From Phycisphaeraceae bacterium (GTDB taxonomy: Bacteria; Planctomycetota; Phycisphaerae; Phycisphaerales; UBA1924), in NCBI GenBank assembly GCA_019636565.1, contig JAHBXG010000002.1:62001-126000 (forward strand): 64,000 nt of DNA, in the 5' to 3' direction. Below, piece after piece: positions 1 through 64,000 of the stretch; position 1 is the stretch's first letter; each line of letters opens with the position of its first letter. Both the position numbers and the translations under genes were made by a program. The notes beneath the pieces were generated by a model. The model saw only the letters and a program-made list of their open reading frames with translations. It ran no database searches and was not told the origin of the DNA.

Positions 1-2
1 TG

Positions 3-1751
3 TGTCTGGATCGGAGCGGCGAACGACTCGCGATCGGGTCGGAGAACGGCGATGTTGCCCTGTTCGATGGCACCGACGGACGCGAGATCACCCGCGTTCG
101 GCTGTGCGACGAATTGATCAGAGGGTTGGAGTTCTCCCCCGATGGCTTGCACTTGCTCGCCGGGTGCGGCGATGGGCGCGTTCTCGACCTCGAACCGCAG
201 ACTTTGGCCGTCCGCCGGACTGTCGCAACATTTTCTTCGGCGGTCACTCGCGTCACATGGTCACCGGATGGCTCGCTCATTGCGATCGCGCTGAACGACG
301 ACACTGTGCGCCTCTGGAGTTGGAACGAACAAACCCCGCCTTCACCCAAACGTACTTACACCGGACACACGATGTCGGCGGCTTCGCTTGTGTTCGATCC
401 GGACTCGAAGATCCTCGCATCCGGCGGGGGCGACAGAACGATCCGGGTCTGGGCGATCGATCAAGACGAAGCCGTGGCTGTGCTCGATGCTCCGAACGGC
501 ACGATCCGCTCACTCAACTTCACGCCGGACGGCCGGCGCATCATCGCCGGGGGTTGGTGGGCGATCAACGTGTGGGATTGGCGCTCACAGACCAAACTCC
601 GTTCCTATTCGTGTCCGGATTCCTGCAGCGGGTCGGCCCTCGTCCGCGGCGGCGAGGAATTATGGACGACGATCGGCGACTGTATCCGAATTTGGGATTT
701 TTCGCCGACACCCGGTGTCGTTGTGCTTCCGGGCCACAGCGGGCGCGCCGTCGCTGCGTGGAGCCCGGACTCCAAACTGATCGCCACCGGCGATACCTCG
801 GGGGCCATCCGGCTTTTCGACGGCGAGACGTTGGCGCCTCTTCGCTCGTTTTCGGGGATGCAGGGGCGCGTTCGCGCCCTTTCGTTTGATCGCACCTCGC
901 GATACCTCGTGGCGGCCGGCGAAACCAATCAGGCCCGGGTGTTCGATCTGCAATCGCCCAACCCGGAGCCTGCGGGCGTGCTCAAGGGCGCGTTTGCGTT
1001 CTCGCCCCGCTCGGTTGAGTTCTCGCCCGACAACACCATGCTGGTGCTCCCCTACCGCGACGGTTGCCACCGCGTGCTGAAGTTCCCAGAGTGCACTGAA
1101 CTGTTCAGAATCCCGACCGCCAATGACACCGAGGCGCTGAGCGCCCGCTTTTCGCCTGATGGCAAGATGCTCGCAACAAACGACCGCGACATGGCACTCC
1201 GCCTTTGGAGCGTTCCGGGCTGGAAGCCGTTGGGAAGCATGCGTCCGACCGGAACCTCGCCCCAGCCGTGGTCGATGGAATTCACGCCCGACTCGGCTCA
1301 GATTGTCCTCACCAGTTGGAACAAGCGCGCCGAGTTGTGGGACGTGTCCACGTGTAAACTGGTCAGCGCTTTCGAGGGACACGCCGGCCTCCTGACCGAT
1401 GTCGCCATCCGCCAGCGCGAGTCCATGATCTTCGCCACCGCCAGCACGGACGGAACCCTCAAGCTCTGGGATATGACCCATACCAACGAGCCCTGCATGC
1501 TCACGATCGACCGGTTTCAGGGTTGGGAGGTCAACAGTCTGCAATGGAGTCCTGACGGACGAAAACTTCTTGTCGGCGACTCGATCGGAAGTGTGCAGGT
1601 CTGGAACATGCGCTATTTCAATCGCCACATGGGTGGCAACATGCAGTACCAGCTCGATCGGCACCGATCGATGCTGCCGCCCGATGCACCGATGGACGTC
1701 ATTCTCGAGGAGATGAGGATCCTCAACGACCGCTCTCGAACCGGGGCGTGA
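3..1751 (+). CDS. WD40 beta-propeller protein, 5' end outside window
   Basis: The reading frame is open from the first bases of the window, so the gene begins upstream; 582 residues are visible. About thirteen WD40-type blades follow one another, with recurrent 'SPDG' turns and terminal Trp-Asp-like pairs such as TVRLWSW, TIRVWAID, CIRIWDF, TLKLWDM and SVQVWNM. That number fits two seven-bladed propellers. A short non-repeat tail of about 45 residues closes the protein. WD40 propellers are scaffolds for protein-protein contacts. In planctomycetes such long arrays often sit behind a Ser/Thr kinase domain, but that part would lie outside the window, so a kinase fusion is only a guess. The next gene downstream lies on the other strand. 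Confidence 0.9.
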   Translation, partial: CLDRSGERLAIGSENGDVALFDGTDGREITRVRLCDELIRGLEFSPDGLHLLAGCGDGRVLDLEPQTLAVRRTVATFSSAVTRVTWSPDGSLIAIALNDDTVRLWSWNEQTPPSPKRTYTGHTMSAASLVFDPDSKILASGGGDRTIRVWAIDQDEAVAVLDAPNGTIRSLNFTPDGRRIIAGGWWAINVWDWRSQTKLRSYSCPDSCSGSALVRGGEELWTTIGDCIRIWDFSPTPGVVVLPGHSGRAVAAWSPDSKLIATGDTSGAIRLFDGETLAPLRSFSGMQGRVRALSFDRTSRYLVAAGETNQARVFDLQSPNPEPAGVLKGAFAFSPRSVEFSPDNTMLVLPYRDGCHRVLKFPECTELFRIPTANDTEALSARFSPDGKMLATNDRDMALRLWSVPGWKPLGSMRPTGTSPQPWSMEFTPDSAQIVLTSWNKRAELWDVSTCKLVSAFEGHAGLLTDVAIRQRESMIFATASTDGTLKLWDMTHTNEPCMLTIDRFQGWEVNSLQWSPDGRKLLVGDSIGSVQVWNMRYFNRHMGGNMQYQLDRHRSMLPPDAPMDVILEEMRILNDRSRTGA

Positions 1752-1955
1752 TTTCGGACACGAAATCGAACTGGATAGCAATTGCGGCGAAAATCAGTTT
1801 TCGTCGCAAATTCTCTGCGCTCGCCGCGGCCCGATTCCGCTTCCGTGTTTAGCAGACGCCACCGATCCGACATGCGGCCCGTCCGTTGAAGGGAATGCGC
1901 ATGCGGCACACACGGCCGGCACCCTCGCGAGTGGGCGCCGGTCCTTTTCGCTGCA

Positions 1956-2333
1956 CTACTTCGCCTTCGTTCCGGCATCCAACGGATCGACATCCAACTC
2001 ATCCGCGTGCAGTCGGTGCAACATGCGGTGTGCCGCGGGAGTCAGGAGAACCGTCACCGTGGTGATGAACGCGATCCCCGAGAACAGCGCGTAGATGATC
2101 CCGAATAATTTTCCGCTTTGCGTGCTCGGGTTTCCGCTCGGACCCATCGCCGTCAGGATCATTGTGGCCGAATACGCCGCATCGATCCAATCCTGCTTGT
2201 CGAAAATGTGGTAGCCGACAGTCCCGATCGCCAATGAAAACCCGACGATGCCGATCGCGATCAATCCGTGCCATGCCTGTCTGCGAAGAAACTGGGCGCG
2301 GGGCAGAATCGGTTCGGACTTGTGTTCGTACAT
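1956..2333 (-). CDS. Small two-helix channel-like membrane protein
   Basis: A 125-residue protein with two hydrophobic segments (about residues 24-44 and 80-100) separated by a loop reading DAAYSATMILTAMGPSG. The layout (helix, re-entrant loop, helix) and the Thr-x-x-Gly-like centre resemble the pore region of two-TM potassium-channel-like proteins (Ion_trans_2 type), but the canonical TVGYG filter is absent. The N-terminus is basic and cytoplasmic by the positive-inside rule, and the C-terminus is short and hydrophilic. It would sit in the inner membrane. Ion specificity cannot be read from the sequence. The downstream neighbour is convergent (WD40 gene). The family call is moderate; an unrelated two-TM protein remains possible. 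Confidence 0.6.
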   Translation of the reverse strand: MYEHKSEPILPRAQFLRRQAWHGLIAIGIVGFSLAIGTVGYHIFDKQDWIDAAYSATMILTAMGPSGNPSTQSGKLFGIIYALFSGIAFITTVTVLLTPAAHRMLHRLHADELDVDPLDAGTKAK

Positions 2334-2402
2334 GCGCGGTCAGGATACCAGCAGAAAAGCCGGGTGAAGCCCGAATGGCTCCGTTGTTCGCTCCGTCCGC
2401 GG

Positions 2403-3518
2403 CTAATACCCGGTCTGCATATCCACAACATTCAGCAGCGGCTCCCCGGCTCCGAACCGCCGCACGTTTTCGATGATCAGAAGTCGGAAGCGATCCTGCG
2501 TCAAGTCGGCATCCGCCGAGACGTGGGGTGTGATGATGACGTGCGGTTCTTTCCACAATGGATGCCCGGCCGGCAACGGCTCCGGGTCGGTCACGTCGAG
2601 ACACGCACCGGCGAGTCGACCACCCCGCAGAGCCTCAAGTAGCGCCGTCGTTTCCACCACTCGACCTCTTGCCACATTGATCAGGATCGCGCCCGGCTTC
2701 ATCACCCCGAACGCCCGGGCGTCGAACATCTTTTCTGTTTCTGCGGTCAATGGAACGCAGATCGCTACGACATCGGCCTCGGGAAGCAGCCCGAGCAGAT
2801 CTTCGGGCTTGCCGACTTTCTTTACGAACTCCGGAGACGATGCGTCGCTCCGGCGCGTCGCGATGACGCGCATGTCGAACCCGTTGGCCCGCTTGGCAAC
2901 CTCGGAGCCGATTCCGCCCAGTCCTACCACCAACATCGTCTTACCCTGGAGGGCCGATGGCCTGATGTCGCCTTCCGCGTCCTCCCACCTTTGTTTCTGC
3001 TGCAGCGCGTTGTATTCGCGCAGGTTGCGCGTCAGCGTCAGGAGCATGGCGAACGCGTGATCGGCGATCGCCGGACCGTGAACGGCACGGCTGTTGGTCA
3101 CGACAATGGTGTCTCGATCCGCCAGTGATTTGATTCCCATGAGCCGATCGACGCCGGCTGACGGCGACACGACCCAAACTAGGTTCGGCGCCGCCGCGAG
3201 AAACTCCGGGGTCAGCAGCCGCGCGTCCGCCGCGTGGGCGGTCGCGGCGTGCGCAAGCGCGGTCTGACGATTAAGACCGTCGACAATCGTGACGTTCGGG
3301 GCGGCGAAGCGCATCTCCTCCAGCGTTGTCGCCGGGAGTGTGCCGGTCAGCAGGGTCAGCTTCGGTCGCGCCGATGCCTGGACTTCCGCGGGAATCGGAT
3401 ACGCCACCCGCGAATTGCGAGTGGATCCGATCGGTTCGACCGGCTGCCGCGCGACTCCGATCAGAAATGTCGCAATACAGCCGACCACAATCGCGCAGCG
3501 AATTGTTGCATTCCGCAT
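2403..3518 (-). CDS. D-2-hydroxyacid dehydrogenase with N-terminal membrane segment
   Basis: A 371-residue NAD-binding 2-hydroxyacid dehydrogenase. The Rossmann motif GLGGIGSEVAKR lies near residue 200, the catalytic Arg is in NVARGRVV, the Glu in TDPEPLP, and the His in IITPHVSA. Family members reduce 2-keto acids to D-2-hydroxy acids with NAD(P)H. The substrate cannot be named. Unusually, the protein begins with a hydrophobic segment (residues about 7-24) resembling a signal anchor. The start is well supported because AAAGGAG precedes this ATG at good spacing, so the segment is probably real. It is about 40-50 residues longer than typical cytoplasmic relatives. Confidence 0.85.
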   Translation of the reverse strand: MRNATIRCAIVVGCIATFLIGVARQPVEPIGSTRNSRVAYPIPAEVQASARPKLTLLTGTLPATTLEEMRFAAPNVTIVDGLNRQTALAHAATAHAADARLLTPEFLAAAPNLVWVVSPSAGVDRLMGIKSLADRDTIVVTNSRAVHGPAIADHAFAMLLTLTRNLREYNALQQKQRWEDAEGDIRPSALQGKTMLVVGLGGIGSEVAKRANGFDMRVIATRRSDASSPEFVKKVGKPEDLLGLLPEADVVAICVPLTAETEKMFDARAFGVMKPGAILINVARGRVVETTALLEALRGGRLAGACLDVTDPEPLPAGHPLWKEPHVIITPHVSADADLTQDRFRLLIIENVRRFGAGEPLLNVVDMQTGY

Positions 3519-3558
3519 GCTTGCTCCTTTGGCTTGCCCCGTGAGCGGCCCTGCGGCA

Positions 3559-3837
3559 TCAGCGTTGTTGACGCTTTAAGTCGAGATCAATCGGAATCGG
3601 CTGCCAGTTGGGGATGCCTCTGGGGCTCTTGACCTGATTGTCGGCCTGAATGAAGTCGATCGAACCATCGTCGTAGACACGGTAGATGTAGCTGTCGCCG
3701 CCGCTAACGCCGATGATTTTTCGACCCTGTGCCTGGCCGATCAGGCAAAGGGCCAACGCGCCCGCGCCCATCGCGATGGCAGTCCGCTTCCAGAAAATCG
3801 CCTCGGTTCGCAGCCTGGCCTTGGTTTTGTCTGTCAT
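3559..3837 (-). CDS. Small membrane-anchored protein of unknown family, paralogue of the 5.3 kb gene
   Basis: A 92-residue protein with one hydrophobic helix (about residues 19-36) after a basic N-terminus, then a hydrophilic domain. The domain shares a pattern with the protein at 5333-5686: Y-x-Y-R-x-Y-x-x-G-x-I-D, then W-x-PIPID-x-x-L. Neither is recognised. The start has a GGAG ribosome site eight bases upstream. The C-terminal domain probably lies outside the cytoplasm, because a basic N-terminus followed by a single helix favours that topology. It is the nearest upstream gene to the 2-hydroxyacid dehydrogenase (40 bp) and may be cotranscribed with it. Confidence 0.7.
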   Translation of the reverse strand: MTDKTKARLRTEAIFWKRTAIAMGAGALALCLIGQAQGRKIIGVSGGDSYIYRVYDDGSIDFIQADNQVKSPRGIPNWQPIPIDLDLKRQQR

Positions 3838-3870
3838 GTGTGCTCCAAACGCGTCGTCACAAATGAAAAA

Positions 3871-3899
3871 ACAGCCGCCGGAACTTCGGCGGCTGTTTC
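3871..3899 (-). terminator. Rho-independent terminator of the PEP-CTERM gene
   Basis: Ten-bp perfect stem (acagccgccg / cggcggctgt) with a six-base loop. Read leftward it ends in a T run. It lies about 30 bp past the stop of the 3931-4593 gene. The right-hand flank also carries a short T run, so it could work both ways. Confidence 0.85.
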
Positions 3900-3930
3900 A
3901 AATGATACCAGTGATCAGAATCGAATCGTG

Positions 3931-4593
3931 TCAGCGACGCCGACGCAGACCGGCGAAGCCCGCGAGAGCTCCGAAGGCGAGCACGCCCGGGGCGGGAACG
4001 GCCACGCCTTCGGCTCGCAGCAGCCACGCGCCGGGGAGCGGCAGCACCTGGTCAACGCGCTTGGCCAAGGCGTTTGCGCCGAGATTATCGACGTTCATGC
4101 CGCTGGTTGCGGGGTTGTAGAAGTACCACGAGCGATCGACGCGCCCCGTGAGATCGCCTGCGGCGGGCTTGTCCACGCCCTTCACCGTGAAGGCCGTCGC
4201 GAGCACGAAAAAGCCGCCGTTCACGATCGTGTCGGGAATGTCAAAGTTCGTAAAGACCGAACCGCCGACCTGCGTCGGAACAGCCGTGACCTGCGCGAGC
4301 AGCGTCGCGTTGAGCGGGTTGTAGTCGTTGTCCGAATCGGCAAAGAGGTAGATGGTCACCGGCGTGGTGGGGTTGAAGTTCGGCCCGAATGCGCACGACA
4401 CCGAAGTAATCTTGGTGCCGCCGACGTCGGACATGAAGTAGTTGCCCCAACCGGTCACCGGATTTACCGGGAACGAGCTGGGCGGTCCGACAGCAACGGT
4501 GGTCGTGCCATTGTCGTAGGCGAAAGTGGTGGCCAGAGCCGGAGCGCACGCAAGCGCAGCGACAGTGAAGCCGGAAACAAAGCGGATCGTCAT
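3931..4593 (-). CDS. Secreted protein with PEP-CTERM-like sorting tail
   Basis: A 220-residue protein with an N-terminal signal peptide (cleavage near ALA-TTFAYD, residue about 22) and a C-terminal sorting signal: VPAPGVLAFGALAGFAG followed by four basic residues. The tail is the planctomycete form of PEP-CTERM, with PAPG replacing PEP. Such tails are processed by exosortase-type enzymes in the inner membrane; no exosortase is in this window. The middle is rich in Thr, Asn and Gly and looks beta-stranded, with no recognised catalytic motif. GAGGAG precedes the start. It is likely an extracellular or surface protein of unknown role. Confidence 0.85.
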   Translation of the reverse strand: MTIRFVSGFTVAALACAPALATTFAYDNGTTTVAVGPPSSFPVNPVTGWGNYFMSDVGGTKITSVSCAFGPNFNPTTPVTIYLFADSDNDYNPLNATLLAQVTAVPTQVGGSVFTNFDIPDTIVNGGFFVLATAFTVKGVDKPAAGDLTGRVDRSWYFYNPATSGMNVDNLGANALAKRVDQVLPLPGAWLLRAEGVAVPAPGVLAFGALAGFAGLRRRR

Positions 4594-4619
4594 GTCTCGA
4601 ACTCCTCAAAAAGTGACAA

Positions 4620-4653
4620 GCCCGGGCCGCGTAAACGCGGAAACAGCCCGGGC
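4620..4653 (-). terminator. Strong GC hairpin upstream of the PEP-CTERM gene
   Basis: Two copies of the self-complementary block gcccgggc flank a smaller ccgcg/cgcgg stem. Read leftward, a TTTTT run follows about seven bases later. It lies 130 bp past the osmC stop and 27 bp before the PEP-CTERM start. It could end osmC transcription or form part of the next gene's leader; the sequence does not decide. Confidence 0.45.
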
Positions 4654-4783
4654 CTCGAAGAGCCTACACCGGAGCCCGTTCGCAATTCAAGAGCGAGAAA
4701 CACGGAGCGCGTAGAAAATCTCGCTCGCGAACTCCGGAAAGTTCCGGACTCGCGCGCGATGCGCCACTCCCATGAAGAATCTC

Positions 4784-5215
4784 TTAGCTGAGATTTGCTT
4801 CCATTGTGATCTTGGTGTTGAGCACTTTGCTCACAGGGCAATTGGTTTTTGCTTCGTTCGCCAGTTGCTCAAACTTGGCCGAGTCGATGCCGGGAACGGT
4901 TCCCGTGACGTCGAGATGAATTGCAGCGATCTGCCATCCGCCCCCCACTTGCTCCATGGAGAGCGTGGCGTTGGTGGCGAGCTTCGTCGGGGTGATCCCG
5001 TTGTTGGACATGATGAAAGAGAGCGCCATCGTGAAGCAACCGGCGTGGGCCGCGGCAATCAGCTCTTCCGGGTTGGTGCCGTTTGCACTCTCGAACCTGG
5101 ACGCAAACGAATAAGGGGTGTTCTTGAGCGCGCCGCCGGGGGCACTGAGCGTGCCGGCACCGTCTTTGATTGAACCGTTCCACTGAGCCTGAGCCGTTCG
5201 CTTGATCGTGGGCAT
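4784..5215 (-). CDS. OsmC/Ohr family peroxiredoxin
   Basis: A 143-residue OsmC-type protein. The two family cysteines are present, in AAAHAGCFTMAL (about residue 60) and in TNCPVSKVL near the C-terminus. These proteins reduce organic hydroperoxides in the cytoplasm as dimers, with the paired cysteines forming the active-site disulfide. The start is taken at the ATG giving MPTIKRTAQ, which has GGAGGA seven bases upstream. The frame is open for ten more codons, but no ribosome site supports the longer form. The N-terminal WNG-x-I-KDG-x-G sequence fits the OsmC (YhfA/OsmC) side better than Ohr. Confidence 0.93.
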   Translation of the reverse strand: MPTIKRTAQAQWNGSIKDGAGTLSAPGGALKNTPYSFASRFESANGTNPEELIAAAHAGCFTMALSFIMSNNGITPTKLATNATLSMEQVGGGWQIAAIHLDVTGTVPGIDSAKFEQLANEAKTNCPVSKVLNTKITMEANLS

Positions 5216-5332
5216 GATGATTCCTCCAAATACGTTTCCGCGCACCGTACCTCGCGGTGCTTCGCCGTTAGCCTAGACCGGCTTGCGGGATTGTCCGCAG
5301 GTACTTTTGCAGTGACATTCCACGCGGGCTAT

Positions 5333-5686
5333 TCAGGGCGTGCCGACCCGGATCAATTTGGGGTCGATTGGAATCGGCGTCCAGGTTGCGACACCGAGGG
5401 AGGTGCGAGGCCCTTCGTGAGGTGTCAAATAATCGATAGCGCCGTTTTCGTACAAGCGGTACAGGTAGGTTTTTCCGTCGTGCTGGGCAGATGTCACCCC
5501 GATGACCTTCCACGGATCAACCACGCGGGGCGTATACAGCAGCACTTGATCGCCATCGGTGACATAAAACCCGCTTGGGGGAGCCATCCCCAGCATGGAA
5601 GCGCCCAACAAAGCTCCAACGCCGCCCGCGATGGCGCCTGCAAGAAAGCCAACCCGACCTCGATTTGCAATCATCTCCGTTCGCAT
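5333..5686 (-). CDS. Small membrane-anchored protein of unknown family, paralogue of the 3.6 kb gene
   Basis: A 117-residue protein with a Gly/Ala-rich hydrophobic helix (about residues 13-34) and a hydrophilic C-terminal domain. The domain carries TYLYRLYENGAIDYL and then WTPIPIDPKL, the same spacing of conserved residues as in the protein at 3559-3837. The start is chosen at the ATG behind AAAGGAGG, not the longer in-frame form. The extra stretch before the shared motif (residues about 38-65) is absent from the shorter paralogue. Function is unknown; by topology the domain probably faces the periplasm. The upstream gene is the alpha/beta hydrolase, 25 bp away on the same strand, so cotranscription is likely. 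Confidence 0.72.
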   Translation of the reverse strand: MRTEMIANRGRVGFLAGAIAGGVGALLGASMLGMAPPSGFYVTDGDQVLLYTPRVVDPWKVIGVTSAQHDGKTYLYRLYENGAIDYLTPHEGPRTSLGVATWTPIPIDPKLIRVGTP

Positions 5687-5711
5687 GATGCAGCCTCCTT
5701 TATCGCGATGC

Positions 5712-7256
5712 TCACTTCGGCGACTGCAGCGCGCCGGGAGTGACGGCGGTTCGCGGGGCACCGTCGGAAACGAGTGTGTTTCCCGCGATCCACTTCATGA
5801 TTTCCGATTCCGTCCAGTCATAGAACGGGTTGAAACGCATGCGCATCATCAGGCTCGGAGAAATCGCCAGCACCCCGTTTTCGCCTCGCAACGCCAGTGT
5901 GCCCAATGGCAGCCTGGTCGCCGACTCTTGCTCACCCGATCCGTACACCGGATCGCTGGGTGGAATGGGCAGCGCAACATGCGAGAGGGAGAAATTTCCT
6001 ACGGGCCACGAGACACCGATGTCTCTCTCGGTGATCTTGCCGCCGTTCAGGGTCCGGCTGAACACTTCCGGCGAGTCCGGTGCGCGGTTTGAAACCAAGG
6101 TGAGCACAAACGGCAAATCCGTCCGCTTGAGTCTCGGCCGGATGTGCTCTTCGAAATTGGAATCGGTCAGTCCCTCAAGCCAGGACGACCGGTTCATGTC
6201 AAAGAGAATCAGTTCGCCGCGGCCGCGTGGCAATCGGTCCATCAGTTCGTCGATCATGCGATAGGCGATGACCGTCGCGTCTGCCGCGGATTGCACCACC
6301 AGCACGGGCGGGAAGTCCTTCAAACCGTTCTTTTCCGAAAGCGCCGCCAAGGATCGTCCGACTTGCCGCGTGATGCGAAACGCCTGCAGACTCGCATTCG
6401 TGGGCCATGACGAGTACTTGAAAGGGTCGATCTCAGGCTCGATCCCGCTCCACGCAAGCTTTTTTTCACCTGAAATCGTCGAGACGATGGGGTACAGCTC
6501 GGTGAATTCTGCGAGTGGGGTTATCCCGATCATCGGGGAGATCAGCACCATGGCGTTGGGCTTGGGTGCGTCGTCATCCTTCAACAGGCTTTCGCACACA
6601 TCATTTACGCACAGCGCCCCGCCGTTGGAATAGCCCACCATCAGCAGGGGCCGATCGGCCGCGACTCGCCGGCGCAAATCGGCCATGGCGAGTCGGGTGG
6701 CCGCCGCCCAATCGCGCCAATCGGAATCCGCAAGCGCCTTGGGACTCGTTCCGTGACCGGGCACGCGAAGGCAGATGACCGTGTATCCGGTCGCGTGAAG
6801 CCTTTCGGCGAGCGTACGGAGTGAGTAGGGCGCGTCGGACAGGCCGTGGATCAGCAGCGCCCCGCCAATCGGGTTTTCTGCTTCGGCAACAAATGTGCGA
6901 TTCCAATTGCGCTCGGCAATGGTGGTCGGATCGCAGACCGATCCGATCTTGAATCGCGAGAATCTTCCTACAACTTTGGGTGACCAGTCGTCTTTGATCA
7001 GGCGGTCGAGTTCAGCAAAGACCTTGTCTTCCTGTTTCAGGTAGTCCCCAAATGTGTACCCCGGTTTGGCGTCGGATGCACGGAATTCCGAAGCAGGAGC
7101 GGCCGTGTGCCATCCCTGAAGAGCCGGCAGCGTTCGCGCAAAACGCACCCAGGCAAAGACCACTCCGCTTGCGCCCGCGAGCGCGAGGAGAATCACAAAA
7201 ACAGTCGCGAGGACCAGAAGTCGGACGAGTTGACGACGCGCGGCGGAAAGGGTCAT
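5712..7256 (-). CDS. Membrane-anchored alpha/beta hydrolase
   Basis: A 514-residue protein with an N-terminal transmembrane helix (about residues 12-34), then an alpha/beta-hydrolase fold. The oxyanion region reads LLIHGLSDAPYS, the nucleophile elbow is GYSNGG (Ser about residue 222), a later acidic residue lies in VQSAADATV, and a His in LSHVALPI could complete the triad. These resemble serine aminopeptidase/monoacylglycerol-lipase-like hydrolases (Hydrolase_4). The protein is longer than the usual 280-320 residues because of an N-terminal extension of about 120 residues and a loop before the His. The catalytic domain probably faces the periplasm. Substrate unknown. Confidence 0.82.
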   Translation of the reverse strand: MTLSAARRQLVRLLVLATVFVILLALAGASGVVFAWVRFARTLPALQGWHTAAPASEFRASDAKPGYTFGDYLKQEDKVFAELDRLIKDDWSPKVVGRFSRFKIGSVCDPTTIAERNWNRTFVAEAENPIGGALLIHGLSDAPYSLRTLAERLHATGYTVICLRVPGHGTSPKALADSDWRDWAAATRLAMADLRRRVAADRPLLMVGYSNGGALCVNDVCESLLKDDDAPKPNAMVLISPMIGITPLAEFTELYPIVSTISGEKKLAWSGIEPEIDPFKYSSWPTNASLQAFRITRQVGRSLAALSEKNGLKDFPPVLVVQSAADATVIAYRMIDELMDRLPRGRGELILFDMNRSSWLEGLTDSNFEEHIRPRLKRTDLPFVLTLVSNRAPDSPEVFSRTLNGGKITERDIGVSWPVGNFSLSHVALPIPPSDPVYGSGEQESATRLPLGTLALRGENGVLAISPSLMMRMRFNPFYDWTESEIMKWIAGNTLVSDGAPRTAVTPGALQSPK

Positions 7257-7321
7257 GGGTGCTGCATGCTACCCGCCGGCGCCGACCGCGGCCTAACACC
7301 CAATCCATCGCCTGCCGAAGC

Positions 7322-7657
7322 CTACCTACCGCTGGTAGAAACCTGAGGTCGTGGGGCGTTTCCGCCTTTCGAGACCGACGAACCTGCTTCTTTCCCGCCT
7401 TCCCACACCCGTCCCGCGGCGATTCCCGGGCGATTCTTCCGTCCGGCCTCCGCGCGCAGCTCCCGCTCAGCCTGCATCCAGTCCTTCTCGGCATCGCCGG
7501 CAGCTCCATTCCGGGCAAGGAAAATGAAGTATGCTCGCTCTCGGATCGCGTCCGTCGAGCTCTCCGACTGTGATTGCCCCAAATCGGGGTGCTGCGCATT
7601 CGCCGTGATTGGATTGAGGGAACCGTGCTCGGAATTCTGAACAATGTTCCTGGCCAT
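7322..7657 (-). CDS. DUF2934 domain protein
   Basis: A 111-residue protein whose middle (about residues 38-70) reads IRERAYFIFLARNGAAG and then DWMQAERELRAE. This is the signature of the DUF2934 family: Ile-Arg-x-x-Ala-Tyr, a Gly-containing turn, then Asp-Trp-x-x-Ala-Glu. The family is small, helical and of unknown role. The start is taken at the ATG giving MARNIVQ, behind AAGGAGG; a longer in-frame start lacks a ribosome site. The C-terminus is basic and low in complexity. No partner gene is evident. Confidence 0.8.
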   Translation of the reverse strand: MARNIVQNSEHGSLNPITANAQHPDLGQSQSESSTDAIRERAYFIFLARNGAAGDAEKDWMQAERELRAEAGRKNRPGIAAGRVWEGGKEAGSSVSKGGNAPRPQVSTSGR

Positions 7658-8042
7658 AGTGCCTCCTTGCCCACCCGACGCGATTGTGAAAACCCCGCAT
7701 TTGGGTCCGTGCACCGCATTCAGAAAGCGACATTCTTTGGATGCGGTGGTCGTGCTGAAAATGCACTCGACTCTTGAAATACCGGCGTGTGATGAAATCA
7801 GAATGAACGCGGGATCAAGAGCCTCGAAGCACGTACACCGGCTTTGGGCGGCAGCGTCGCGGGCACCCGCCTGGCCTGCGCCAGATGCCCGATTGAAGGA
7901 CTTGTGTTGTCATGATCTATCACGTGGAGCCGGGCATCCGCACGGCCGTGACGAGCGCTGCCGGGATCGTGGCTTGAATCGAAGTTCAATAAAAAACCGG
8001 GCGAAATGCCCGGTTGCATGAGGATTCCGAGTCGCGATTCCG
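7658..8042. other. Intergenic stretch without a recognisable gene
   Basis: About 385 bp between the DUF2934 start and the lipoprotein stop. It holds the terminator at 7995-8015. Open frames on both strands show no domain, signal peptide or ribosome site. The DUF2934 promoter should lie in the left part, but no clear -35/-10 pair was seen. Confidence 0.6.
7995..8015 (-). terminator. Rho-independent terminator of the lipoprotein gene
   Basis: Eight-bp perfect stem (aaccgggc / gcccggtt) with a five-base loop. Read leftward it is followed by a TTTTTT run. It sits about 28 bp past the stop of the gene at 8043-8489. Confidence 0.85.
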
Positions 8043-8489
8043 CTACTTCAACTTGCTCATGAGGTCACTCACGCTTGAGTTGATCTTGCCCAACTGATCG
8101 GTCAACTGAGTGCTGAGAGAACTCCACTTGTCGGCCGCTGCGGTTTTCAGTTCGCCGAGCGTTTTTTCTGCGCTTGAGAGCTGAGACTGCACCGAATCCA
8201 CGCCAGACTTGAGCGTGGATTTCAGAGGCTCGGACTGGGAATTGACTTTTTTGGCCAATTCGTCAACTTGCGACTTTGCCGAATTGAACATCTCGGTGGC
8301 TTTGGACACCGCTGAGGCCTGCAACTCGCTGGCCTTGTCTGAAACCGTCGCTGCTGCGTCCTTTGCGGCGTTCGCGGCCGAACCGGTCATTTCTTTGGCT
8401 TTGGAAGCCGCCTTGTCGGCTTCTTCGCCGCACGCCCACAATCCGGCCGAAAGCGCCACGCAAAGCGACGTCATGAGCAGATTCTTCAT
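8043..8489 (-). CDS. Coiled-coil lipoprotein
   Basis: A 148-residue lipoprotein. The signal peptide ends in a lipobox, LWAC (Cys about residue 20). The mature part is almost wholly alpha-helical and rich in Ala, Lys, Ser and Glu, with heptad-like repeats (KASELQASAVSKATEMF, AEKTLGELKTAA). It resembles LEA-like or apolipoprotein-like amphipathic proteins, but no family is certain. It should be anchored in a membrane facing the periplasm. The start follows AAGGAG, and a longer in-frame start is rejected. The gene ends at a strong terminator. The nuclease-like gene upstream is 90 bp away on the same strand. Confidence 0.8.
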   Translation of the reverse strand: MKNLLMTSLCVALSAGLWACGEEADKAASKAKEMTGSAANAAKDAAATVSDKASELQASAVSKATEMFNSAKSQVDELAKKVNSQSEPLKSTLKSGVDSVQSQLSSAEKTLGELKTAAADKWSSLSTQLTDQLGKINSSVSDLMSKLK

Positions 8490-8578
8490 CGAGTTCTCCT
8501 TCGCGGCGAGGAAGGACGCGCCCCGATTCGCCGCAAAACCCTGGGGCACAAAAAGCCTACCACACCATCCGCCGGCAA

Positions 8579-9667
8579 CTACTTCGGAGCTCCGGGTGCC
8601 ATTTGTCCGACCGGTGCGATATCGATCGCGACCGGATAGTGATCCGACCCATAGCCCTCGGGCGGCAGCGTGGTGCGCCAATCCGCTCCTTCGGGCCGAG
8701 CCGGCATTCCGTACACGAAGGGCGAATTTTCGACAAGCTGGGGCCGGAGGTTCTTGTTCAACAAGATCAAATCAATGCGACGGCCGGACTCGTGCGAGGT
8801 GGTCTTCGGATCTCCGGGGCTTCGACCAGTGAAAACATCAAACATGCCTGCGTCGGAGTAAACCTTTCCGTTTGGGTCGGTGATCTGGCCGTTAAAATCG
8901 CCGAGTACCGCGATGCGAGCCTTTGGGTTTTCCGCCTCGATTTCCTTCACAATGTCCACGACGCCTTTGGCCTCGGCGACGCGCCAGTAATCCGAGCCCC
9001 GCCCGGATTTGTGATGAACGACAAGAAGTGTCACCGTCTCGTCGGCACCCTTGCCCCCAAACGCCGACCCGGGAATTGCGACATCTACTCGCAGCGGGCT
9101 CCGACGAAATCGGATGTCCTCGCCCGCCAATGGATTTGGACGGCTTCCGTCGCGCGCCGGGTGCTTGCCGCCAATGGGTCGAGCATTGAAATTCTCGGTC
9201 TTCACGATCGGGAATCGCGAGAGCACCGCGTTGTCGATTCCGCGTGGATCTTCCGATTCCATCAGTTGGGCGTATTCGTATCCCATCCCGGCGAGATACT
9301 TGTCTCGGAACGCCTTGAGCACTTCGAGCGATTCAACCTCTTCGAGCGCGATGATGTCGGCATCGACCGCATGGATTCCAGCTGCGATCGCTTCTCGTTC
9401 TTCCTGTGGCTTGATTGGAGCGGGATCTCCCTCGTTGTGGGTACGAGTGACAGGGTCCGAATCAAAGAGATTCATCGCGTTGTAGGTCGCAATTCGGACC
9501 GCGCCGGGAATGCGGGGCCGAGCCTCCCTCTCACCGAAACGGACCGTCGAACGATCAACCTGTTTGGGCGCGGACGGCGCAGGAGCCGCCTTTTCGATCG
9601 CCGGAGCAGATTGGGCCAGGCACGCTGCACAACACAGCAATGCGGCAAGGGGCGCTGCAATTCTCAT
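8579..9667 (-). CDS. Secreted endonuclease/exonuclease/phosphatase (EEP) family protein
   Basis: A 362-residue protein with a signal peptide (ending near CLAQSAPA, residue about 20) and an EEP fold from residue about 55 on. Family landmarks are IATYNAMNLF, the metal-binding Glu in IIALEEVESLEVL, the LLVVHHKSG segment, VLGDFNGQ (Asn and Asp of the active site), and the C-terminal GSDHYPVAIDI (Asp-His pair). These Mg-dependent enzymes cleave phosphodiesters in nucleic acids or lipids; the substrate here is open. The start is the ATG behind GGAGAC. All key residues appear intact, so it should be active outside the cytoplasm. Confidence 0.9.
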   Translation of the reverse strand: MRIAAPLAALLCCAACLAQSAPAIEKAAPAPSAPKQVDRSTVRFGEREARPRIPGAVRIATYNAMNLFDSDPVTRTHNEGDPAPIKPQEEREAIAAGIHAVDADIIALEEVESLEVLKAFRDKYLAGMGYEYAQLMESEDPRGIDNAVLSRFPIVKTENFNARPIGGKHPARDGSRPNPLAGEDIRFRRSPLRVDVAIPGSAFGGKGADETVTLLVVHHKSGRGSDYWRVAEAKGVVDIVKEIEAENPKARIAVLGDFNGQITDPNGKVYSDAGMFDVFTGRSPGDPKTTSHESGRRIDLILLNKNLRPQLVENSPFVYGMPARPEGADWRTTLPPEGYGSDHYPVAIDIAPVGQMAPGAPK

Positions 9668-9783
9668 GGGTGTCTCCGTTGCAACACAGAATGGTACGGA
9701 TCTCTGCCGATCGAACGTCGGCAAAAACGAACGCCCGCGCCGCCCTTCGGTGCGAGCCCACAATCGTGAAAATCGCGAAGCCC

Positions 9784-10365
9784 TCAGGGGCTGGTCACAC
9801 GAGTAAAGGTGTAATTGGCCTTGCCGCTTCCGCCTGCGCCACCCGAGATTTCGGTCGAGAACTGGTTGTCGCCCTCAAAGCGAACCACCATCGCCACAGC
9901 GTTGCTTGGCCCGCTCGCGGGCAGAAACGTCAGCATCGGGCCGTCGTCCGCACGCCCGACCAGCCGGGTGATGGAAGGGGAAGCATCTCCCCACGCGCTC
10001 ACCGTCATTCCGACGCCCGGTTCAGCGGCAAAGAGCATCGAGCCATCATTGTTGCTCGTTCTCCCGGCCAACTGACCCGCCGTTGTCTGAACATCCAACA
10101 TCACGAAGTAATTGTTGACGAGTACCCCTGCGGCTCGACCCTCAACATTGTGGTTCGTGCCGTCCGCGCCGGCCCAAGCGCCCGAGAACCGCCATTCGCC
10201 CACCAACTTGGCGAGCAGCGCGCGATCGGAATCTGCACGCTGAGTCGTCATAGAGGAATCGCCGGTTCCGCCCGATTCGCCAGTCTGGCATCCAGTCAAT
10301 GCGATTGCGGCAGCGCACATCGCAAACCCACCGGCGCGAATCGCACCAAGTCTTACGTTTACCAT
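9784..10365 (-). CDS. DUF1579-like lipoprotein
   Basis: A 193-residue lipoprotein with lipobox LTGC (Cys about residue 26). The mature part begins with LAKLVGEWRFSGAWAG, the Gly-Glu-Trp opening typical of DUF1579 and related beta-barrel proteins. It continues as beta-rich sequence with GMTVSAWGDASPSITR and closes with the strand-like NYTFTRV. Role unknown. The ATG lies inside the last codons of the upstream glycine-zipper gene (7-bp overlap), with GGAGG nine bases before it, so the two are translationally coupled. The frame is open far upstream, but that part overlaps the other lipoprotein and is not used. Confidence 0.75.
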   Translation of the reverse strand: MVNVRLGAIRAGGFAMCAAAIALTGCQTGESGGTGDSSMTTQRADSDRALLAKLVGEWRFSGAWAGADGTNHNVEGRAAGVLVNNYFVMLDVQTTAGQLAGRTSNNDGSMLFAAEPGVGMTVSAWGDASPSITRLVGRADDGPMLTFLPASGPSNAVAMVVRFEGDNQFSTEISGGAGGSGKANYTFTRVTSP

Positions 10366-10661
10366 TGAGACGTACCTCCGTAACGCATGTTCTGCTGGCT
10401 CTGCTGCGCACGCCGGTTCTGATCGCCGATGACACCGCCGACGACTGCGCCCGAAACCGCGCCGATCGCGGCACCGGCTCCGGCGTTTCCGCTTAACGAT
10501 CCGATCGCCAATCCGCCCAAGGCGCCTATGGCAGCGCCCGATACCGCGCCCTGGCCTGCGTTGTCGCAGCCACCGACGCTCGCGACAAAGCCCGCGAGAA
10601 CGCACAGAGCAACCGGCAGCCCGCGCCGGTGTTGCAATATCGAAACCGGATTCCTTTTCAT
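10359..10661 (-). CDS. Glycine-zipper lipoprotein
   Basis: A 100-residue lipoprotein with lipobox VGGC (Cys about residue 32), followed by a Gly/Ala-rich zipper (GAVSGAAIGALGG, GAGAAIGAVSGAVVGG) and a Gln/Asn/Arg-rich tail. This is the arrangement of the 17-kDa surface antigen/Rick_17kDa and YMGG-like families of outer-membrane lipoproteins. Such zippers pack as a helical hairpin in the membrane. The start follows GGAGA. It is the first gene of a two-gene unit with the DUF1579-like lipoprotein, which overlaps its stop. Confidence 0.82.
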   Translation of the reverse strand: MKRNPVSILQHRRGLPVALCVLAGFVASVGGCDNAGQGAVSGAAIGALGGLAIGSLSGNAGAGAAIGAVSGAVVGGVIGDQNRRAQQSQQNMRYGGTSQW

Positions 10662-10759
10662 GAAGATTCTCCGAGAGTTTGAAACGGCTTGGACGTGGTG
10701 CCCGACCGCAGTCTGCCAGACTATAACCGGATTCCATCCGCGGCGTGCGAGCCCAGCGT

Positions 10760-12085
10760 TCAATCCTGCGTTCGGCGCATCCGACCTTTTTGCCGGTGCT
10801 GCAACACGGCGAGCGCTGCGGCCAAACCGCTCCGGGAAGCGCCCTCCATGGTTGCCGGCCAATTTGTTTGCGTGTAGTCGCCCGCGAGAAACGGTCCGTC
10901 GCCTGATTCGGAGGCCGTCGCCGGCCGCAGGGATTCAAAGCCCGGCGAAAAGGCGAACGTTGCACGCCGCTCCTTCACCGGGCGCGCCATTTCCAGGCGA
11001 GCGTTGGCCGCGGCGGGGAATCGCGCCAGCAGATCGCGAAGCACCCGCTGCACGATCGCATCATGGTCGAGCGCCATCCATTCGTCGGCCGCGCTGATGA
11101 CTGCATGGAGCACGCGGCCGGAATCGTCCTTTCGGAAGAGCCACTGCGTCTCAGCCCCGACGAGCACGGCGTGCGGCAGGGTCAGCACGGACCGATCGAA
11201 GAAGAGGTGGACACCCAGAATCGGGCTATGCGTCATTCGAGCCATGCCGCTAAAGCGCGGATCGAGTTGTTTGAGTCCATCGTCCGCGAACATCGACGCC
11301 TTCTCGAAAGGAAGCGCGCACACCACCGCATCGGCAGCGAGCATGTGGCCCCCAGAAAGCGTCGCGGTTGTTTGGTCAAAGTGCGAAACCGATTCGCCCA
11401 GCAGCAATTCACCGCCGGACTCGACGATCGCGCTGCGAGCGCGTTCGTAGATCTGCCCGAGCGGAACCGTCATGATGCCGATGCGCGAAGCCGGTGCGCC
11501 GGCCAGAAATGCCTCCTGGAACACCTGAATGGCGGCAAGCGCAGAAACCCGCTTGGGTGTCAGGTTGCATGCGCTGATGATGATCGGATCCCAGAACTTC
11601 GTGCGTTCGGTTTCGTGCTGGCCGAGCTCGTCGAGAAGGGAGGCAAAAGTCTGTGCTTCGTGGTTGAAGCGGTTGAGGAAGCGGAGTTGCGCAAGGGCAG
11701 CTGCGATGCGAAGTTTTTCGCCCACATTCAGAAACTTCGCTTTGAGGAACGCGGGGAAACCGTGCAGGGGCGCGGGAAGATGCGCGGGCTTGAGAATGGT
11801 GGTTCTGCCGCCCGCTTCGACCCAGTATTGCTCATCATCCCAGCGGATGAGATGAGAAACGCCGAGCAGATCGCAGAGATGCAGATAGGAATCGCAGCAG
11901 CCGAGCGTCACATGCTGGCAGTTGTCGAGCCAAAGGCCGGACTTGGCATCGAAGAAGGAGGAGGCTCGACCACCGAGGCGATCTCGGGATTCAACGAGCG
12001 TGACCCGTGCTCCGGCGGCGCAGAGTTTCATCGCGGCGGCGATTCCGGCGATGCCGCCACCGAGAATGAGGACGCGGGGCTTCAA
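10760..12085 (-). CDS. hpnE: Hydroxysqualene dehydroxylase HpnE
   Basis: A 441-residue FAD-dependent amine-oxidase-fold protein. The dinucleotide motif ILGGGIAGIAAAMKL opens the chain, followed by LVESRDRLGGRASSF. The C-terminal FAD contact is FLAGDYTQTNWPATMEG. HpnE reduces hydroxysqualene to squalene, the last step of the HpnCDE route, at the membrane. It is the third gene of the set and starts 46 bp after hpnD. Length is normal for the family. Its assignment rests on the gene order as well as on similarity, because phytoene-desaturase-like enzymes share the fold. Confidence 0.93.
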   Translation of the reverse strand: MKPRVLILGGGIAGIAAAMKLCAAGARVTLVESRDRLGGRASSFFDAKSGLWLDNCQHVTLGCCDSYLHLCDLLGVSHLIRWDDEQYWVEAGGRTTILKPAHLPAPLHGFPAFLKAKFLNVGEKLRIAAALAQLRFLNRFNHEAQTFASLLDELGQHETERTKFWDPIIISACNLTPKRVSALAAIQVFQEAFLAGAPASRIGIMTVPLGQIYERARSAIVESGGELLLGESVSHFDQTTATLSGGHMLAADAVVCALPFEKASMFADDGLKQLDPRFSGMARMTHSPILGVHLFFDRSVLTLPHAVLVGAETQWLFRKDDSGRVLHAVISAADEWMALDHDAIVQRVLRDLLARFPAAANARLEMARPVKERRATFAFSPGFESLRPATASESGDGPFLAGDYTQTNWPATMEGASRSGLAAALAVLQHRQKGRMRRTQD

Positions 12086-12131
12086 CGAAACAATCCTCGC
12101 GAATGGCTGGAGGATTTCGGCTGCCGCGCGA

Positions 12132-13187
12132 TCATTTCTCTTCGGCTTTCGACTTCAGGCTCGACTTGGCCTTCGATGCAGCGGTAACGACTTCCTGCTT
12201 TTTGACGCCGGCGGCAGCCCCGAAGCGGCGGGTGAGGCCTTTGGTGTAGGCGGTCGCGGCGATCCAGGCCTTGCGGGGCACGGACAGGTGGACAGGATGA
12301 TCAGCGATGATCAGTTTGGGCTTCTTCTCAAGGCGATCGAGGAGTGCGGAGTAGACACGGGTCAATCCGTCGAGCACGGCGAAGCAAGACGGATCGACTT
12401 TGTCGGCAAGCGGCGCGGACTCGTCGAGGTTTCGGCGGGCGTGTGCAGCGAGTTCGCGCACGGCGGCTTCGCAACGAACCGGATCACGCCATTGGCGGAG
12501 GCCGTCGGCGATGAGGCCGCACTTGCCGAGGAGATCGGCAGGGAAGTAAACGCGTTTGGGGGAGCGGTCGAAATCGGGAGCGAAATCGCGGAGGACGTTG
12601 ATCGTTTGGAGAGCGCGGCCGCGGGCTTTGGAAAGGGGTTCGACGTCTTCGAAGCGCACCCCCTTTTTCAGTCCCCAGATGCTGATGCACATGAGGCCGA
12701 CGGTTCCGGCAACGCGGTAGCAGTAGTCATCGAATTGGGGGAAAGATCCGATCGCGAATTCGTTGCCGCCTTTGGGCTCTGCTGGCCCGACTTCGCGTCG
12801 CATTCCTTCGACAAGGTCTTCGCACCATTGGGGGCGAAAGCCGCACGTTCGGACGGTCCAGGCGACGGCGGGCCAGATGGTGGTGTCGTCACCGGCCGGA
12901 CAATTCGCGAAGGCTTCGGTTGTGGATTTTGCGAAGCGATCGAGACCTTTGCGCGCGGTCGCGGCATCGGGTGATTCGTCGGCGATGTCGTCGGCGAGAC
13001 GGCTCCAGGCGTAGAGGGCGTACATCTCGCCACGCCGATGTACCGGCGTGAGACGGATGGCACGATAAAACGACGCTGCGCGCTTGCTGGTGATCTCGCG
13101 GCAGATGTCCATCGAGCGGCGCACGGGCCCCGGCACCGACGTGGATCGGCTCAGCCTTTCGGGGATGGATTGATCGGGGCGGGGCAC
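12132..13187 (-). CDS. hpnD: Presqualene diphosphate synthase HpnD
   Basis: A 351-residue trans-isoprenyl diphosphate synthase of the squalene/phytoene synthase family. The first Asp-rich motif is WSRLADDIADE (about residues 60-70). The second motif is degenerate: TINVLRDFAPDFDRSPKRVYFP. HpnD joins two farnesyl diphosphates to presqualene diphosphate. It begins either at the ATG used here or 25 codons later at MDICREITSKRA, which is where family similarity starts; no strong ribosome site separates them. The C-terminus has a Lys/Ala/Ser-rich tail. It lies between hpnC (54 bp upstream) and hpnE. Confidence 0.92.
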   Translation of the reverse strand: MPRPDQSIPERLSRSTSVPGPVRRSMDICREITSKRAASFYRAIRLTPVHRRGEMYALYAWSRLADDIADESPDAATARKGLDRFAKSTTEAFANCPAGDDTTIWPAVAWTVRTCGFRPQWCEDLVEGMRREVGPAEPKGGNEFAIGSFPQFDDYCYRVAGTVGLMCISIWGLKKGVRFEDVEPLSKARGRALQTINVLRDFAPDFDRSPKRVYFPADLLGKCGLIADGLRQWRDPVRCEAAVRELAAHARRNLDESAPLADKVDPSCFAVLDGLTRVYSALLDRLEKKPKLIIADHPVHLSVPRKAWIAATAYTKGLTRRFGAAAGVKKQEVVTAASKAKSSLKSKAEEK

Positions 13188-13241
13188 GGGCCTGAGAGTA
13201 TCTCCTTCTTCGGTGAGGGAGTCTGCACCGACATCCTGATA

Positions 13242-14243
13242 TCAGCGACCCCAGCGACGAAGGGAACGGAGTACGAGCGCACGCAGCACAAGCGCCGCCT
13301 TGTCGATCTTGGAGAGCCGTGGCCGCTGCCAGAGCGTGGTGCAGCCGGTGCGGAGGATCATGCGGAGCGTTTCGTGTCCGCCGCGATGGAAGAGATAGAC
13401 GACCGGCCCGAGCCGACGGTTCAGATGACCGATCAGTTCACCTCCCTCGACGTAGAGAAGGTCGGTCCGCTCCACCAATTGGCGGAGCGCGAGGATGTAG
13501 GGCAGGCGGGCGTCGGGGTCTCGCGGCCGGTTCATCCAATCGCGGAGTTCGGCTTCGGAATGCTTGAAGTCGCGGAGCGGGAGATAGATTCGGTCGCGCT
13601 CCACCATGTCGCGCCGGACATCCTGCCAGAAGTTCGTGAGCTGCAGCGCGGTGCAGATGCGATCGGAAAGGTGGAAGAGTTCGGGCTCGCGATCGGGAAC
13701 GTGGCCGTCGAGCATCAGGATGATGCGGCCCACCGGGTTGGCGCTCCGCGTGCAATAGTCGAGCAATTGATCCCACGTCTCATACCGGGTGATTCGCTGG
13801 TCCTGTTCGAAGGCGAGAATCAGGTCTTCGAACGGCCCGATCGGAAGGCTTTTCTCGCGGATCGTCACGCCCAGTTTCTGGAAGATCGGGTGGTGCGACT
13901 TGTTGTCCGAGGCGAGCCGGAGTTCCTGGCGCGCCAGTTCGAGCAGGGCAAGCGCCCGGTGCCTTGCGCTCTCGCCGACTCCCTGCGCATCCGCGAGATC
14001 GTCTATCAGGCGGCAGTAGTCGTAGACGCTCGCAAAGTGGGGTCGAAGGTCCTTGGGTACGAGCGGGCTGAGAACGGAGAAATTCTCCTGCGCACTCGAA
14101 GCGACAACGGGCGGGAGAATTAGTGTCGGCGCGGCAGAATCAACGAACGGCGGAGTTGTCGGGGCGGCTGGTTTCACCGGTTGGAAGCTACCATGAAGGG
14201 TGCGATCGAGTGGAACGTGAATGATGAAATTGATTCTTGCCAA
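13242..14243 (-). CDS. hpnC: Hydroxysqualene synthase HpnC
   Basis: A squalene/phytoene synthase family protein, up to 333 residues. The two Asp-rich motifs are YDYCRLIDDLADAQG (about residue 73-87) and LTNFWQDVRRDMVERDRIY. HpnC converts presqualene diphosphate to hydroxysqualene. It is the first gene of hpnC-hpnD-hpnE. The start is uncertain. The ATG used here overlaps the divergent ispH start by 23 bp, while a GTG at 14177 would avoid the overlap and lose only unconserved N-terminal residues. The family-like sequence begins near residue 50. Confidence 0.9.
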   Translation of the reverse strand: MARINFIIHVPLDRTLHGSFQPVKPAAPTTPPFVDSAAPTLILPPVVASSAQENFSVLSPLVPKDLRPHFASVYDYCRLIDDLADAQGVGESARHRALALLELARQELRLASDNKSHHPIFQKLGVTIREKSLPIGPFEDLILAFEQDQRITRYETWDQLLDYCTRSANPVGRIILMLDGHVPDREPELFHLSDRICTALQLTNFWQDVRRDMVERDRIYLPLRDFKHSEAELRDWMNRPRDPDARLPYILALRQLVERTDLLYVEGGELIGHLNRRLGPVVYLFHRGGHETLRMILRTGCTTLWQRPRLSKIDKAALVLRALVLRSLRRWGR

Positions 14244-15264
14244 TCCTCGGGGCTTCTGCGCCGGCGTTCAGATGGCTGTGGACGTGGTAAGCCAGACTAT
14301 CTCGCTGCTTCCGGGCGAGAATGTCTATGTCTTCCACGAGATCGTGCACAACCGCCATGTAGTGAACCGGTTCCAGAAACAGGGAGTTGTCTTCGTCGAA
14401 GAACTTTCCGAGGTTCCGGAGGGGAGTATTGTGGTCTTTTCGGCCCACGGCGTATCGCCCGAGGTTCGCGCCTACGCCCGGAGCCGCAAGTTTCAGACGA
14501 TCGACGCGACCTGTCCGCTGGTGACAAAGGTCCATTCGGAGTGCATCCGGTACGCGCGACAAGGATATGAGATTCTGCTCGTAGGGCACGCGAATCACCA
14601 GGAAGTCGTGGGAACGCGGGGAGAGGCGCCCGACTCTGTGACGGTCGTCGAAAGCGCCGAGCAGGTTGCGTCGCTCGGAGTGCGCGATGAGAATAAGCTG
14701 GTGTATCTCACGCAAACCACGCTTTCCACCGACGACGCGGGAGTGATCATCGCCGCGCTCAAATCGCGCTTTCCGAAGCTCAAGGAGCCACCGAGCTCGG
14801 ACATTTGCTACGCGACGACAAATCGGCAGCAGGCCGTGCGGCAGATCGCCCCCGAGTGCGACATCGTGCTGGTCATCGGCTCCAAGAATTCGTCGAACTC
14901 GGTGCGGCTGACGGAGATCGCGGAAAACGTGGGGACGTCGGCGCGATTGATCGATGACGTGAGCGAGATTGATTGGTCTTGGTTCAAGGGCGATGAGACG
15001 GTGATGATTACGGCGGGCGCGTCGGCACCGGAAGATCTGGTTGCGGAACTCTGCCGCGAACTATTGCAGCGGTTTGGTGGAGACCTGGAACAGCGAGAAA
15101 TCGTGAACGAAGACGTGGAGTTCGGTCTGCCGCTGTCACTGAGGAAACTCGGGAAGGCCAAGGGCGTCGACTTGGATGATTCGCGCATTCGGGTGGGTGC
15201 GCCCACGATCACGCGGGCAACCTATGGCGCGGTCGCTTTGACGGTGAGTGCGAAGGGAAAGTAG
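14221..15264 (+). CDS. ispH: 4-hydroxy-3-methylbut-2-enyl diphosphate reductase
   Basis: A 347-residue IspH. It makes IPP and DMAPP from HMBPP in the last step of the MEP pathway, in the cytoplasm, with a [4Fe-4S] cluster. The three cluster cysteines are visible in NPRGFCAGV, DATCPLVTKVH and SDICYATTNRQ. The conserved His residues lie in EIVHNRHVV and FSAHGV, and the substrate-binding Ser-x-Asn in GSKNSSNS. Translation can begin at either of two adjacent ATGs. It is slightly longer than E. coli IspH. Being divergent from hpnCDE, it puts precursor supply and squalene synthesis side by side. Confidence 0.97.
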   Translation: MMKLILANPRGFCAGVQMAVDVVSQTISLLPGENVYVFHEIVHNRHVVNRFQKQGVVFVEELSEVPEGSIVVFSAHGVSPEVRAYARSRKFQTIDATCPLVTKVHSECIRYARQGYEILLVGHANHQEVVGTRGEAPDSVTVVESAEQVASLGVRDENKLVYLTQTTLSTDDAGVIIAALKSRFPKLKEPPSSDICYATTNRQQAVRQIAPECDIVLVIGSKNSSNSVRLTEIAENVGTSARLIDDVSEIDWSWFKGDETVMITAGASAPEDLVAELCRELLQRFGGDLEQREIVNEDVEFGLPLSLRKLGKAKGVDLDDSRIRVGAPTITRATYGAVALTVSAKGK

Positions 15265-15287
15265 TCCCACCTTGTGGGGATTCTGCG

Positions 15288-15515
15288 ATGGCTGAAACGA
15301 AAACTCTTTGCATTCCAAAGGATGCAGAGTCTGATACCGAGGCAATGGAAGTCCTTCGCGTGTGGACAGGCGGGGAAGTTGAGCATGTTTCAATCACCGG
15401 GGATCTCTTCGTAGACCCGAAGACATCGGGGCATTTGCTGTCGCAGATTGCACGCCATGTCGCTCGGTCATACGAGCTTAATGGTCATGATTCCCAAGCG
15501 AATGCGCTGAATTGA
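15288..15515 (+). CDS. Small DUF5076-like protein
   Basis: A 75-residue protein 23 bp downstream of ispH on the same strand. It contains AMEVLRVWTGGEVEHVSI and LLSQIARHVARSYE, which resemble the short DUF5076 family. Family function is unknown. It is soluble, acidic at the start and has no signal. It is probably cotranscribed with ispH; GGGGAT lies before the ATG as a weak ribosome site. Confidence 0.65.
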   Translation: MAETKTLCIPKDAESDTEAMEVLRVWTGGEVEHVSITGDLFVDPKTSGHLLSQIARHVARSYELNGHDSQANALN

Positions 15516-15627
15516 TCCGTCAACAGTTTGTGGAATGCTGGACCGATCCAGATGGAACCAGTGGCGAGTTGATTGACCCAGAGCCTGATTAGTCCTCGGC
15601 GACACATTCTCGCTCCGCAATTTCGGA

Positions 15628-16656
15628 TCACGCCGCTATTCGAGCCTCGCCAATTCCTGCCGCTTCAAGGAGACCGGTGCGCCAGATCCAGCGTTTCAGA
15701 AGCACAAACTGCTGAAACTGCATCTGGAGCAGTGCGTGTTGATGGTCACCGTCAAAGCAACAGCCGGGGATATTCGAGAGTTGCAGGAAGGACTCGCGGA
15801 TTCGATCTGCGACAGAGCGCTCGCGGGCAATGAACTCGAGTGAATAAGCCAGTTCGTCGGGATGGCAGATGTCGCGACCGAAGCAAGCCTTGGCAAAGGC
15901 CGGATTGGCGCGAGCGAAATGCCATGCGGCGACGCCGAGGTTGTGCTCTCGGCTGAGGATATCCGCAGGCTCATAGAAGTGATCGTGCGGGGCGAGAGCT
16001 TGCGGCCGGTAGAGAACGGGCAGGCCGAATCGAGTGCAAAGTCGAAAGCCGAGTTCGATATCGTCATACCCGTACAGATGCGGGCGGGCAAGGAACCCCC
16101 CCACTTCACGCACCATGGCAAGGTCGGCGGAAAAATTGAGTCCGAAGCAGTGGCGAAAGCCCCAGTCGCGATCCGGGTTGTCGCGTTCGCGATCCATCGC
16201 ATCGTAGAAGAAGATCATCGATGTGGATTGCACAAGGCGGTCCAGCAGCGTCTCGTTCTCGCGCCGACAAAACGGAGAAGCGCCGACGATGATTGCAACC
16301 TCCTTGCCTTGGGCTTTGCGCTGGGCGTGCGCCTCGGTGTGGACGTCGAGGAAATCCGGCGCGGGTCGCACGTCGTCGTTCAGGCTGACAAGAAGCCGCC
16401 CGGTGGCACGGGCGAGAATCTGGTTTCGAACGATTGTGTAGCCCGAACGGGGCAAAGCGACAAGATCGAGGTGGGCCTTGCCGCCGCAGGATTCCCAAGT
16501 TTCGCGTGCCGCGGCCTCGGCACGCGGGTCGGGACCGTCAAAGCCGACAATGACCTCGAACTTCGACGCGTCAAATGACTGCCGCGCGAGTGAAGCGAGG
16601 CAGCGAGCAAGCTTGTCGGAGCGGGCGAATGTGGGGATCAGAACGCTTACGTGCAT
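15628..16656 (-). CDS. Family 2 glycosyltransferase
   Basis: A 342-residue GT-A fold glycosyltransferase. It opens with VSVLIPTFARSDKLARCLAS, followed by the nucleotide-binding VIVGFDGPDP, the DxD-like SLNDDVRPAPDF (about residue 95) and a C-terminal GYDDIELGFRL acceptor motif. These transfer sugars from nucleotide donors to lipids, glycans or proteins; donor and acceptor cannot be told. The start is the ATG before HVSVLIPT, since the longer in-frame form adds unconserved sequence. No clear ribosome site is seen. It is convergent with the ispH pair and divergent from the rlmN chain. Confidence 0.88.
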   Translation of the reverse strand: MHVSVLIPTFARSDKLARCLASLARQSFDASKFEVIVGFDGPDPRAEAAARETWESCGGKAHLDLVALPRSGYTIVRNQILARATGRLLVSLNDDVRPAPDFLDVHTEAHAQRKAQGKEVAIIVGASPFCRRENETLLDRLVQSTSMIFFYDAMDRERDNPDRDWGFRHCFGLNFSADLAMVREVGGFLARPHLYGYDDIELGFRLCTRFGLPVLYRPQALAPHDHFYEPADILSREHNLGVAAWHFARANPAFAKACFGRDICHPDELAYSLEFIARERSVADRIRESFLQLSNIPGCCFDGDHQHALLQMQFQQFVLLKRWIWRTGLLEAAGIGEARIAA

Positions 16657-16851
16657 TTGGGGAATATCGGTTCGGGGACAGTGGCAGGTGCAGGGGAATG
16701 AGACCGGGAACGCGTCGAGGTCACGGGGCACCAAAGACGCAAGCGCTGCCGAGAGCGGACGTCGCGAATCGCGCTGTGGGGCTTTCTATGAATCCTCGAC
16801 ACATCGTGACCCGGACACCTTCCCTCCTCACTTCCGCCATAACCTCACCTG

Positions 16852-17991
16852 TTGCAGCATCCCGTCTATCACATATTCGAGTTCACTCCCGAGACGCTTG
16901 GCGCCTGGTGCGAGGCACGGGGAATGGCGCCCTTTCGCGGAAAGCAAGTCTTGGAATGGGTCTATCAGAAGGGCATTGCGGATCCCGCCCTGATGAGCAA
17001 CTTGTCGAAGCGAGACCGCGAGGTTCTAGGGGCGGAGATGACATTCCTCTCTGGGGAGACGGTCACCCACCAGAGCGCGTCAGATGGGACCCAAAAGCTT
17101 TTGATCGAGTGGCGGGAGTACTCGCAACCTGAGACGAACGGTGTGGCGTTGCCGATTCTGCGCGAAGGTGAAGCATCCGCGAGCCCCAATCCTCGGGGAA
17201 CGGGCACTCACCCAGAACGACAAACCGAATGCGTCATGATCCCGACTGAGGCGCGGCAAACAGCGTGCATCTCAAGCCAGGTCGGTTGTCCTGTCGGCTG
17301 CAAGTTCTGCGCTTCGGGCATGGGGGGCTTGGACGGCAACCTTTCGGCGGGTCGGATCGTCGAACAGGTGTGGCGGCTGGGGCAGTTGAAGGGTGTTGGA
17401 CGGATCAGCAACGTCGTTTTCATGGGGATGGGCGAGCCCCTGAGCAACTTCAAGAATGTGACGGGGGCGATACGAATCATCACAGCGCTGTGGGGTCTCG
17501 GGATTTCAGCGCGAAAGGTCACCATTTCGACCGTTGGGCTGCCTCAGGCCATTACCAAGCTCGCCGAAGAGTTCGATTTGCCGGTCACCCTGGCCCTGTC
17601 ACTCCACGCGCCCAACGATTTCATCCGCCGCAAACTGATCCCCTGGGCGGAATACACGACCATCACGGACTTGCTCAAGGCCTGCCAGCGCTGGTTTGAG
17701 AAAACCGGGCGTGAGATTACGCTGGAATACACACTTCTCCGGGACGTGAATGACCGGCCAAAGCACGCAGAAGAACTGGCAGAGATAGCCAAAACCATCC
17801 GGGCAAACGTCAACCTGATCCGATATAACGAGGTCGAAGGGATCGAGTTTCAGCGGCCGCGCAACACCGACGTGCTGGAGTTCCAGAAGATTCTGCGGGC
17901 AAGCAACATCAACGTCCACATTCGGGCCAGCCGGGGGCGCGATATTGCTGCGGCCTGCGGGCAACTCCGACACGAGGTGACGCGGACGTGA
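16852..17991 (+). CDS. rlmN: 23S rRNA (adenine(2503)-C(2))-methyltransferase RlmN
   Basis: A 379-residue radical-SAM methyltransferase. The cluster motif is CPVGCKFC (CxxxCxxC), SAM contacts include MGMGEPL, and the catalytic Cys lies in the C-terminal RGRDIAAACGQL. It methylates A2503 of 23S rRNA and A37 of some tRNAs. The start used is a TTG giving LQHPVYHIF, because the family N-terminus begins here and no in-frame ATG is nearby. About 35 extra residues, Pro/Glu/Arg-rich, sit between the N-terminal domain and the ECVMIPTEARQTACISSQVGC-type core, which most relatives lack. The stop overlaps the next gene's start by 4 bp. Confidence 0.95.
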   Translation: MQHPVYHIFEFTPETLGAWCEARGMAPFRGKQVLEWVYQKGIADPALMSNLSKRDREVLGAEMTFLSGETVTHQSASDGTQKLLIEWREYSQPETNGVALPILREGEASASPNPRGTGTHPERQTECVMIPTEARQTACISSQVGCPVGCKFCASGMGGLDGNLSAGRIVEQVWRLGQLKGVGRISNVVFMGMGEPLSNFKNVTGAIRIITALWGLGISARKVTISTVGLPQAITKLAEEFDLPVTLALSLHAPNDFIRRKLIPWAEYTTITDLLKACQRWFEKTGREITLEYTLLRDVNDRPKHAEELAEIAKTIRANVNLIRYNEVEGIEFQRPRNTDVLEFQKILRASNINVHIRASRGRDIAAACGQLRHEVTRT

Positions 17992-18743
17992 GCGTCGTAC
18001 TCGCCGAGCTTCCGGATTGGTGCGAACGCTTCGTTCCGTTTTCGGCGACCCACGGAGTTGTCACCCTCACATTTCTTGTCGGCACGATCGCGCTGTGCCG
18101 GAGCGTGTCGCGCCTGCCGTTCAGTCCACGACGCACGTTCGAGCTGTTCTTCGGACTGTGGGGCATGGGGTTCGCGTTTCTGTACGCGGCGTGGTGGCTC
18201 TTTCCAAGAAACTTTGACATAAACCGCTCGCTCCCCCTGCATGTCTGCGATGTGATGTCGTTTCTGTCTCCTCTGTCGCTTCTGTCGGGACGCAGGCGGT
18301 ACGTGGCGCTCGCGGTTTTCTTTGGTCTCGCGTTCTGCACCCAGGCGTTCATACGTCCGCTCGCCGGACCGGGGCCCCTTCACCTTGCCAAGTGGGTGGA
18401 GTTCTGGGGGTTCTGGATCACGCACGCGATGGTGGTCTTTGTCGCGATCTATTGGGTCTGGGTGCACGGATTCAGGCCGAGGTGGACCGACTATCGCCTC
18501 GTAACCATGGTGGCGTGGATCTATGTCACGGCGATATTCCTGTTTGATGCCGCAACGGGACTGAATTACGTCTATGTCGGCAGAGGCACTCCGACGGGCG
18601 AAACGTTTGCGGATGAGCTTGGCCCTTGGCCACTTCGAGTGGTGTGGATGGCGCTCATTGGACAAGCGGCGTTGACCGCTCTCATGTTGCTGCGGTTTTT
18701 GCCCGGCGGCGAGCCCGAACCACCAATAAACTCCCGCGCATGA
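17988..18743 (+). CDS. YwaF/TIGR02206-like integral membrane protein
   Basis: A 251-residue protein with about seven predicted transmembrane segments. The sequence FVPFSATHGVVTL near the start and NRSLPLHVCDVMSFLSPL in the middle match the TIGR02206 (YwaF) pattern. Its function is not established. The GTG start overlaps the rlmN stop (GTGA), and its own stop overlaps the next ATG, so it sits inside a tightly coupled four-gene chain with envelope-sugar genes downstream. It should lie in the inner membrane. Confidence 0.82.
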   Translation: MSVVLAELPDWCERFVPFSATHGVVTLTFLVGTIALCRSVSRLPFSPRRTFELFFGLWGMGFAFLYAAWWLFPRNFDINRSLPLHVCDVMSFLSPLSLLSGRRRYVALAVFFGLAFCTQAFIRPLAGPGPLHLAKWVEFWGFWITHAMVVFVAIYWVWVHGFRPRWTDYRLVTMVAWIYVTAIFLFDAATGLNYVYVGRGTPTGETFADELGPWPLRVVWMALIGQAALTALMLLRFLPGGEPEPPINSRA

Positions 18744-19879
18744 CCGGGCTCTGTTTCGGACTCATCGCGGCCGCGTTGGCGATCTGCACACCGCTGTGCG
18801 TGTGGCTGATCGCACTAGGCCACCGGCTGAAGACGTTCGATTCGGCGGGCGTCATCGGCCAGGTAAAAGACCGTTCTCGGCGCGTTCCGAATACCGGTGG
18901 CATCGCCATGTTCTGGGCCCTCGTTCTGCCGCTGGCGGGCGTGCTGATCGCCGCAAACTTCGCTCCCGGCATTCTGCCCGAAGCGGCGGCGCCGCAGGTG
19001 GAATACATCGTGAAGAAGACCACTATGGGCCTGGTGCTGCTGGGTTGCCTGCTCGTGCTCCATATTCTGGGCGTAATCGACGATCGCAAGCCGTTGCCGC
19101 CGATTCCCAAACTGGTGCTGATGCTGCTGCCGGCTCTGGCGGCGCCGCTGCTCACAGACACGAGACTTCTCACCCTGCTCGATCCGTGGGTGGGCGGCGC
19201 TTGGCTCAGCGTGCTGATTACGGCGGCGTGGTTTCTGGCGATCACCAACGCGATGAACTTTCTCGACAACATGGACGGCCTGAGCGCGGGAATCGCGACC
19301 ATTGTCTCCGCTTGCCTGCTCGTTGTCACGATCGACAAGCACCAATGGCTGCTGGCCGGCTGCTTGTCGCTGGTGATCGGCGCGTGCCTGGGCTTTCTGG
19401 TGTTCAACGCGCCGAGGAAGAGCGGCGCAAAGTTATTCATGGGTGACGGCGGCAGCCTTGTCGTGGGATTCCTTCTGGCGTTCGTCACCGTGCGGGTGAC
19501 TTATTACGACCCATCGAGCGTGCAAGCCTCGCGTGCACACGCGGTGCTGATGCCGCTGGTGGTGCTGGCGGTTCCGCTGTACGACCTTGTTGTGGTCACG
19601 GTGGTTCGGCTGAGTCAGGGAAAGTCGCCGATGGTGGGAGATATGAATCACGCTTCGCATCGTCTGGTGAAACGCGGCATGAGCAAAGCGGCCGCTGTCT
19701 ACCTGTTGTGGGGAATGACTCTTGCGAGCGGCGTTGCCGGGCTCGCCCTGGCGCGCGCGAACGGCGTTGCCGCAGCGTTGATCGGATCTGCGGTGCTGCT
19801 CATGCTCGGCTTGCTCGCTGCATTCGAGTACGCATCGCCCGCCGCCGCCCGAGGCGCTGAAGGCGAGCGTGCGGCGTGA
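18740..19879 (+). CDS. MraY/WecA-like polyprenyl-phosphate sugar-1-phosphate transferase
   Basis: A 379-residue inner-membrane protein of the glycosyltransferase 4 family with about ten transmembrane helices. Landmarks are RVPNTGGIAMF, GVIDDRKPLPP, the catalytic NAMNFLDNMDGLSAG, GAKLFMGDGGSL and the C-terminal DMNHASHRLVKRG (His motif). The DNMDGL and GDGGS motifs fit WecA-type enzymes that load a hexosamine-1-phosphate onto undecaprenyl phosphate. The exact sugar is not decided. The ATG overlaps the upstream stop (ATGA), and the stop overlaps the next gene's GTG. Together with the downstream polymerase it points to a surface glycan or O-antigen-like pathway. Confidence 0.9.
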   Translation: MTGLCFGLIAAALAICTPLCVWLIALGHRLKTFDSAGVIGQVKDRSRRVPNTGGIAMFWALVLPLAGVLIAANFAPGILPEAAAPQVEYIVKKTTMGLVLLGCLLVLHILGVIDDRKPLPPIPKLVLMLLPALAAPLLTDTRLLTLLDPWVGGAWLSVLITAAWFLAITNAMNFLDNMDGLSAGIATIVSACLLVVTIDKHQWLLAGCLSLVIGACLGFLVFNAPRKSGAKLFMGDGGSLVVGFLLAFVTVRVTYYDPSSVQASRAHAVLMPLVVLAVPLYDLVVVTVVRLSQGKSPMVGDMNHASHRLVKRGMSKAAAVYLLWGMTLASGVAGLALARANGVAAALIGSAVLLMLGLLAAFEYASPAAARGAEGERAA

Positions 19880-22242
19880 TCGAGTTCTCACCGGTGTCCG
19901 GCGCCGAGCGGCTGGCGACGCAGCGTCAAATTCTAGAGACACTTACCCGCATCGGTGCCTCGGTGATCCTGGCCCTCGTTGTATTCAAGGCGAGTGTCGC
20001 GCTCGTGGCCTTCCCGGGATGGGACATGGACCCGATGAGCATGTCCGCGCCGCTGGTCGGGCTGGGACCAACGGCGACGCTGGCGATCGACTGTTCGTTG
20101 CTGACGCTTGGGGGCGCGGTCATCGCGCTGAGTGCCCCGTTGGTGGGGAGATTCCCCGCAGTGGAATTGCTGCTGTTTCTCGCGGGTACCGGCGCGGTCT
20201 TGTGGCACGGACTCTTCTCGCCGAACGCTTCGCAGGAACACCTTCTGACGGGCATCGGCTGGGCTGCGGCGATGAGCGTCGCCGTGTCACTGGCACATGC
20301 GGCGCGACTCGACTCGGTCCGGAGAATCGGCGCCGCTGTCGCTATCGGTTTTCTTGCGGTGCTCGCGATCAAGGGTGCGATGCAGGTCTTTGACGAAACA
20401 CCTCAGACAATCGCGGCTTACAAGCAGAACCGCGAAGCGATTCTCGCGTCGCACGGATGGTCGCCGGATTCGTTCGCCGCACGCACCTTCGAACGGCGGC
20501 TCTACGACGCAGCGGCAACCGGTTGGTTCGGTCTGTCCAATGTCGTCGCAACGTTTGGCGCAGCGGGGCTCGCGGTGTTCACGGTACTGCTGGTTCGTGA
20601 GCCGGGCAGAAAGGTGCGATTGCTGGCCCTCATCGGGCTCCTGGCCGCCTTGGCGTGCTTGTGGCTGGCCGGAAGCAAGGGTGGCTGGGTGGCTGCGGGG
20701 ACGGGGCTCGCGATTGGAATTGCGGGCGCCTGGATTGTGGGAAAAAGCCGCTTTGCCGGCGCGCTCCTCGTAATTGCCGTACCGATTGCGGCCATCAGCG
20801 CAGTCGTCGCGCGCGGCGTGATCGGCGAGCGCATCGGCGAATTGTCGCTGCTGTTCAGATCGCAGTATCTCGCGGCTGCGGCAAAGATCTTTGTCCAACA
20901 CCCAGTTACGGGCGTGGGTCCGGCCGGTTTCAAAGATGCGTACCTGCTTGCGAAAAGCCCGGTGAGCCCCGAAGAAGTTTCGAGTCCGCACAGCGTGCTC
21001 TTTGACTTCGCCTCGACGCTTGGAATCGGCGGAGTGGCGTGGGGGGTGCTCGTTCTCTCGCTCTTGGCGCTCGCCGGGGCGAATCTGGCTCGCGTCGAAC
21101 TCGAAGAGGAGCAGGCGGAGAGCGCCGACAACACGCGCAATGCGTTTCGACTCTCCGCGCTTTCGTTGGCGGGCGCGACGATCGGCAGCGCCTGGGTGGA
21201 AACTGCGATCGCGACGCCGCTCGGTGGAATCGTTCGAATTGCTTCTCTGGCGCTGGCGCTGTTGCTTGCGTGGCGAATCTGCGACTCTCGTGCGAGAGCG
21301 CTGCGGATCGCCCTGGTCGCGGGTGCCGCGGCGAGCGGGTTTCACGCGATGATCGAGGTCACTCCGGTGCAGAGTGGATCGGGCGCTCTTTTCGCCGCGC
21401 TGATCGGACTGGCGGCGGCGCAACCATGGGAAGCCTCGTTGCAGGTGCAAAAGGGCGTGCTCAAGCGTGCCATCCCGGGGTTGTTCATCGCGGTGCTCGG
21501 AATCGCTTGCAGTATTCTGATCGACCGGGTACAGCGCTGGGAAGGATTTCTGATCGCGGGGGCTTCGAGGCTCGAACCGATTACGACCCTATCGCAGGAG
21601 ATTGCTGAATCGAGCGATCCCGACCGAGTGAAGAGCGCGGCAGCGGAACTCTCGCGTGCCGTCGGCCGCCCCGTTCCTGAAAACGCCGAGGCGGTGAGAA
21701 AGGCGTTACTCGAAGCGCGCCGGACTGCGGGAGCCCGGGCCTACGAAGATTTGATCATGGCAATCGCTGCAGATCCGACAAGTCAATCCACCCGTCAAGC
21801 GGCTTCCAATCTTTCGCTGCAATTGGCCGCGCTGGATCGAGCGCTGGCAGAGACAAACTCACTTCCCGGACCGGAATATGCGCGCCGATTGCGATCGGCC
21901 TCGGAGCTTGCCGAAGACGCCACGCGACTGCCCTGGCATCGCGCTTCAGCAGAAGCCTGGCTCGCCACGGTGCGGCGTGGCATTTGGGAACTCACCCATG
22001 ACTCGGCGGCGCTCGAAGGAGCATTCCGCGCGTCGGTGAACGCGGCCACGCTTGATCCGCACAACCCGCTACACGCGGCAGCAACGGCACGCCTGGCGCA
22101 AGCGATGGGAAACGGTGCCGCAGCCAGCGAGTGGGCGATGCGAGCCTTGCGACTGGATCAAAACATGCGTCTCGACCCCTTGCGGCGACTGGAAGCAAGA
22201 GAGCGGACCGAATTGGAGGGCTTGAGCCGAGCGTGGCGGTAG
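19876..22242 (+). CDS. O-antigen-ligase-like polymerase with C-terminal helical repeat domain
   Basis: A 788-residue protein in two parts. Residues 1 to about 545 hold ten or more transmembrane helices, with a Wzy_C/O-antigen-ligase signature: HPVTGVGPAGFKDAY followed by SPHSVLFDFASTLGIGG. Residues about 550-788 are soluble, helical and Ala-rich, with TPR-like spacing near the end (HAAATARLAQAMGNGAAASEW). Such proteins polymerise or ligate lipid-linked glycans on the periplasmic side. The GTG start overlaps the upstream stop (GTGA). It is the last gene of the rlmN chain and is probably the partner of the WecA-like enzyme. Confidence 0.85.
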   Translation: MIEFSPVSGAERLATQRQILETLTRIGASVILALVVFKASVALVAFPGWDMDPMSMSAPLVGLGPTATLAIDCSLLTLGGAVIALSAPLVGRFPAVELLLFLAGTGAVLWHGLFSPNASQEHLLTGIGWAAAMSVAVSLAHAARLDSVRRIGAAVAIGFLAVLAIKGAMQVFDETPQTIAAYKQNREAILASHGWSPDSFAARTFERRLYDAAATGWFGLSNVVATFGAAGLAVFTVLLVREPGRKVRLLALIGLLAALACLWLAGSKGGWVAAGTGLAIGIAGAWIVGKSRFAGALLVIAVPIAAISAVVARGVIGERIGELSLLFRSQYLAAAAKIFVQHPVTGVGPAGFKDAYLLAKSPVSPEEVSSPHSVLFDFASTLGIGGVAWGVLVLSLLALAGANLARVELEEEQAESADNTRNAFRLSALSLAGATIGSAWVETAIATPLGGIVRIASLALALLLAWRICDSRARALRIALVAGAAASGFHAMIEVTPVQSGSGALFAALIGLAAAQPWEASLQVQKGVLKRAIPGLFIAVLGIACSILIDRVQRWEGFLIAGASRLEPITTLSQEIAESSDPDRVKSAAAELSRAVGRPVPENAEAVRKALLEARRTAGARAYEDLIMAIAADPTSQSTRQAASNLSLQLAALDRALAETNSLPGPEYARRLRSASELAEDATRLPWHRASAEAWLATVRRGIWELTHDSAALEGAFRASVNAATLDPHNPLHAAATARLAQAMGNGAAASEWAMRALRLDQNMRLDPLRRLEARERTELEGLSRAWR

Positions 22243-22696
22243 CCGCGGGATTGCCTTTCACACGGCTCCGGGCTTCTTTCGCAGGCGTCTGGAGGGGCGA
22301 AAGTGCGGTGTCACACACCTGACAAACGGCGTCCGACAGCTTGATTCCGAGCGGGTTTGGACTATTATTCGGCTCGCAAAAATGCGGAACGGTCGCGGGG
22401 ATTTCTGCCCCCAATCGAAGCGTTCCGTCGGACGGAATGGGTGTTTCAGCTATGGAAGAGGAAGACGAAATCGCGGGGTGATTCCAACTCCCGCCGCCCC
22501 GCTCGCACCTCCTAGCAACTGGCCGCGAGCCCACCCCAGCCCCACGCTCCGTCCCGACTTGTGTCAGTCACATCTGTGAATCAAACGAAGTGCCCAACCC
22601 CGTCTTCGAGGTTGGATGCTCGAGCGAAGTCCCTGTCTTTGGGCCCGACCGGCCACCCGGCGGACCCTGAAAAATCGAAAGCACGAAGGAATAGCC
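22243..22696 (+). other. Long untranslated leader and promoter region of fusA
   Basis: About 450 bp without a supported gene. It holds the promoter candidate at 22341-22368 and then a leader of roughly 320 bases before the fusA ATG. Several GC-rich palindromic stretches could fold, but no known ribosomal-protein or riboswitch motif was recognised. Confidence 0.55.
22341..22368 (+). promoter_or_regulatory. Sigma-70-like promoter candidate for fusA
   Basis: TTGATT and TATTAT are separated by 16 bp, matching the consensus hexamers at four and five positions. It is the only good pair in the gap before fusA. It is based on sequence alone. Confidence 0.5.
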
Positions 22697-24826
22697 ATGA
22701 CCGCCGACCTGTCATATATCCGAAACTTTGGAATCTGCGCCCACATCGACGCCGGCAAGACGACCGTGTCGGAGCGTATTTTGTTTTACACGGGCAAGAA
22801 TTACAAGATGGGTGAGGTGCACGAAGGCACCGCGACGATGGACTTCCTGCAGGAAGAGCAGGAGCGTGGCATCACGATCCAGTCGGCCGCGACGACATGC
22901 CCGTGGACCCGCAGCGCCAAGGACTACAAACTAAATCTGATCGACACCCCCGGCCACGTCGATTTCACAATCGAAGTGGAGCGCTCGCTCCGCGTGCTCG
23001 ACGGCGCAGTCGCCGTGTTCGACGGCAAGGAAGGTGTCGAGGCGCAGTCGGAGACGGTGTGGCGTCAGGCCGATCGGTACAAGGTGCCGCGCTTGTGCTT
23101 CGTCAACAAGATGGACAAACTGGGCGCGAGCTTTGATTTCTCTTACGAGACGATCAAGACCCGCCTCGGCGCAAACGCCCTGCCTCTGCAGTGCCCGATC
23201 GGCGCCGGCAACGAGTTCCAAGGCATCGTCGATCTGGTCGAGATGCGGGCGTACTACTTCGAAGGTGATCAGGGCGACAAGGTGACTGAGAAGGCGATCC
23301 CGGAAGACCTCCAGGAATACGTGGCCAAGTGGCGCCACGAACTCGTCGAAAAGGCCGCCGAACTCGATGACGACTTGATGCACAAGTACCTGGAAGGCCA
23401 AGAGCCCACGCAGGAAGAGATCCGAAAGGCCGTCCGCAAGGGCGTTGTGACGCGAGCCGTCTACCCCGTGTTGTGCGGTGCCGCGCTTCGAAACATCGGC
23501 ATCCAGCGATTGCTCGACGCCGTTGTGGACTATTTGCCCTCGCCGACCGAAAAGCCGGACGTCGAAGGCACCGACCCGCACGACAAGAACATCAAGCTTT
23601 CGCGCCCGCACGATCCCGCGGCTCCGTTCAGCGCACTGGTCTTCAAGGTCGTGAGCGACATGCACGGCGATCTCACGTACATCCGGGTTTATTCCGGCAC
23701 GCTGACCAAGGGAACGCGTCTGCTCAACCCCGGTAACGGCAAGAAGGAGAACGCCAGCCGCATCTTTGAGATGCACGCGCAGAACCGCATCCCGCTCGAA
23801 CAGGTCACTGCGGGCAACATCGTCGCCGTGGTTGGCATCAAGGATTCGTACACGGGTGACACCCTGTGCGATGCCGATGAGCCAATTCTCCTCGAGCGCA
23901 TGTTCTTCCCGGAACCCGTAATCGCGATGTCGATCGAACCCAAGACGACCGAAGACAAGCGCAAGCTGTCCGAGGCGCTCGGCGTCATTCGCCGCGAAGA
24001 TCCGTCATTCCGTTCGAACTACGACGAAGAGACCGGCGAAACCATCATCGCGGGCATGGGAGAGCTGCACCTTGAGATCATCAAGAACAAGCTCACCCGC
24101 GACATGAAGATCAACGTCGCCGTCGGCAAGCCCAAGGTCTCGTACCGCGAGGCCATCACCAAGAAGGCCGAGTACGTGCGTGGCAAGTTCGTCAAGCAGA
24201 CCGGCGGCCGCGGCCAGTTCGGCGACTGCACCATCCATCTCGAGCCGTTCACGGCCGAGCAGGCGGCGGCGGAAGAGCTCGATTTTACCGACAACATTGC
24301 GGTGGAGAACGCCGTCACCGGCGGCGCCATCCCGAAGGAATACATCCCCTCAGTCGAGTACGGCATCCGCCAGACTTGCATGACTGGCGTCAAGTTCGGC
24401 TACCCGATGATCAACGTCAAGGCGACGATCGTCGATGGCTCGAGCCACGCCGTCGACTCCTCGCAGGTTGCGTTCGAGCAGGCGGGCCGCCTGGCCGTTC
24501 GCGAAGCGACCGAGAAGGCCGGACCGGTTCTCCTGGAGCCGATCATGAAGGTCGTTGTGACGGTGCCGAACGATTACCTCGGCAATGTTACCGGCGACAT
24601 TTCGTCTCGCCGCGGCATGATCATCGATACCGATGACCGCGGCGTCGTGAAGCTCGTGACGGCGGAAATCCCGCTCGATCAGTTGTTCGGCTACACAACC
24701 TCGCTGCGTGGCATGTCGCAGGGTCGTGCGAGCGCGACGATGGAGTTCCTCGAGTACCGCCCGATGCCCCGCAGCCTGCAGGAAGCGGTGGTTGAGGCGG
24801 ATCGTGGCGGCGCAGCGAAGAAGTAG
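22697..24826 (+). CDS. fusA: Elongation factor G
   Basis: A 709-residue translational GTPase. G-domain motifs are AHIDAGKTT (G1), RGITI (G2), DTPGHVDF (G3) and NKMDK (G4), followed by domain II, the domain III core EETGETIIAGMGELHLEI, domain IV (GGRGQFGDC) and domain V (TVPNDYLGNVTGDISSRRG). EF-G drives ribosome translocation in the cytoplasm. The start is the ATG behind AAGGA; a longer in-frame start 27 codons earlier would add unconserved sequence. The gene stands alone here, without rpsL/rpsG/tuf, so it is not in the usual str operon. A clear terminator follows. Confidence 0.97.
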   Translation: MTADLSYIRNFGICAHIDAGKTTVSERILFYTGKNYKMGEVHEGTATMDFLQEEQERGITIQSAATTCPWTRSAKDYKLNLIDTPGHVDFTIEVERSLRVLDGAVAVFDGKEGVEAQSETVWRQADRYKVPRLCFVNKMDKLGASFDFSYETIKTRLGANALPLQCPIGAGNEFQGIVDLVEMRAYYFEGDQGDKVTEKAIPEDLQEYVAKWRHELVEKAAELDDDLMHKYLEGQEPTQEEIRKAVRKGVVTRAVYPVLCGAALRNIGIQRLLDAVVDYLPSPTEKPDVEGTDPHDKNIKLSRPHDPAAPFSALVFKVVSDMHGDLTYIRVYSGTLTKGTRLLNPGNGKKENASRIFEMHAQNRIPLEQVTAGNIVAVVGIKDSYTGDTLCDADEPILLERMFFPEPVIAMSIEPKTTEDKRKLSEALGVIRREDPSFRSNYDEETGETIIAGMGELHLEIIKNKLTRDMKINVAVGKPKVSYREAITKKAEYVRGKFVKQTGGRGQFGDCTIHLEPFTAEQAAAEELDFTDNIAVENAVTGGAIPKEYIPSVEYGIRQTCMTGVKFGYPMINVKATIVDGSSHAVDSSQVAFEQAGRLAVREATEKAGPVLLEPIMKVVVTVPNDYLGNVTGDISSRRGMIIDTDDRGVVKLVTAEIPLDQLFGYTTSLRGMSQGRASATMEFLEYRPMPRSLQEAVVEADRGGAAKK

Positions 24827-24851
24827 TCCTGGTATCGAGAATTGTTTCTTC

Positions 24852-24879
24852 AAGCCCCCGCAATCGCGGGGGCTTTTAC
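24852..24879 (+). terminator. Rho-independent terminator of fusA
   Basis: Ten-bp perfect stem (aagcccccgc / gcgggggctt) with loop aatc, then TTTTA. It starts 25 bp past the fusA stop. It overlaps the last codon of the convergent pseudokinase gene and could act for both strands. Confidence 0.9.
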
Positions 24880-25688
24880 TTTGTAGGGCCGCCTCGGATG
24901 CTGCGAAGCGCCCCAGCGAACAGCCCGAGCTTTGGCACGCCGACACGAGCATTCTCGGGCAGAGCGCTTCGAGCCGCGGCGGCGCTGTCAAAACCACCGC
25001 CGTCCTTCAAACTTGCCGCCATCCACTCATCCAGCAGCGGATCCAAACTGCTTACCACCTGCGCCGGCGAAACGCCCATAGTGCGGGAGTCGAGGCCCGT
25101 CAGGCAGCGAAAGAGCATCTCCATCACGCTGCGCACCTCGGCGCGAATCTCTTCTTCTCGGGCTATTCGGGCTTCGCGCAGCCCCTTGGCGGCGATCCGC
25201 GCCCACCCGAAATGTTCGATCTGAACGCGTCCCTGGCGGTCCACAAGCACCTGATTCGAAACCATCGGCCCGTTGTAAAGCCGGGCACCGTGCATCTCGT
25301 CGAGGGCGTGGAGAATGTGATCCGCCGCGGCCTCGACTTCTTCCGGAGAAAGCCGACCACCGCGGGACGCAGCGAGGCTTTCCAGCGTCACCTGGCCGGC
25401 GGAGTGACCGAAGTACGGCGTGATAAAGGCGATTCGACCGTTTTCCAATCGGACGACTTCTTCAATCGGCGCGACATGCGGAGCGGGAACGTTTCCAAAC
25501 GCGGCGGCTACCGCAACCCGCTCATCGGCGGAAAGGTCATTTGGTTCGAAGAGTGAGTGCGCAACGTGCGCGGTCTGCTTCTCCGCATGTTTGACAAGAG
25601 TGCGTTCCGCCGCTGCACCCGGTTCAAGTGGGCGCACGATGCGATAGTGGCGGTCGAGAATTGGAAGGCCGTCGGCACCAGACATCAC
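24876..25688 (-). CDS. Protein-kinase-like protein, probable pseudokinase
   Basis: A 270-residue protein with the outline of a Ser/Thr kinase: ILDRHYRIVRPLEPGAAAERTLVK in the place of the N-lobe, a helix ADHILHALDEMHG like the segment before the catalytic loop, and an F-helix-like EIRAEVRSVMEMLFRCLTG. The active-site motifs are missing. The HRDxKPxN loop is replaced by ARLYNGPMVSNQVLV, and DFG by EHFGWARI. The glycine loop is also poor. Phosphotransfer is therefore unlikely; a binding or regulatory role is inferred. It is shorter than a full kinase domain and carries no membrane anchor. The first two codons are both Met. Confidence 0.7.
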   Translation of the reverse strand: MMSGADGLPILDRHYRIVRPLEPGAAAERTLVKHAEKQTAHVAHSLFEPNDLSADERVAVAAAFGNVPAPHVAPIEEVVRLENGRIAFITPYFGHSAGQVTLESLAASRGGRLSPEEVEAAADHILHALDEMHGARLYNGPMVSNQVLVDRQGRVQIEHFGWARIAAKGLREARIAREEEIRAEVRSVMEMLFRCLTGLDSRTMGVSPAQVVSSLDPLLDEWMAASLKDGGGFDSAAAARSALPENARVGVPKLGLFAGALRSIRGGPTK

Positions 25689-25948
25689 GGAATCCTATTT
25701 CCATGGCGGCAAACGGAATCAAAATCCCACCAGTTTGAGTGGACGCCGAATCGAATGCGCAAAATGGAAGGCCTGATCACGAAAAGACTCGATACGAAGG
25801 ACCACGCACTGTGCAATGACGGCGTAAATCGACCGTTGAACTGTGCGAGGCGGCAGGGTTGTGAAACCAGCCGCAGATGACCCGCAGTTTGGCCCGAAAA
25901 GTGAGCCGGGAGTCCGGCACCGTTTCCGCTCCTTTTGGAGGATAATCC

Positions 25949-26149
25949 ATGTCGTCTCGCGCAATGAAGACCGTGCTGTTTGCTCTCCCGTTGATGGCCG
26001 TGGCATCGCTCGTTCACGCAGCGCCGGCTGCGACGCAGCCCTCCTCGAAGGGACCTTCGATCCAACAGGCGGATCCGGTGACTCCCCAAAAGCACAAGAA
26101 ACACAAAAAGCACAAGAAACACAAGAAACCCGCGGCAAGCGCGAAGTGA
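25949..26149 (+). CDS. Small secreted His/Lys-repeat protein
   Basis: A 66-residue protein with a signal peptide (MKTVLFALPLMAVASLVHA, cleavage near residue 25). The mature peptide is about 41 residues: a linker and then repeats of His-Lys-Lys (KHKKHKKHKKHKK) before a short Ala/Ser/Lys tail. GGAGG lies eight bases before the ATG, and a terminator follows the gene. The repeat is encoded by near-identical caca-aga units that could slip during replication. It could bind metal or anionic polymers (inference). No family is recognised. Confidence 0.75.
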   Translation: MSSRAMKTVLFALPLMAVASLVHAAPAATQPSSKGPSIQQADPVTPQKHKKHKKHKKHKKPAASAK

Positions 26150-26201
26150 TCGAAGTTGCTGGGCTCGCTTGTTCAGCAAGTTGAGCGAATAGCGTCTGAG
26201 G

Positions 26202-26226
26202 CCTCGCTGAGACAGCGAGGTCTTTT
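26202..26226 (+). terminator. Rho-independent terminator of the His/Lys-repeat gene
   Basis: Eight-bp perfect stem (cctcgctg / cagcgagg) with a three-base loop, followed by TCTTTTCC. It lies about 50 bp past the gene's stop. Confidence 0.8.
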
Positions 26227-26418
26227 CCTTTCAGGCAGGAAACGCGGACGACACCGGCTCTCCCCTCTCGTAAGTGCCGGGTGAGATCGACGCGCTCGGT
26301 CGCACGGCCCGCCGAAAGCCGCCCACGCTCGTCGCCTCGTATCATTTGGTGTTTGCGTTTGGCTCGGTTGGCTGGACCGCCGACGATTTGACCCATCCCG
26401 CGTGAACGGAGACCCGCG

Positions 26419-27672
26419 ATGTCCACACTTTCCCCCACCCTCAAGCCCAGCAAGGTTTCGGACCCGCTGCAACTGATCGACGTCGATCACGTTCAGTTCT
26501 ACGTCGGGAATGCCAAGCAGGCGGCGTTCTTCTACGCCCACTGCTTCGGGTTCCAGATCGAGCAGGTCTGCGATCTCACCACGGGCAACCGCGACGCCGC
26601 CCACTACTTGCTGACGCAGGGAAACATCAGATTCATCCTGACCAGCCCCCTTTCGCCAGAGCACCACGCCGCGATGGAGATCGCGATGTACGGTGACGGC
26701 GTCAAGGACGTGGCGTTCACGGTGTTCGATGCCGAGGCCGCCTACGAGCGTGCGGTGAAGAACGGCGCGATGAGCGCGTACGAGCCCCGCGTGTACAAGG
26801 ACGACCGCGGCACGGTGACCATGGCCGGGATTCGCTCGTACGGGCGGGTGTGCCACACGTTTGTGAGCCGCACCGGGGAATACGACCTCACCAAGGTGAA
26901 GCAGGGCGGGCTGTTCATGCCCCGGTTCAAGCGGCTGGATGGCGGTTCGTGCGAACCGGCCGCCGGGTGCGCCCCCCAGAGCGGCGTCGGCAGTTCGATC
27001 CTCGAGATCAACGAATACAACAAGAAGAATCCGTGCGGGCTGAAATACGTCGATCACCTCGTCGGCAACGTCGAACTCGGCAAGATGAATTACTGGGTCA
27101 AGTGGTACGAGGACGTACTCGAGTTCAAGATGTTCAAGCACTTCGACGATGCCGACATCTCGACCGAGTTCTCGGCGCTCATGAGCAAAGTGATGGCAAG
27201 CGGCAATCATCTGATCAAGATGCCGATCAACGAGCCCGCCCACGGCAAGAAGAAAAGCCAGGTACAGGAATACCTCGACTGGCACTGCAACACCCCCGGC
27301 GTCCAGCACCTCGCGCTCCGCACCGACGACGAATTGCACTCGATTTCGACCCTGCGCAGCCGCGGCGTGGACTTCCTCATGCTCCCAGAGGCCTACTACG
27401 AAAAAGTCTGGGATCGCGTCAACGGCATGCTCAAGCAGCACGGGCACGAAGCAGTCAAGGAAGATCACAGGAAGATCCGTGACCTTGGCATTTTGGTCGA
27501 TGCGGACGATGAGGGTTATTTGCTCCAGCTCTTCACCAAGCCCTTGCAGGACCGGCCGACGCTGTTCTTCGAAATCATCTGTCGTCGCGGGTCGCAGAGT
27601 TTCGGGAAGGGGAACTTCAAGGCGCTGTTTGAGGCGCTGGAGATGGAGCAGGGGAAGCGCGGGAATTTGTGA
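26419..27672 (+). CDS. hppD: 4-hydroxyphenylpyruvate dioxygenase
   Basis: A 417-residue two-domain vicinal-oxygen-chelate enzyme that turns 4-hydroxyphenylpyruvate and O2 into homogentisate in tyrosine breakdown. The Fe(II) ligands are visible: His in YVDHLVGNV (about 213), His in PGVQHLALRT (about 297) and Glu in TLFFEIICRRG (about 385). The C-terminal SFGKGNFKALFEALE helix closes the active site. The start follows GGAGA. Length is as in plant and animal-type HPPDs. No homogentisate dioxygenase or other tyrosine-catabolic gene is adjacent, so the product could also serve quinone or pigment synthesis. Confidence 0.96.
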   Translation: MSTLSPTLKPSKVSDPLQLIDVDHVQFYVGNAKQAAFFYAHCFGFQIEQVCDLTTGNRDAAHYLLTQGNIRFILTSPLSPEHHAAMEIAMYGDGVKDVAFTVFDAEAAYERAVKNGAMSAYEPRVYKDDRGTVTMAGIRSYGRVCHTFVSRTGEYDLTKVKQGGLFMPRFKRLDGGSCEPAAGCAPQSGVGSSILEINEYNKKNPCGLKYVDHLVGNVELGKMNYWVKWYEDVLEFKMFKHFDDADISTEFSALMSKVMASGNHLIKMPINEPAHGKKKSQVQEYLDWHCNTPGVQHLALRTDDELHSISTLRSRGVDFLMLPEAYYEKVWDRVNGMLKQHGHEAVKEDHRKIRDLGILVDADDEGYLLQLFTKPLQDRPTLFFEIICRRGSQSFGKGNFKALFEALEMEQGKRGNL

Positions 27673-27687
27673 TCAGGGAGATCGCCG

Positions 27688-27939
27688 ATGCACACGGTTC
27701 TTCGCGTTGGTTCACTCATTTTCTTTTTGTGCTCAAACGAAGGCCAAGAACCGCCGCACATTCACATCCGCAAAGGCGCAAAGACCTCCGACGCGATCGC
27801 AAAGTGATGGCTCTCGCCCCCGACCAAGGCATACTCCCACGGATTCACCGTCGCCGAGTCGCGAACAATCGAATCAACGGTCCGAACTCGAAGAAAGGAG
27901 CTGCTCGATGCGTGGCGGAAACACTTTGAAGCGCAATGA
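27688..27939 (+). pseudogene. DUF4160 protein interrupted by an in-frame TGA
   Basis: The frame starting at ATG 27688 encodes a DUF4160 protein: MHTVLRVGSLIFFLCSNEG, then EPPHIHIRKGAK, the family's Pro-His-x-His core. After DAIAK there is a TGA at 27805-27807, where relatives have a residue of the AKxWL motif. The same frame then resumes with WLSPP, HGFTVAESRTIE and LLDAWRKHF, which is the rest of the family pattern, ending at a TGA at 27937. The gene is thus a DUF4160 reading frame broken by one nonsense codon. Its partner DUF2442 overlaps its end and is intact. DUF4160/DUF2442 pairs are common neighbours and have been proposed to act as toxin-antitoxin-like modules. Confidence 0.75.
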
Positions 27940-28276
27940 AAGCCCGGCGCCGCGAATCCTGCACGCCGACATTCGCCGCGTGCGAAGGGAGCACATGCTT
28001 CTCATAAGCTTCGCGGATGCGAGGGTTCTGGGCTTGCCGCTGACCCTTTTTCCGGCTCTGGCCATTGCGAAACCGGCGGAACGCAACAATATCGAACTGA
28101 TTGCCCGCGGCCACGGTCTTCGCTGGCCCCAACTTGATCTTGATTTGTCTGCCTCGGGGCTTTTGGCGGGCAATCCCGAGTTTGCTGGATCTGCGAAAAG
28201 AGTTGCCAGCGAACGTCGGCTGAAGGATTACTTTCGATCGCTTCAGGCTTTTGCCAGCAAGAGTTTGGCGGGTTGA
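27908..28276 (+). CDS. DUF2442 domain protein
   Basis: A 122-residue protein with the DUF2442 pattern: LLISFADARVLGLPLTLFPALA, then RNNIELIARGHGLRWPQLDLDLS and SGLLAG. The family is small, often lies directly after DUF4160 genes, and is suspected to be the antitoxin-like partner. The ATG overlaps the broken DUF4160 frame by 32 bp and has AAGGAG seven bases upstream, so the pair would have been translationally linked. The C-terminal third is basic and helical. Its stop overlaps the start of the RarD gene (TTGA). Confidence 0.85.
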   Translation: MRGGNTLKRNESPAPRILHADIRRVRREHMLLISFADARVLGLPLTLFPALAIAKPAERNNIELIARGHGLRWPQLDLDLSASGLLAGNPEFAGSAKRVASERRLKDYFRSLQAFASKSLAG

Positions 28277-29226
28277 CGCGCGGCAAGGGTTCCAAACCGG
28301 CTTCGAGTGCCAATCCGTCCGGCTTTCTGTACGCCCTCTCGGCCTACGTCTGGTGGGGATTCGCGCCCGTCTACTTCCACGCCTTCACGCGCGTCCCGTC
28401 CCTGGTCGTCCTCGGGCACCGCGTTGTCTGGTCCGTCGCGCTCCTGATTCTTCTCATAACCATCGGCCGCCAATGGCCCGACGTCCGCCGTGTCATCCGC
28501 GATCGCTCGCTCTGGCCCTGGCTCGCGGCATCCACCCTTCTCATCGCGATCAACTGGCTCGTTTTCATCTACGCCGTCGCCACCGGCCGCATCGTCGAAT
28601 CCAGCCTCGGCTTCTTCCTCAACCCGCTCGTCACCGTCGTCCTCGGCATGCTTTTTCTCGGTGAGCGCCTCAGGCCCCTGCAGTGGTCAGCCGCGTTCAT
28701 TGCCGCGGCGGGCCTTGCCTATCTCACAATCGCCCGTGGCGGACTTCCGTGGATCACCCTCACCCTCTCGCTCTGCTTCGCGATCTACGCGCTCCTGCGA
28801 AAAAAGGCCCCTGTCAGGCCCATGACCGGGCTCTTTGTCGAAACCGCCATTCTCTTTCCGGCATCGCTCGCCTTTCTGCTCTGGACCCACACCCGACCCG
28901 AAGCAGCAACCTTCAACACGCCGCTCACGCTCGGCCTGCTCTCGCTCGCCGGCATCGTCACCACCGTGCCGATGCTCTGGTTCATCGCCGCCTCGCGACG
29001 CATGCCGCTTGTCACCCTCGGTTTTCTGCAATTCATCAACCCGACAATTCAGTTTGTGGTCGGCGTCGTGATCTTCCACGAGGCCTTCGACCGCGATCGC
29101 CTGATCGCCTTTTCCATCGTCTGGATCGGCGTGATCCTTTTTTTGCTCGATCTTGTCCGGCGTTCGGCCCGCGCAATCTCACAGAGCGATGCCGCCGCCG
29201 CGACCGTTATGGCCGAGCCGGAGTAA
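28273..29226 (+). CDS. rarD: RarD-type EamA family transporter
   Basis: A 317-residue inner-membrane protein with ten predicted helices in two EamA-like halves. The RarD hallmarks are present: ALSAYVWWGFAPVYF at the start, HRVVWSVALL, FIYAVATGRIVESSLGFFLNPL, and LGFLQFINPTIQFV in the second half. The family belongs to the drug/metabolite transporter superfamily; RarD substrates are not firmly known. The TTG start overlaps the DUF2442 stop by 4 bp. An alternative is a later start, but the sequence up to SGFLYALSAY is needed for the first helix. Confidence 0.9.
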   Translation: MTRGKGSKPASSANPSGFLYALSAYVWWGFAPVYFHAFTRVPSLVVLGHRVVWSVALLILLITIGRQWPDVRRVIRDRSLWPWLAASTLLIAINWLVFIYAVATGRIVESSLGFFLNPLVTVVLGMLFLGERLRPLQWSAAFIAAAGLAYLTIARGGLPWITLTLSLCFAIYALLRKKAPVRPMTGLFVETAILFPASLAFLLWTHTRPEAATFNTPLTLGLLSLAGIVTTVPMLWFIAASRRMPLVTLGFLQFINPTIQFVVGVVIFHEAFDRDRLIAFSIVWIGVILFLLDLVRRSARAISQSDAAAATVMAEPE

Positions 29227-29246
29227 TCCCGCATCCGAGTGAGTCC

Positions 29247-30311
29247 TCAGCGCGGCCCGATCGCGATGAAGTTCACGCTTGTGTTGAACAAGGCTCCCGT
29301 CGAGTCGTACGTGAAGAACGTGCAACTGCTGGTCGTGACATTGCCGACCGTGCACATGCGTCCCGTGCTTCCCGGCGTCGCGACGAACGTCGGCGTGCTG
29401 CTGAACGCGGTGTTGAATGTCACGTCGAATCGTCCGGTGGACGGACGCGAGACGGTCCAGCCCGAGCCGGCGAAGACCGTGCCCCCGGCCCCGACGGTGC
29501 CGCGGACCGTCCGCAGATTCTCTTCGGTCGCATTGGCGAAATACTGGCCCACAGGTCCGAGCCGGATGTCGCCCCGCACCTCGAGTTTGGAAGCCGGCGC
29601 GGTTGTCCCGATGCCGACATTGCCGGTGCTGTCGGTGCGCAGGATGATGTCGCCGTTAGGACGCGTGTTGAAAATCGTAAAGTTCGGGTCGCCGGCGGAG
29701 CCATACCCAACCCACGCGCGCTCGACGTTGCCGCTGTCGCGGTAGCTGATGTACCCCACCTGCTGCGTGGTGGAGTCGGTGTCCTGCAGCGCGAGCGTGG
29801 GCGCGGTCGAAGCGATGTGGACCGTATGAGTCGGAGCCGCCGTACCGACACCGATTTTTCCGTTGCTGTCGACCGAAACGGCGTTGATACCCGTGCCGTT
29901 CGCGGGCGTGAGGCCCGACGACAGATGCGCCCAAGTGGCCGAAGGCGCCGGCGTCACCACCTGACGATCAGAGAGCGTCGTAAAACCCGTGGCATCGGAG
30001 CAGTCGAGACCCGTGTCGGCCCGCACCGCGATCTCGATCGCCCTGGTTCCGCTCGTGACGAAACTCTTGCCGAAGTCGATTTCCGCGGTGAAGACGCCGT
30101 TGGTGACTTGGACATTGTCCACGCACACGGCCGGCGCGACGACCAGTCCGCCCGATGTCGCGTTGAAAAGCGTGAATTTCAAATCGTACAGACCGCTTAC
30201 GGCCGAACCGCCGGAACTCAACTGCCCCTGATAGGTAAACGCGGTGGACTGGGCCAACGACGCCGAGGCGACAAAGGCAACAACGAACGACGCGCAGATC
30301 AGACGACGCAT
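29247..30311 (-). CDS. Secreted fibre-like protein with VGIGT repeats
   Basis: A 354-residue protein with a signal peptide (cleavage after SASLAQ, residue about 20). It opens with FTYQGQLSSGG, a beta-rich domain common at the start of secreted planctomycete proteins. The middle contains KIGVGTAAPTHTVHI and NVGIGTTAPASKLEVRG, repeats seen in phage-tail-fibre-like and trimeric beta-structured proteins. The C-terminal 90 residues form another beta domain ending in VNFIAIGPR. No S74 chaperone domain is present. A cell-surface or extracellular role is inferred. The start follows GGAG. It converges with rarD and has no PEP-CTERM tail. Confidence 0.75.
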   Translation of the reverse strand: MRRLICASFVVAFVASASLAQSTAFTYQGQLSSGGSAVSGLYDLKFTLFNATSGGLVVAPAVCVDNVQVTNGVFTAEIDFGKSFVTSGTRAIEIAVRADTGLDCSDATGFTTLSDRQVVTPAPSATWAHLSSGLTPANGTGINAVSVDSNGKIGVGTAAPTHTVHIASTAPTLALQDTDSTTQQVGYISYRDSGNVERAWVGYGSAGDPNFTIFNTRPNGDIILRTDSTGNVGIGTTAPASKLEVRGDIRLGPVGQYFANATEENLRTVRGTVGAGGTVFAGSGWTVSRPSTGRFDVTFNTAFSSTPTFVATPGSTGRMCTVGNVTTSSCTFFTYDSTGALFNTSVNFIAIGPR

Positions 30312-30592
30312 GAGTATGACTCCGCAAGAGTGATTTCCTGCCCTGAAATGGCGGGCATTTCCCCCATTCCAAGATAACTCAATGTTCTCGCAATGACATG
30401 CGATTTGAGTCGAACTCCCCCCAGAACCCCTTCGACCGTTCGCCTTCGGGATGGGTGGCGACCGCCTCCGGCTCGCGCGGTTCGATTCCAATCTGTTTCC
30501 AGGCTCTTTGTTGGAGTTACCCTCGAACCGCTCGAAGCCCCCCACCGGCAGTTCGCGCCGGGCGCGCCTCCAAACGAGAGTGCGCTCCGCAC

Positions 30593-31345
30593 CTAAGACT
30601 TTGCGACCGTCCGCCTCACGATCCCCAGCCCGTACTGGCTCGCCGCCTTTTTCACAAACAAGTCGAAATCGACCGCGGCATACTCGTTCGCCGAATCCGA
30701 AATCACCCGCACCACGCCGAGCGGAATCCCCTGCTCATGACACACCTGCGCAACCGCCCCGCCCTCCATCTCGACGCACAGCGCGCTCGGAACTCTCGAT
30801 CGCACGGCCTCCCGATCCGCTCCACTCGCGACAAACCGATCGCCGCTCGCGATATCTCCAGAGAAAACGCGCGGAGAGGGAATCCCCAGTTCGGCCGCTG
30901 CCGCCGACCCGATCGCCTCCTGAGAATCGTGCCGCACAAACTCCGCGGCACTTTGTTCCAGAATCTCGCGCAGCCGGAAATCACATTCGAACGAGCTCGC
31001 ACCAAGGAGCGGAATCTCCAGAGGCGGGAAAATGGGTGATGCATCCATGTCGTGCTGCCAGAGGCGCTTCCCGACCACCACATCGCCGACCCGAAGATTC
31101 GGATCGAGCGCACCCGCTACCCCGCTGAAGATGATCGACGAGACCCGGTGAACATCGATCAGGTGCTGCGCCGTCGCCGCCGAGGCCACCTTCCCCATCC
31201 GGCTGAAGACGAGAACGATCCGCCGCCCCTCGAGCTCGCCTGTGTAATACGTCCTGCCTCCGTGTGTGCGCTCCGACTCCCGCCGCATCTCTCGCGCGAG
31301 CAGAATTGCCTCCTCCGGCATGGCGGTCATGATTCCGATAGTCAC
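30593..31345 (-). CDS. mtnN: 5'-methylthioadenosine/S-adenosylhomocysteine nucleosidase
   Basis: A 250-residue purine-nucleoside phosphorylase-fold enzyme. Landmarks are IGIMTAMPEEA at the start, IIFSGVAGALDPNLRVGDVVV, ASGDRFVAS, the substrate-binding CVEMEGGAVAQVC and VRVISDSAN with the catalytic Asp. It cleaves adenine from MTA and SAH in methionine salvage and activated-methyl recycling. Length is slightly above the usual 230. The start overlaps the stop of the upstream DUF985 gene by 4 bp, so the two are coupled. Confidence 0.94.
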   Translation of the reverse strand: MTIGIMTAMPEEAILLAREMRRESERTHGGRTYYTGELEGRRIVLVFSRMGKVASAATAQHLIDVHRVSSIIFSGVAGALDPNLRVGDVVVGKRLWQHDMDASPIFPPLEIPLLGASSFECDFRLREILEQSAAEFVRHDSQEAIGSAAAAELGIPSPRVFSGDIASGDRFVASGADREAVRSRVPSALCVEMEGGAVAQVCHEQGIPLGVVRVISDSANEYAAVDFDLFVKKAASQYGLGIVRRTVAKS

Positions 31346-31929
31346 GGCGTGCCCTCCGGAATCCGTTGCGGCGCCAGCGCCTCGATCAATTCACGCACAC
31401 GGTCGTCGGCCTTCGCGCACAGCGACAGCATCCGGTCGCGCGTCCCGAGCTCAAAATCGGCCCACTCAAAGCCGGGCGAAACCGTGCACCCGAGCAGCGC
31501 GTACCCGGCGCCGCCACCGCCCGCGCGAATCCGGCACCCCTGCCACACCCCGCGCGGCACAGCCACCTGCGGCCGATCCCCCCGCTCGAGATCGGCGCCG
31601 ATCCCCACGACCTGCGCGCTGCCATCCGGGAAGAGCTGCAGTTGCTCGACCGCGTCACCCTGATAAAAGTGAAACACCTCGTCGCTCTGCACGAGGTGCA
31701 TGAGCGACACGACCCCCGGCGCGAGCAGAAAGTAGATCTGCGTGCTGTGGTTCCTGCCGCAGTCGCGCGAGAGATAGCGTCCCGGCAGCGCATCGCCCGG
31801 TATCTTCTCGCCCGATCGGTACGTCTCACGGAAATAACCGCCCTCGTTCGGCAGCGGCACGAGCCCGAGAACTTCGACGATTCTCTTTGCCTGCGCGTTG
31901 AGCACGGCACCAGAATATGGCGCCGCCAA
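31342..31929 (-). CDS. DUF985 cupin-like protein
   Basis: A 195-residue protein of the cupin_5 (DUF985) family. Visible family marks are LVPLPNEGGYFRETYRS, STQIYFLLAPG, SDEVFHFYQGDAVEQL and the late CTVSPGFEWADFEL. The fold is a small beta-barrel; the metal or ligand is not known for most members. It is translationally coupled to the MTA/SAH nucleosidase gene (4-bp overlap), which suggests a shared metabolic setting, but no link is proven. Internal start alternatives are few because similarity begins near residue 13. Confidence 0.9.
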   Translation of the reverse strand: MAAPYSGAVLNAQAKRIVEVLGLVPLPNEGGYFRETYRSGEKIPGDALPGRYLSRDCGRNHSTQIYFLLAPGVVSLMHLVQSDEVFHFYQGDAVEQLQLFPDGSAQVVGIGADLERGDRPQVAVPRGVWQGCRIRAGGGGAGYALLGCTVSPGFEWADFELGTRDRMLSLCAKADDRVRELIEALAPQRIPEGTP

Positions 31930-31946
31930 TCCTCGGCGATGACCAT

Positions 31947-32861
31947 TCAGGCACTGCGAAGCTTGCGGAGCGAATCGCGCGCCCGCACCACCGACTCACC
32001 CTCTTCGATTCGCAATCTCCTGATCAGATCAGCGATCTCCGGGAGCGCCGCGTCCGTCCGCGCTTCCAGCCGTTCACGCAACGTCGCGACATCGTGAAAC
32101 CGGCCGAGGTGCCGCGCAGCCCCGGCGATGATCTCTTCCTTGCGCTTCGTGCCACGGACTCCGAGGTCGCGGAGCGTGCGCAGCGAGATGCGGAGCTTCT
32201 TCAGATCAATCCGCAGATCGTGCAGCGCCGCATCCGGCGGCAGCGGGCGCGAGAGCACCTCGTTCGCGCGATCGATCCACCGACCCGCGCGCCGAGCCAC
32301 CTGCTTGCGAACGACAACGGTTTCGGTTTCCACATCGGTGGCAAGCCGCGCTCGCAACTTGCGAAGCCGGCCCGGCGTCACCTTCGCGACGTACTCGAGC
32401 AGATCCCGTTCATAGAGCGGGCGCTCCTGTTCGATTTCTCTCTGCAGGCGGCGCGGCTGACCTTCGCCCCCGAGAAGCTCCGAGGCAATCTCCACGTGGA
32501 CATCAAGATCACGCACCCGCCCCGCGCGCCGGCGGAGCTTTCGAAGAATGACCCTCAGTTTCTCGGATGCGCTCTTGTCGAGCTCGCTTCCCAACACATC
32601 GAGCACCACGCTCGCGGCGCGGCACGAACGCCTCAGCACGTGCACCTTTTCCGCCGTCGCCTCGCGTGCTCCCAGCAATTCCTCCGCCGCCTCGAGCACC
32701 TCGCCCACGGCACGCCGCGCTACCCGCACGGGTTGGACACCCTGCGTGCGACGACTCGGGCTTTCGACGACGGCGGACAGCATGCTGCGTGGCACCTTTG
32801 CAAAAGGCCTGGCTCGGCTTCCTTGCCGTCGGGGTTCCACGGGCGAGCTTATGGGCGGCAT
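31947..32861 (-). CDS. CHAD domain protein
   Basis: A 304-residue protein, alpha-helical throughout, rich in Arg, Lys and His. The CHAD domain (about residues 40-300) shows paired basic helices: KVHVLRRSCRAASVVLD, KLRRRAGRVRDLDVHVE, LHDLRIDLKKLRISLRTL and HLGRFHDVATLRERL. CHAD domains bind inorganic polyphosphate through these basic faces. The start is the ATG giving MPPISSPVEP; the frame is open 11 codons further, without a ribosome site. A ppx-type gene lies 20 kb away. It sits 17 bp upstream of the DUF985 gene on the same strand. Confidence 0.92.
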   Translation of the reverse strand: MPPISSPVEPRRQGSRARPFAKVPRSMLSAVVESPSRRTQGVQPVRVARRAVGEVLEAAEELLGAREATAEKVHVLRRSCRAASVVLDVLGSELDKSASEKLRVILRKLRRRAGRVRDLDVHVEIASELLGGEGQPRRLQREIEQERPLYERDLLEYVAKVTPGRLRKLRARLATDVETETVVVRKQVARRAGRWIDRANEVLSRPLPPDAALHDLRIDLKKLRISLRTLRDLGVRGTKRKEEIIAGAARHLGRFHDVATLRERLEARTDAALPEIADLIRRLRIEEGESVVRARDSLRKLRSA

Positions 32862-33069
32862 TGTGTGGCCGCTGCGTGAAACCGCAGCCACCACAAGATT
32901 TCACACAACCCGCCGTCCCAGCGCAAAAATCGGGGTCGCCCGTAAGCCGAATTCGCCTCGCTTGTGGAAATCCTGTGCACGACTTGTCAACTGGCGACAG
33001 CCCGCGCCAGATGACATCAGCAATCGGCGATCGCGCGTTCTCACCGAACGTCGCGGCATCCGCAAAGCG

Positions 33070-33981
33070 CTACTTGGGAAAGAGAAACGTGAGATTGATG
33101 CGAAGGCCCCAAGTCGGCCCCTGCGCCGGACTCTCCGCGTAGTAGCGCCCGCCCACCTGCAAACTCACCGGTTGTTCTCCAACTCTGAAAATCTGGCTCA
33201 CCATCAGGTTGAGCGGAACCGTCCACTGCTTCCCCGTCCAGTCGTACGTCGATTCGGTATTGAGAGTGAGTGAAGTCGCGGTCGGCCAGGTGTAACTGAC
33301 AAAGGGTTGAAAGTACGAGGCATTGATCGTCGGGTCGCCGTGCGGGCCCGCGACGCGCCAGATGTGATTCGCCAGAATTCCGTACGTCCACCCGTGCTCC
33401 TGCTTCAGCACAACCGCGGTCGGCCCGAGGCCGAGTTGCCCTTGCCCGAGCTGCGAATCGGTTGCCGTCGGGATGTATTCGACCGGCCCGACGCCCCAGA
33501 TCAGACCCCACGGACCGGGTTCTTTCGGCGAGAAAAACTGCGACGCCGTCGTATCGCTGAGCCCGAACTTGTCGGACATTCCCGGCGCCGGCGCTTCCTG
33601 GTACACCACCGGCACGATCGTTCGGAAAATGATGTTCCAGTCTTCGCTGATCGAAACCGGAATCACCGGCTGGATGTTCAGCGTGAACTTGCCGGCATCG
33701 TTGGGGCCAAAGCCCTTGTCGTAGTTGAACTGAAACGGAACGCTGATCAGATCCGCGACGGGGTTGTTCAGTTTCTTCGCCAGTTCGTTGCCGTTGTCCG
33801 ACGCGGCCTGTGCCGGCGCCGCCCCTTGCTTTGCGTTCACGCCCTCATCGAAGCGGAAAACGACGGAGGTATCGAGTTTCGCCGCGCCGCTGTCTTCGCC
33901 GGAGATTTCAGCTCCGGTGCAGTTGAACGCGACAATCGCAAGGGCTGTCATCACGCTCGTCCTTGTCACCATTCCGTTCAT
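33070..33981 (-). CDS. Outer-membrane transporter-like beta-barrel protein
   Basis: A 303-residue protein with an N-terminal signal sequence (about residues 5-25). The rest is built from short amphipathic strands: FRFDEGVNAK early, SVPFQFNYDKGFG, GPVEYIPTATDSQLGQGQLGLGPTAV, WTYGILANHIWRVAG and the aromatic C-terminal NLTFLFPK. It resembles 'transporter' proteins of the phenol-degradation MetA-like group, which are predicted outer-membrane channels. Substrate unknown. The start is the ATG behind GGAG; one more ATG three codons later is possible. The upstream neighbour is the amidase. Confidence 0.72.
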   Translation of the reverse strand: MNGMVTRTSVMTALAIVAFNCTGAEISGEDSGAAKLDTSVVFRFDEGVNAKQGAAPAQAASDNGNELAKKLNNPVADLISVPFQFNYDKGFGPNDAGKFTLNIQPVIPVSISEDWNIIFRTIVPVVYQEAPAPGMSDKFGLSDTTASQFFSPKEPGPWGLIWGVGPVEYIPTATDSQLGQGQLGLGPTAVVLKQEHGWTYGILANHIWRVAGPHGDPTINASYFQPFVSYTWPTATSLTLNTESTYDWTGKQWTVPLNLMVSQIFRVGEQPVSLQVGGRYYAESPAQGPTWGLRINLTFLFPK

Positions 33982-34042
33982 GCGCCACGCTCCATTTATC
34001 CGCACCGGCTTCGGCGGAACCGAAGCTACCGGCTCGGCAACT

Positions 34043-35044
34043 TCAGAATCGTATCGTCCGATTCGAAGTCGAGGGGCTCGTCGAGTTTTTTTTTGCGAGG
34101 TCCAACAGAAACTCCCAGTCCATCGCCGGTCCGGGATCGACCTTGTTCTGCTGAATGTGCTCGTGCCCGAGCAGGCCCTTGAATCGCAACCACTCTTCAT
34201 CACTGAGGCATCGCGACAGCGCAATGTTCATGGTGTCGCGGGGCGATTCGAGAGGTATCTCGGGCAGCGCGATGTGCAGCGCACTGAGCAACGATGCGAG
34301 CGACGAGTACTGCTGCGCGGTGTAGTCAGCCTGCACAAGGTGCTGCCCATGAACTTCGCCCCGAACGAAGTCGGGCCGGCGCGGGCGCGCGACAAACCCC
34401 GGAGTCCGGATGCCGCCGTCGCCGACTTCCGGCGGCAGCGTGACGTAGAGCCCGCGCTCATCGCGGGTATACCACCTTTCAAGGACCGGGCTCTCGCTCG
34501 GGTACGCACCGATGTTGGCGATCTCGATGCCGATCGAGCGGGCATTCGACTTGGTCGCGTGCCATGCGCGTTCCTTCACATCGAGTGTCTGATAGATCGT
34601 GCCGTCCAAGTCCACCATGAAGTGGATCGAGAGCCCGCGAACATCGTGCAGCGTGCGGAAGCACTGGCGGCTGGTGCCGCTGGCGTCGTAGTGAAGCACG
34701 ATCTGATCGACGGTTTCTCGCACCGCTTCGATGTCCCAGTTCCCGCCTCGCGTGCGTTCCGCCAGATCCGGATCCGTTGCACGGGAGTCGTATCGGTTGG
34801 GGGTCTTGATCGACCCTGCGGAGTGCTCCCAATCGGATTGATCCAGAGGGGCGAACCGCTTCTCGACCCGGTATCCGTCGTAGCCGCCGGGGTCGGTCCA
34901 CAGAACCACGGGAACACCGGTGTGGAAGAATCGACCGGCCACCACGATTTCATCGCCGCAACGTTTGAGTTCGGACCCAGTGCTCGGTTTCGACTGGCAA
35001 CCCGCAAGCAGCACCGTCAATGCAAGAATTGCGGCTCGAATCAT
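34043..35044 (-). CDS. N-acetylmuramoyl-L-alanine amidase lipoprotein
   Basis: A 333-residue lipoprotein with lipobox LLAGC (Cys about residue 16). The amidase_2 domain (about residues 100-325) carries Zn ligands in QIVLHYDASG, in RAWHATKSNARSIGIEI and probably the Asp of KVDPGPAMDWEF. These enzymes cut the bond between MurNAc and the stem peptide in peptidoglycan recycling or remodelling. It should act in the periplasm, tethered to a membrane. The C-terminus runs on about 20 residues past the domain. The neighbouring DAACS gene is 80 bp upstream on the same strand. Confidence 0.9.
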   Translation of the reverse strand: MIRAAILALTVLLAGCQSKPSTGSELKRCGDEIVVAGRFFHTGVPVVLWTDPGGYDGYRVEKRFAPLDQSDWEHSAGSIKTPNRYDSRATDPDLAERTRGGNWDIEAVRETVDQIVLHYDASGTSRQCFRTLHDVRGLSIHFMVDLDGTIYQTLDVKERAWHATKSNARSIGIEIANIGAYPSESPVLERWYTRDERGLYVTLPPEVGDGGIRTPGFVARPRRPDFVRGEVHGQHLVQADYTAQQYSSLASLLSALHIALPEIPLESPRDTMNIALSRCLSDEEWLRFKGLLGHEHIQQNKVDPGPAMDWEFLLDLAKKNSTSPSTSNRTIRF

Positions 35045-35125
35045 GGCGCGAGAGTATCAGAGTCTCTGTCGCGAGAATTGCTCCCCATGGAACACTCGGT
35101 TTCCCCCGCATTGACAGAGCTCGGG

Positions 35126-36520
35126 TCACACTCGCATCGGGTCAGATGGCGACACCAACGTCCCCTCGCGGGCCGAGATCAGCGTCGCGGTCATCGCGTC
35201 GCCGGTGATGTTGATCACCGTGCGGCACATGTCCAAAATGCGATCTACACCCAGGATGACCGCGATGCCCGCCGGCGGAACGTGAATCGACTCCAGCACG
35301 ATCACCATCAGCACGATGCTGGCGCCGGGAACACCCGCAGTCCCGACTGAGACCAGCGTTGCCGTCGTGACGATCATCGCCTGATCGGCGAACGTGAGAG
35401 GAATGCCGTACAACTGCGCCAGAAACGTCGCCGCGACGGCCTGATAGAGCGCGGTTCCGTTCATATTGATCGTGGCACCCAGCGGCAGCACAAAGCTGGC
35501 AACCGATGCGGGTACTCCAAGTCGCTTCTCCACGCACTCGATGTTGACGGCAAGGGTTGCTGCGGAAGAAGAACTCGAAAAAGCAAGAAGTTGCGCGGGA
35601 GCGGTCGCGCGAAAGAACGCGCGCGGGCTGACGCGGCCTTTGGTCAACAGCAACAAGCAAAGGGGATACACCACAAACTGAACGGTGCAGAGCGCCCCCA
35701 CCACGACGGCGCAGTAGACGGCAAGAGCACGAAGCACCTCGAGGCCCATGGTGGCGACGACTGGCGTGATCAGCGCGAAAACCGCGTACGGGGCAAGCGC
35801 CATGATCGCCTGTGTAATCGCGATGAATGCTTCACTCAGGCCGGAACACGCCCGCAGCGCTTCGTGCGCCCGCTGCCCCGGAGAGACACCCACCATGGTC
35901 AGACCGATTCCCAGCAAAACGGCCAGGACGATCACCTGGAGCATCTCCGCGTCCGCGAGCGCCCGGAATGGGTTGGTTGGCACCAGGTTTCGGATCAATG
36001 CCCAGGCGCTCATTGCCTGTTCGGCCTTCGCCGCGGCATCGACGCGCTGCGCCACCTCCGCCTCGCGCTCCGCGGCCATCGCCGCCCGTTGCTCCTGCGA
36101 GACAAAGTTTCCCGGCTTGATAGTGTTCGACCAGCCCAGCCCGACCACGATGGCCAGCACCGTTGTGACGAGAAAGATGAGCAGTGTTTGAACGCCCAGG
36201 CGACCGACGCGCCGAACATCCCCCAGGCTCGCGACCCCGACAACGAGCGAGAAGAGCGTCACAGGCACGGCGATGAACCGGAGGAGCCGAATGAACAGGT
36301 CACCCGTCAATCGGACGAGATTGACAAAGAATCGGGCAACGCCTGCCGCGGCACCGGCCCCCGCGTTCGCATCGCTGGAGGTTCCCGCCAGAAAGGCGCT
36401 GGGGTCCGAGACACCAAGCGAGGCCCATGTAGAAGGCGTCCAGAACGCGCTGAGGGCTCCGCCAACGACCACGCCTAGCAGCAACGCGATGATGATCCGC
36501 CAGTGAAGCGCTAATTTCAT
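35126..36520 (-). CDS. Dicarboxylate/amino acid:cation symporter (DAACS)
   Basis: A 464-residue inner-membrane transporter of the glutamate/aspartate/C4-dicarboxylate family. The signature re-entrant motif is AFSSSSSAATL, followed by VLPLGATINMNGTALYQA and the second loop VGTAGVPGASIVLMVIVLES. Eight transmembrane helices are expected. It imports glutamate, aspartate or dicarboxylates with Na+ or H+. Residues about 140-170 form an unusually long charged loop (EQRAAMAAEREAEVAQ). The substrate cannot be fixed from sequence. Confidence 0.93.
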   Translation of the reverse strand: MKLALHWRIIIALLLGVVVGGALSAFWTPSTWASLGVSDPSAFLAGTSSDANAGAGAAAGVARFFVNLVRLTGDLFIRLLRFIAVPVTLFSLVVGVASLGDVRRVGRLGVQTLLIFLVTTVLAIVVGLGWSNTIKPGNFVSQEQRAAMAAEREAEVAQRVDAAAKAEQAMSAWALIRNLVPTNPFRALADAEMLQVIVLAVLLGIGLTMVGVSPGQRAHEALRACSGLSEAFIAITQAIMALAPYAVFALITPVVATMGLEVLRALAVYCAVVVGALCTVQFVVYPLCLLLLTKGRVSPRAFFRATAPAQLLAFSSSSSAATLAVNIECVEKRLGVPASVASFVLPLGATINMNGTALYQAVAATFLAQLYGIPLTFADQAMIVTTATLVSVGTAGVPGASIVLMVIVLESIHVPPAGIAVILGVDRILDMCRTVINITGDAMTATLISAREGTLVSPSDPMRV

Positions 36521-36547
36521 GCGCTTGACAGACTACCACGCCCGGCG

Positions 36548-37726
36548 TCAGAGCAGCGGGTTCTTCGCGCCGTGGGTGTATTCGCAAGTCGGGGACAGAT
36601 TCGGCTGCGGGTTGACGAAAACGTCGGTGTACAGCTCGCTCTCATCCGGAATCGGCGAAGACTCGGCGAAGTCGAGCGCGGCTTTTACGACCGCCTTCAC
36701 CTCGGTCTGCAATTCCATGAACTGCTGCTCGCTCAGCACCGGTTTGCCGTCCGGGCCCTTGCGATCTTCCATCAGATGGGCCGCGAGGCGATCGATCGAG
36801 TCCTTCGCCTTGAACTGATCGACTTCTTCCTTCGTGCGGTATTTCTGCGGGTCGGACATCGAGTGCCCGAGATAGCGATAGGTCTTGAGATCGATGAACG
36901 CCGGCTTCTGATTCTCTCGACACCAATCCACGACGGGCTTGAACGAGTCGTATAAATCGATGACATCGAGGCCGTCGATGATCTCGCCACGGATGCCGTA
37001 GGCCTCTGCCTTCTTGCGAAGATCTTCCGACATCGTTGTTCCGCGATCGATCGAGGTACCCATCGAATAACCATTGTTCTCGACGATGTAGATCACCGGA
37101 ATGCCGTAGAGGCCGGCCAGATTCATGGCCTCGTGCAGGGCGCCCTGGTTCAGGGCACCGTCGCCGAGGTAAGCGAGCGAGACTTTCTTTTTCGCCTGGC
37201 CTCCATCGACTGCCCGCTTCATCACTTCGACTTCGTACTTGGCCGCGAACGCAAGACCCGTTCCGAGCGGGGTCTGCGCACCCACAATCCCGTGCCCGCC
37301 GAACAGCCAGTTGGGCTTGTCGAACATGTGCATCGAGCCGCCCTTGCCCTTGGCGCAGCCGGTGGACTTGCCGAACATCTCCGCCATGCAAGCTCCCGGG
37401 TCCATCCCGCGGGCCAAGGCGTGGCCGTGGTCGCGATACGCGGTGACAATCGGATCGTCCGGGTTGAGGGCGGCGATGGTGCCGACGGCGGTCGCTTCCT
37501 GCCCGGTGTACAGGTGGCAGAACCCGCCGATCTTGGCCTGCTGGTAGGCCTGAGCCGTTCGGTTCTCGAATTCCCGAATGAGAAACATGTCACGCAGCCA
37601 TCGCACCAGGGTGGCTGGCGGGAGGCTGTCGGACGCCCTCGGACCGGCCTTCTTGGCCGTCTGAGGGGTGCCGGGCTTGGTGGGGGTGACGGACATATTG
37701 ACGGAAGAATGGGCCACGGAAGTCAT
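36548..37726 (-). CDS. pdhA: Pyruvate dehydrogenase E1 component, alpha subunit
   Basis: A 392-residue thiamine-diphosphate enzyme. Landmarks are MFLIREFENRTAQAYQ, GFCHLYTGQEA, the ThDP-binding GDGALNQGALHEAMNLA with the following ENNGYSMGT, and the phosphorylation-loop-like RYLGHSMSDPQKYRTKEE. With E1-beta it decarboxylates pyruvate and passes acetyl groups to the E2 lipoyl domain. No E1-beta, E2 or E3 gene is adjacent, so the complex genes are scattered. The first 35 residues are Pro/Thr/Ala-rich and unconserved; the ATG at 37696 is an equal alternative start. Confidence 0.95.
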   Translation of the reverse strand: MTSVAHSSVNMSVTPTKPGTPQTAKKAGPRASDSLPPATLVRWLRDMFLIREFENRTAQAYQQAKIGGFCHLYTGQEATAVGTIAALNPDDPIVTAYRDHGHALARGMDPGACMAEMFGKSTGCAKGKGGSMHMFDKPNWLFGGHGIVGAQTPLGTGLAFAAKYEVEVMKRAVDGGQAKKKVSLAYLGDGALNQGALHEAMNLAGLYGIPVIYIVENNGYSMGTSIDRGTTMSEDLRKKAEAYGIRGEIIDGLDVIDLYDSFKPVVDWCRENQKPAFIDLKTYRYLGHSMSDPQKYRTKEEVDQFKAKDSIDRLAAHLMEDRKGPDGKPVLSEQQFMELQTEVKAVVKAALDFAESSPIPDESELYTDVFVNPQPNLSPTCEYTHGAKNPLL

Positions 37727-37782
37727 CGGGAGGAACGGTAGGAGTCCGAACCTGCCCCCGTCCGCCGGCTTAGAGTTTTGGA

Positions 37783-38292
37783 ATGAGCGGTTCGCTCCCC
37801 AATCACCCTGATTCCGGCAGCGACCGACGCGGATCGGACGCGACGACGCCCTTTGCCGGGGGATCGGTGCGGGTCCAGGTAAATCCCGTGTTTTTACCGG
37901 ATCAGTCCGACCCGGACGAGCGCGAGTACGTGTTTGGCTACCGCGTTCGGATCACCAACTCCACAGACCGAATCGTCCAATTGCTCGCTCGTCGTTGGAC
38001 GATTGTGGATGCCAATGGAAAGACTCGAGAGGTCGAAGGTGAGGGGCTGGTAGGGCGACAGCCGATTCTGGGGCCCAGTCAATTCTTTCAATATGAGAGC
38101 TTTTGCCCCCTGCCAACGGCGTGGGGAACCATGGAGGGGGCGTTTTCTCTCCGAGCGCGCGAGGCGGCAACCGAAGGCGAAACCGCGTCGTCACTACTCG
38201 ACGGACCCTGGCCCGAGAACTTCGAAGCCAGAGTCGCGAGGTTCTACCTCGTTGCCGCCGAGGACGCGGTGCATTCGGGCGCGAAAACCTGA
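37783..38292 (+). CDS. apaG: ApaG family protein
   Basis: A 169-residue protein with the ApaG domain at about residues 25-155. Visible marks are SVRVQVNPVFL, YVFGYRVRITNSTDRIVQLLARRWTI, VEGEGLVGRQPILGPSQFFQY and GTMEGAF. ApaG is a small beta-sandwich (fibronectin-III-like) protein, linked in enterobacteria to Co2+/Mg2+ efflux, though its molecular role is unclear. It is longer than the usual 125 residues through an N-terminal extension of about 25 residues rich in Ser, Gly and Asp, and a C-terminal tail. It lies alone, divergent from pdhA. Confidence 0.9.
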   Translation: MSGSLPNHPDSGSDRRGSDATTPFAGGSVRVQVNPVFLPDQSDPDEREYVFGYRVRITNSTDRIVQLLARRWTIVDANGKTREVEGEGLVGRQPILGPSQFFQYESFCPLPTAWGTMEGAFSLRAREAATEGETASSLLDGPWPENFEARVARFYLVAAEDAVHSGAKT

Positions 38293-38300
38293 TTCCTGCT

Positions 38301-40682
38301 TCAGCGATCCTTGAGCACCTGGATGTTCGATCCCGGGTGCTGCCCGAACGCTGACGCCTTCAGAATCTGCACGGCGGTTTCAAGTTGCAAGTCAAGTCCA
38401 TCGGTGAGCAACTTGTCGGGATCCGGCTGTTCTGACTTGTTCAGCGCGTCGTTTTCAGCAGGCAATACGTCGGCGTTTCGACGGAGAAGGATGGACTCTG
38501 TGGTCTGCTTCGGGAGCATTTCCACGGCCAGATTCGGAGTGATCCCCCACTCGTGCGCGCCGGGCTTCCGATGGATGATGCGATAGCCGGGCGGAGCGGT
38601 ATCGGGAATCGCGTAGTACTGCATCGTCAGTTTCATCGCGGCGTCATCCGCGAGGCCAAAGACTTTCTGCACACTCCCCTTGCCGTAACTGCGCTGACCA
38701 AGCACCATGACATTGATGTCGCCGGTACGGCCGTAATGCTGAAGCGTCCCGCTCACGATCTCGCTCGCCGAGGCCGAACCCTCGTTGATAAGTACAACAA
38801 CGGGCGTGGTCTTGAGCCGGGCCACGTTGGACTTGGCCATTTCCGGGCTTTCCGCTCGCCCGTTGGGCCCCTGCATCGCGACGACTACGCCGCTGTCGAT
38901 GAAGAGGTTGGCGACCTGCACCGCCTGATCGAGGTAGCCGCCCGGATTGAATCGCAGGTCCAGCACAAGCCCGTTCAGGCCCTCTTTCTGCATCTGCGCC
39001 ACAGCGCGGCGGAGTTCTTCGGCGGTCTTCTCGCTGAACTGGGTGAGTCGCACGTAGCCGATGTGATTGTCTCGATCGATGAACCAGTCCCAGGCGTCTT
39101 CGCGGCTGCCCTTGCGCTTCCAGCCTTTCACGGAGACCACGTTGATCAACTGGCGGTTGATCGCAACTTCCATTTCCTGATATTTCTTTTCAGCCTTGGC
39201 GGGCGCTGCTTCGGCGCCATCAACAGCCGGCGGCTGGCCGGTGTCGCCCGCGAGTGCGTCGGCGGTTTGAGCGCCATCGTTCTCGGGCCGGTCGATAGAG
39301 AGGATCACCTGGGTGCCTTCCGGTCCGGTGATGTGATCGACCACCTGATCGATGGACATGCCGTACGCGCTCTTGCCGTTGATCTTCTTGATGATGTCGC
39401 CCGCGCGGATTCCAGCTCGGAAAGCGGGAGTCCCTTCGAGCGGCGTTACAACGCGGACGTTGGATTGATCGTCCAGCTCAATCTGGACGCCAACACCGAC
39501 AAATTTTCCCTGCGTTGTACGGTTGAAGCGGTTGAGCTCGTCGGGCCAGATGATCGCGCTGAACTCGTCCAACTGATCGATCGCCCCGTTGCCAAACTCG
39601 TGGAGAAGGGCCTCGTGTGAGAGCTTGACGGTGCGATCGTTTACGGCGATCAGCCTCGTGAGAAGCGCATCGATTTCTCCGACCCCCGGTTCTGTGACCC
39701 GCCCGAACGCGTTTTTCTTGATCGTCGCGAGCTGTTCGCGCTCGGAACGGAGCGCCCCCAGCATTGCTTCCTTCGCGTTGGCGTCGTTCAGGCCGGGGAA
39801 CGCCCGGTTGAGGTCGCTGGTCGCGATCATCGTTTCGACGGCCAAGACCCCGCCCGTCAACAAGCGTCGTGTGGGCACCTGTTCGACGTGGTCGGTAGCG
39901 CGTGAAATTGCGCGAACCACCATGTCCTGATCGATGCCCTTGAGTTTCTCGTGGAAGTCATCGCCGGTGGCGTTGTACGGAGGGAGCGGCTTCTCGCCTT
40001 CGGCAAGCAGCCGAGCGTTGCGCATCTCCCAAAGCCGCTCGGGCGTGTACATCCGGATCATCGTCAGCCGACGCGACTGACGCTCGAGATCGGGCTTGTA
40101 CTGGCCGGACTCTTCAAGCAAGGCGTTGAGCAGGCTGAACATCTCGCTTGCGACCAGCCATTCGCCGTCCTGCTCGGCCTTTCGAGCCGCGGCATCGGCC
40201 TGCGTTACCAGTTTGCTCACACGCGTATCGCCAACGACCGACGGCTTGTCGGTGGAAAGCACCCACAGTTCCAGCGCGCTGCGCAGCGCCTTGGCCAGCC
40301 GCTGGGGCGTCATTTCGCCCTGGAGGCGCTCGTCGAGCTCCTTGTTGACTTCGGCGATCCGCTCGATGCGCTTCTGATCTCGCTTGGCGAAATTCTCGTC
40401 GAGAATCCTGACCGACCGTTCCATCTCGGCCTTCTGAGCGGCACCGATGGCCGGGTCGTCGGGTAGTTCATGGATATAGGTCACAAAGTCATCGAAGCGA
40501 CCGCTCTTGGCGATCCGCCAGGCTCGCTGCGACCACTCGTTCGCATCGACTTTGGATTCGGCCGTTCCCTCGCCCGCAAAGACTGTCTGCGTCGAAACGG
40601 GAGCGCCCGCGGCAAGGAGCATCACTCCGCAGACGAGCAGCCGACCGAATCGAAACACACGCTTGCTTGAATTCAAATCCAC
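38301..40682 (-). CDS. S41 family C-terminal processing protease with PDZ domain
   Basis: A 793-residue periplasmic protease of the CtpA/Prc group. It starts with a signal peptide, then has an N-terminal helical region (to about residue 380), a PDZ domain (about 390-490, VGVGVQIELDD to the GTPAFRAGIRAGDII loop), and the S41 catalytic domain. The catalytic Ser is in EGSASASEIVSG (about 637) and the Lys in SYGKGSVQK (about 664). It cuts protein C-termini in the periplasm. The start is the GTG behind GGGAGG; the frame stays open much further upstream. The size is close to Tsp/Prc rather than the shorter CtpA. An Ala/Pro/Glu linker lies at about 495-510. Confidence 0.92.
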   Translation of the reverse strand: MDLNSSKRVFRFGRLLVCGVMLLAAGAPVSTQTVFAGEGTAESKVDANEWSQRAWRIAKSGRFDDFVTYIHELPDDPAIGAAQKAEMERSVRILDENFAKRDQKRIERIAEVNKELDERLQGEMTPQRLAKALRSALELWVLSTDKPSVVGDTRVSKLVTQADAAARKAEQDGEWLVASEMFSLLNALLEESGQYKPDLERQSRRLTMIRMYTPERLWEMRNARLLAEGEKPLPPYNATGDDFHEKLKGIDQDMVVRAISRATDHVEQVPTRRLLTGGVLAVETMIATSDLNRAFPGLNDANAKEAMLGALRSEREQLATIKKNAFGRVTEPGVGEIDALLTRLIAVNDRTVKLSHEALLHEFGNGAIDQLDEFSAIIWPDELNRFNRTTQGKFVGVGVQIELDDQSNVRVVTPLEGTPAFRAGIRAGDIIKKINGKSAYGMSIDQVVDHITGPEGTQVILSIDRPENDGAQTADALAGDTGQPPAVDGAEAAPAKAEKKYQEMEVAINRQLINVVSVKGWKRKGSREDAWDWFIDRDNHIGYVRLTQFSEKTAEELRRAVAQMQKEGLNGLVLDLRFNPGGYLDQAVQVANLFIDSGVVVAMQGPNGRAESPEMAKSNVARLKTTPVVVLINEGSASASEIVSGTLQHYGRTGDINVMVLGQRSYGKGSVQKVFGLADDAAMKLTMQYYAIPDTAPPGYRIIHRKPGAHEWGITPNLAVEMLPKQTTESILLRRNADVLPAENDALNKSEQPDPDKLLTDGLDLQLETAVQILKASAFGQHPGSNIQVLKDR

Positions 40683-40940
40683 GCAACCTCCCACTGCCGG
40701 GCGACTGGAGCCGCGGCGAACGGACGAAACGGCGAGACCGAGCGATCGGTTGAAACCCGCCAAAACACGATCGGCGACGTCCGGCACAATGTTGACCGGA
40801 CCATGGCTCGATCTCATCGCCCGAGCATATCGGACCGCTCCCGCCCTTTTGTTCGGGACGGTCGGAATGACGGGTCTCAGGTTGTACCGGTCAGGGGACC
40901 AAAGGGTTCGTGATCGGGATCGGCCTCTCTCCAAAGAGAA

Positions 40941-40968
40941 CCGCCCCGGCGGGTTCGCGCCGGGGCGG
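40941..40968 (-). terminator. Rho-independent terminator of the 41.0 kb PEP-CTERM gene
   Basis: Eleven-bp perfect stem (ccgccccggcg / cgccggggcgg) with a six-base loop. Read leftward, a TTCTCTTT stretch follows. It lies about 80 bp past the gene's stop, inside the upstream region of the S41 protease. Confidence 0.75.
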
Positions 40969-41046
40969 CAGGGAGTCAGCAAGTTCCGCCGCTGACTTGA
41001 GTTCCCGGGCGCCAACAAGACGCCCCGGGATCGGAAAGAAGGCAAC

Positions 41047-41706
41047 TCAGGCGCGACGACGGCGGGAGGCGATCAGGCCGCCCAGGCCGATGAGGGCAAA
41101 CGAACCGGGCGTCGGAACCAGATCGCCCTCGACAACGAGGTTGTCGAAGCGCTGGTTGCCGCTGCCGGAAGACGCGCCGGCAGCGGTGAGGCGGAAGAAC
41201 ACGTTGGCCTTATTTGCGGCGCCCAGCGCGTTGAACGAGAAGAAGTAGTCGCTGGGGTTGATCGAAGCACCGGCAAAGCCCGGGCTGGACGCACCGGGGA
41301 CGATGGTACCAAGGGAGGTGAAGTCCGAGCCGTTCAACGAATACTCGACCATCGTGTTGGCGCCGCCGGTGCCGGTGCGCTGCGCCGCGAACGAGAAAGC
41401 GATGTTCGTGTAATTCATCGTGCTGAGCGCGATGGTGATCGAGCCACCGCTTGGGCCGACGATTGCGATGGCGTTCATACCGGACTGCCCGGACGGGCTG
41501 CCCGGAGGCGAACCGCTGCCCGGAAGGCCCAGTGTGGTGCCGGCAAAGAACGAGCTGGTGCCGACGACATTCGCCGTGCCCGCACCGATGTTCGCGCTGA
41601 GCGAGCTGTTATCGAATCCGTAGTGAGCGAGAACGACCGAGGCTTCTGCGGCCGAGCCGATCGCGAGCCCTGCAAACAAACCAAGGGAAACAGCAGTACG
41701 AATCAT
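41047..41706 (-). CDS. Secreted PEP-CTERM-like protein, paralogue of the 42.1 kb gene
   Basis: A 219-residue protein with a signal peptide (cleavage after AAEA, residue about 22) and a tail reading VPTPGSFALIGLGGLIA before RRRR. The middle is beta-rich and Gly/Ser/Asn-rich, with ALSTMNYTNIAFSFAAQRTGTGG and a late RFDNLVVEGD. This matches the next gene on the right in order and pattern (see 42084). It is exported and probably handled by an exosortase-like enzyme; none is in the window. The ATG follows GGAGGAAGAG. Confidence 0.87.
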   Translation of the reverse strand: MIRTAVSLGLFAGLAIGSAAEASVVLAHYGFDNSSLSANIGAGTANVVGTSSFFAGTTLGLPGSGSPPGSPSGQSGMNAIAIVGPSGGSITIALSTMNYTNIAFSFAAQRTGTGGANTMVEYSLNGSDFTSLGTIVPGASSPGFAGASINPSDYFFSFNALGAANKANVFFRLTAAGASSGSGNQRFDNLVVEGDLVPTPGSFALIGLGGLIASRRRRA

Positions 41707-42083
41707 GATCTCTTCCTCCAGGACAGATTGCTCGAAGCACCGTGTGCCGCGGAATGGCACGCGCTCCACACGGAGCGCTTGGTCTTCGTGGGAAGAATTT
41801 AGTTTCGAAGCGTTCTCGCGAGCATCATGTTCGTGTGCAAGTTGCGACAAGAGTGTGTGAGGAAGATGACGGCGAGCTCACTTGATCGTCGCGGAGACTC
41901 AAAGCAGTTTCAGCGCGGACACATGCTGGCGATAACGTGCGGGAGTCGTTGAAAATGACCGATCCAAAAATGAACCGCCCCGGGCGCGGAAGCCCGGGGC
42001 GGTGATGGTCAGCGAACGAACCGCCAAGAACGTGCTGACCTGAGGCAGGCCAACACGGCCCGCCCCACGAGAATCAATCAAAC
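41707..42083. other. Intergenic stretch between the two PEP-CTERM genes
   Basis: About 375 bp. It holds the terminator at 41974-42003, the leader of the 41047 gene with a small cgctcc/ggagcg hairpin at about 41761-41778, and no supported coding sequence. The 41047 promoter should lie here but no convincing pair was seen. Confidence 0.55.
41974..42003 (-). terminator. Rho-independent terminator of the 42.1 kb PEP-CTERM gene
   Basis: Twelve-bp perfect stem (accgccccgggc / gcccggggcggt) with a six-base loop, then a T-rich run (ttcattttt) read leftward. It lies about 80 bp past the stop of the 42084 gene, the same distance as in its paralogue. Confidence 0.85.
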
Positions 42084-42797
42084 TCAGTTGCGACGACGAC
42101 GGCCGGCGACGAGACCAGCCAGGCCGACCAGGGCCAAGCTGCCGGGCGCCGGGACTTCGGCGTTGAACTGCACATTGTCGACGCGGTTGTTTCCACCCTG
42201 ATTCGTCGCACCATCAAAGGTCATACGAATGTACAGGTTGGCCTTGCCGTAGACGTCGGCTGCGCCGAAGTTCACCGTCTGCAAAGCAAACGAGCCCAAG
42301 CCCGTCACCGTCGTCAGATTCGTGAAATTCACGCCGTCGGTCGAGTACGAAATGGCCTGATCGGTAAAGCCGGTGCTCGTGCGCTGCGCGGCGTAGGTCA
42401 AAACCAGCGCCGAAGTGAAGCCGGTGGTGCTGATGTTGAACTGAATCCACTTGCCGTTGTTGGTCACGCCGCTGTTCACGCCGTTGCCAGCGCGCATCGC
42501 CAACGACCCACCGCTCGGATCACCGCCGAGTGCGTTGATCGTGGTGCCGCCGAACGTGCCGATGTCACCGGTGTTCTGAGCAGCGGTGCCGGCGACCGTG
42601 TTGATCGAAAAATTCGTTGTGATGTTGCCCGCACCCGAGTTCGTGCCCCAGGGATAGGCATCGTCCATCGTGCCCAAACCGCCGCTCGTGCCACCGGTGC
42701 TGTTGTTGAAATTCCAGTACGCAACCAAGTCAGCGTTCGCCGTGGAAGCAATCGCCGCACCCGCCGTGATGGCGAGCGCAAGTACAGAAATCTTCAT
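42084..42797 (-). CDS. Secreted PEP-CTERM-like protein
   Basis: A 237-residue protein with a signal peptide (cleavage after STANA, residue about 22), a beta-rich body and a tail reading VPAPGSLALVGLAGLVA before RRRR. The start of the mature region, DLVAYWNFNN, recalls the VLAHYGFDN of the neighbour at 41047. Both share an AAQRT-S/G-TG segment, a 'YS-x-(N/D)G-x-(N/D)F' segment and an N-x-R-(F/V)DN strand before the tail. They are therefore tandem paralogues. The fold resembles concanavalin-like lectin domains (inference). The ATG follows AGGAGG. Confidence 0.87.
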   Translation of the reverse strand: MKISVLALAITAGAAIASTANADLVAYWNFNNSTGGTSGGLGTMDDAYPWGTNSGAGNITTNFSINTVAGTAAQNTGDIGTFGGTTINALGGDPSGGSLAMRAGNGVNSGVTNNGKWIQFNISTTGFTSALVLTYAAQRTSTGFTDQAISYSTDGVNFTNLTTVTGLGSFALQTVNFGAADVYGKANLYIRMTFDGATNQGGNNRVDNVQFNAEVPAPGSLALVGLAGLVAGRRRRN

Positions 42798-42948
42798 ATC
42801 TCAAACCTCCTATTTCAAACTCTCCTCGACGACGCAGCGGAATGCGCCTGCCCCCACACGGGGGCTTGTCTCTCTGTTAAGACTATACCGAGCCCACCAC
42901 CCAACACAACCCGACTTCCGTTCAGAATTCGCAAAGAAATTGCGCGAC

Positions 42949-42977
42949 TGGCGGTTCGGGTGCGGGGCGGGTATAGT
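42949..42977 (+). promoter_or_regulatory. Promoter candidate for tRNA-Val
   Basis: A TATAGT -10 hexamer ends 10 bases before the tRNA start. The best -35 at 17-bp spacing is TGGCGG, which is poor. The -10 element is the stronger evidence. Confidence 0.4.
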
Positions 42978-42987
42978 CCGGCCATTC

Positions 42988-43061
42988 GGGCGCGTAGCTC
43001 AGTTGGCTAGAGCGCGGCTGTCACATAGCCGAGGTCACAGGTTCGAGCCCTGTTGCGCCCA
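42988..43061 (+). tRNA. tRNA-Val (anticodon CAC)
   Basis: A complete 74-nt cloverleaf. The acceptor stem gggcgcg / tgcgccc pairs fully with one G-U. The D stem is gctc/gagc, the anticodon stem cggct/agccg encloses loop gtcacat with CAC at the anticodon position, and the T stem is acagg/cctgt with loop ttcgagc. No CCA is encoded. CAC reads the Val codon GUG. Confidence 0.95.
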
Positions 43062-43169
43062 TTACCGGTCCTTTTGAATAGCCGAGGAAAACGCCCCCGC
43101 CGCCACGCTTTGGGCGCTTTTTCTCTTTGAACGGAAGATTTTCGGTTCGCCGGACCAAACGTCGGGGGA

Positions 43170-43832
43170 TCATCGTGTCAAGGGCAGGTTGGCCGGGTTG
43201 GCCGGAAATGCCTTCGACAGCTCGTCGAACAGCTCGATGACGTATGCGAAGTAGCGATCCGCGGCCGCGATCAGCCGCAGGCGACTGGCCTCTTCCAACT
43301 TCAGTTGATCGAGCCCACCTCGGAATTCGTGCCAGCGTTCGCGCTGGGCTTCACCGTGCGGGTCGAGACTCGAGAGGCCTTCGCCGTTCGGGACGTTCAG
43401 GGCGCGTCGAAGCGCTTGGCCGATGTACTTGCCCCCGTTGGTGGAACCTTCTGCAACGTACGTGAATCCGAGCAACGCAAGCGGGTCGGCCGCACTGATT
43501 TCCGCGACGATCCGCTGCGTGGAAGCCAGCGGACGCACGGACGACGGATCGATGCCGAAGTGCCGGAGATCGGCCTCAAAGAGTTGCGGGTAGGCGTGGT
43601 ACGAACGAATCAAAGCAGCGATGCGCGGATCGGCCGACGCCCTTGCCAGTGCGTCGGTCAAAGCCTTGTGTGCGAGGTAGTACTGTCCCATTTGCGCTGC
43701 ATATCCGTCGGTTCCGAGCATGCCGCGGAGAACCCGGCCTTGGAACTCGTGTCGTTCGGCCGCCGTGTGAGCGGCTTGAGTCTGCGTTTTGAGAGTGTCG
43801 GCGAGGCCGAGTACGGGCGCGGATGTGGTCAT
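43170..43832 (-). CDS. Biliverdin-producing heme oxygenase
   Basis: A 220-residue all-helical heme oxygenase. The proximal His lies in TAAERHEFQGRVLRG (about residue 27), followed by YYLAHKALTDALA, and the distal-helix GFTYVAEGSTNGGKYIGQ carries the Gly-rich kink over the heme. The enzyme opens heme to biliverdin, CO and Fe2+ using an electron donor, in the cytoplasm. It releases iron or makes a bilin chromophore precursor. A palindrome like a Fur box lies 13 bp before the ATG, which argues for iron control. No phytochrome or heme-uptake gene is next to it. Confidence 0.92.
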   Translation of the reverse strand: MTTSAPVLGLADTLKTQTQAAHTAAERHEFQGRVLRGMLGTDGYAAQMGQYYLAHKALTDALARASADPRIAALIRSYHAYPQLFEADLRHFGIDPSSVRPLASTQRIVAEISAADPLALLGFTYVAEGSTNGGKYIGQALRRALNVPNGEGLSSLDPHGEAQRERWHEFRGGLDQLKLEEASRLRLIAAADRYFAYVIELFDELSKAFPANPANLPLTR

Positions 43833-43844
43833 GGCTTTTCCAAT

Positions 43845-43861
43845 TTGAGAAATAGTCTCAA
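43845..43861 (-). promoter_or_regulatory. Fur-box-like operator before the heme oxygenase
   Basis: The palindrome TTGAGA-AATAG-TCTCAA matches the outer half-sites of Fur-type boxes (TTGAGAATNATTCTCAA). It is centred about 20 bp upstream of the heme oxygenase ATG, so a bound repressor would block expression. Fur control is inferred from the match and the gene's role. Confidence 0.5.
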
Positions 43862-44058
43862 TTACGATAGCCTCAACCGGAGGGAAGTCGAGTCTTGGGA
43901 GTCGTCAGAACCACACGCTGAATTCACCAGGCTCGCATCGCGGCGGAATGGCATTCGCCCACTTTCGCCTAGGGATTGACTGAAACACGGCCCGAGCCCA
44001 ACACACGAAAGCGAATCCGATTCTGCCACTCGCAACTCCGCAAGTCTCACCCTCTGGT

Positions 44059-45315
44059 GTGCCGCGTCCAAAACCCAGGAATGCGGCGCTCGATCCCGCA
44101 CCAACCTGGCTAAAGACTCTGAACGTGATCGCCTTGGTGATTCTGGTGGGTTGGATTCTTTACGACGCGCTCGGCCGCAATGTCTTCGGAAGCACTTCCT
44201 GGCCTCAGTCGGTCGTGGACTATCAGATCCTCTACGAGCATGGCCACCGGATCGCGGTGCGCTTGCGGTACGACCCGACGCAGATTTTTCCCTACGCGCC
44301 ACCGGCGGCACTCATGTTCGCGCTGACGGCGTTGCCTCCGTTCGCTGTCGCTGCGGGAGTCTGGCTTGCAATTCTGACGGCCTCGGCGATTGGCGTGTTT
44401 GTGCTGGGGACGGATCTGGTCGGGCTTCGCGGAAACGCTGCACGCTGGATCGTCGCGTTGCTCACGTACGTGGTGACGAACAACTACTTCCAATGGGATC
44501 TGCGATCGGTCAATTGCAATTCGGTCTACGCCGTCCTTCTGGTGGGCGCAATGTTGTGCGTGGCGCGAAGTCGCAACACATGGGGCGGAACACTTCTCGC
44601 GGCGAGTATTGCCTTGAAGTTGTACCCGGTTCTGGCATTGCCGTATTTGCTATGGATCAAGAAATGGCGGGCTGCGTTCGCGACGATCGCGTGCTTGCTC
44701 GCGTTCTTTGTGATCGCGCCGCTGCTGTACGCCGGTCCGAATGGTTTCGTGCAGCTTTACCGGTCCTGGTTGGAGCAGTTGCGTGTCGCGACTGCGACGG
44801 ATCTGAAGGATCATCCGATCCTCATTTCAATTCCGCACGGCCTCGCAAAGGTACTCGGAGCGGATTCGCAAGCAGCGGCGTGGATCGCGAGCGGTGCGAC
44901 CGTCGCGTGGGTAGGCGTTGTCGGACTCTGTCTTCTCAGCGGCGGCCTGCGACGGAAAGGCGTGCGCACCGGATGGGACCTGTGCGTGGATGCTTTTGCG
45001 CTTGTGCTGTTGCCGATCGTGGTGAGCCCGTATCTGGAGTCGTACCACGTCGTCGTGGCGGCACCGCCCATTCTCGCGCTGCTGGCGTACGGGGTGCTCA
45101 GGTCGAGCGATCTACGACGACTGACGATCGCGGTTCTTGTGGTGCTGGCGGGCTGGGGACTGCTGTACGCGCTTGGAAAATGGAAACTGCGCGGGCTGGG
45201 AGTGCTCGCGCAAATGAGCCTGGTCTTCCTCGCTCTTGCAGCTGCGCGCATTGATATCAGGCGGCAAGAAAGGCGAGCAAGCACGGCACACCGAGGAGCG
45301 CCGGTATTGACCTAG
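44059..45315 (+). CDS. Family 87 (DUF2029) mannosyltransferase-like membrane protein
   Basis: A 418-residue protein with about ten to eleven transmembrane helices. Family marks are the early periplasmic loop VVDYQILYEHGHR, the acidic and aromatic segment FPYAPPAALMF, ASIALKLYPVLALPYLLWIKKW and VVSPYLESYHVVV. GT87 enzymes use polyprenyl-phosphate-linked sugars on the outer face of the inner membrane. The substrate is unknown. The gene converges with argH, and the two stop codons share the same CTAG. Confidence 0.88.
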   Translation: MPRPKPRNAALDPAPTWLKTLNVIALVILVGWILYDALGRNVFGSTSWPQSVVDYQILYEHGHRIAVRLRYDPTQIFPYAPPAALMFALTALPPFAVAAGVWLAILTASAIGVFVLGTDLVGLRGNAARWIVALLTYVVTNNYFQWDLRSVNCNSVYAVLLVGAMLCVARSRNTWGGTLLAASIALKLYPVLALPYLLWIKKWRAAFATIACLLAFFVIAPLLYAGPNGFVQLYRSWLEQLRVATATDLKDHPILISIPHGLAKVLGADSQAAAWIASGATVAWVGVVGLCLLSGGLRRKGVRTGWDLCVDAFALVLLPIVVSPYLESYHVVVAAPPILALLAYGVLRSSDLRRLTIAVLVVLAGWGLLYALGKWKLRGLGVLAQMSLVFLALAAARIDIRRQERRASTAHRGAPVLT

Positions 45316-46685
45316 CCCAGCCGCACCCGAGCCTGCAATATCGCGTCGGCGACGGCTTTGGGCCCGGTGCCACCGGGGATTTCTCGGCGGGCCAGCCCCG
45401 TCTCCAGTTCGAGTGACTTGAAGACCCCGGCATCGATGCGTTTGTCGATCGATTGCAGTTCGGCCAGGGGCAGATCCTCCAACCGCTTCGATTTGTCAAT
45501 CGCGTGACGAACCAGCTTGCCGACGATGTCGTGCGCATCTCGGAACGGAATCCCCTTGCCGACCAGATAGTCGGCGAGTTCAGTCGCGTTGGCGTAGCCG
45601 CCGAGTGCGGAGTTGCGGGCACAGTCTTCCCGAACTTTCAACGTATCGAGCACGCGAACCAGCACCCGCAGGCACATCGAAAGCTGCTGCATCGAGTCGA
45701 TCAGCGGTTCCTTGTCCTCCTGCAAATCCTTGTTGTACGCAAGCGGAAGACCTTTCACGGTCATCGCGAGTGAGGCGAACGCACCGAAGATGCGGCCCGC
45801 TTTGCCCCGAATCAGTTCGCAGGCATCGGGATTCTTCTTCTGCGGCATGAGCGAACTGCCGCTGCTGACGCTGTCGTGCATTTCGACGATGGCGAATTCC
45901 TGCGAGGCGAAGAGGATGAGGTCCTCGGCGAGTCGCGAGAGGTGTAAGGCCGCGATGGAATTGGCGGAAAGCGTTTCAAGCACGAAATCGCGGTCGCTCG
46001 TGGCATCGAGGCTGTTGCGGGTGGGCGCATCGAAGCCAAGGTCCTTGGCAATCTGCTCGCGATCGACTTGATACGTGGTGCCCGCGAGAGCGCCAGAGCC
46101 GAGCGGAGACAGATTCACCCGCTTTCTCGCATCCAGCAACCGTGCCGCATCACGCTCCAGCATTTCCTGATAGGCGAGCGCCCAGTGCGCGAAGAGAATC
46201 GGCTGCGCACGCTGCATGTGCGTGTAGCCGGAAGTGACGATTGACTTCGTGCACTCCGCGAGATCGATCAGTGCCCGTCTCGCTTCCTTCATCTCCAAGA
46301 GGCGAGCGTCGATCTGGGCTCGCGCGTAGAGCCGGAAGTCGGTGGCAACCTGGTCGTTGCGAGAGCGTCCGGTGTGCAGCTTCTTGCCAAGATCTCCCAC
46401 CGCCTCAATCAGGCGGCGTTCGATGTACGAGTGAATGTCCTCGTCGGACGACGAAAGCGGAAGAGCGGGAGCATTTGCGATTTCAGATTTCAGACTCGAG
46501 AGGGCGGACGAGAGCTTTGCGAGTTCCTCGGCGTTCAGTACACCCGCGCGATGAATCGCCTTCGCCCACGCAATCGAGCCCTCAATGTCCTGCAGCGCGA
46601 GCGCGGCATCCACCGGCAGCGAGTCGTTGAACTGCTTGAAGAGTTCATCGGGTTTGGTTTCGAAGCGTCCGCCCCAGAGAGCCAT
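45312..46685 (-). CDS. argH: Argininosuccinate lyase
   Basis: A 457-residue fumarase/aspartase superfamily enzyme. It cleaves argininosuccinate to arginine and fumarate in the last step of arginine synthesis. Landmarks are MALWGGRFETKPDELF at the start, DEDIHSYIE, LHTGRSRNDQVATDFRLY, SGYTHMQRAQPI and the signature SSLMPQKKNPDACELIRGKAG-type loop with the catalytic Ser. The start is the ATG of MALWGG, behind GAAAGG. It is separated from argG by about 870 bp of repeats, so it probably has its own promoter. Confidence 0.96.
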   Translation of the reverse strand: MALWGGRFETKPDELFKQFNDSLPVDAALALQDIEGSIAWAKAIHRAGVLNAEELAKLSSALSSLKSEIANAPALPLSSSDEDIHSYIERRLIEAVGDLGKKLHTGRSRNDQVATDFRLYARAQIDARLLEMKEARRALIDLAECTKSIVTSGYTHMQRAQPILFAHWALAYQEMLERDAARLLDARKRVNLSPLGSGALAGTTYQVDREQIAKDLGFDAPTRNSLDATSDRDFVLETLSANSIAALHLSRLAEDLILFASQEFAIVEMHDSVSSGSSLMPQKKNPDACELIRGKAGRIFGAFASLAMTVKGLPLAYNKDLQEDKEPLIDSMQQLSMCLRVLVRVLDTLKVREDCARNSALGGYANATELADYLVGKGIPFRDAHDIVGKLVRHAIDKSKRLEDLPLAELQSIDKRIDAGVFKSLELETGLARREIPGGTGPKAVADAILQARVRLG

Positions 46686-46806
46686 GCGAGACCTTTCAAA
46701 GCAGTTTCTAGACCAAGGGCTACCAAGCGCCACAGAGAAATCAGGGAGGGAAGACTAGCAATCAACCGGCTCGCCGCGTTCTGCGATTGCGATCAGCAAA
46801 ATCGAC

Positions 46807-46850
46807 GACACCCCGGAGGCATTGGCGTTGGCCAACGCGTCCGGGGTGTC
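46807..46850 (-). repeat. Hairpin repeat, copy 1, terminator-like on the minus strand
   Basis: Eleven-bp perfect outer stem (gacaccccgga / tccggggtgtc) with a second inner palindrome around cgttggccaacg. Read leftward it is followed by a weak T-run (gtcgattttgc). A near-copy is at 47247-47290. Both are flanked on the right by ATTTGGAGG/GTTTGGAGA and GA repeats, so the unit is longer than the hairpin itself. Confidence 0.8.
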
Positions 46851-46851
46851 A

Positions 46852-47060
46852 TTTGGAGGGGAGGAGAGAGAGTTCGGATTGCGAATCGGCGTCAGACCCG
46901 TGTAAGGCGTGGCGCCCGGAGGAGAGGAGAGAGAGTTCGGTTTTCAAGTCGGCGTCAGCCCGGTTGAGGCGAGGCGCCAAGGGAGAGGAGAGAGAGGCTT
47001 TTGGTTCAATCGGCGTCAGGCCCGTGCAAGGCATGCCGCCTGGAGGAGAGAGAGGAGAGG
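46852..47060. repeat. Three-unit tandem repeat of about 62 bp with GA-rich linkers
   Basis: Three copies of ggcgtcag...ggcgcc-like blocks at 46888-46916, 46951-46978 and 47012-47040, at periods of 63 and 61 bp. Between them run ggagaggagagagag tracts. Each block can fold on itself (ggcg at the left pairs with cgcc or cgcc-like at the right), and several of the differences between copies keep the pairing. No protein-coding reading is convincing. Confidence 0.75.
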
Positions 47061-47246
47061 CGAGGAGAGGAGAAGTTCTTGATTCGGTTGTCATTGGCGA
47101 GTCTTTGTCACCCGCCAACAGAGTTGTCGGCGTGAAGGCAAACCTTGCAGAGAGCCCGAACTTTTTTTCGTTCGGCATTGCAGCCGTGTTCGCGTCGGAA
47201 CCGGGCGACGACAGACAACCCGCAGAAACACCGGCTCAAAAACAAC

Positions 47247-47290
47247 GACACCTCGGATGCATTGGTCGAAACCAACGCGTCCGGGGTGCC
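47247..47290 (-). repeat. Hairpin repeat, copy 2, terminator-like on the minus strand
   Basis: Same element as 46807-46850. The outer stem gacacctcgga / tccggggtgcc holds nine Watson-Crick pairs, one G-U and one mismatch, and the inner stem ttgg/ccaa has loop tcgaaa. Read leftward it is followed by gttgtttttg, which makes it a plausible terminator for argG, 260 bp upstream. Confidence 0.78.
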
Positions 47291-47552
47291 GTTTGGAGAG
47301 GAGAGAGATCTGAGACGAACGAACTTGAAAGTCTTTCCGCTGACACCACTCCATACGAGCGCTCGTGGCCGGGTGTTCGCCCGATCACACACGTTCTTTG
47401 GCCGTCCTGGGGTCGATTCTTGAAGCAGGGCCTGGAAACCACGAACGAAGTACGACCCCAGGCACGAAAGCCGCGCAAGCACAAGACCACACGCGTCGCT
47501 ACCGGAATCGACGCGATCGCGATGAATGGACTTCAGCCTGTCTCGAATTCTT

Positions 47553-48773
47553 CTACTTTGCAAGTCCCCGCTGCTTGAGCGCCGCAATGCGCTCCGGCAG
47601 GCTCAGCAGCTTGATAAACCCGCCCGCGTCTTTGTGCTCGTAGATCTCGCCCTTCTCGAAGGTCACAACCTTCTCAGAATAGAGCGAGTTCGGGCTCTTG
47701 CGGCGGATGGTCGTTGCCACGCCCTTGTATAGACGCACCACGATCTCGCCGGTCAATCTCTCGCTCGACTTCTGGATTCCCGCCCAGAGGGTCTCGCGAT
47801 ATGGCGTGAACCAACGGCCGTTGTAGACAGCTTCAGAGAACCACAGGGCCAGGTGCTCTTTGAAGTGGCGGGTTTCTCGATCCTGCACGAGTTCTTCGAG
47901 GCCCTTGATGGCCTCGACGAGGATCGTGCCGCCCGGGGTCTCGTAAATGCCGCGGGACTTCATGCCGACGAGGCGGTTCTCAACGAGATCAACGCGGCCA
48001 ACGCCGTGGATGCCGCCGATGCCGTTCAGCTTTTCCACGATCTGCCACGCCTGCATCTTCTGACCGTTGAGCGCAACCGGCCGCCCGGCCTCAAAGGAGA
48101 TCGTGACTTCCTCAGCCTTATCAGGCGCCTTCTCCGGCGAAGCGGTGAGCATGTAGCAATCTTCAGGCGGGGCATTCCAAGGGTCTTCGATGCTGCCGCC
48201 CTCGTGGGAGATGTGCCAGAGGTTGCGATCGCGCGAGTAGATCTTGGTTGCGCTCGCGGTGGTCGGAATGTTGCGAGCCTTCAGGTAATCGAGCATCGCC
48301 AGGCGACCGGTGAGGTTCCAACTGTCCATGCGCCAAGGGGCGATGATCTCCATCTCCGGCGCCAGCGCGGCATACGCCGACTCAAACCGAACCTGGTCGT
48401 TGCCCTTGCCGGTGCAGCCGTGAGCGAGCGCGGTGCAGCCGAACTTCCGGGCGGCTTCGACCTGCGCCTTGGCCAGGATCGGGCGGGCCATCGCGGTGCC
48501 GAGGAGATATCGACCTTCGTAGAGCGACCCGGCCATCACGCAGGGCATGACGAAGTCGTCGATGAATTCCTTCTTGAGATCGACAACGACGCAGTCTTTC
48601 GCGCCGGATTCCTTGGCCTTCTTTTCGACGCCGACGAGTTCGTCGGAGCCCTGACCGACGTCACCGACGACGCCGTAGACCTCGCAGTCCATGTTCTCTT
48701 TGAGCCAGGGGATGATGACCGAGGTGTCGAGGCCGCCGGAGTAGGCGATGGCGATTTTCTTGGTGTTGGGCAT
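47553..48773 (-). CDS. argG: Argininosuccinate synthase
   Basis: A 406-residue ATP-dependent ligase joining citrulline and aspartate. The P-loop-like IAYSGGLDTSVIIPWL opens the chain. Later marks are LAHGCTGKGNDQVRFE, RDRNLWHISHEGG and the substrate-binding GRVDLVENRLVGMKSRGIYETPGG-type stretch. Length is normal. It lies in the arginine block, read leftward after argF, with a 221-bp gap that holds a long inverted repeat. A terminator-like hairpin is downstream, so argG may end a transcript. The rest of the ornithine-to-arginine route flanks it. Confidence 0.97.
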   Translation of the reverse strand: MPNTKKIAIAYSGGLDTSVIIPWLKENMDCEVYGVVGDVGQGSDELVGVEKKAKESGAKDCVVVDLKKEFIDDFVMPCVMAGSLYEGRYLLGTAMARPILAKAQVEAARKFGCTALAHGCTGKGNDQVRFESAYAALAPEMEIIAPWRMDSWNLTGRLAMLDYLKARNIPTTASATKIYSRDRNLWHISHEGGSIEDPWNAPPEDCYMLTASPEKAPDKAEEVTISFEAGRPVALNGQKMQAWQIVEKLNGIGGIHGVGRVDLVENRLVGMKSRGIYETPGGTILVEAIKGLEELVQDRETRHFKEHLALWFSEAVYNGRWFTPYRETLWAGIQKSSERLTGEIVVRLYKGVATTIRRKSPNSLYSEKVVTFEKGEIYEHKDAGGFIKLLSLPERIAALKQRGLAK

Positions 48774-48808
48774 GAGTCGTTCCTTTTGTGCGGTCGATTA
48801 TTCCACGG

Positions 48809-48957
48809 GAGAGAACGCGGAGTTGGCGGAGAGCACGGAGTTTCGCGGAGGAAAACAAATACTTTGGGTAAAACGCGCGACGCCCGATGCGTGAGTTTCG
48901 CTTTCGACGCTTTCTCCGCGAGTCTCCGCCAACTCCGCGCCCTCCGCGTTCTCTCTC
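48809..48957. repeat. Long inverted repeat of gcggag-type units between argF and argG
   Basis: Left arm (48809-48854) and right arm (48911-48957) are imperfect reverse complements of about 45 bp. Both are made of gcggag/ctccgc words, for example gagagaacgcggagttggcg on the left and cgccaactccgcgccctccg on the right. The loop of about 56 bp is AT-richer. Similar gcggag words recur in many bacterial genomes as dispersed elements. It could fold into a large RNA hairpin ahead of argG. Confidence 0.75.
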
Positions 48958-48994
48958 ACAGCCGCGGCAAGCGATCGAGATCGCGAAGACTTTT

Positions 48995-49960
48995 CTAATC
49001 CCGCAGCATGTGCAGAAGCAGGGCCATCTGGGCGTGCATGCGGTTTTCGGCCTGGTCGAAGACGATCGACGCCGGCGAATCGATCACTTCGTCTGTGACT
49101 TCGCTGCCTCTGTGTGCCGGGAGGCAGTGCATAAACAGCGGGGTGTGTTTCGCGCCTGCCGCCGCCATCTGCATGAGGGCCGCGTTCACCTGAAAGGGTT
49201 TGAAGAGCTTGCGGATGCGATCGGTCTCGCTCCCCTGACCCATCGAAACCCAGACATCGGTGTAGACGGCGTCGTGTCCGGCGATGTCGGCGAGGTCGTG
49301 GGTGACTTTGAGCTCTGAGCCGGTCTTGGCGCCGATCGCCTTGCACTCTTCAAGAACCGAAGCCGTCGGATCGCGACCGGCTGGCGTGATCGCGGTAACG
49401 TGCGCCCCGAGGATCGCCCCCAGCTCCATGAGCGAATGGCAAACGTTGTTGCCGTCGCCGACGTAGGCGAGGCGAAGCCCCTTCAACTCCGATCGCTTTT
49501 CCTGAAGCGTCATGAAGTCGGCAAGCGCCTGGCACGGGTGGAACATGTCGCTGAGCGCATTCACCACGGGCACGCCGCTCGCCTCGGACATTTGCTCGAG
49601 CACGGTCTGCTTGTAGACACGGGCGACAATCGCGTGCACCCAGCGCTCAAGATTGTGACCGTAATCGGCGACGGTCTCTCGTTCACCCAGCCGTTTTTCG
49701 GAGTGATCGAGATACACCGGCTGCGCACCGAGGCGATAAATACCGACCTCGAAACTGACCCGAGTGCGAAGCGATGGCTTCTCGAAAAGCATCGCGATCG
49801 AGCGGCCCTTGAGCGCTTCGGAAAACTCTGACGGATCCTTCTTCATCGCTCGTGCGGTCTTGAAGAGCGCGAGAACATCATCACGCGTCAGGTGTGAGAG
49901 GCGAAGGACATCGTGCTGGCGGAGATTCGGGATCGAAGAACGTGGGGCAAGTGCGGCCAT
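48995..49960 (-). CDS. argF: Ornithine carbamoyltransferase
   Basis: A 321-residue transcarbamoylase making citrulline from ornithine and carbamoyl phosphate. Carbamoyl-phosphate binding is by MLFEKPSLRTRVSFE (STRT-like SLRTR). The ornithine side shows NALSDMFHPCQALADF, WVSMGQ and the HCLPAHRG loop with the active Cys. The start is the ATG of MAALAPRSS; a GGAG lies 13 bases upstream, which is rather far. The frame is open 28 codons further, but that stretch is unconserved. Between argB and argG in the arginine block. Confidence 0.96.
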   Translation of the reverse strand: MAALAPRSSIPNLRQHDVLRLSHLTRDDVLALFKTARAMKKDPSEFSEALKGRSIAMLFEKPSLRTRVSFEVGIYRLGAQPVYLDHSEKRLGERETVADYGHNLERWVHAIVARVYKQTVLEQMSEASGVPVVNALSDMFHPCQALADFMTLQEKRSELKGLRLAYVGDGNNVCHSLMELGAILGAHVTAITPAGRDPTASVLEECKAIGAKTGSELKVTHDLADIAGHDAVYTDVWVSMGQGSETDRIRKLFKPFQVNAALMQMAAAGAKHTPLFMHCLPAHRGSEVTDEVIDSPASIVFDQAENRMHAQMALLLHMLRD

Positions 49961-50065
49961 TTTCTGTGTGAGACTCCAAGGGGCGAATCGAGACAATATG
50001 CGGCAGAAGAGGAAAGACGCATTCACTACGGACGCGCCGGGCACCGAGAATGAGAATCGACAAAC

Positions 50066-50887
50066 TCACTTCGAGGAGATGCGTGTGCCGGCCGGCTCGC
50101 CCTTTGTCCACCGCAGCAGATGCTCCGGCCGATCGCCGGAGAGGATCACAACTTCGGACCCAGTTTCGGACGCAACCTTCGCCGCGGCACGAGTCTTGGG
50201 AATCATGCCGCCGTAAATTTCGCCCGACGCAATCAGGCGTTCAATGTCCGAGGGGCTGGCGTACGCGATCAGATTGCCCGCCTTGCCCTTGATGCCTTCG
50301 ACGTCGGTCAGCAGCACAAGCGCGGAGGCTTTCAGCGCCCGCGCGAGCCCGGCGGCAGCATCGTCCGCATTCAAATTCAGCGGCTGGCCCACTTCATCGA
50401 GCCCGATCGAACAAAGCACCGGAATGTAACCGTTGGCGATCAGCGTGCGGGCAAGTTCTGCGCTGCCGCCCGTCACTTCCCCCACGCGCCCGAGATCGGC
50501 CGGACCCGAATCGGTCGCAATCGGCGCAACCTTGCGGCAGGCAAGCAACCCACCATCACCAAGCGAGAGGCCAACTCCCTTGCCGCCGGCGCGTTGAATG
50601 CAGCCCACGAGCGATTTGTTCACTGTACCCGCGAGCACGCCCACGATCTCGGGGATCTGATCATCCGGCGTGACACGCAGTCCCTGAACGCGGGCCGGCT
50701 TGATGCCGAGCCGATCCATCAGCCGGTCCACGGCCTTGCCCCCACCGTGCACGAGGATGAGGCCGCCCGGATGCGATTTCGACAGCGCGACAAGCGAGCG
50801 CCACAGATCGTTCTGCGTCGCCTGATTCTCCAGCGTCGTGCCGCCAATCTTTACGATGAGCGGGCCGTTACCACGCGACGCGTTCAC
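50066..50887 (-). CDS. argB: Acetylglutamate kinase
   Basis: A 273-residue amino-acid kinase that phosphorylates N-acetylglutamate in the second step of arginine synthesis. Marks are IVKIGGTTLEN, LVHGGGKAVDRLMDRLG, NLNADDAAAGLARAL, LLTDVEGIKGKAG and GGMIPKTRAA. It lacks the long N-terminal helix of the arginine-inhibited hexameric form, so strong arginine feedback is less likely (inference). The start overlaps the argC stop by 4 bp, so the two are translationally coupled. Confidence 0.96.
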   Translation of the reverse strand: MNASRGNGPLIVKIGGTTLENQATQNDLWRSLVALSKSHPGGLILVHGGGKAVDRLMDRLGIKPARVQGLRVTPDDQIPEIVGVLAGTVNKSLVGCIQRAGGKGVGLSLGDGGLLACRKVAPIATDSGPADLGRVGEVTGGSAELARTLIANGYIPVLCSIGLDEVGQPLNLNADDAAAGLARALKASALVLLTDVEGIKGKAGNLIAYASPSDIERLIASGEIYGGMIPKTRAAAKVASETGSEVVILSGDRPEHLLRWTKGEPAGTRISSK

Positions 50888-51945
50888 GAACGAACTCCCG
50901 CCCCGTGCTTGGGACGCAGCCCGGTGGTTTCACCAAGCCCCAGACGGATGTTCATGCACTGCACCGCCTGGCCCGATGCGCCCTTGACAAGATTGTCGAT
51001 CGCGCTCATGACGATCAGGTGATCGTGCGACGCATCGTGCGCCAAGCCGATATCACAAAAGTTCGTCATGCGTACATCGGCCACAGCCGGGTACGCCTTC
51101 GGCGGCAGCAGCCGCACGAAGGGTTCGTGGGTGTACGCATCTGCGAAGACGCGACCGATCTTCTCGGCGGTCGTGCCGGGCACGAGGTCAACGTGGATCG
51201 TCGACAGAATGCCCCGATCAAACGCTACGAGGTGCGGCGTAAAGAGCGTGGGCAAACCCGCGTACGCGTCGATCTCGGGCTGGTGCCGATGCGAGAGCAC
51301 GCCATACGGCTGAAGGCTGAGTTCTGGAAGAAGGTACTTCGCGTTCGCGCCGCGCCCGGCGCCGGTGACACCGGAAGTCGAATCAATGATCGGCCGGGTT
51401 CCGGCTTTGATGACACCCGCCCGCTGCAAAGGCGCGAGCGCCAGGATTGCCGACGTGGGATAGCAACCAGGCACCGCAATCAGGTTGGCGTTGGCAATCT
51501 TTTCGCGAGAAAGCTCCGGCAGGCCGTACGCCGCTGAGGCCAGCAACGCCGCGTGCGAATGCTCGAAGCCGTAGTGCTTCGGATACAGCGCCGCATCCTG
51601 CAGGCGAAACGCCGCCGACAGATCGAGCACGATCGCGCCGGTTTTCAGAAATTCCGGCGCAAGCTCCAGACTCGCCTCATGAGGCGTCGCAAGAAAAATG
51701 GCGTCGGGCTTGAGCGCCGCGACCGCGCCGTGCTCCACAGGCAATACCGGCAACTCGCACACGCCTCGAAACCGCGTGAAGAGTTCGTCAAATTTCCCCG
51801 CCTGATCACCCTTCTCTCGGCGCGCGGAAGCAAACAGCCCCACCACCTCCGCACCCGGATGCTCGGCGAGGATCGCAACGAGTTCCGCGCCGGAGTATCC
51901 CCCGGCGCCGACGATCACGACGCGCTTTCGCGCCGCACTAGCCAT
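50884..51945 (-). CDS. argC: N-acetyl-gamma-glutamyl-phosphate reductase
   Basis: A 353-residue NADPH-dependent reductase making N-acetylglutamate semialdehyde. The dinucleotide loop is VVIVGAGGYSGAELVAIL, the catalytic Cys is in NLIAVPGCYPTSAILAL, and the later His in LSHRHQPEIDAY. It is coupled to argB by a 4-bp overlap and follows the DUF3467 gene by 15 bp, so DUF3467-argC-argB-argF is probably one transcript. No argJ or argD is in the window. Confidence 0.97.
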   Translation of the reverse strand: MASAARKRVVIVGAGGYSGAELVAILAEHPGAEVVGLFASARREKGDQAGKFDELFTRFRGVCELPVLPVEHGAVAALKPDAIFLATPHEASLELAPEFLKTGAIVLDLSAAFRLQDAALYPKHYGFEHSHAALLASAAYGLPELSREKIANANLIAVPGCYPTSAILALAPLQRAGVIKAGTRPIIDSTSGVTGAGRGANAKYLLPELSLQPYGVLSHRHQPEIDAYAGLPTLFTPHLVAFDRGILSTIHVDLVPGTTAEKIGRVFADAYTHEPFVRLLPPKAYPAVADVRMTNFCDIGLAHDASHDHLIVMSAIDNLVKGASGQAVQCMNIRLGLGETTGLRPKHGAGVRS

Positions 51946-51960
51946 CGTTCTGTTTCCTTA

Positions 51961-52269
51961 CTACTGAACGCGCGGCACCGAATTCTGCGCTTCCGCCACG
52001 GCCTGCTCATACCGCCGCACCAGCTCCGAGAGCGTCATCGCCAGGCGCTTCGCGCCGTTCCAGTTCATCACCACGCGGCTGCCGATCCCGAAATGGATCG
52101 CCTGCTGGCCATCCTGCCCCTGCTGAGGAACATTGAGCCCAAAGTCCAGAATGACCTCGTCCTGCGTGTTGGTGGTTCGGATCGTGTTGGCGTACGTAGT
52201 CACCATCTTCGATTCATCGATACGGATGGCGACTTGCTGCTGCTGATTCGGATTCGGCGTGCCGGACAT
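51961..52269 (-). CDS. DUF3467 protein, first gene of the arginine block
   Basis: A 102-residue protein. The pattern VTTYANTIRTTNTQDEVILDFGLN, followed by SRVVMNWNGAKRLAMTLSELVRRYE, is DUF3467, a small family of unknown function. The Gln/Asn-rich linker at the start is not part of the domain. The ATG follows CAGGAG. It lies 15 bp ahead of argC on the same strand and divergent from the ppx gene, so the shared gap (52270-52417) should hold both promoters. Cotranscription with argC suggests regulation in common, not function. Confidence 0.85.
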   Translation of the reverse strand: MSGTPNPNQQQQVAIRIDESKMVTTYANTIRTTNTQDEVILDFGLNVPQQGQDGQQAIHFGIGSRVVMNWNGAKRLAMTLSELVRRYEQAVAEAQNSVPRVQ

Positions 52270-52417
52270 GGGGAACTCCTGAGCCCGCGAACGTGGCGCG
52301 GGAGATGCTAATTTCGACCACCCGGCGGTTGTGGTACAACCATCGCCGGATGAGGGAACCAGTCTAGTCCGCCCCTCCAACCCGCGCCGGTTGGCGGGCC
52401 GCCTTTCGAGGATTCCG

Positions 52418-54025
52418 ATGGCATTGGCCGAGCCAAAACGCCGCCCCAGAAGCACGAAAAGATCCGCTTCGCTTGTAGCCGCGATCGATATCGGCAGCAA
52501 CGCCGTGCGCTTCGCCCTCGCCCGGGTCGATGCCCGAGGCAAGTTTCGCATGATCGACGAGCGAAGACGCCCAACCCGGCTGGGCGCAAACCTCGCCGCC
52601 GGAAAAGGTCTCCCAAAGGCCGCGATGAAAGCGACGATCGCCGCCGTCAAGGAATTCTGCTTCGATGCGCTTCGTAACGGCGTGCAAAGCACCCGCGTTG
52701 TCGCGACCGCCGCCGTGCGCGAAGCGCCCGATGGCGCCGCGTTCGTCCGCCGGCTCGAAGGTGAAACCGGATTGCCGGTCGAAATCATCGGCCCGGACGA
52801 GGAAGCACGGCTCGCGTTCACGAGTTGCCGGGCCGCGTTCGATCTTCGCAAGCAAACCGTTGCGATCGTCGACATCGGGGGCGGGAGTGTTCAGGTGAGC
52901 CTCGCGTGGCGAGGCGTGCTGTTCGACTCGGTCTCGATACCGCTCGGCGCGGTTCGACTGACCTCGATGTTTGATTCCAAGGGCGGAAAGAACACTCCCG
53001 ATCTTCTTTCACGGATGCGCAAGCACGTCGCACAGACGATCGACGCCAAACTGCCCGTTTCTCCAATCCGGCCCGCCACGCTGATCGGCTGCGGCGGCAC
53101 GTTCGCCACGATCGGCGCTCTGCTCGGAGACTTTGCGGGGCAACGGGCGCTCGGTCCTGTGCTCGCCCGCAGCGGCCGCAAGCTGGCGGTTGCTGGTCAC
53201 GGCGCGAACGATCTCGCCCGCCTCGTCGCGTCAGTCGACCGGCTCAACACCACACAACGGGCCGCGCTTCTCCGAGAGGCCGGGGTGCCCCCGGACCGCG
53301 CAGACATCCTTCCGGCGGGGTTGCTCGTTGCCAAATCGCTTGTAAAGCACCTTGGTGTAGTCCGGGTCGTCGCGCACGCCGGCGGAGTGCGTGACGGCTT
53401 GCTGCGGGAAATGGCCACTCCGCAAGATTCCTCCGGACTCGTCGGCCAAGCCCGCGAATTGGCCCGGTCGGCCCACTACGAAGTCGCGCACAGCGAACAG
53501 GTCGCTCACCTTGCGATCGCGTTGCTCCATGATCTGGCCGACGTCGATCGCGTCCGCGAAGCACTCGACGATCGCCCCGACGCGACCGAACTGCTCGAGA
53601 GCGCAGGTATTCTGCATGATCTCGGCGTCCCGATCGACTACGACCGCCATCACAAGGTTTCTCGGCGGATCGTCGAATTGGCAGGCTGGCGGGAAATCGC
53701 GCCCCTCGACCGCGCGATCGTCGCCAATATCGCTCGATATCACCGCAAGTCGCTCCCATCCGAAAAGCACGCCCCGTTCGCCGCGCTGCCTCCCAAGGCT
53801 CGCCAGATCGTGCGGGTGCTCGCCGGAATCCTCCGAATCGCCGACGGTCTCGACCGTTCCCACGCCCAGACAACCACGGGTGTTCGGGTCCGCGTCACGC
53901 GGTCCTCACTTGAAATCGTCGCCGAAGGGGCGAGCCCCGGCGGCCCCGACATCCGTGCCGCAGCGAAGAAATCCGACCTGCTTTCCGCCGCGATCCGCCG
54001 AAGAATCACCGTGTCTGCGGGTTGA
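52418..54025 (+). CDS. Ppx/GppA family phosphatase
   Basis: A 535-residue protein with an ASKHA-fold phosphatase domain (about residues 20-320) and a C-terminal HD-type domain. The phosphate loop AAIDIGSNAVRFALA, the second loop VDIGGGSVQVSL and PLGAVRLTSMF are clear. The HD part shows LESAGILHDLGVPIDYDRHH. These enzymes hydrolyse inorganic polyphosphate or pppGpp. Neither choice is settled by the sequence. The start is the ATG behind GAGG. A CHAD polyphosphate-binding protein lies at 32 kb. Confidence 0.92.
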   Translation: MALAEPKRRPRSTKRSASLVAAIDIGSNAVRFALARVDARGKFRMIDERRRPTRLGANLAAGKGLPKAAMKATIAAVKEFCFDALRNGVQSTRVVATAAVREAPDGAAFVRRLEGETGLPVEIIGPDEEARLAFTSCRAAFDLRKQTVAIVDIGGGSVQVSLAWRGVLFDSVSIPLGAVRLTSMFDSKGGKNTPDLLSRMRKHVAQTIDAKLPVSPIRPATLIGCGGTFATIGALLGDFAGQRALGPVLARSGRKLAVAGHGANDLARLVASVDRLNTTQRAALLREAGVPPDRADILPAGLLVAKSLVKHLGVVRVVAHAGGVRDGLLREMATPQDSSGLVGQARELARSAHYEVAHSEQVAHLAIALLHDLADVDRVREALDDRPDATELLESAGILHDLGVPIDYDRHHKVSRRIVELAGWREIAPLDRAIVANIARYHRKSLPSEKHAPFAALPPKARQIVRVLAGILRIADGLDRSHAQTTTGVRVRVTRSSLEIVAEGASPGGPDIRAAAKKSDLLSAAIRRRITVSAG

Positions 54026-54102
54026 CCCTTTTTCGGCTCGGTTCCGCACCCCCGAAATGACGATAATTCGCCGGTCGATGTCGGACGTGAAACGGAGCGT
54101 CA

Positions 54103-55014
54103 ATGCGAGAGGTCCTGCAATCAGTCGTCCGAGGAATCAGAAAGAGCCCCGCGCTCAATTCGATGGCGCGCGCGTGCGTCAAGGCCATCCCGGACAAGCG
54201 TCACACCACGAACATGCGCGACATCGGGCCCGTTGCCATCCGCCTCCGCCGCCATCGCTATTTGCTCTGGGAGCATCCGCTCGTTCACGATGCGTTCATG
54301 GTCTCGCTCTTCGCACGCCTCATCCGCCCGGGCGACGTGGTTTACGACATCGGCGCCAACATCGGCCTGTACACGCGCCTCATGCACCAGTGGTTCGGCG
54401 CGAGTTACCTCTACGCGTTCGAGCCCATGCTCGAAAACCGCGAACTGCTCGAGGCCAACGTGCGCCTCGGAAAGATGGACAAGATCTGCGAAATCTCTCC
54501 GCTCGCGCTCTCGGATGCCGCGGGTCGAGAAGACCTTCAAATCGACGACATGAACTCGGGTTCGGCGGTCCTCAACAGCATTTCCGGAGGTCAAGCCTCC
54601 AGCGGACGGGCCCATTTCGGCCTGCCTCCAAAGACCGAAACCGTTGAACTCGAAATGCTTGACGCGTTTGTGATGCGCCCGGGAGTCCGCCCTCCTGCGA
54701 TGATGAAAATCGATACCGAAGGTGCGGAAGTGAAGATTCTGATCGGCGGGCGCGAAGCCATCCGCACCCACAAGCCCCGCATGGCCATCGCACTCCACGG
54801 CAAAGACAAGGCGAAGGGAACGCTCGAACAACTCGAAATCTTGCAGTGCCCCGCGTACGGCTATGTAAAAGACGGCGGCAAGGTCGTGTATCAGCGTCTG
54901 GTCGTCGCCGACTTCGACCGTCTCGGAAACAACAACATTCTCGCGGCGTACGACGAAGACCTGCTTCGCCAGGAACCCAAGCCCCTCGCACGAGCACCCA
55001 TTCCGGGGGCCTGA
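54103..55014 (+). CDS. FkbM family methyltransferase
   Basis: A 303-residue SAM-dependent methyltransferase. The SAM loop is VVYDIGANIGLYTRLM (about residues 79-94), motif II is LYAFEPMLENRELLEAN, and the C-terminal FkbM mark is MMKIDTEGAEVKIL. These methylate hydroxyls of sugars, polyketides or glycolipids. Preceding residues form a basic helix. Given two glycosyltransferases and a glycan polymerase elsewhere in the window, a glycan target is plausible. It stands alone between ppx and the dockerin-tailed genes. Confidence 0.92.
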   Translation: MREVLQSVVRGIRKSPALNSMARACVKAIPDKRHTTNMRDIGPVAIRLRRHRYLLWEHPLVHDAFMVSLFARLIRPGDVVYDIGANIGLYTRLMHQWFGASYLYAFEPMLENRELLEANVRLGKMDKICEISPLALSDAAGREDLQIDDMNSGSAVLNSISGGQASSGRAHFGLPPKTETVELEMLDAFVMRPGVRPPAMMKIDTEGAEVKILIGGREAIRTHKPRMAIALHGKDKAKGTLEQLEILQCPAYGYVKDGGKVVYQRLVVADFDRLGNNNILAAYDEDLLRQEPKPLARAPIPGA

Positions 55015-55141
55015 ACTGTTTTCGGACGACTCCGGATGAACGGCGATTCATCTCATGGGGGAGCCGCCTCTTCCTGTAGTATGTCCGTGTGCATACTCGT
55101 TCCGCTAGCCCGGCGCGAGATGAACACGGAGAGATCGATTC

Positions 55142-56566
55142 ATGCGTAAATCTGTGTCTGTAATCCTGCTCGCCGGTGCGATTTCCTTTGGCGCAGCCGG
55201 ACAAGAAACCCACTCCGTCGGCACCGCCGAGAAATTCGACAATCAAAAAGTTGTTCGCATTTCTCCTCGGAGCATCGCTGATGTAAATCTGCTCGAGCAA
55301 ATCTCCGGCGACCGGTGGACCTGCGGTGCTGGTGGGCCAAACGGCGAGGCCGATTACCGTGTGAGGATTTCGGACCTGCCGCTGCTGAATCAGGCAGGAG
55401 TTCCCTATCGCGTGATCATCGACGATGTGCAATCGCTGATCGATGGGGAGCAGGCGGAGTTGTTCAATCCGTTCCAGGATCGCGGGTTCTTCGACGCGTA
55501 CCAGGACTACGCCGCTGTCAGCGCGTACGTCGACAACCTCGTCGCGACTTACCCCGGCTGGGTCACGCGGATATCCCTCGGAAACTCCATTCAGGGCCGC
55601 CCTATTTTCGGATTTCGAGCCACCAGCCCGGTTCCACCGATTGGAGGGTCCCCCCGAAAGCCCGTCGTGTTCTTCAACAGCCTCCAGCACGCCCGCGAAT
55701 GGATCGGCGTCATGTCGAACCTGTATGTCGCAACCCAATTGCTCTCGACATATTCAACGAACGCGGCCGCCCGGGAGATGCTCGACACGTACGAGTTTGT
55801 GTTCGTCCCGATTTCAAATCCCGACGGATACAACCTTACATGGACTGGCCAACGGCTTTGGCGCAAAAACGCCCGCGTGATCAGCGGCACCGTCCGAGGC
55901 GTCGACCTCAACCGCAACTGGAGCGTTGGCTGGGGCCTCAGCTCCGGCTCCAGCGGCAGTTCGACCAGCGAGACCTACCGCGGCTCGGCCCCGTTCTCCG
56001 AGCCTGAAACCCAGGTGCTGCGCGATTATGCGATCTCCGTTCCCAAGCTCGTCGCCAGCATCGACTTCCACAGTTACTCCCAGTTGGTGCTCCGCCCCTG
56101 GACGTACCAGTACACCCTCCCACCTGGAAAAGTCGCCTTTGACCGCATCGGCAGCGCGATGGTCAATGCCATCGCATCTTCAACGGGCACGCAGTACACC
56201 TACGGCGGCCCCGACATCTTGTATTTGGCTTCCGGCACCGCCCCCGACTGGTTTTTCGGAACGACCGGGTCGGTGGCTCTGACCATCGAATTGCGAGACA
56301 CCGGCCAATATGGCTTTGTGCTCCCGGCCTCGTACATCGTGCCAACCGGTCAAGACGCCTGGGCCGCCGCAACCACGATGATCACGAGCCTCTGCCGCGC
56401 CGACTTGAATCGGGACAACTTCGTAGACGACAGCGATTTCGTACTTTTCGCAGCCGCATACGACGCATTTCTAACAAATGCGGCCGACTTCACGGGCGAC
56501 GCAATCACGGACGACTACGACTTCGTTATTTTTGCGGATGCGTACGACCATTTCACTTGCCCTTGA
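55142..56566 (+). CDS. Secreted M14 zinc carboxypeptidase with dockerin-like tail
   Basis: A 474-residue exported peptidase. Signal peptide to about residue 20, then a pro-like region (to about 115), then the M14 domain. Zinc ligands are His and Glu in SLQHAREWIG (about 183-186) and His in SIDFHSYSQL (about 309); the catalytic Glu is in LTIELRDTG (about 382). It removes C-terminal amino acids. The last 60 residues carry DLNRDNFVDDSDFVLF and a second, weaker DYDFVIFADAYD, ending in CP: the planctomycete 'GC-type' dockerin-like module. Such EF-hand-like pairs bind Ca2+ and anchor or dock secreted enzymes. Confidence 0.93.
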   Translation: MRKSVSVILLAGAISFGAAGQETHSVGTAEKFDNQKVVRISPRSIADVNLLEQISGDRWTCGAGGPNGEADYRVRISDLPLLNQAGVPYRVIIDDVQSLIDGEQAELFNPFQDRGFFDAYQDYAAVSAYVDNLVATYPGWVTRISLGNSIQGRPIFGFRATSPVPPIGGSPRKPVVFFNSLQHAREWIGVMSNLYVATQLLSTYSTNAAAREMLDTYEFVFVPISNPDGYNLTWTGQRLWRKNARVISGTVRGVDLNRNWSVGWGLSSGSSGSSTSETYRGSAPFSEPETQVLRDYAISVPKLVASIDFHSYSQLVLRPWTYQYTLPPGKVAFDRIGSAMVNAIASSTGTQYTYGGPDILYLASGTAPDWFFGTTGSVALTIELRDTGQYGFVLPASYIVPTGQDAWAAATTMITSLCRADLNRDNFVDDSDFVLFAAAYDAFLTNAADFTGDAITDDYDFVIFADAYDHFTCP

Positions 56567-56759
56567 TATGGTGCGAACCGCAGTCCGATAAGCGGCGTAG
56601 TTGCTCCGACGATTCCTCCGAAGAAGCGGACGGATCGGCTCGCGTTTTGAGGGAGTTTGTCGTATTCTATGAGAAGTGTCCGCAATCGCGGACATTCATT
56701 CGAGTTCTAGTTTTTGGAAAACCGGAGCGCTGATGTTTTGCGCTCGAGGGAGAGACTTC

Positions 56760-59045
56760 ATGCAGACGAGAAAGATTGGTCGCACCACCTTCGCAACAAT
56801 TTCAGCGCTGGTGGCTCTGAGCGGCGGCGCCGCGTCGTCGCTCGCACAGCTCGGCGCGTTTCCCGCGTCGGACTTCCAAGGCAAGAGTCTGCTCCCGTTC
56901 CAGTTGGAACTGGCGATCAGCGCAAAGGCCCCGTCGACCGCGAGTGCCAGCCTGATGCGCGCCGCGATCGTGCGTTCTATGCACAGCACGCAATCGTGTT
57001 ACGCCTCCAACTTGTCCAACGAACAGTGGCAGTCGCTGATGGATCAGTTCCAGTTCCTGCCTCCGACGCAGGATCCGATCGATCCCAATGATCCCTTCAA
57101 CGATCGTTTCAATGTCGATCTGTACCGCTGGGGTCCGGGCGGAACCGCGAACTCGTCGTTCCCGAGCGGCGCAGCGACCGCCACCAATCTAACCGTTAGT
57201 TTCCCGAATGACGGCCCAACTTGGGGCCTTTCCGCGTCCGGGTTCTCCACGGCCCCGAACGCACTCGGCGCCTCGCTCACTTCGCAGTTCGGCAATCTCG
57301 ATAGGGGCCGCGAGTACCTCCGCCAGTGTCTCGGTGGGTGGCGTCGCTACGGCGGAATTACATACACCGAAGTCGCTGACGACAACACGCTGATGACAAA
57401 CTCGGCAATCCACAACAACTCGCGAGGCGATATCCGCATCGGCGGCATTTCGCTCAACGGGCAAGGCGGCGTCCTGGCGTACAACTGCTTCCCGTCGCCC
57501 GGCGGCCTCGCTGGCTCGCTCACCGGTGGCGACATGGTGATCAACACCGCGTACTTCGGCGATGCAAGCACCTTCAATTCCACGTCCAACAACTACCGCT
57601 ACTTCCGCAATGTGTGCACGCATGAGCACGGTCACGGGCTGGGCTTCATCCACCAGGTGCCTTGCAGCAGCACCAAACTGATGGAACCATTTATCCAGAC
57701 CCTGACCGACGGCGTTCGCATCGACGATCGTCGCGCTGCCGGCCGCAACTACGGCGATCGCTTCAGCGGCAATCAGTCGCTGGCGACCGCCCAGGATTTC
57801 GGCAATCTGACCACCCCCGCGCTGCGTTCCATCGCCGCGCGAGATCTTTCGCTCAATGGTTACGTCAATGGCGGCACAAACGCGACAGGTGCCGACTTCT
57901 TCCGATTCACGCTTGATAGCGCACAGAATGTCAAGATCATCGCGACTCCGACCGGCGGCACCTACACCACCGGCCAGCAGTCGAGCAACTGCTCGGGTTC
58001 CACAACCGCGTACGCGACAAGCTTCCTTGGCGATCTGGCTTACGTGCTCACGAATTCCGACGGAACCGTCACGATCGGCACCGTTGATGCAACCGCTGCG
58101 GGCGCCGCGGAGACCTTCACGTTCTCCAACCTCGCCGCGGGTTCCTACGTGCTCCAGGTATTCGACAACAACGCCGCAAACCTCACGAACGGGTCGAACG
58201 GAAACACGATCGTCCAGTTGTACGACCTCGAGATCCAGGTTGGCACCAACGTCTACGCCGATCCCTACGCCAATGCGGGCATCAACAAGCGCATCGGCGC
58301 CGGGCTCGTCTGCTACTTCATGGGCGACATCAACTCGGGCATCACCGAAAACCGCGTCGCCGAGACGATCTCTCGCTACGAGTGGGATCTCGATGGCGAT
58401 GGCGTCTTCGAAACCGGCGTCGCGCCCGCCGCCTCCGTCCCCAAGCCCACGTTCACGTATGTCTCGAACGGCACCTACCCGGTGACGCTCCGGGTGCGTG
58501 ACAGCCAGGGCAAGACAGGCACCGACACCATCAACGTCGTGGTCTTCGGCGCGACCACCACCTTCACTGGTACCGCCATCTCCGGCGATCAGGGAACCTC
58601 GGTTCCGTTCACGATCGTCGGAACCAACCTGAAGAACGTCACCAGCGCCGCGATGGTGACGGTCACCACAGGCACCGGCGTGACCGTGTCGGGCACGCCG
58701 GTACCCAACGCGATGGGCACCGAGGTCACGGGCCTTTCGTTCGTGATCGATTCGGGCGCATCGGTTGGAGGCCACAACGTCAAGGTTTCCAACAGCGACG
58801 GCAACGCGACTTTCGCCAATTTCCTCACGGTCAATGCCGTGGTCGCCTGCCCCGGCGACATCAACGGCGATACCTTCGTCGACGATTCCGACTTCGTCCT
58901 CTTTGCCGCGGCGTACGACCTGCTCGACTGCGCCGATCCCTCGATGCCCGTCGGCTGCCCGGCGGACCTCAACGGCGATGGCTTTGTTGACGACGCCGAC
59001 TTCGTTCTGTTCTCGGCAGCGTACGACGCGTACCTCTGCCCCTGA
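56760..59045 (+). CDS. Secreted matrixin-like metallopeptidase with PKD and dockerin-like domains
   Basis: A 761-residue exported protein. Signal peptide to about residue 29 (SSLAQ). The metallopeptidase domain has the zinc motif HEHGHGLGFIH (about 288-298) with a Met turn at KLMEP. Then come a beta-rich domain (ALSLNGYVNG... to LAAGSYVLQVFDN), a PKD-like domain with EWDLDGDGVFETG and FTYVSNGTYPVTLRVRD (about 535-605), an IPT-like stretch, and the dockerin-like tail with GDINGDTFVDDSDFVLF and DLNGDGFVDDADFVLF, ending in LCP. Such enzymes degrade extracellular protein. The start is the ATG behind GGGAGAG. Confidence 0.92.
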   Translation: MQTRKIGRTTFATISALVALSGGAASSLAQLGAFPASDFQGKSLLPFQLELAISAKAPSTASASLMRAAIVRSMHSTQSCYASNLSNEQWQSLMDQFQFLPPTQDPIDPNDPFNDRFNVDLYRWGPGGTANSSFPSGAATATNLTVSFPNDGPTWGLSASGFSTAPNALGASLTSQFGNLDRGREYLRQCLGGWRRYGGITYTEVADDNTLMTNSAIHNNSRGDIRIGGISLNGQGGVLAYNCFPSPGGLAGSLTGGDMVINTAYFGDASTFNSTSNNYRYFRNVCTHEHGHGLGFIHQVPCSSTKLMEPFIQTLTDGVRIDDRRAAGRNYGDRFSGNQSLATAQDFGNLTTPALRSIAARDLSLNGYVNGGTNATGADFFRFTLDSAQNVKIIATPTGGTYTTGQQSSNCSGSTTAYATSFLGDLAYVLTNSDGTVTIGTVDATAAGAAETFTFSNLAAGSYVLQVFDNNAANLTNGSNGNTIVQLYDLEIQVGTNVYADPYANAGINKRIGAGLVCYFMGDINSGITENRVAETISRYEWDLDGDGVFETGVAPAASVPKPTFTYVSNGTYPVTLRVRDSQGKTGTDTINVVVFGATTTFTGTAISGDQGTSVPFTIVGTNLKNVTSAAMVTVTTGTGVTVSGTPVPNAMGTEVTGLSFVIDSGASVGGHNVKVSNSDGNATFANFLTVNAVVACPGDINGDTFVDDSDFVLFAAAYDLLDCADPSMPVGCPADLNGDGFVDDADFVLFSAAYDAYLCP

Positions 59046-59086
59046 CCTTCTGTCAGTGATCGCCCGTCCAAGGTGATTTCCCCTCA

Positions 59087-59119
59087 CGCCGCCGGCTTAC
59101 CCCGGCGGTGTTTCTTTTT
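59087..59119 (+). terminator. Rho-independent terminator of the metallopeptidase gene
   Basis: Nine-bp stem (cgccgccgg / ccggcggtg, with one G-U pair), loop of about six bases, then TTTCTTTTT. It lies about 40 bp past the stop. Confidence 0.8.
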
Positions 59120-59305
59120 GTCGTGCGTTTTTTTTGGTGAAGTGGATGTAGGAGCTTTTTGTGGGCGCCGCCGGCGCGTCGTGCTTAAGATCACACCGGA
59201 GTTCCAGCAACTCCCTATGACATTTGCCTTTCACGGGCACCGTTCGAGAGCGGGTCTGAGTTTCAAAACACCGATGTTGCGGGATGCCGCGTGGAGGTTG
59301 ACACC

Positions 59306-60865
59306 GTGTCCACACGAAATCTATTTGCGCGTTTGCGCTGTTTACAGTGGCCCGCACGGCCGCGCCGCGTGAACATCAAGCTGGCGATTCTTTCGATCGC
59401 CATGGGAACGTCTGCATCCACGGCCCATGCCCAGTGCCCGCTGACCTTCGACACCGCGGTCAGTTACGACGCGGGAAGCGGTCCCAATTCCATAGCCGTC
59501 GGCGATCTGAATGGCGACGATCGGCCCGACCTGACGGTATTGAATTACGGCGGCGAAACCGTCTCGGCGCTGCTTGGCAACGGCGATGGAACCTTTGCCG
59601 CGCCAGTCAACTACGCCACAGTCGCTCAGTGCAACTCGCTCGCCATCGGCAACCTCAACGGCGACGGAAAACTCGACCTTGCTGTGTCGAGCAAGAACAC
59701 TATCTTGGTGCTGCTGGGGAACGGCGACGGAACATTCGCCGATGCGGTCAACTACGCCGTGCCCGGCACCTCTGTCGCCATCGGCGACTTCAACGGTGAC
59801 GGCAAATCCGACCTGGTGGTGGCAAACTCAGGCCTTGGTACCGTCTCGGTGCTTCTGGGAAACGGCAACGGGGCCTTTGCCGCGCCGGTCAACTCTGCGG
59901 CGGGCGCCAATGCCACGACCCTGACCATCGGCGATCTGAACACCGACGGCAAACTCGATCTGGTCGTGACGAACTCCAGCATCAATTCAGTCTCGGCCTT
60001 GCTCGGCAACGGCAACGGCACATTTGCCGCGCCGGTCAGTTCTCCCTCGGGCAACAATCCCTACCACCCGGCAATCGGCGACCTGAACGGCGACAACAAG
60101 CTCGATCTGGCGATAAGAGATTTCTCGAGCAACGGCGTCTCGGTGCTGCTCGGCAACGGCAACGGCACATTTGCCGCGCCGGTCACCTACGCCGCTGGGA
60201 CCGGACCCTACTCCGTCGCCATCGGCGACTTGAATGGCGACGGCAAGCCCGAGCTGGTACTGCCAAACTACACCAGCAACGATGTCTCGGTGTTGGTGGG
60301 CAACGGCAACGGCACCTTTTCCCCTGCGGCCAGCTATGCCGTGTTCGATCTCGCCAGACCCGAGTTCGTGGCCATCGGCGATTTCAATGCCGACGGCAAG
60401 CCCGACATGGCCACCGTGAACAATCGAGGTGACAACGTCTCGGTCCTGTTGAACTCGGGCGCCGGCTTTGCCGCTCCCACATTCACGCAACAGCCCACGG
60501 GACGGGTCGTGCAAGCGGGCGCGAGCGCCGCGTTCACTGCCGCCGCCAATGGATTCGGCGCCTCGCTGAACTACCAATGGCGACGCAATGGCATGCCTCT
60601 CTCCGACGGCGGCAACATCGCCGGCGCCGCTACGAACACGCTGACCATCGACCCGGCGCAATCGAGTGACGTGGCGTCGTACGACTTGCAGGTCGTCAGC
60701 GCCCCATCGTGCACAGGCGGAAACCAGGTGGCGACAAGCATCGCGATTGTGTTGGCTATCAACGGAACCGCGTGCCCGGCGGACTTCAATGGCGATCACC
60801 AGGTCGATGACGCGGACTTCGTCCAGTTCCTTGCGGCGTACAACGAACTGCTCTGCCCGGAATGA
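59306..60865 (+). CDS. Secreted FG-GAP/VCBS propeller with Ig-like and dockerin-like tail
   Basis: A 519-residue exported protein. The signal peptide has a long basic n-region and cleaves near AHAQCPL (residue about 43). Seven or so FG-GAP/VCBS repeats follow (for example IAVGDLNGDDRPDLTVLNY, LLGNGDGTFAAPVNYA), giving a seven-bladed propeller with Ca-binding DxNGDGxxD loops. Next is an Ig-like domain (SLNYQWRRNGMPLSDGG) and a single dockerin-like unit FNGDHQVDDADFVQF, ending in LCPE. The start is the GTG behind GGAGG (59306); a GTG five codons earlier and one at 59369 are alternatives. Role likely in adhesion or binding. Confidence 0.85.
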   Translation: MSTRNLFARLRCLQWPARPRRVNIKLAILSIAMGTSASTAHAQCPLTFDTAVSYDAGSGPNSIAVGDLNGDDRPDLTVLNYGGETVSALLGNGDGTFAAPVNYATVAQCNSLAIGNLNGDGKLDLAVSSKNTILVLLGNGDGTFADAVNYAVPGTSVAIGDFNGDGKSDLVVANSGLGTVSVLLGNGNGAFAAPVNSAAGANATTLTIGDLNTDGKLDLVVTNSSINSVSALLGNGNGTFAAPVSSPSGNNPYHPAIGDLNGDNKLDLAIRDFSSNGVSVLLGNGNGTFAAPVTYAAGTGPYSVAIGDLNGDGKPELVLPNYTSNDVSVLVGNGNGTFSPAASYAVFDLARPEFVAIGDFNADGKPDMATVNNRGDNVSVLLNSGAGFAAPTFTQQPTGRVVQAGASAAFTAAANGFGASLNYQWRRNGMPLSDGGNIAGAATNTLTIDPAQSSDVASYDLQVVSAPSCTGGNQVATSIAIVLAINGTACPADFNGDHQVDDADFVQFLAAYNELLCPE

Positions 60866-60888
60866 GATCGACAAGAGTGCCAACGAAA

Positions 60889-60916
60889 ACGCCGCCGGTC
60901 GTCCGGCGGCGTTTTT
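60889..60916 (+). terminator. Rho-independent terminator of the FG-GAP gene
   Basis: Ten-bp perfect stem (acgccgccgg / ccggcggcgt) with loop tcgt, then TTTTC. An A run on the left makes it usable on the minus strand after the tRNA-Gly gene too. Confidence 0.88.
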
Positions 60917-60925
60917 CTTTTCCAA

Positions 60926-60997
60926 AGCGGGCGAAGGGGCTTGAACCCTCGACCTTCTCGTTGGCAACGAGACGCTCTACCACTGAGCTACGCCCGC
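60926..60997 (-). tRNA. tRNA-Gly (anticodon GCC)
   Basis: A complete 72-nt cloverleaf on the minus strand. Acceptor gcgggcg / cgcccgc, D stem gctc/gagc, anticodon stem tctcg/cgaga with loop ttgccaa (anticodon GCC), T stem gaggg/ccctt with loop ttcaagc. No CCA is encoded. It reads the Gly codons GGC and GGU. Confidence 0.96.
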
Positions 60998-61171
60998 AGA
61001 AAGAACTCTTCGATTGTCGAACCCGAACACGCCCCAAGTCGGCTCGGACATGCCGAATCGGCTGGAAGCGGGAAGAAAGTTAGCCGGAGCAACCGGAAAG
61101 GTCAACCCGAGACAATCTCGGACGGCCAGATGTCCAATCCCCCGGGGGGTTGAGATTCCGGGATCGGGACG

Positions 61172-63055
61172 TCAGGCCGGGGGCAGCGGGCCACGGACGG
61201 CGGTTTCAAGGTCGGAGGGCTTGAAGAAGCTATTGAAATAGATCGGCCGCTCCAAGCCTGGACGGAAGACGGCAACCAGCGGGATGCCGCCGCCACCTGA
61301 AATCTCACGCACGAGCCCCCACCCTTGACTCTCGCCGGCGCTGGTCAGGTCGATCTTCATGGGAACAACGTCGCGTGCGTTGAGCAGACCGACGCCGGTT
61401 TCGCTCAGCAGCACGTTCCGCTCGATGACGTGGCAGTTTGTGCACCATTTCGCCGTAAAATCGACGACAACGATTTTGCCCGCCTTGAGAGCGACATCGA
61501 TCTGCTTGCGCACATCGGCTTCGGGCACATTGACAAACTTCGTCCAAGAGACCGGACCTTCGGATGTAAGCGCCCGAGTGGTCCAGACGGTGATGCCGAT
61601 CCAGGCGAGCGCCAGCACGGTCACGATTGCCTTCGCATTTTTCGTACGGAGCATTTTCCAGCCGCCCACGATCGCCCAAAGCCCTCCGAGCACAGCGACA
61701 GCGCCAACGACGAACCATGGCCACTTCTCGCTCGTGAGGTTCGAGAGCAGAAACGCCGCTACTGCGAGCATCAGGATGCCGAGCACTTGCTTGAGCAGTT
61801 CGCCACCCGGCCCGGCCTTGGGTAGGCGATCGATCAGCCGCGGAAAGGCGATGAGAACCGCGTACGGCAACGCCATCCCCGCTCCCATGACTACGAACGT
61901 CACCAAGCCCATCCACGGTGGCTGAGTCGCTGCCCATGCGATCGTCGCGCCCAGCAACGGACCAGTGCACGGCGTCGAGAGCACGGCCGTCAACGCGCCG
62001 AGCAGAAAGTTTCCGAGCACGGTGTCGTGGCTCGGATTCAGCATGTACACAGACTGGGGCAATTGCAGCGTAAACAGCCCGATCATCCCCAAACCCATGA
62101 CGCCGACGATCGTCGCCATGATGATCGTGAACCAGCGGCTGGTGAATACCTGCCCCCAATCCTGCTTCTGGCCACCAGTCACGATCCCGAAGATCAGGAG
62201 CCCGAGCACGAGAAACGTCGCCACGATTCCGATGCAGTAGACCGCACCAAAGAGGGCCAGTTTCCCGGGGTGACCCGCCTGCTGCTGGAGCGAGAGAATC
62301 TTGATCGGGATGACCGGCAGCACACAGGGTGTCAGATTGAGCAGGAAGCCGGCAACCAGAGCGATCAGCAGAATGACAACCGACTGGTCGCGTCCCAACG
62401 AGAATTCATAACCAAAGAAATCGAAGCGGCTCCGTGCTGGAGAAGGTGCCGCGGTCGCTCCGGCATTCATCCGCGAATAGACGCTCGGATCGAAAGCCGC
62501 AAAGAGATCCGATGCGCCTCCGCCCGTGTTTGCCGTCTGCCCAAGCGGCTTGACGTCCAACGCCACTTCCAGCGTCACATCCTCCGGCATCAAGCACTGA
62601 GACTCGTCGCACGCCTGAATCTTGACGATCAGCGGAACTTTGACAACGCCGAGCGGAAAATCCGCGCTCAATTGCAGGGGCACGAAGGCGACGGCCTTTC
62701 CGGCGAAGAACTCCATTTCCAAAGGCTTGCCGGTCAATCTCACGGTCATGGAAACCGGGTTGGGCCACTGGATGGGGCCGACTTTCATCCCCTTGGGCGC
62801 GACAGCCTCGATCTGCGTCTCGATGAGAGCCAGATCATTGAGTTCATCGGGCAACTTCGGATCGTTGGTTTGCGTGTGCCAGCCTTTGGCATGATCCAAT
62901 ATCACCGCGATCGCCAACTGCCCGCCGGGGGCCACAACTGCTGTCTGGGCTTCCGCCGTTACCGTCACCTTGGCCGACGACCCAAACTGAGCGAAGGCCA
63001 CGCGGGAAAGCGCCGCCGCGGCAAGCAATGCAAACAACCATGCCGATAGTCTCAT
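61172..63055 (-). CDS. DsbD-like thiol:disulfide interchange protein
   Basis: A 627-residue membrane protein in three parts. A signal peptide (to about residue 23) and periplasmic DsbD-alpha-like domain come first, with a Cys pair in KIQACDESQCLMPEDV (about 143-148). Then eight or so transmembrane helices (about 215-500), with the cysteines NLTPCVLPVIPIKIL and STPCTGPLLGA. The C-terminal thioredoxin-like domain has AKWCTNCHVIERN (about 536-539). It moves electrons from cytoplasmic thioredoxin to periplasmic proteins. The start is the ATG behind GGAAAC. A tRNA-Gly lies downstream. Confidence 0.94.
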   Translation of the reverse strand: MRLSAWLFALLAAAALSRVAFAQFGSSAKVTVTAEAQTAVVAPGGQLAIAVILDHAKGWHTQTNDPKLPDELNDLALIETQIEAVAPKGMKVGPIQWPNPVSMTVRLTGKPLEMEFFAGKAVAFVPLQLSADFPLGVVKVPLIVKIQACDESQCLMPEDVTLEVALDVKPLGQTANTGGGASDLFAAFDPSVYSRMNAGATAAPSPARSRFDFFGYEFSLGRDQSVVILLIALVAGFLLNLTPCVLPVIPIKILSLQQQAGHPGKLALFGAVYCIGIVATFLVLGLLIFGIVTGGQKQDWGQVFTSRWFTIIMATIVGVMGLGMIGLFTLQLPQSVYMLNPSHDTVLGNFLLGALTAVLSTPCTGPLLGATIAWAATQPPWMGLVTFVVMGAGMALPYAVLIAFPRLIDRLPKAGPGGELLKQVLGILMLAVAAFLLSNLTSEKWPWFVVGAVAVLGGLWAIVGGWKMLRTKNAKAIVTVLALAWIGITVWTTRALTSEGPVSWTKFVNVPEADVRKQIDVALKAGKIVVVDFTAKWCTNCHVIERNVLLSETGVGLLNARDVVPMKIDLTSAGESQGWGLVREISGGGGIPLVAVFRPGLERPIYFNSFFKPSDLETAVRGPLPPA

Positions 63056-63224
63056 TCGAACTGTTTCCTTCCCGCAGGGGCTCACCGGCCCAAGTATCCC
63101 GTCCTGATCGGCGCTTCATCGTTCAAGGCTGCACCAGACGCCGGTCGATGATTGGATGCCGTTGTTCGCGTCCCGTTCCCCCTTCGTCACCCGTTCCTGA
63201 ACCTCCCCGCCCTACGGAGTCGAG

Positions 63225-64000
63225 ATGGCCGATGTTCTGAACCAAAGCGAGGTGGATGCCCTGCTCGCGGCGGTTGACACTGGCACGGTCGAGCAGGAGC
63301 AGCGCTCGGTCACCATCTTTAGCCGCCACCGTGATTCGACCGAAGGGCTCGAGGTCAAGGCGTACGACTTCAAGCGCCCGGAGCGCGTCAGCAAAGACCA
63401 GATGCGTTCTCTCCAGACGCTCCATGAAAGTTTCGCGCGAAACTTCGGCGCGTCGCTCTCGGGCTTCCTGCGAACCATCGTTGAAGTCAAAGTCGCGACG
63501 TGCGAGCAGATGACCTATTCCGAGTTCATCGCCGGGTTGCCCAACCCGACCAGTTTCAATCTCATCAAGGCCGATGCGCTCGAAGGACAGATCTGCCTCG
63601 AGATCAGCCCGCTCATCATCTACCCGATCATCGATCGCCTGCTCGGCGGCACCAGCCACGATCTCTTCATCCCACAGCGCCCGCTGACGCTCATCGAAAC
63701 ACGCCTCATCAGCAACGTCACCACCCGCGGCCTCGCCACGCTTTCCGAAGCGTGGAGTTCGGTCAAGAAGATGACATTCTCGATCGCGGCCACCGAGAGC
63801 AATCCGCAGCTGGTGCAGATCGTGCCGCCCAACGAGGTCGTCGTGGTCATCGGTTTCGAACTGAAAATGAGCAACCGCGCCGGCACGATGAATCTCTGCA
63901 TCCCCTACAACGTCATCGAACCGGTGATGGAAGAACTCAGCGCCCAGAGCTGGTTCACCTCCTCCAAGAATCAGAAGTCTTCTGAGATCGAGCGGACCGT
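63225..64000 (+). CDS. fliM: Flagellar motor switch protein FliM, 3' end outside window
   Basis: The first 258 codons of FliM. The N-terminal CheY-binding helix is unusually clear: LNQSEVDALLAAVDTG. It is followed by YDFKRPERVSKDQMRSLQTLHESFARNFGASLS and the middle domain with TYSEFIAGLPNPTSF and IDRLLGGTS. FliM forms the C-ring that sets the direction of motor rotation. The frame runs off the right edge, so the C-terminal SpoA (FliN-like) domain is not seen. The start is the ATG behind GGAG. It suggests a motile cell and possibly a flagellar operon to the right. Confidence 0.95.
   Translation, partial: MADVLNQSEVDALLAAVDTGTVEQEQRSVTIFSRHRDSTEGLEVKAYDFKRPERVSKDQMRSLQTLHESFARNFGASLSGFLRTIVEVKVATCEQMTYSEFIAGLPNPTSFNLIKADALEGQICLEISPLIIYPIIDRLLGGTSHDLFIPQRPLTLIETRLISNVTTRGLATLSEAWSSVKKMTFSIAATESNPQLVQIVPPNEVVVVIGFELKMSNRAGTMNLCIPYNVIEPVMEELSAQSWFTSSKNQKSSEIERT

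Follow-up and report, generated by a model that had tools for sequence, protein, structure and literature searches.

In the window, the whole 64,000-nucleotide stretch of DNA from an uncultured planctomycete that was analysed, the gap between argG and argH holds a genuine candidate small-RNA locus that is specific to its lineage and contains two terminators. On balance, the element in this gap is probably a lineage-specific tandem pair of non-coding transcription units lying on the argG/argH strand, and its anatomy and conservation suggest that the two units may be separately transcribed small RNAs. Both argG (47553..48773) and argH (45312..46685) are located on the minus strand, as identified by open reading frame and tblastn. 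Between the stop of argG (47553) and the ATG of argH (46685) lie ~867 bp, in line with the ~870 bp given in a preliminary description of this DNA, and the gap is filled by hairpins, a tandem array, and GA tracts. Two 44-bp hairpins (46807-46850 and 47246-47291), the GA tracts, and a three-unit array between the hairpins, all reported in that description, are confirmed here. The two hairpin copies share 81% identity across 67 nt (46797-46863 versus 47237-47303), and the array units are 63 and 61 bp apart. If the proposed reading is true, the locus would offer a case for studying the origin of small RNAs with variable numbers of CU-rich pairing units, their growth through duplication of units, and their action in the absence of Hfq, and it would show that a new RNA locus is able to split the arginine operon.

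The two terminators and their strand are well supported. The distal terminator (46797..46850, minus strand) is composed of the hairpin at 46807-46850 and a U tract at 46797-46802, and would form the 3' end of the proposed long RNA. The proximal terminator (47237..47291, minus strand) consists of the hairpin at 47246-47291 and the U tract CGUUGUUUUUG; a copy of it is found in four species, and the two without it have a different minus-strand terminator behind argG. In the hairpin consensus, derived from 10 copies of six species, five of the 20 pairs show compensatory double changes, and a slightly different structure with 19 pairs scores far above slid controls. One-sided changes are strongly biased toward the minus strand: plus-strand columns contain A/C exchanges, corresponding to G-U on the minus strand, in 19 alignment cells and G/T exchanges in two, counted as cells and not as independent events. 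The earlier observation that copy differences mostly keep pairing thus holds for the minus-strand reading of the hairpins. Both strands fold more stably than shuffled sequences, with z of -4.6 for the minus strand and -3.0 for the plus strand.

The stable G+C-rich stem, conserved by pairing, is followed directly at its 3' side by a U tract on the same strand. In most copies UCGUUUUUG begins two to four nucleotides past the stem, and the minus strand reads GUCGUUUUUG or CGUUGUUUUUG there; the tract is weaker in copy 1 of G000 and copy 2 of G002. The T-rich stretches previously noticed in the leftward direction are real and conserved, with GUCGAUUUUG and CGUUGUUUUUG in the window and AAAAACGAC on the plus strand of relatives. 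Moreover, the hairpins are positioned behind transcribed genes, with argG upstream of the element and related matches behind open frames and tRNAs. A covariance model of the 44-bp hairpin (R1), a step proposed in the preliminary description, was built and searched in 61 family genomes, where it retrieves gene-end terminators of sister genera. Of the 13 places inspected beyond the genus, 12 hold a hairpin that has a U-rich tail and stands behind an open frame or immediately downstream of tRNA-Gly or tRNA-Thr; the R1 model includes the U tract, but not the location behind genes. At two loci of the sister genera (L125 and L135), tRNA-Gly and tRNA-Thr genes are directly followed by hairpins with a GUCGUUUUUGG-like tail, and the hairpin with a GUCGUUUUUGG tail is apparently a terminator type common in the family. 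Because of the hairpin covariation, the G-U exchanges, the conserved U tract, and the R1 matches behind genes, the earlier suggestion that the hairpins end transcription in the argG direction is well supported from sequence, and their assignment as minus-strand intrinsic terminators is the firmest part of the analysis.

On the minus strand, the array and the GA tracts appear as hairpins and CU linkers and resemble the main part of a non-coding RNA in its own right, a reading absent from the preliminary description. In six species the same order is found: a pair of conserved blocks, a 5' hairpin, an A-rich box, and a CU tract, after which one to four modules lead to the distal terminator. The proposed long RNA of the window (46797..47118, ~322 nt) is predicted to start near 47118 with a 5' hairpin (UUGGCGGGU..ACUCGCCAA, 47094..47118), the stem of which is retained in all six species with changed sequence. 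This hairpin is followed by linker 3 (47041..47093), which contains a UGACAACCGAA box and the longest CU tract, and by module hairpin 3 (47012..47040). Linker 2 (46979..47011) with its A-rich box and CU tract then leads to module hairpin 2 (46951..46978), and linker 1 (46917..46950), containing a GACUUGAAAACCGAA box and CUCUCUCUCCUCUCCUCC, to module hairpin 1 (46888..46916). Linker A (46851..46887), again an A-rich box with a CU tract (the GA tract of the plus strand), connects the last module to the distal terminator. The CU tracts are predicted to be unpaired in all six species (0.83-0.93, against 0.32-0.42 elsewhere), and the linkers harbor 3-17 copies of CCUCC. The array has three units in the window, four in G006 (the fourth degenerate) and G007, three in G003, two in G004, and one in G002, and the proposed long RNA measures 184-392 nt in relatives. 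A coding reading was rejected: although each strand has long open frames, none of them spans the element across species, and most of the spacings between units (58-72) are not divisible by three.

The modules indicate the strand less clearly than the hairpins. Their stems vary little, and exchanges outside the fifth pair favour the minus strand, whereas in 11 of 17 modules the fifth position of the stem pairs as U-G when read on the plus strand and is a C-A mismatch on the minus strand. A plus-strand reading was first favoured on this pair and was dropped on the terminator evidence. Read on the plus strand, the element could be an RNA whose numerous GGA motifs titrate CsrA, in the manner of CsrB or RsmZ. 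It carries 7-26 GGA per element, and CsrA is encoded in all eight genus genomes, with two genes in seven and one in the least complete; the two species lacking the element, however, have CsrA as well. In addition, the hairpins and the U tract indicate the minus strand, no plus-strand promoter and no conserved plus-strand terminator were found in the element, ANGGA occurs only 0-2 times per element on the plus strand instead of as many exposed copies, and the GA tracts are less open (0.49-0.64). The element is thus probably not a plus-strand CsrA sponge, and we give this reading little credence.

The minus-strand pair of units preferred here also includes a proposed short RNA (47237..47347, ~111 nt), conserved in four species, which carries a GUCAGCGGAAAGAC motif, a CU tract, and the proximal terminator and is preceded by GAAC-N17-CGTAT. 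Conserved blocks at fixed spacing precede each unit. The block pair TGCAAGGTT-N9-GCCGRCAACTCT (47121..47149, minus strand) is located in front of the long unit in six species, with a divergent spacer and a deviating second block in G003, and may act as a promoter, although it does not fit the sigma-70 consensus. The GAAC-N17-CGTAT blocks of the short unit (47351..47377, minus strand) have identical spacing in the four species. No sigma-70 promoter was found on either strand of the element, and the promoters of both units are uncertain. For an ECF-like GAAC-N16/17-CGTA pattern, an apparent enrichment upstream of genes in an initial sample did not recur in a held-out one. A possible short plus-strand helix, GCARGG..CCUUGC near 47130-47150, is in our judgement better read as the minus-strand promoter-like blocks. 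The whole region might instead be only a reinforced termination zone, in which the terminators together with CU-rich, G-poor Rho-loading (rut) tracts insulate argG from argH and no separate RNA function exists. Both terminators are supported, and rut sites for Rho loading should be unpaired, as the CU tracts are predicted to be. This explanation, which we regard as rather unlikely, leaves the conserved hairpins with the repeated A-rich box, the promoter-like blocks at fixed spacing, and the changes of module number by whole units unexplained.

The element is restricted to one clade. The preliminary description had set a search for further copies in the genome and its relatives as a test that could refute it; five sister species carry the element, and no further copy was found in the window's own genome. 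By BLASTN, it is present in six of the eight genus species examined, as a single copy per genome, at about 70-87% identity across species. Flanking argG and argH are found in five of them, and the contig of G007 stops before argH. The two species without the element (G001 and G005) have less than 50 bp from argG to argH and the most diverged ArgG (90%) within the genus. Searches for the module, both by exact pattern and by covariance model, did not find the element in 155 further family genomes (163 including the genus). The module model matched G122 (E 3e-7) within a coding sequence, which was taken as chance, and its other matches outside the genus, in the 163 genomes, are weak only. A DNA-pattern search returned four genus members together with eight lone matches in unrelated phyla, the latter also regarded as chance. 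No Rfam covariance model matches the element at E up to 1, and a limited literature search turned up no small RNAs of the genus. The GA tracts have few matches at other places, the best of which is within a coding region. A dispersed repeat was rejected on the absence of copies elsewhere in the genome. The narrow distribution and variable array copy number would also suit a functionless remnant of a dead repeat or mobile element, yet the compensatory changes and the blocks conserved between species at this level of identity, as well as the single locus without dispersed copies, make such an origin hardly credible. In G002 and G007 (L011 and L009), the interval between argG and the short unit contains several hundred extra bases with open frames, which suggests that other sequences have also been inserted into the gap. 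Elsewhere in the window, the minus strand at 42084-42797 encodes a PEP-CTERM-like protein that begins with a signal sequence and has VPAPGSLALVGLAGLVAGRRRRN at its C terminus.

The element is located upstream of argH on the same strand and ends in a terminator, an arrangement that could also be a cis-acting argH leader or attenuator with the distal terminator as its switch. We consider this distinctly improbable. No Rfam riboswitch or T-box matches, no competing antiterminator was noticed (without a dedicated search), and the argG and argH start regions are not favoured as pairing targets of the CU linkers (ranks 255 and 211 of 286). Moreover, argH possesses its own TNCTANNNT promoter-like box between the distal terminator and its start in all six species. 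The earlier idea that the hairpins process an argG-argH leader likewise finds no support: the element is closed by the distal terminator ahead of argH, which has the box described above, and argG directly adjoins argH in the two species that lack the element. In addition, three species (G003, G004, and G006) have a further terminator close behind argG.

Under the preferred reading as two tandem non-coding RNAs, the proximal unit would yield a short RNA of ~110 nt, the terminator of which would also halt argG read-through. The distal unit would yield a modular RNA composed of the 5' hairpin, one to four repeats of hairpin, GAUUGAAAACCGAA-like box, and unpaired CU tract, and the terminator. Its CU linkers, with their 3-17 CCUCC, may pair in trans with purine-rich ribosome-binding sites without Hfq. 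Shine-Dalgarno-like sequences precede ~32% of predicted starts, compared with 15% in controls, which makes anti-Shine-Dalgarno pairing possible. Across the start regions of 286 genes, the linkers pair no better than with coding controls (p 0.46), and this mechanism, tentatively the likeliest one, is thus a best guess and not a result. Hfq was not detected in the genus genomes (G000-G007). The broader picture of a modular, copy-number-variable regulatory RNA with several anti-Shine-Dalgarno sites per molecule in an Hfq-less planctomycete is, in our view, possible but somewhat doubtful.

Several known systems resemble parts of the element. Intrinsic terminators of the family likewise consist of a hairpin with a UYGUUGUUUUUG-like tail behind genes and tRNAs, whereas the copies in the element are longer and occur twice, on either side of a modular RNA. 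CsrB and RsmZ carry a repeated short motif between hairpins, as the element does when read on the plus strand; its strand evidence, however, favours the minus strand, and ANGGA is nearly absent. RepG of Helicobacter pylori pairs via a C/U-rich loop. This loop is single and its target is known, whereas the element has several linkers and no known target. RepG, a small RNA, pairs with an mRNA leader at a variable G-repeat (PMC8295292). The alpha-r14 or cuckoo RNAs of Alphaproteobacteria (NfeR1, CcsR1-4) share with the element several hairpins, repeated unpaired pyrimidine anti-Shine-Dalgarno motifs, and a terminator at the end (PMC10746234, PMC10253847). Their three hairpins each bear an identical CCUCCUCCC motif, and these motifs are used redundantly at ribosome-binding sites (PMC10746234). 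In these RNAs the identical CCUCCUCCC lies in unpaired regions of the hairpins, whereas the element contains CU repeats of varying length in the linkers between hairpins; it also belongs to another phylum, has no known sequence homology to them, and is found in a genus without detected Hfq. The element is thus not an alpha-r14 or cuckoo member, since the motif, its position, and the phylum differ, but by analogy it would work most like these RNAs.
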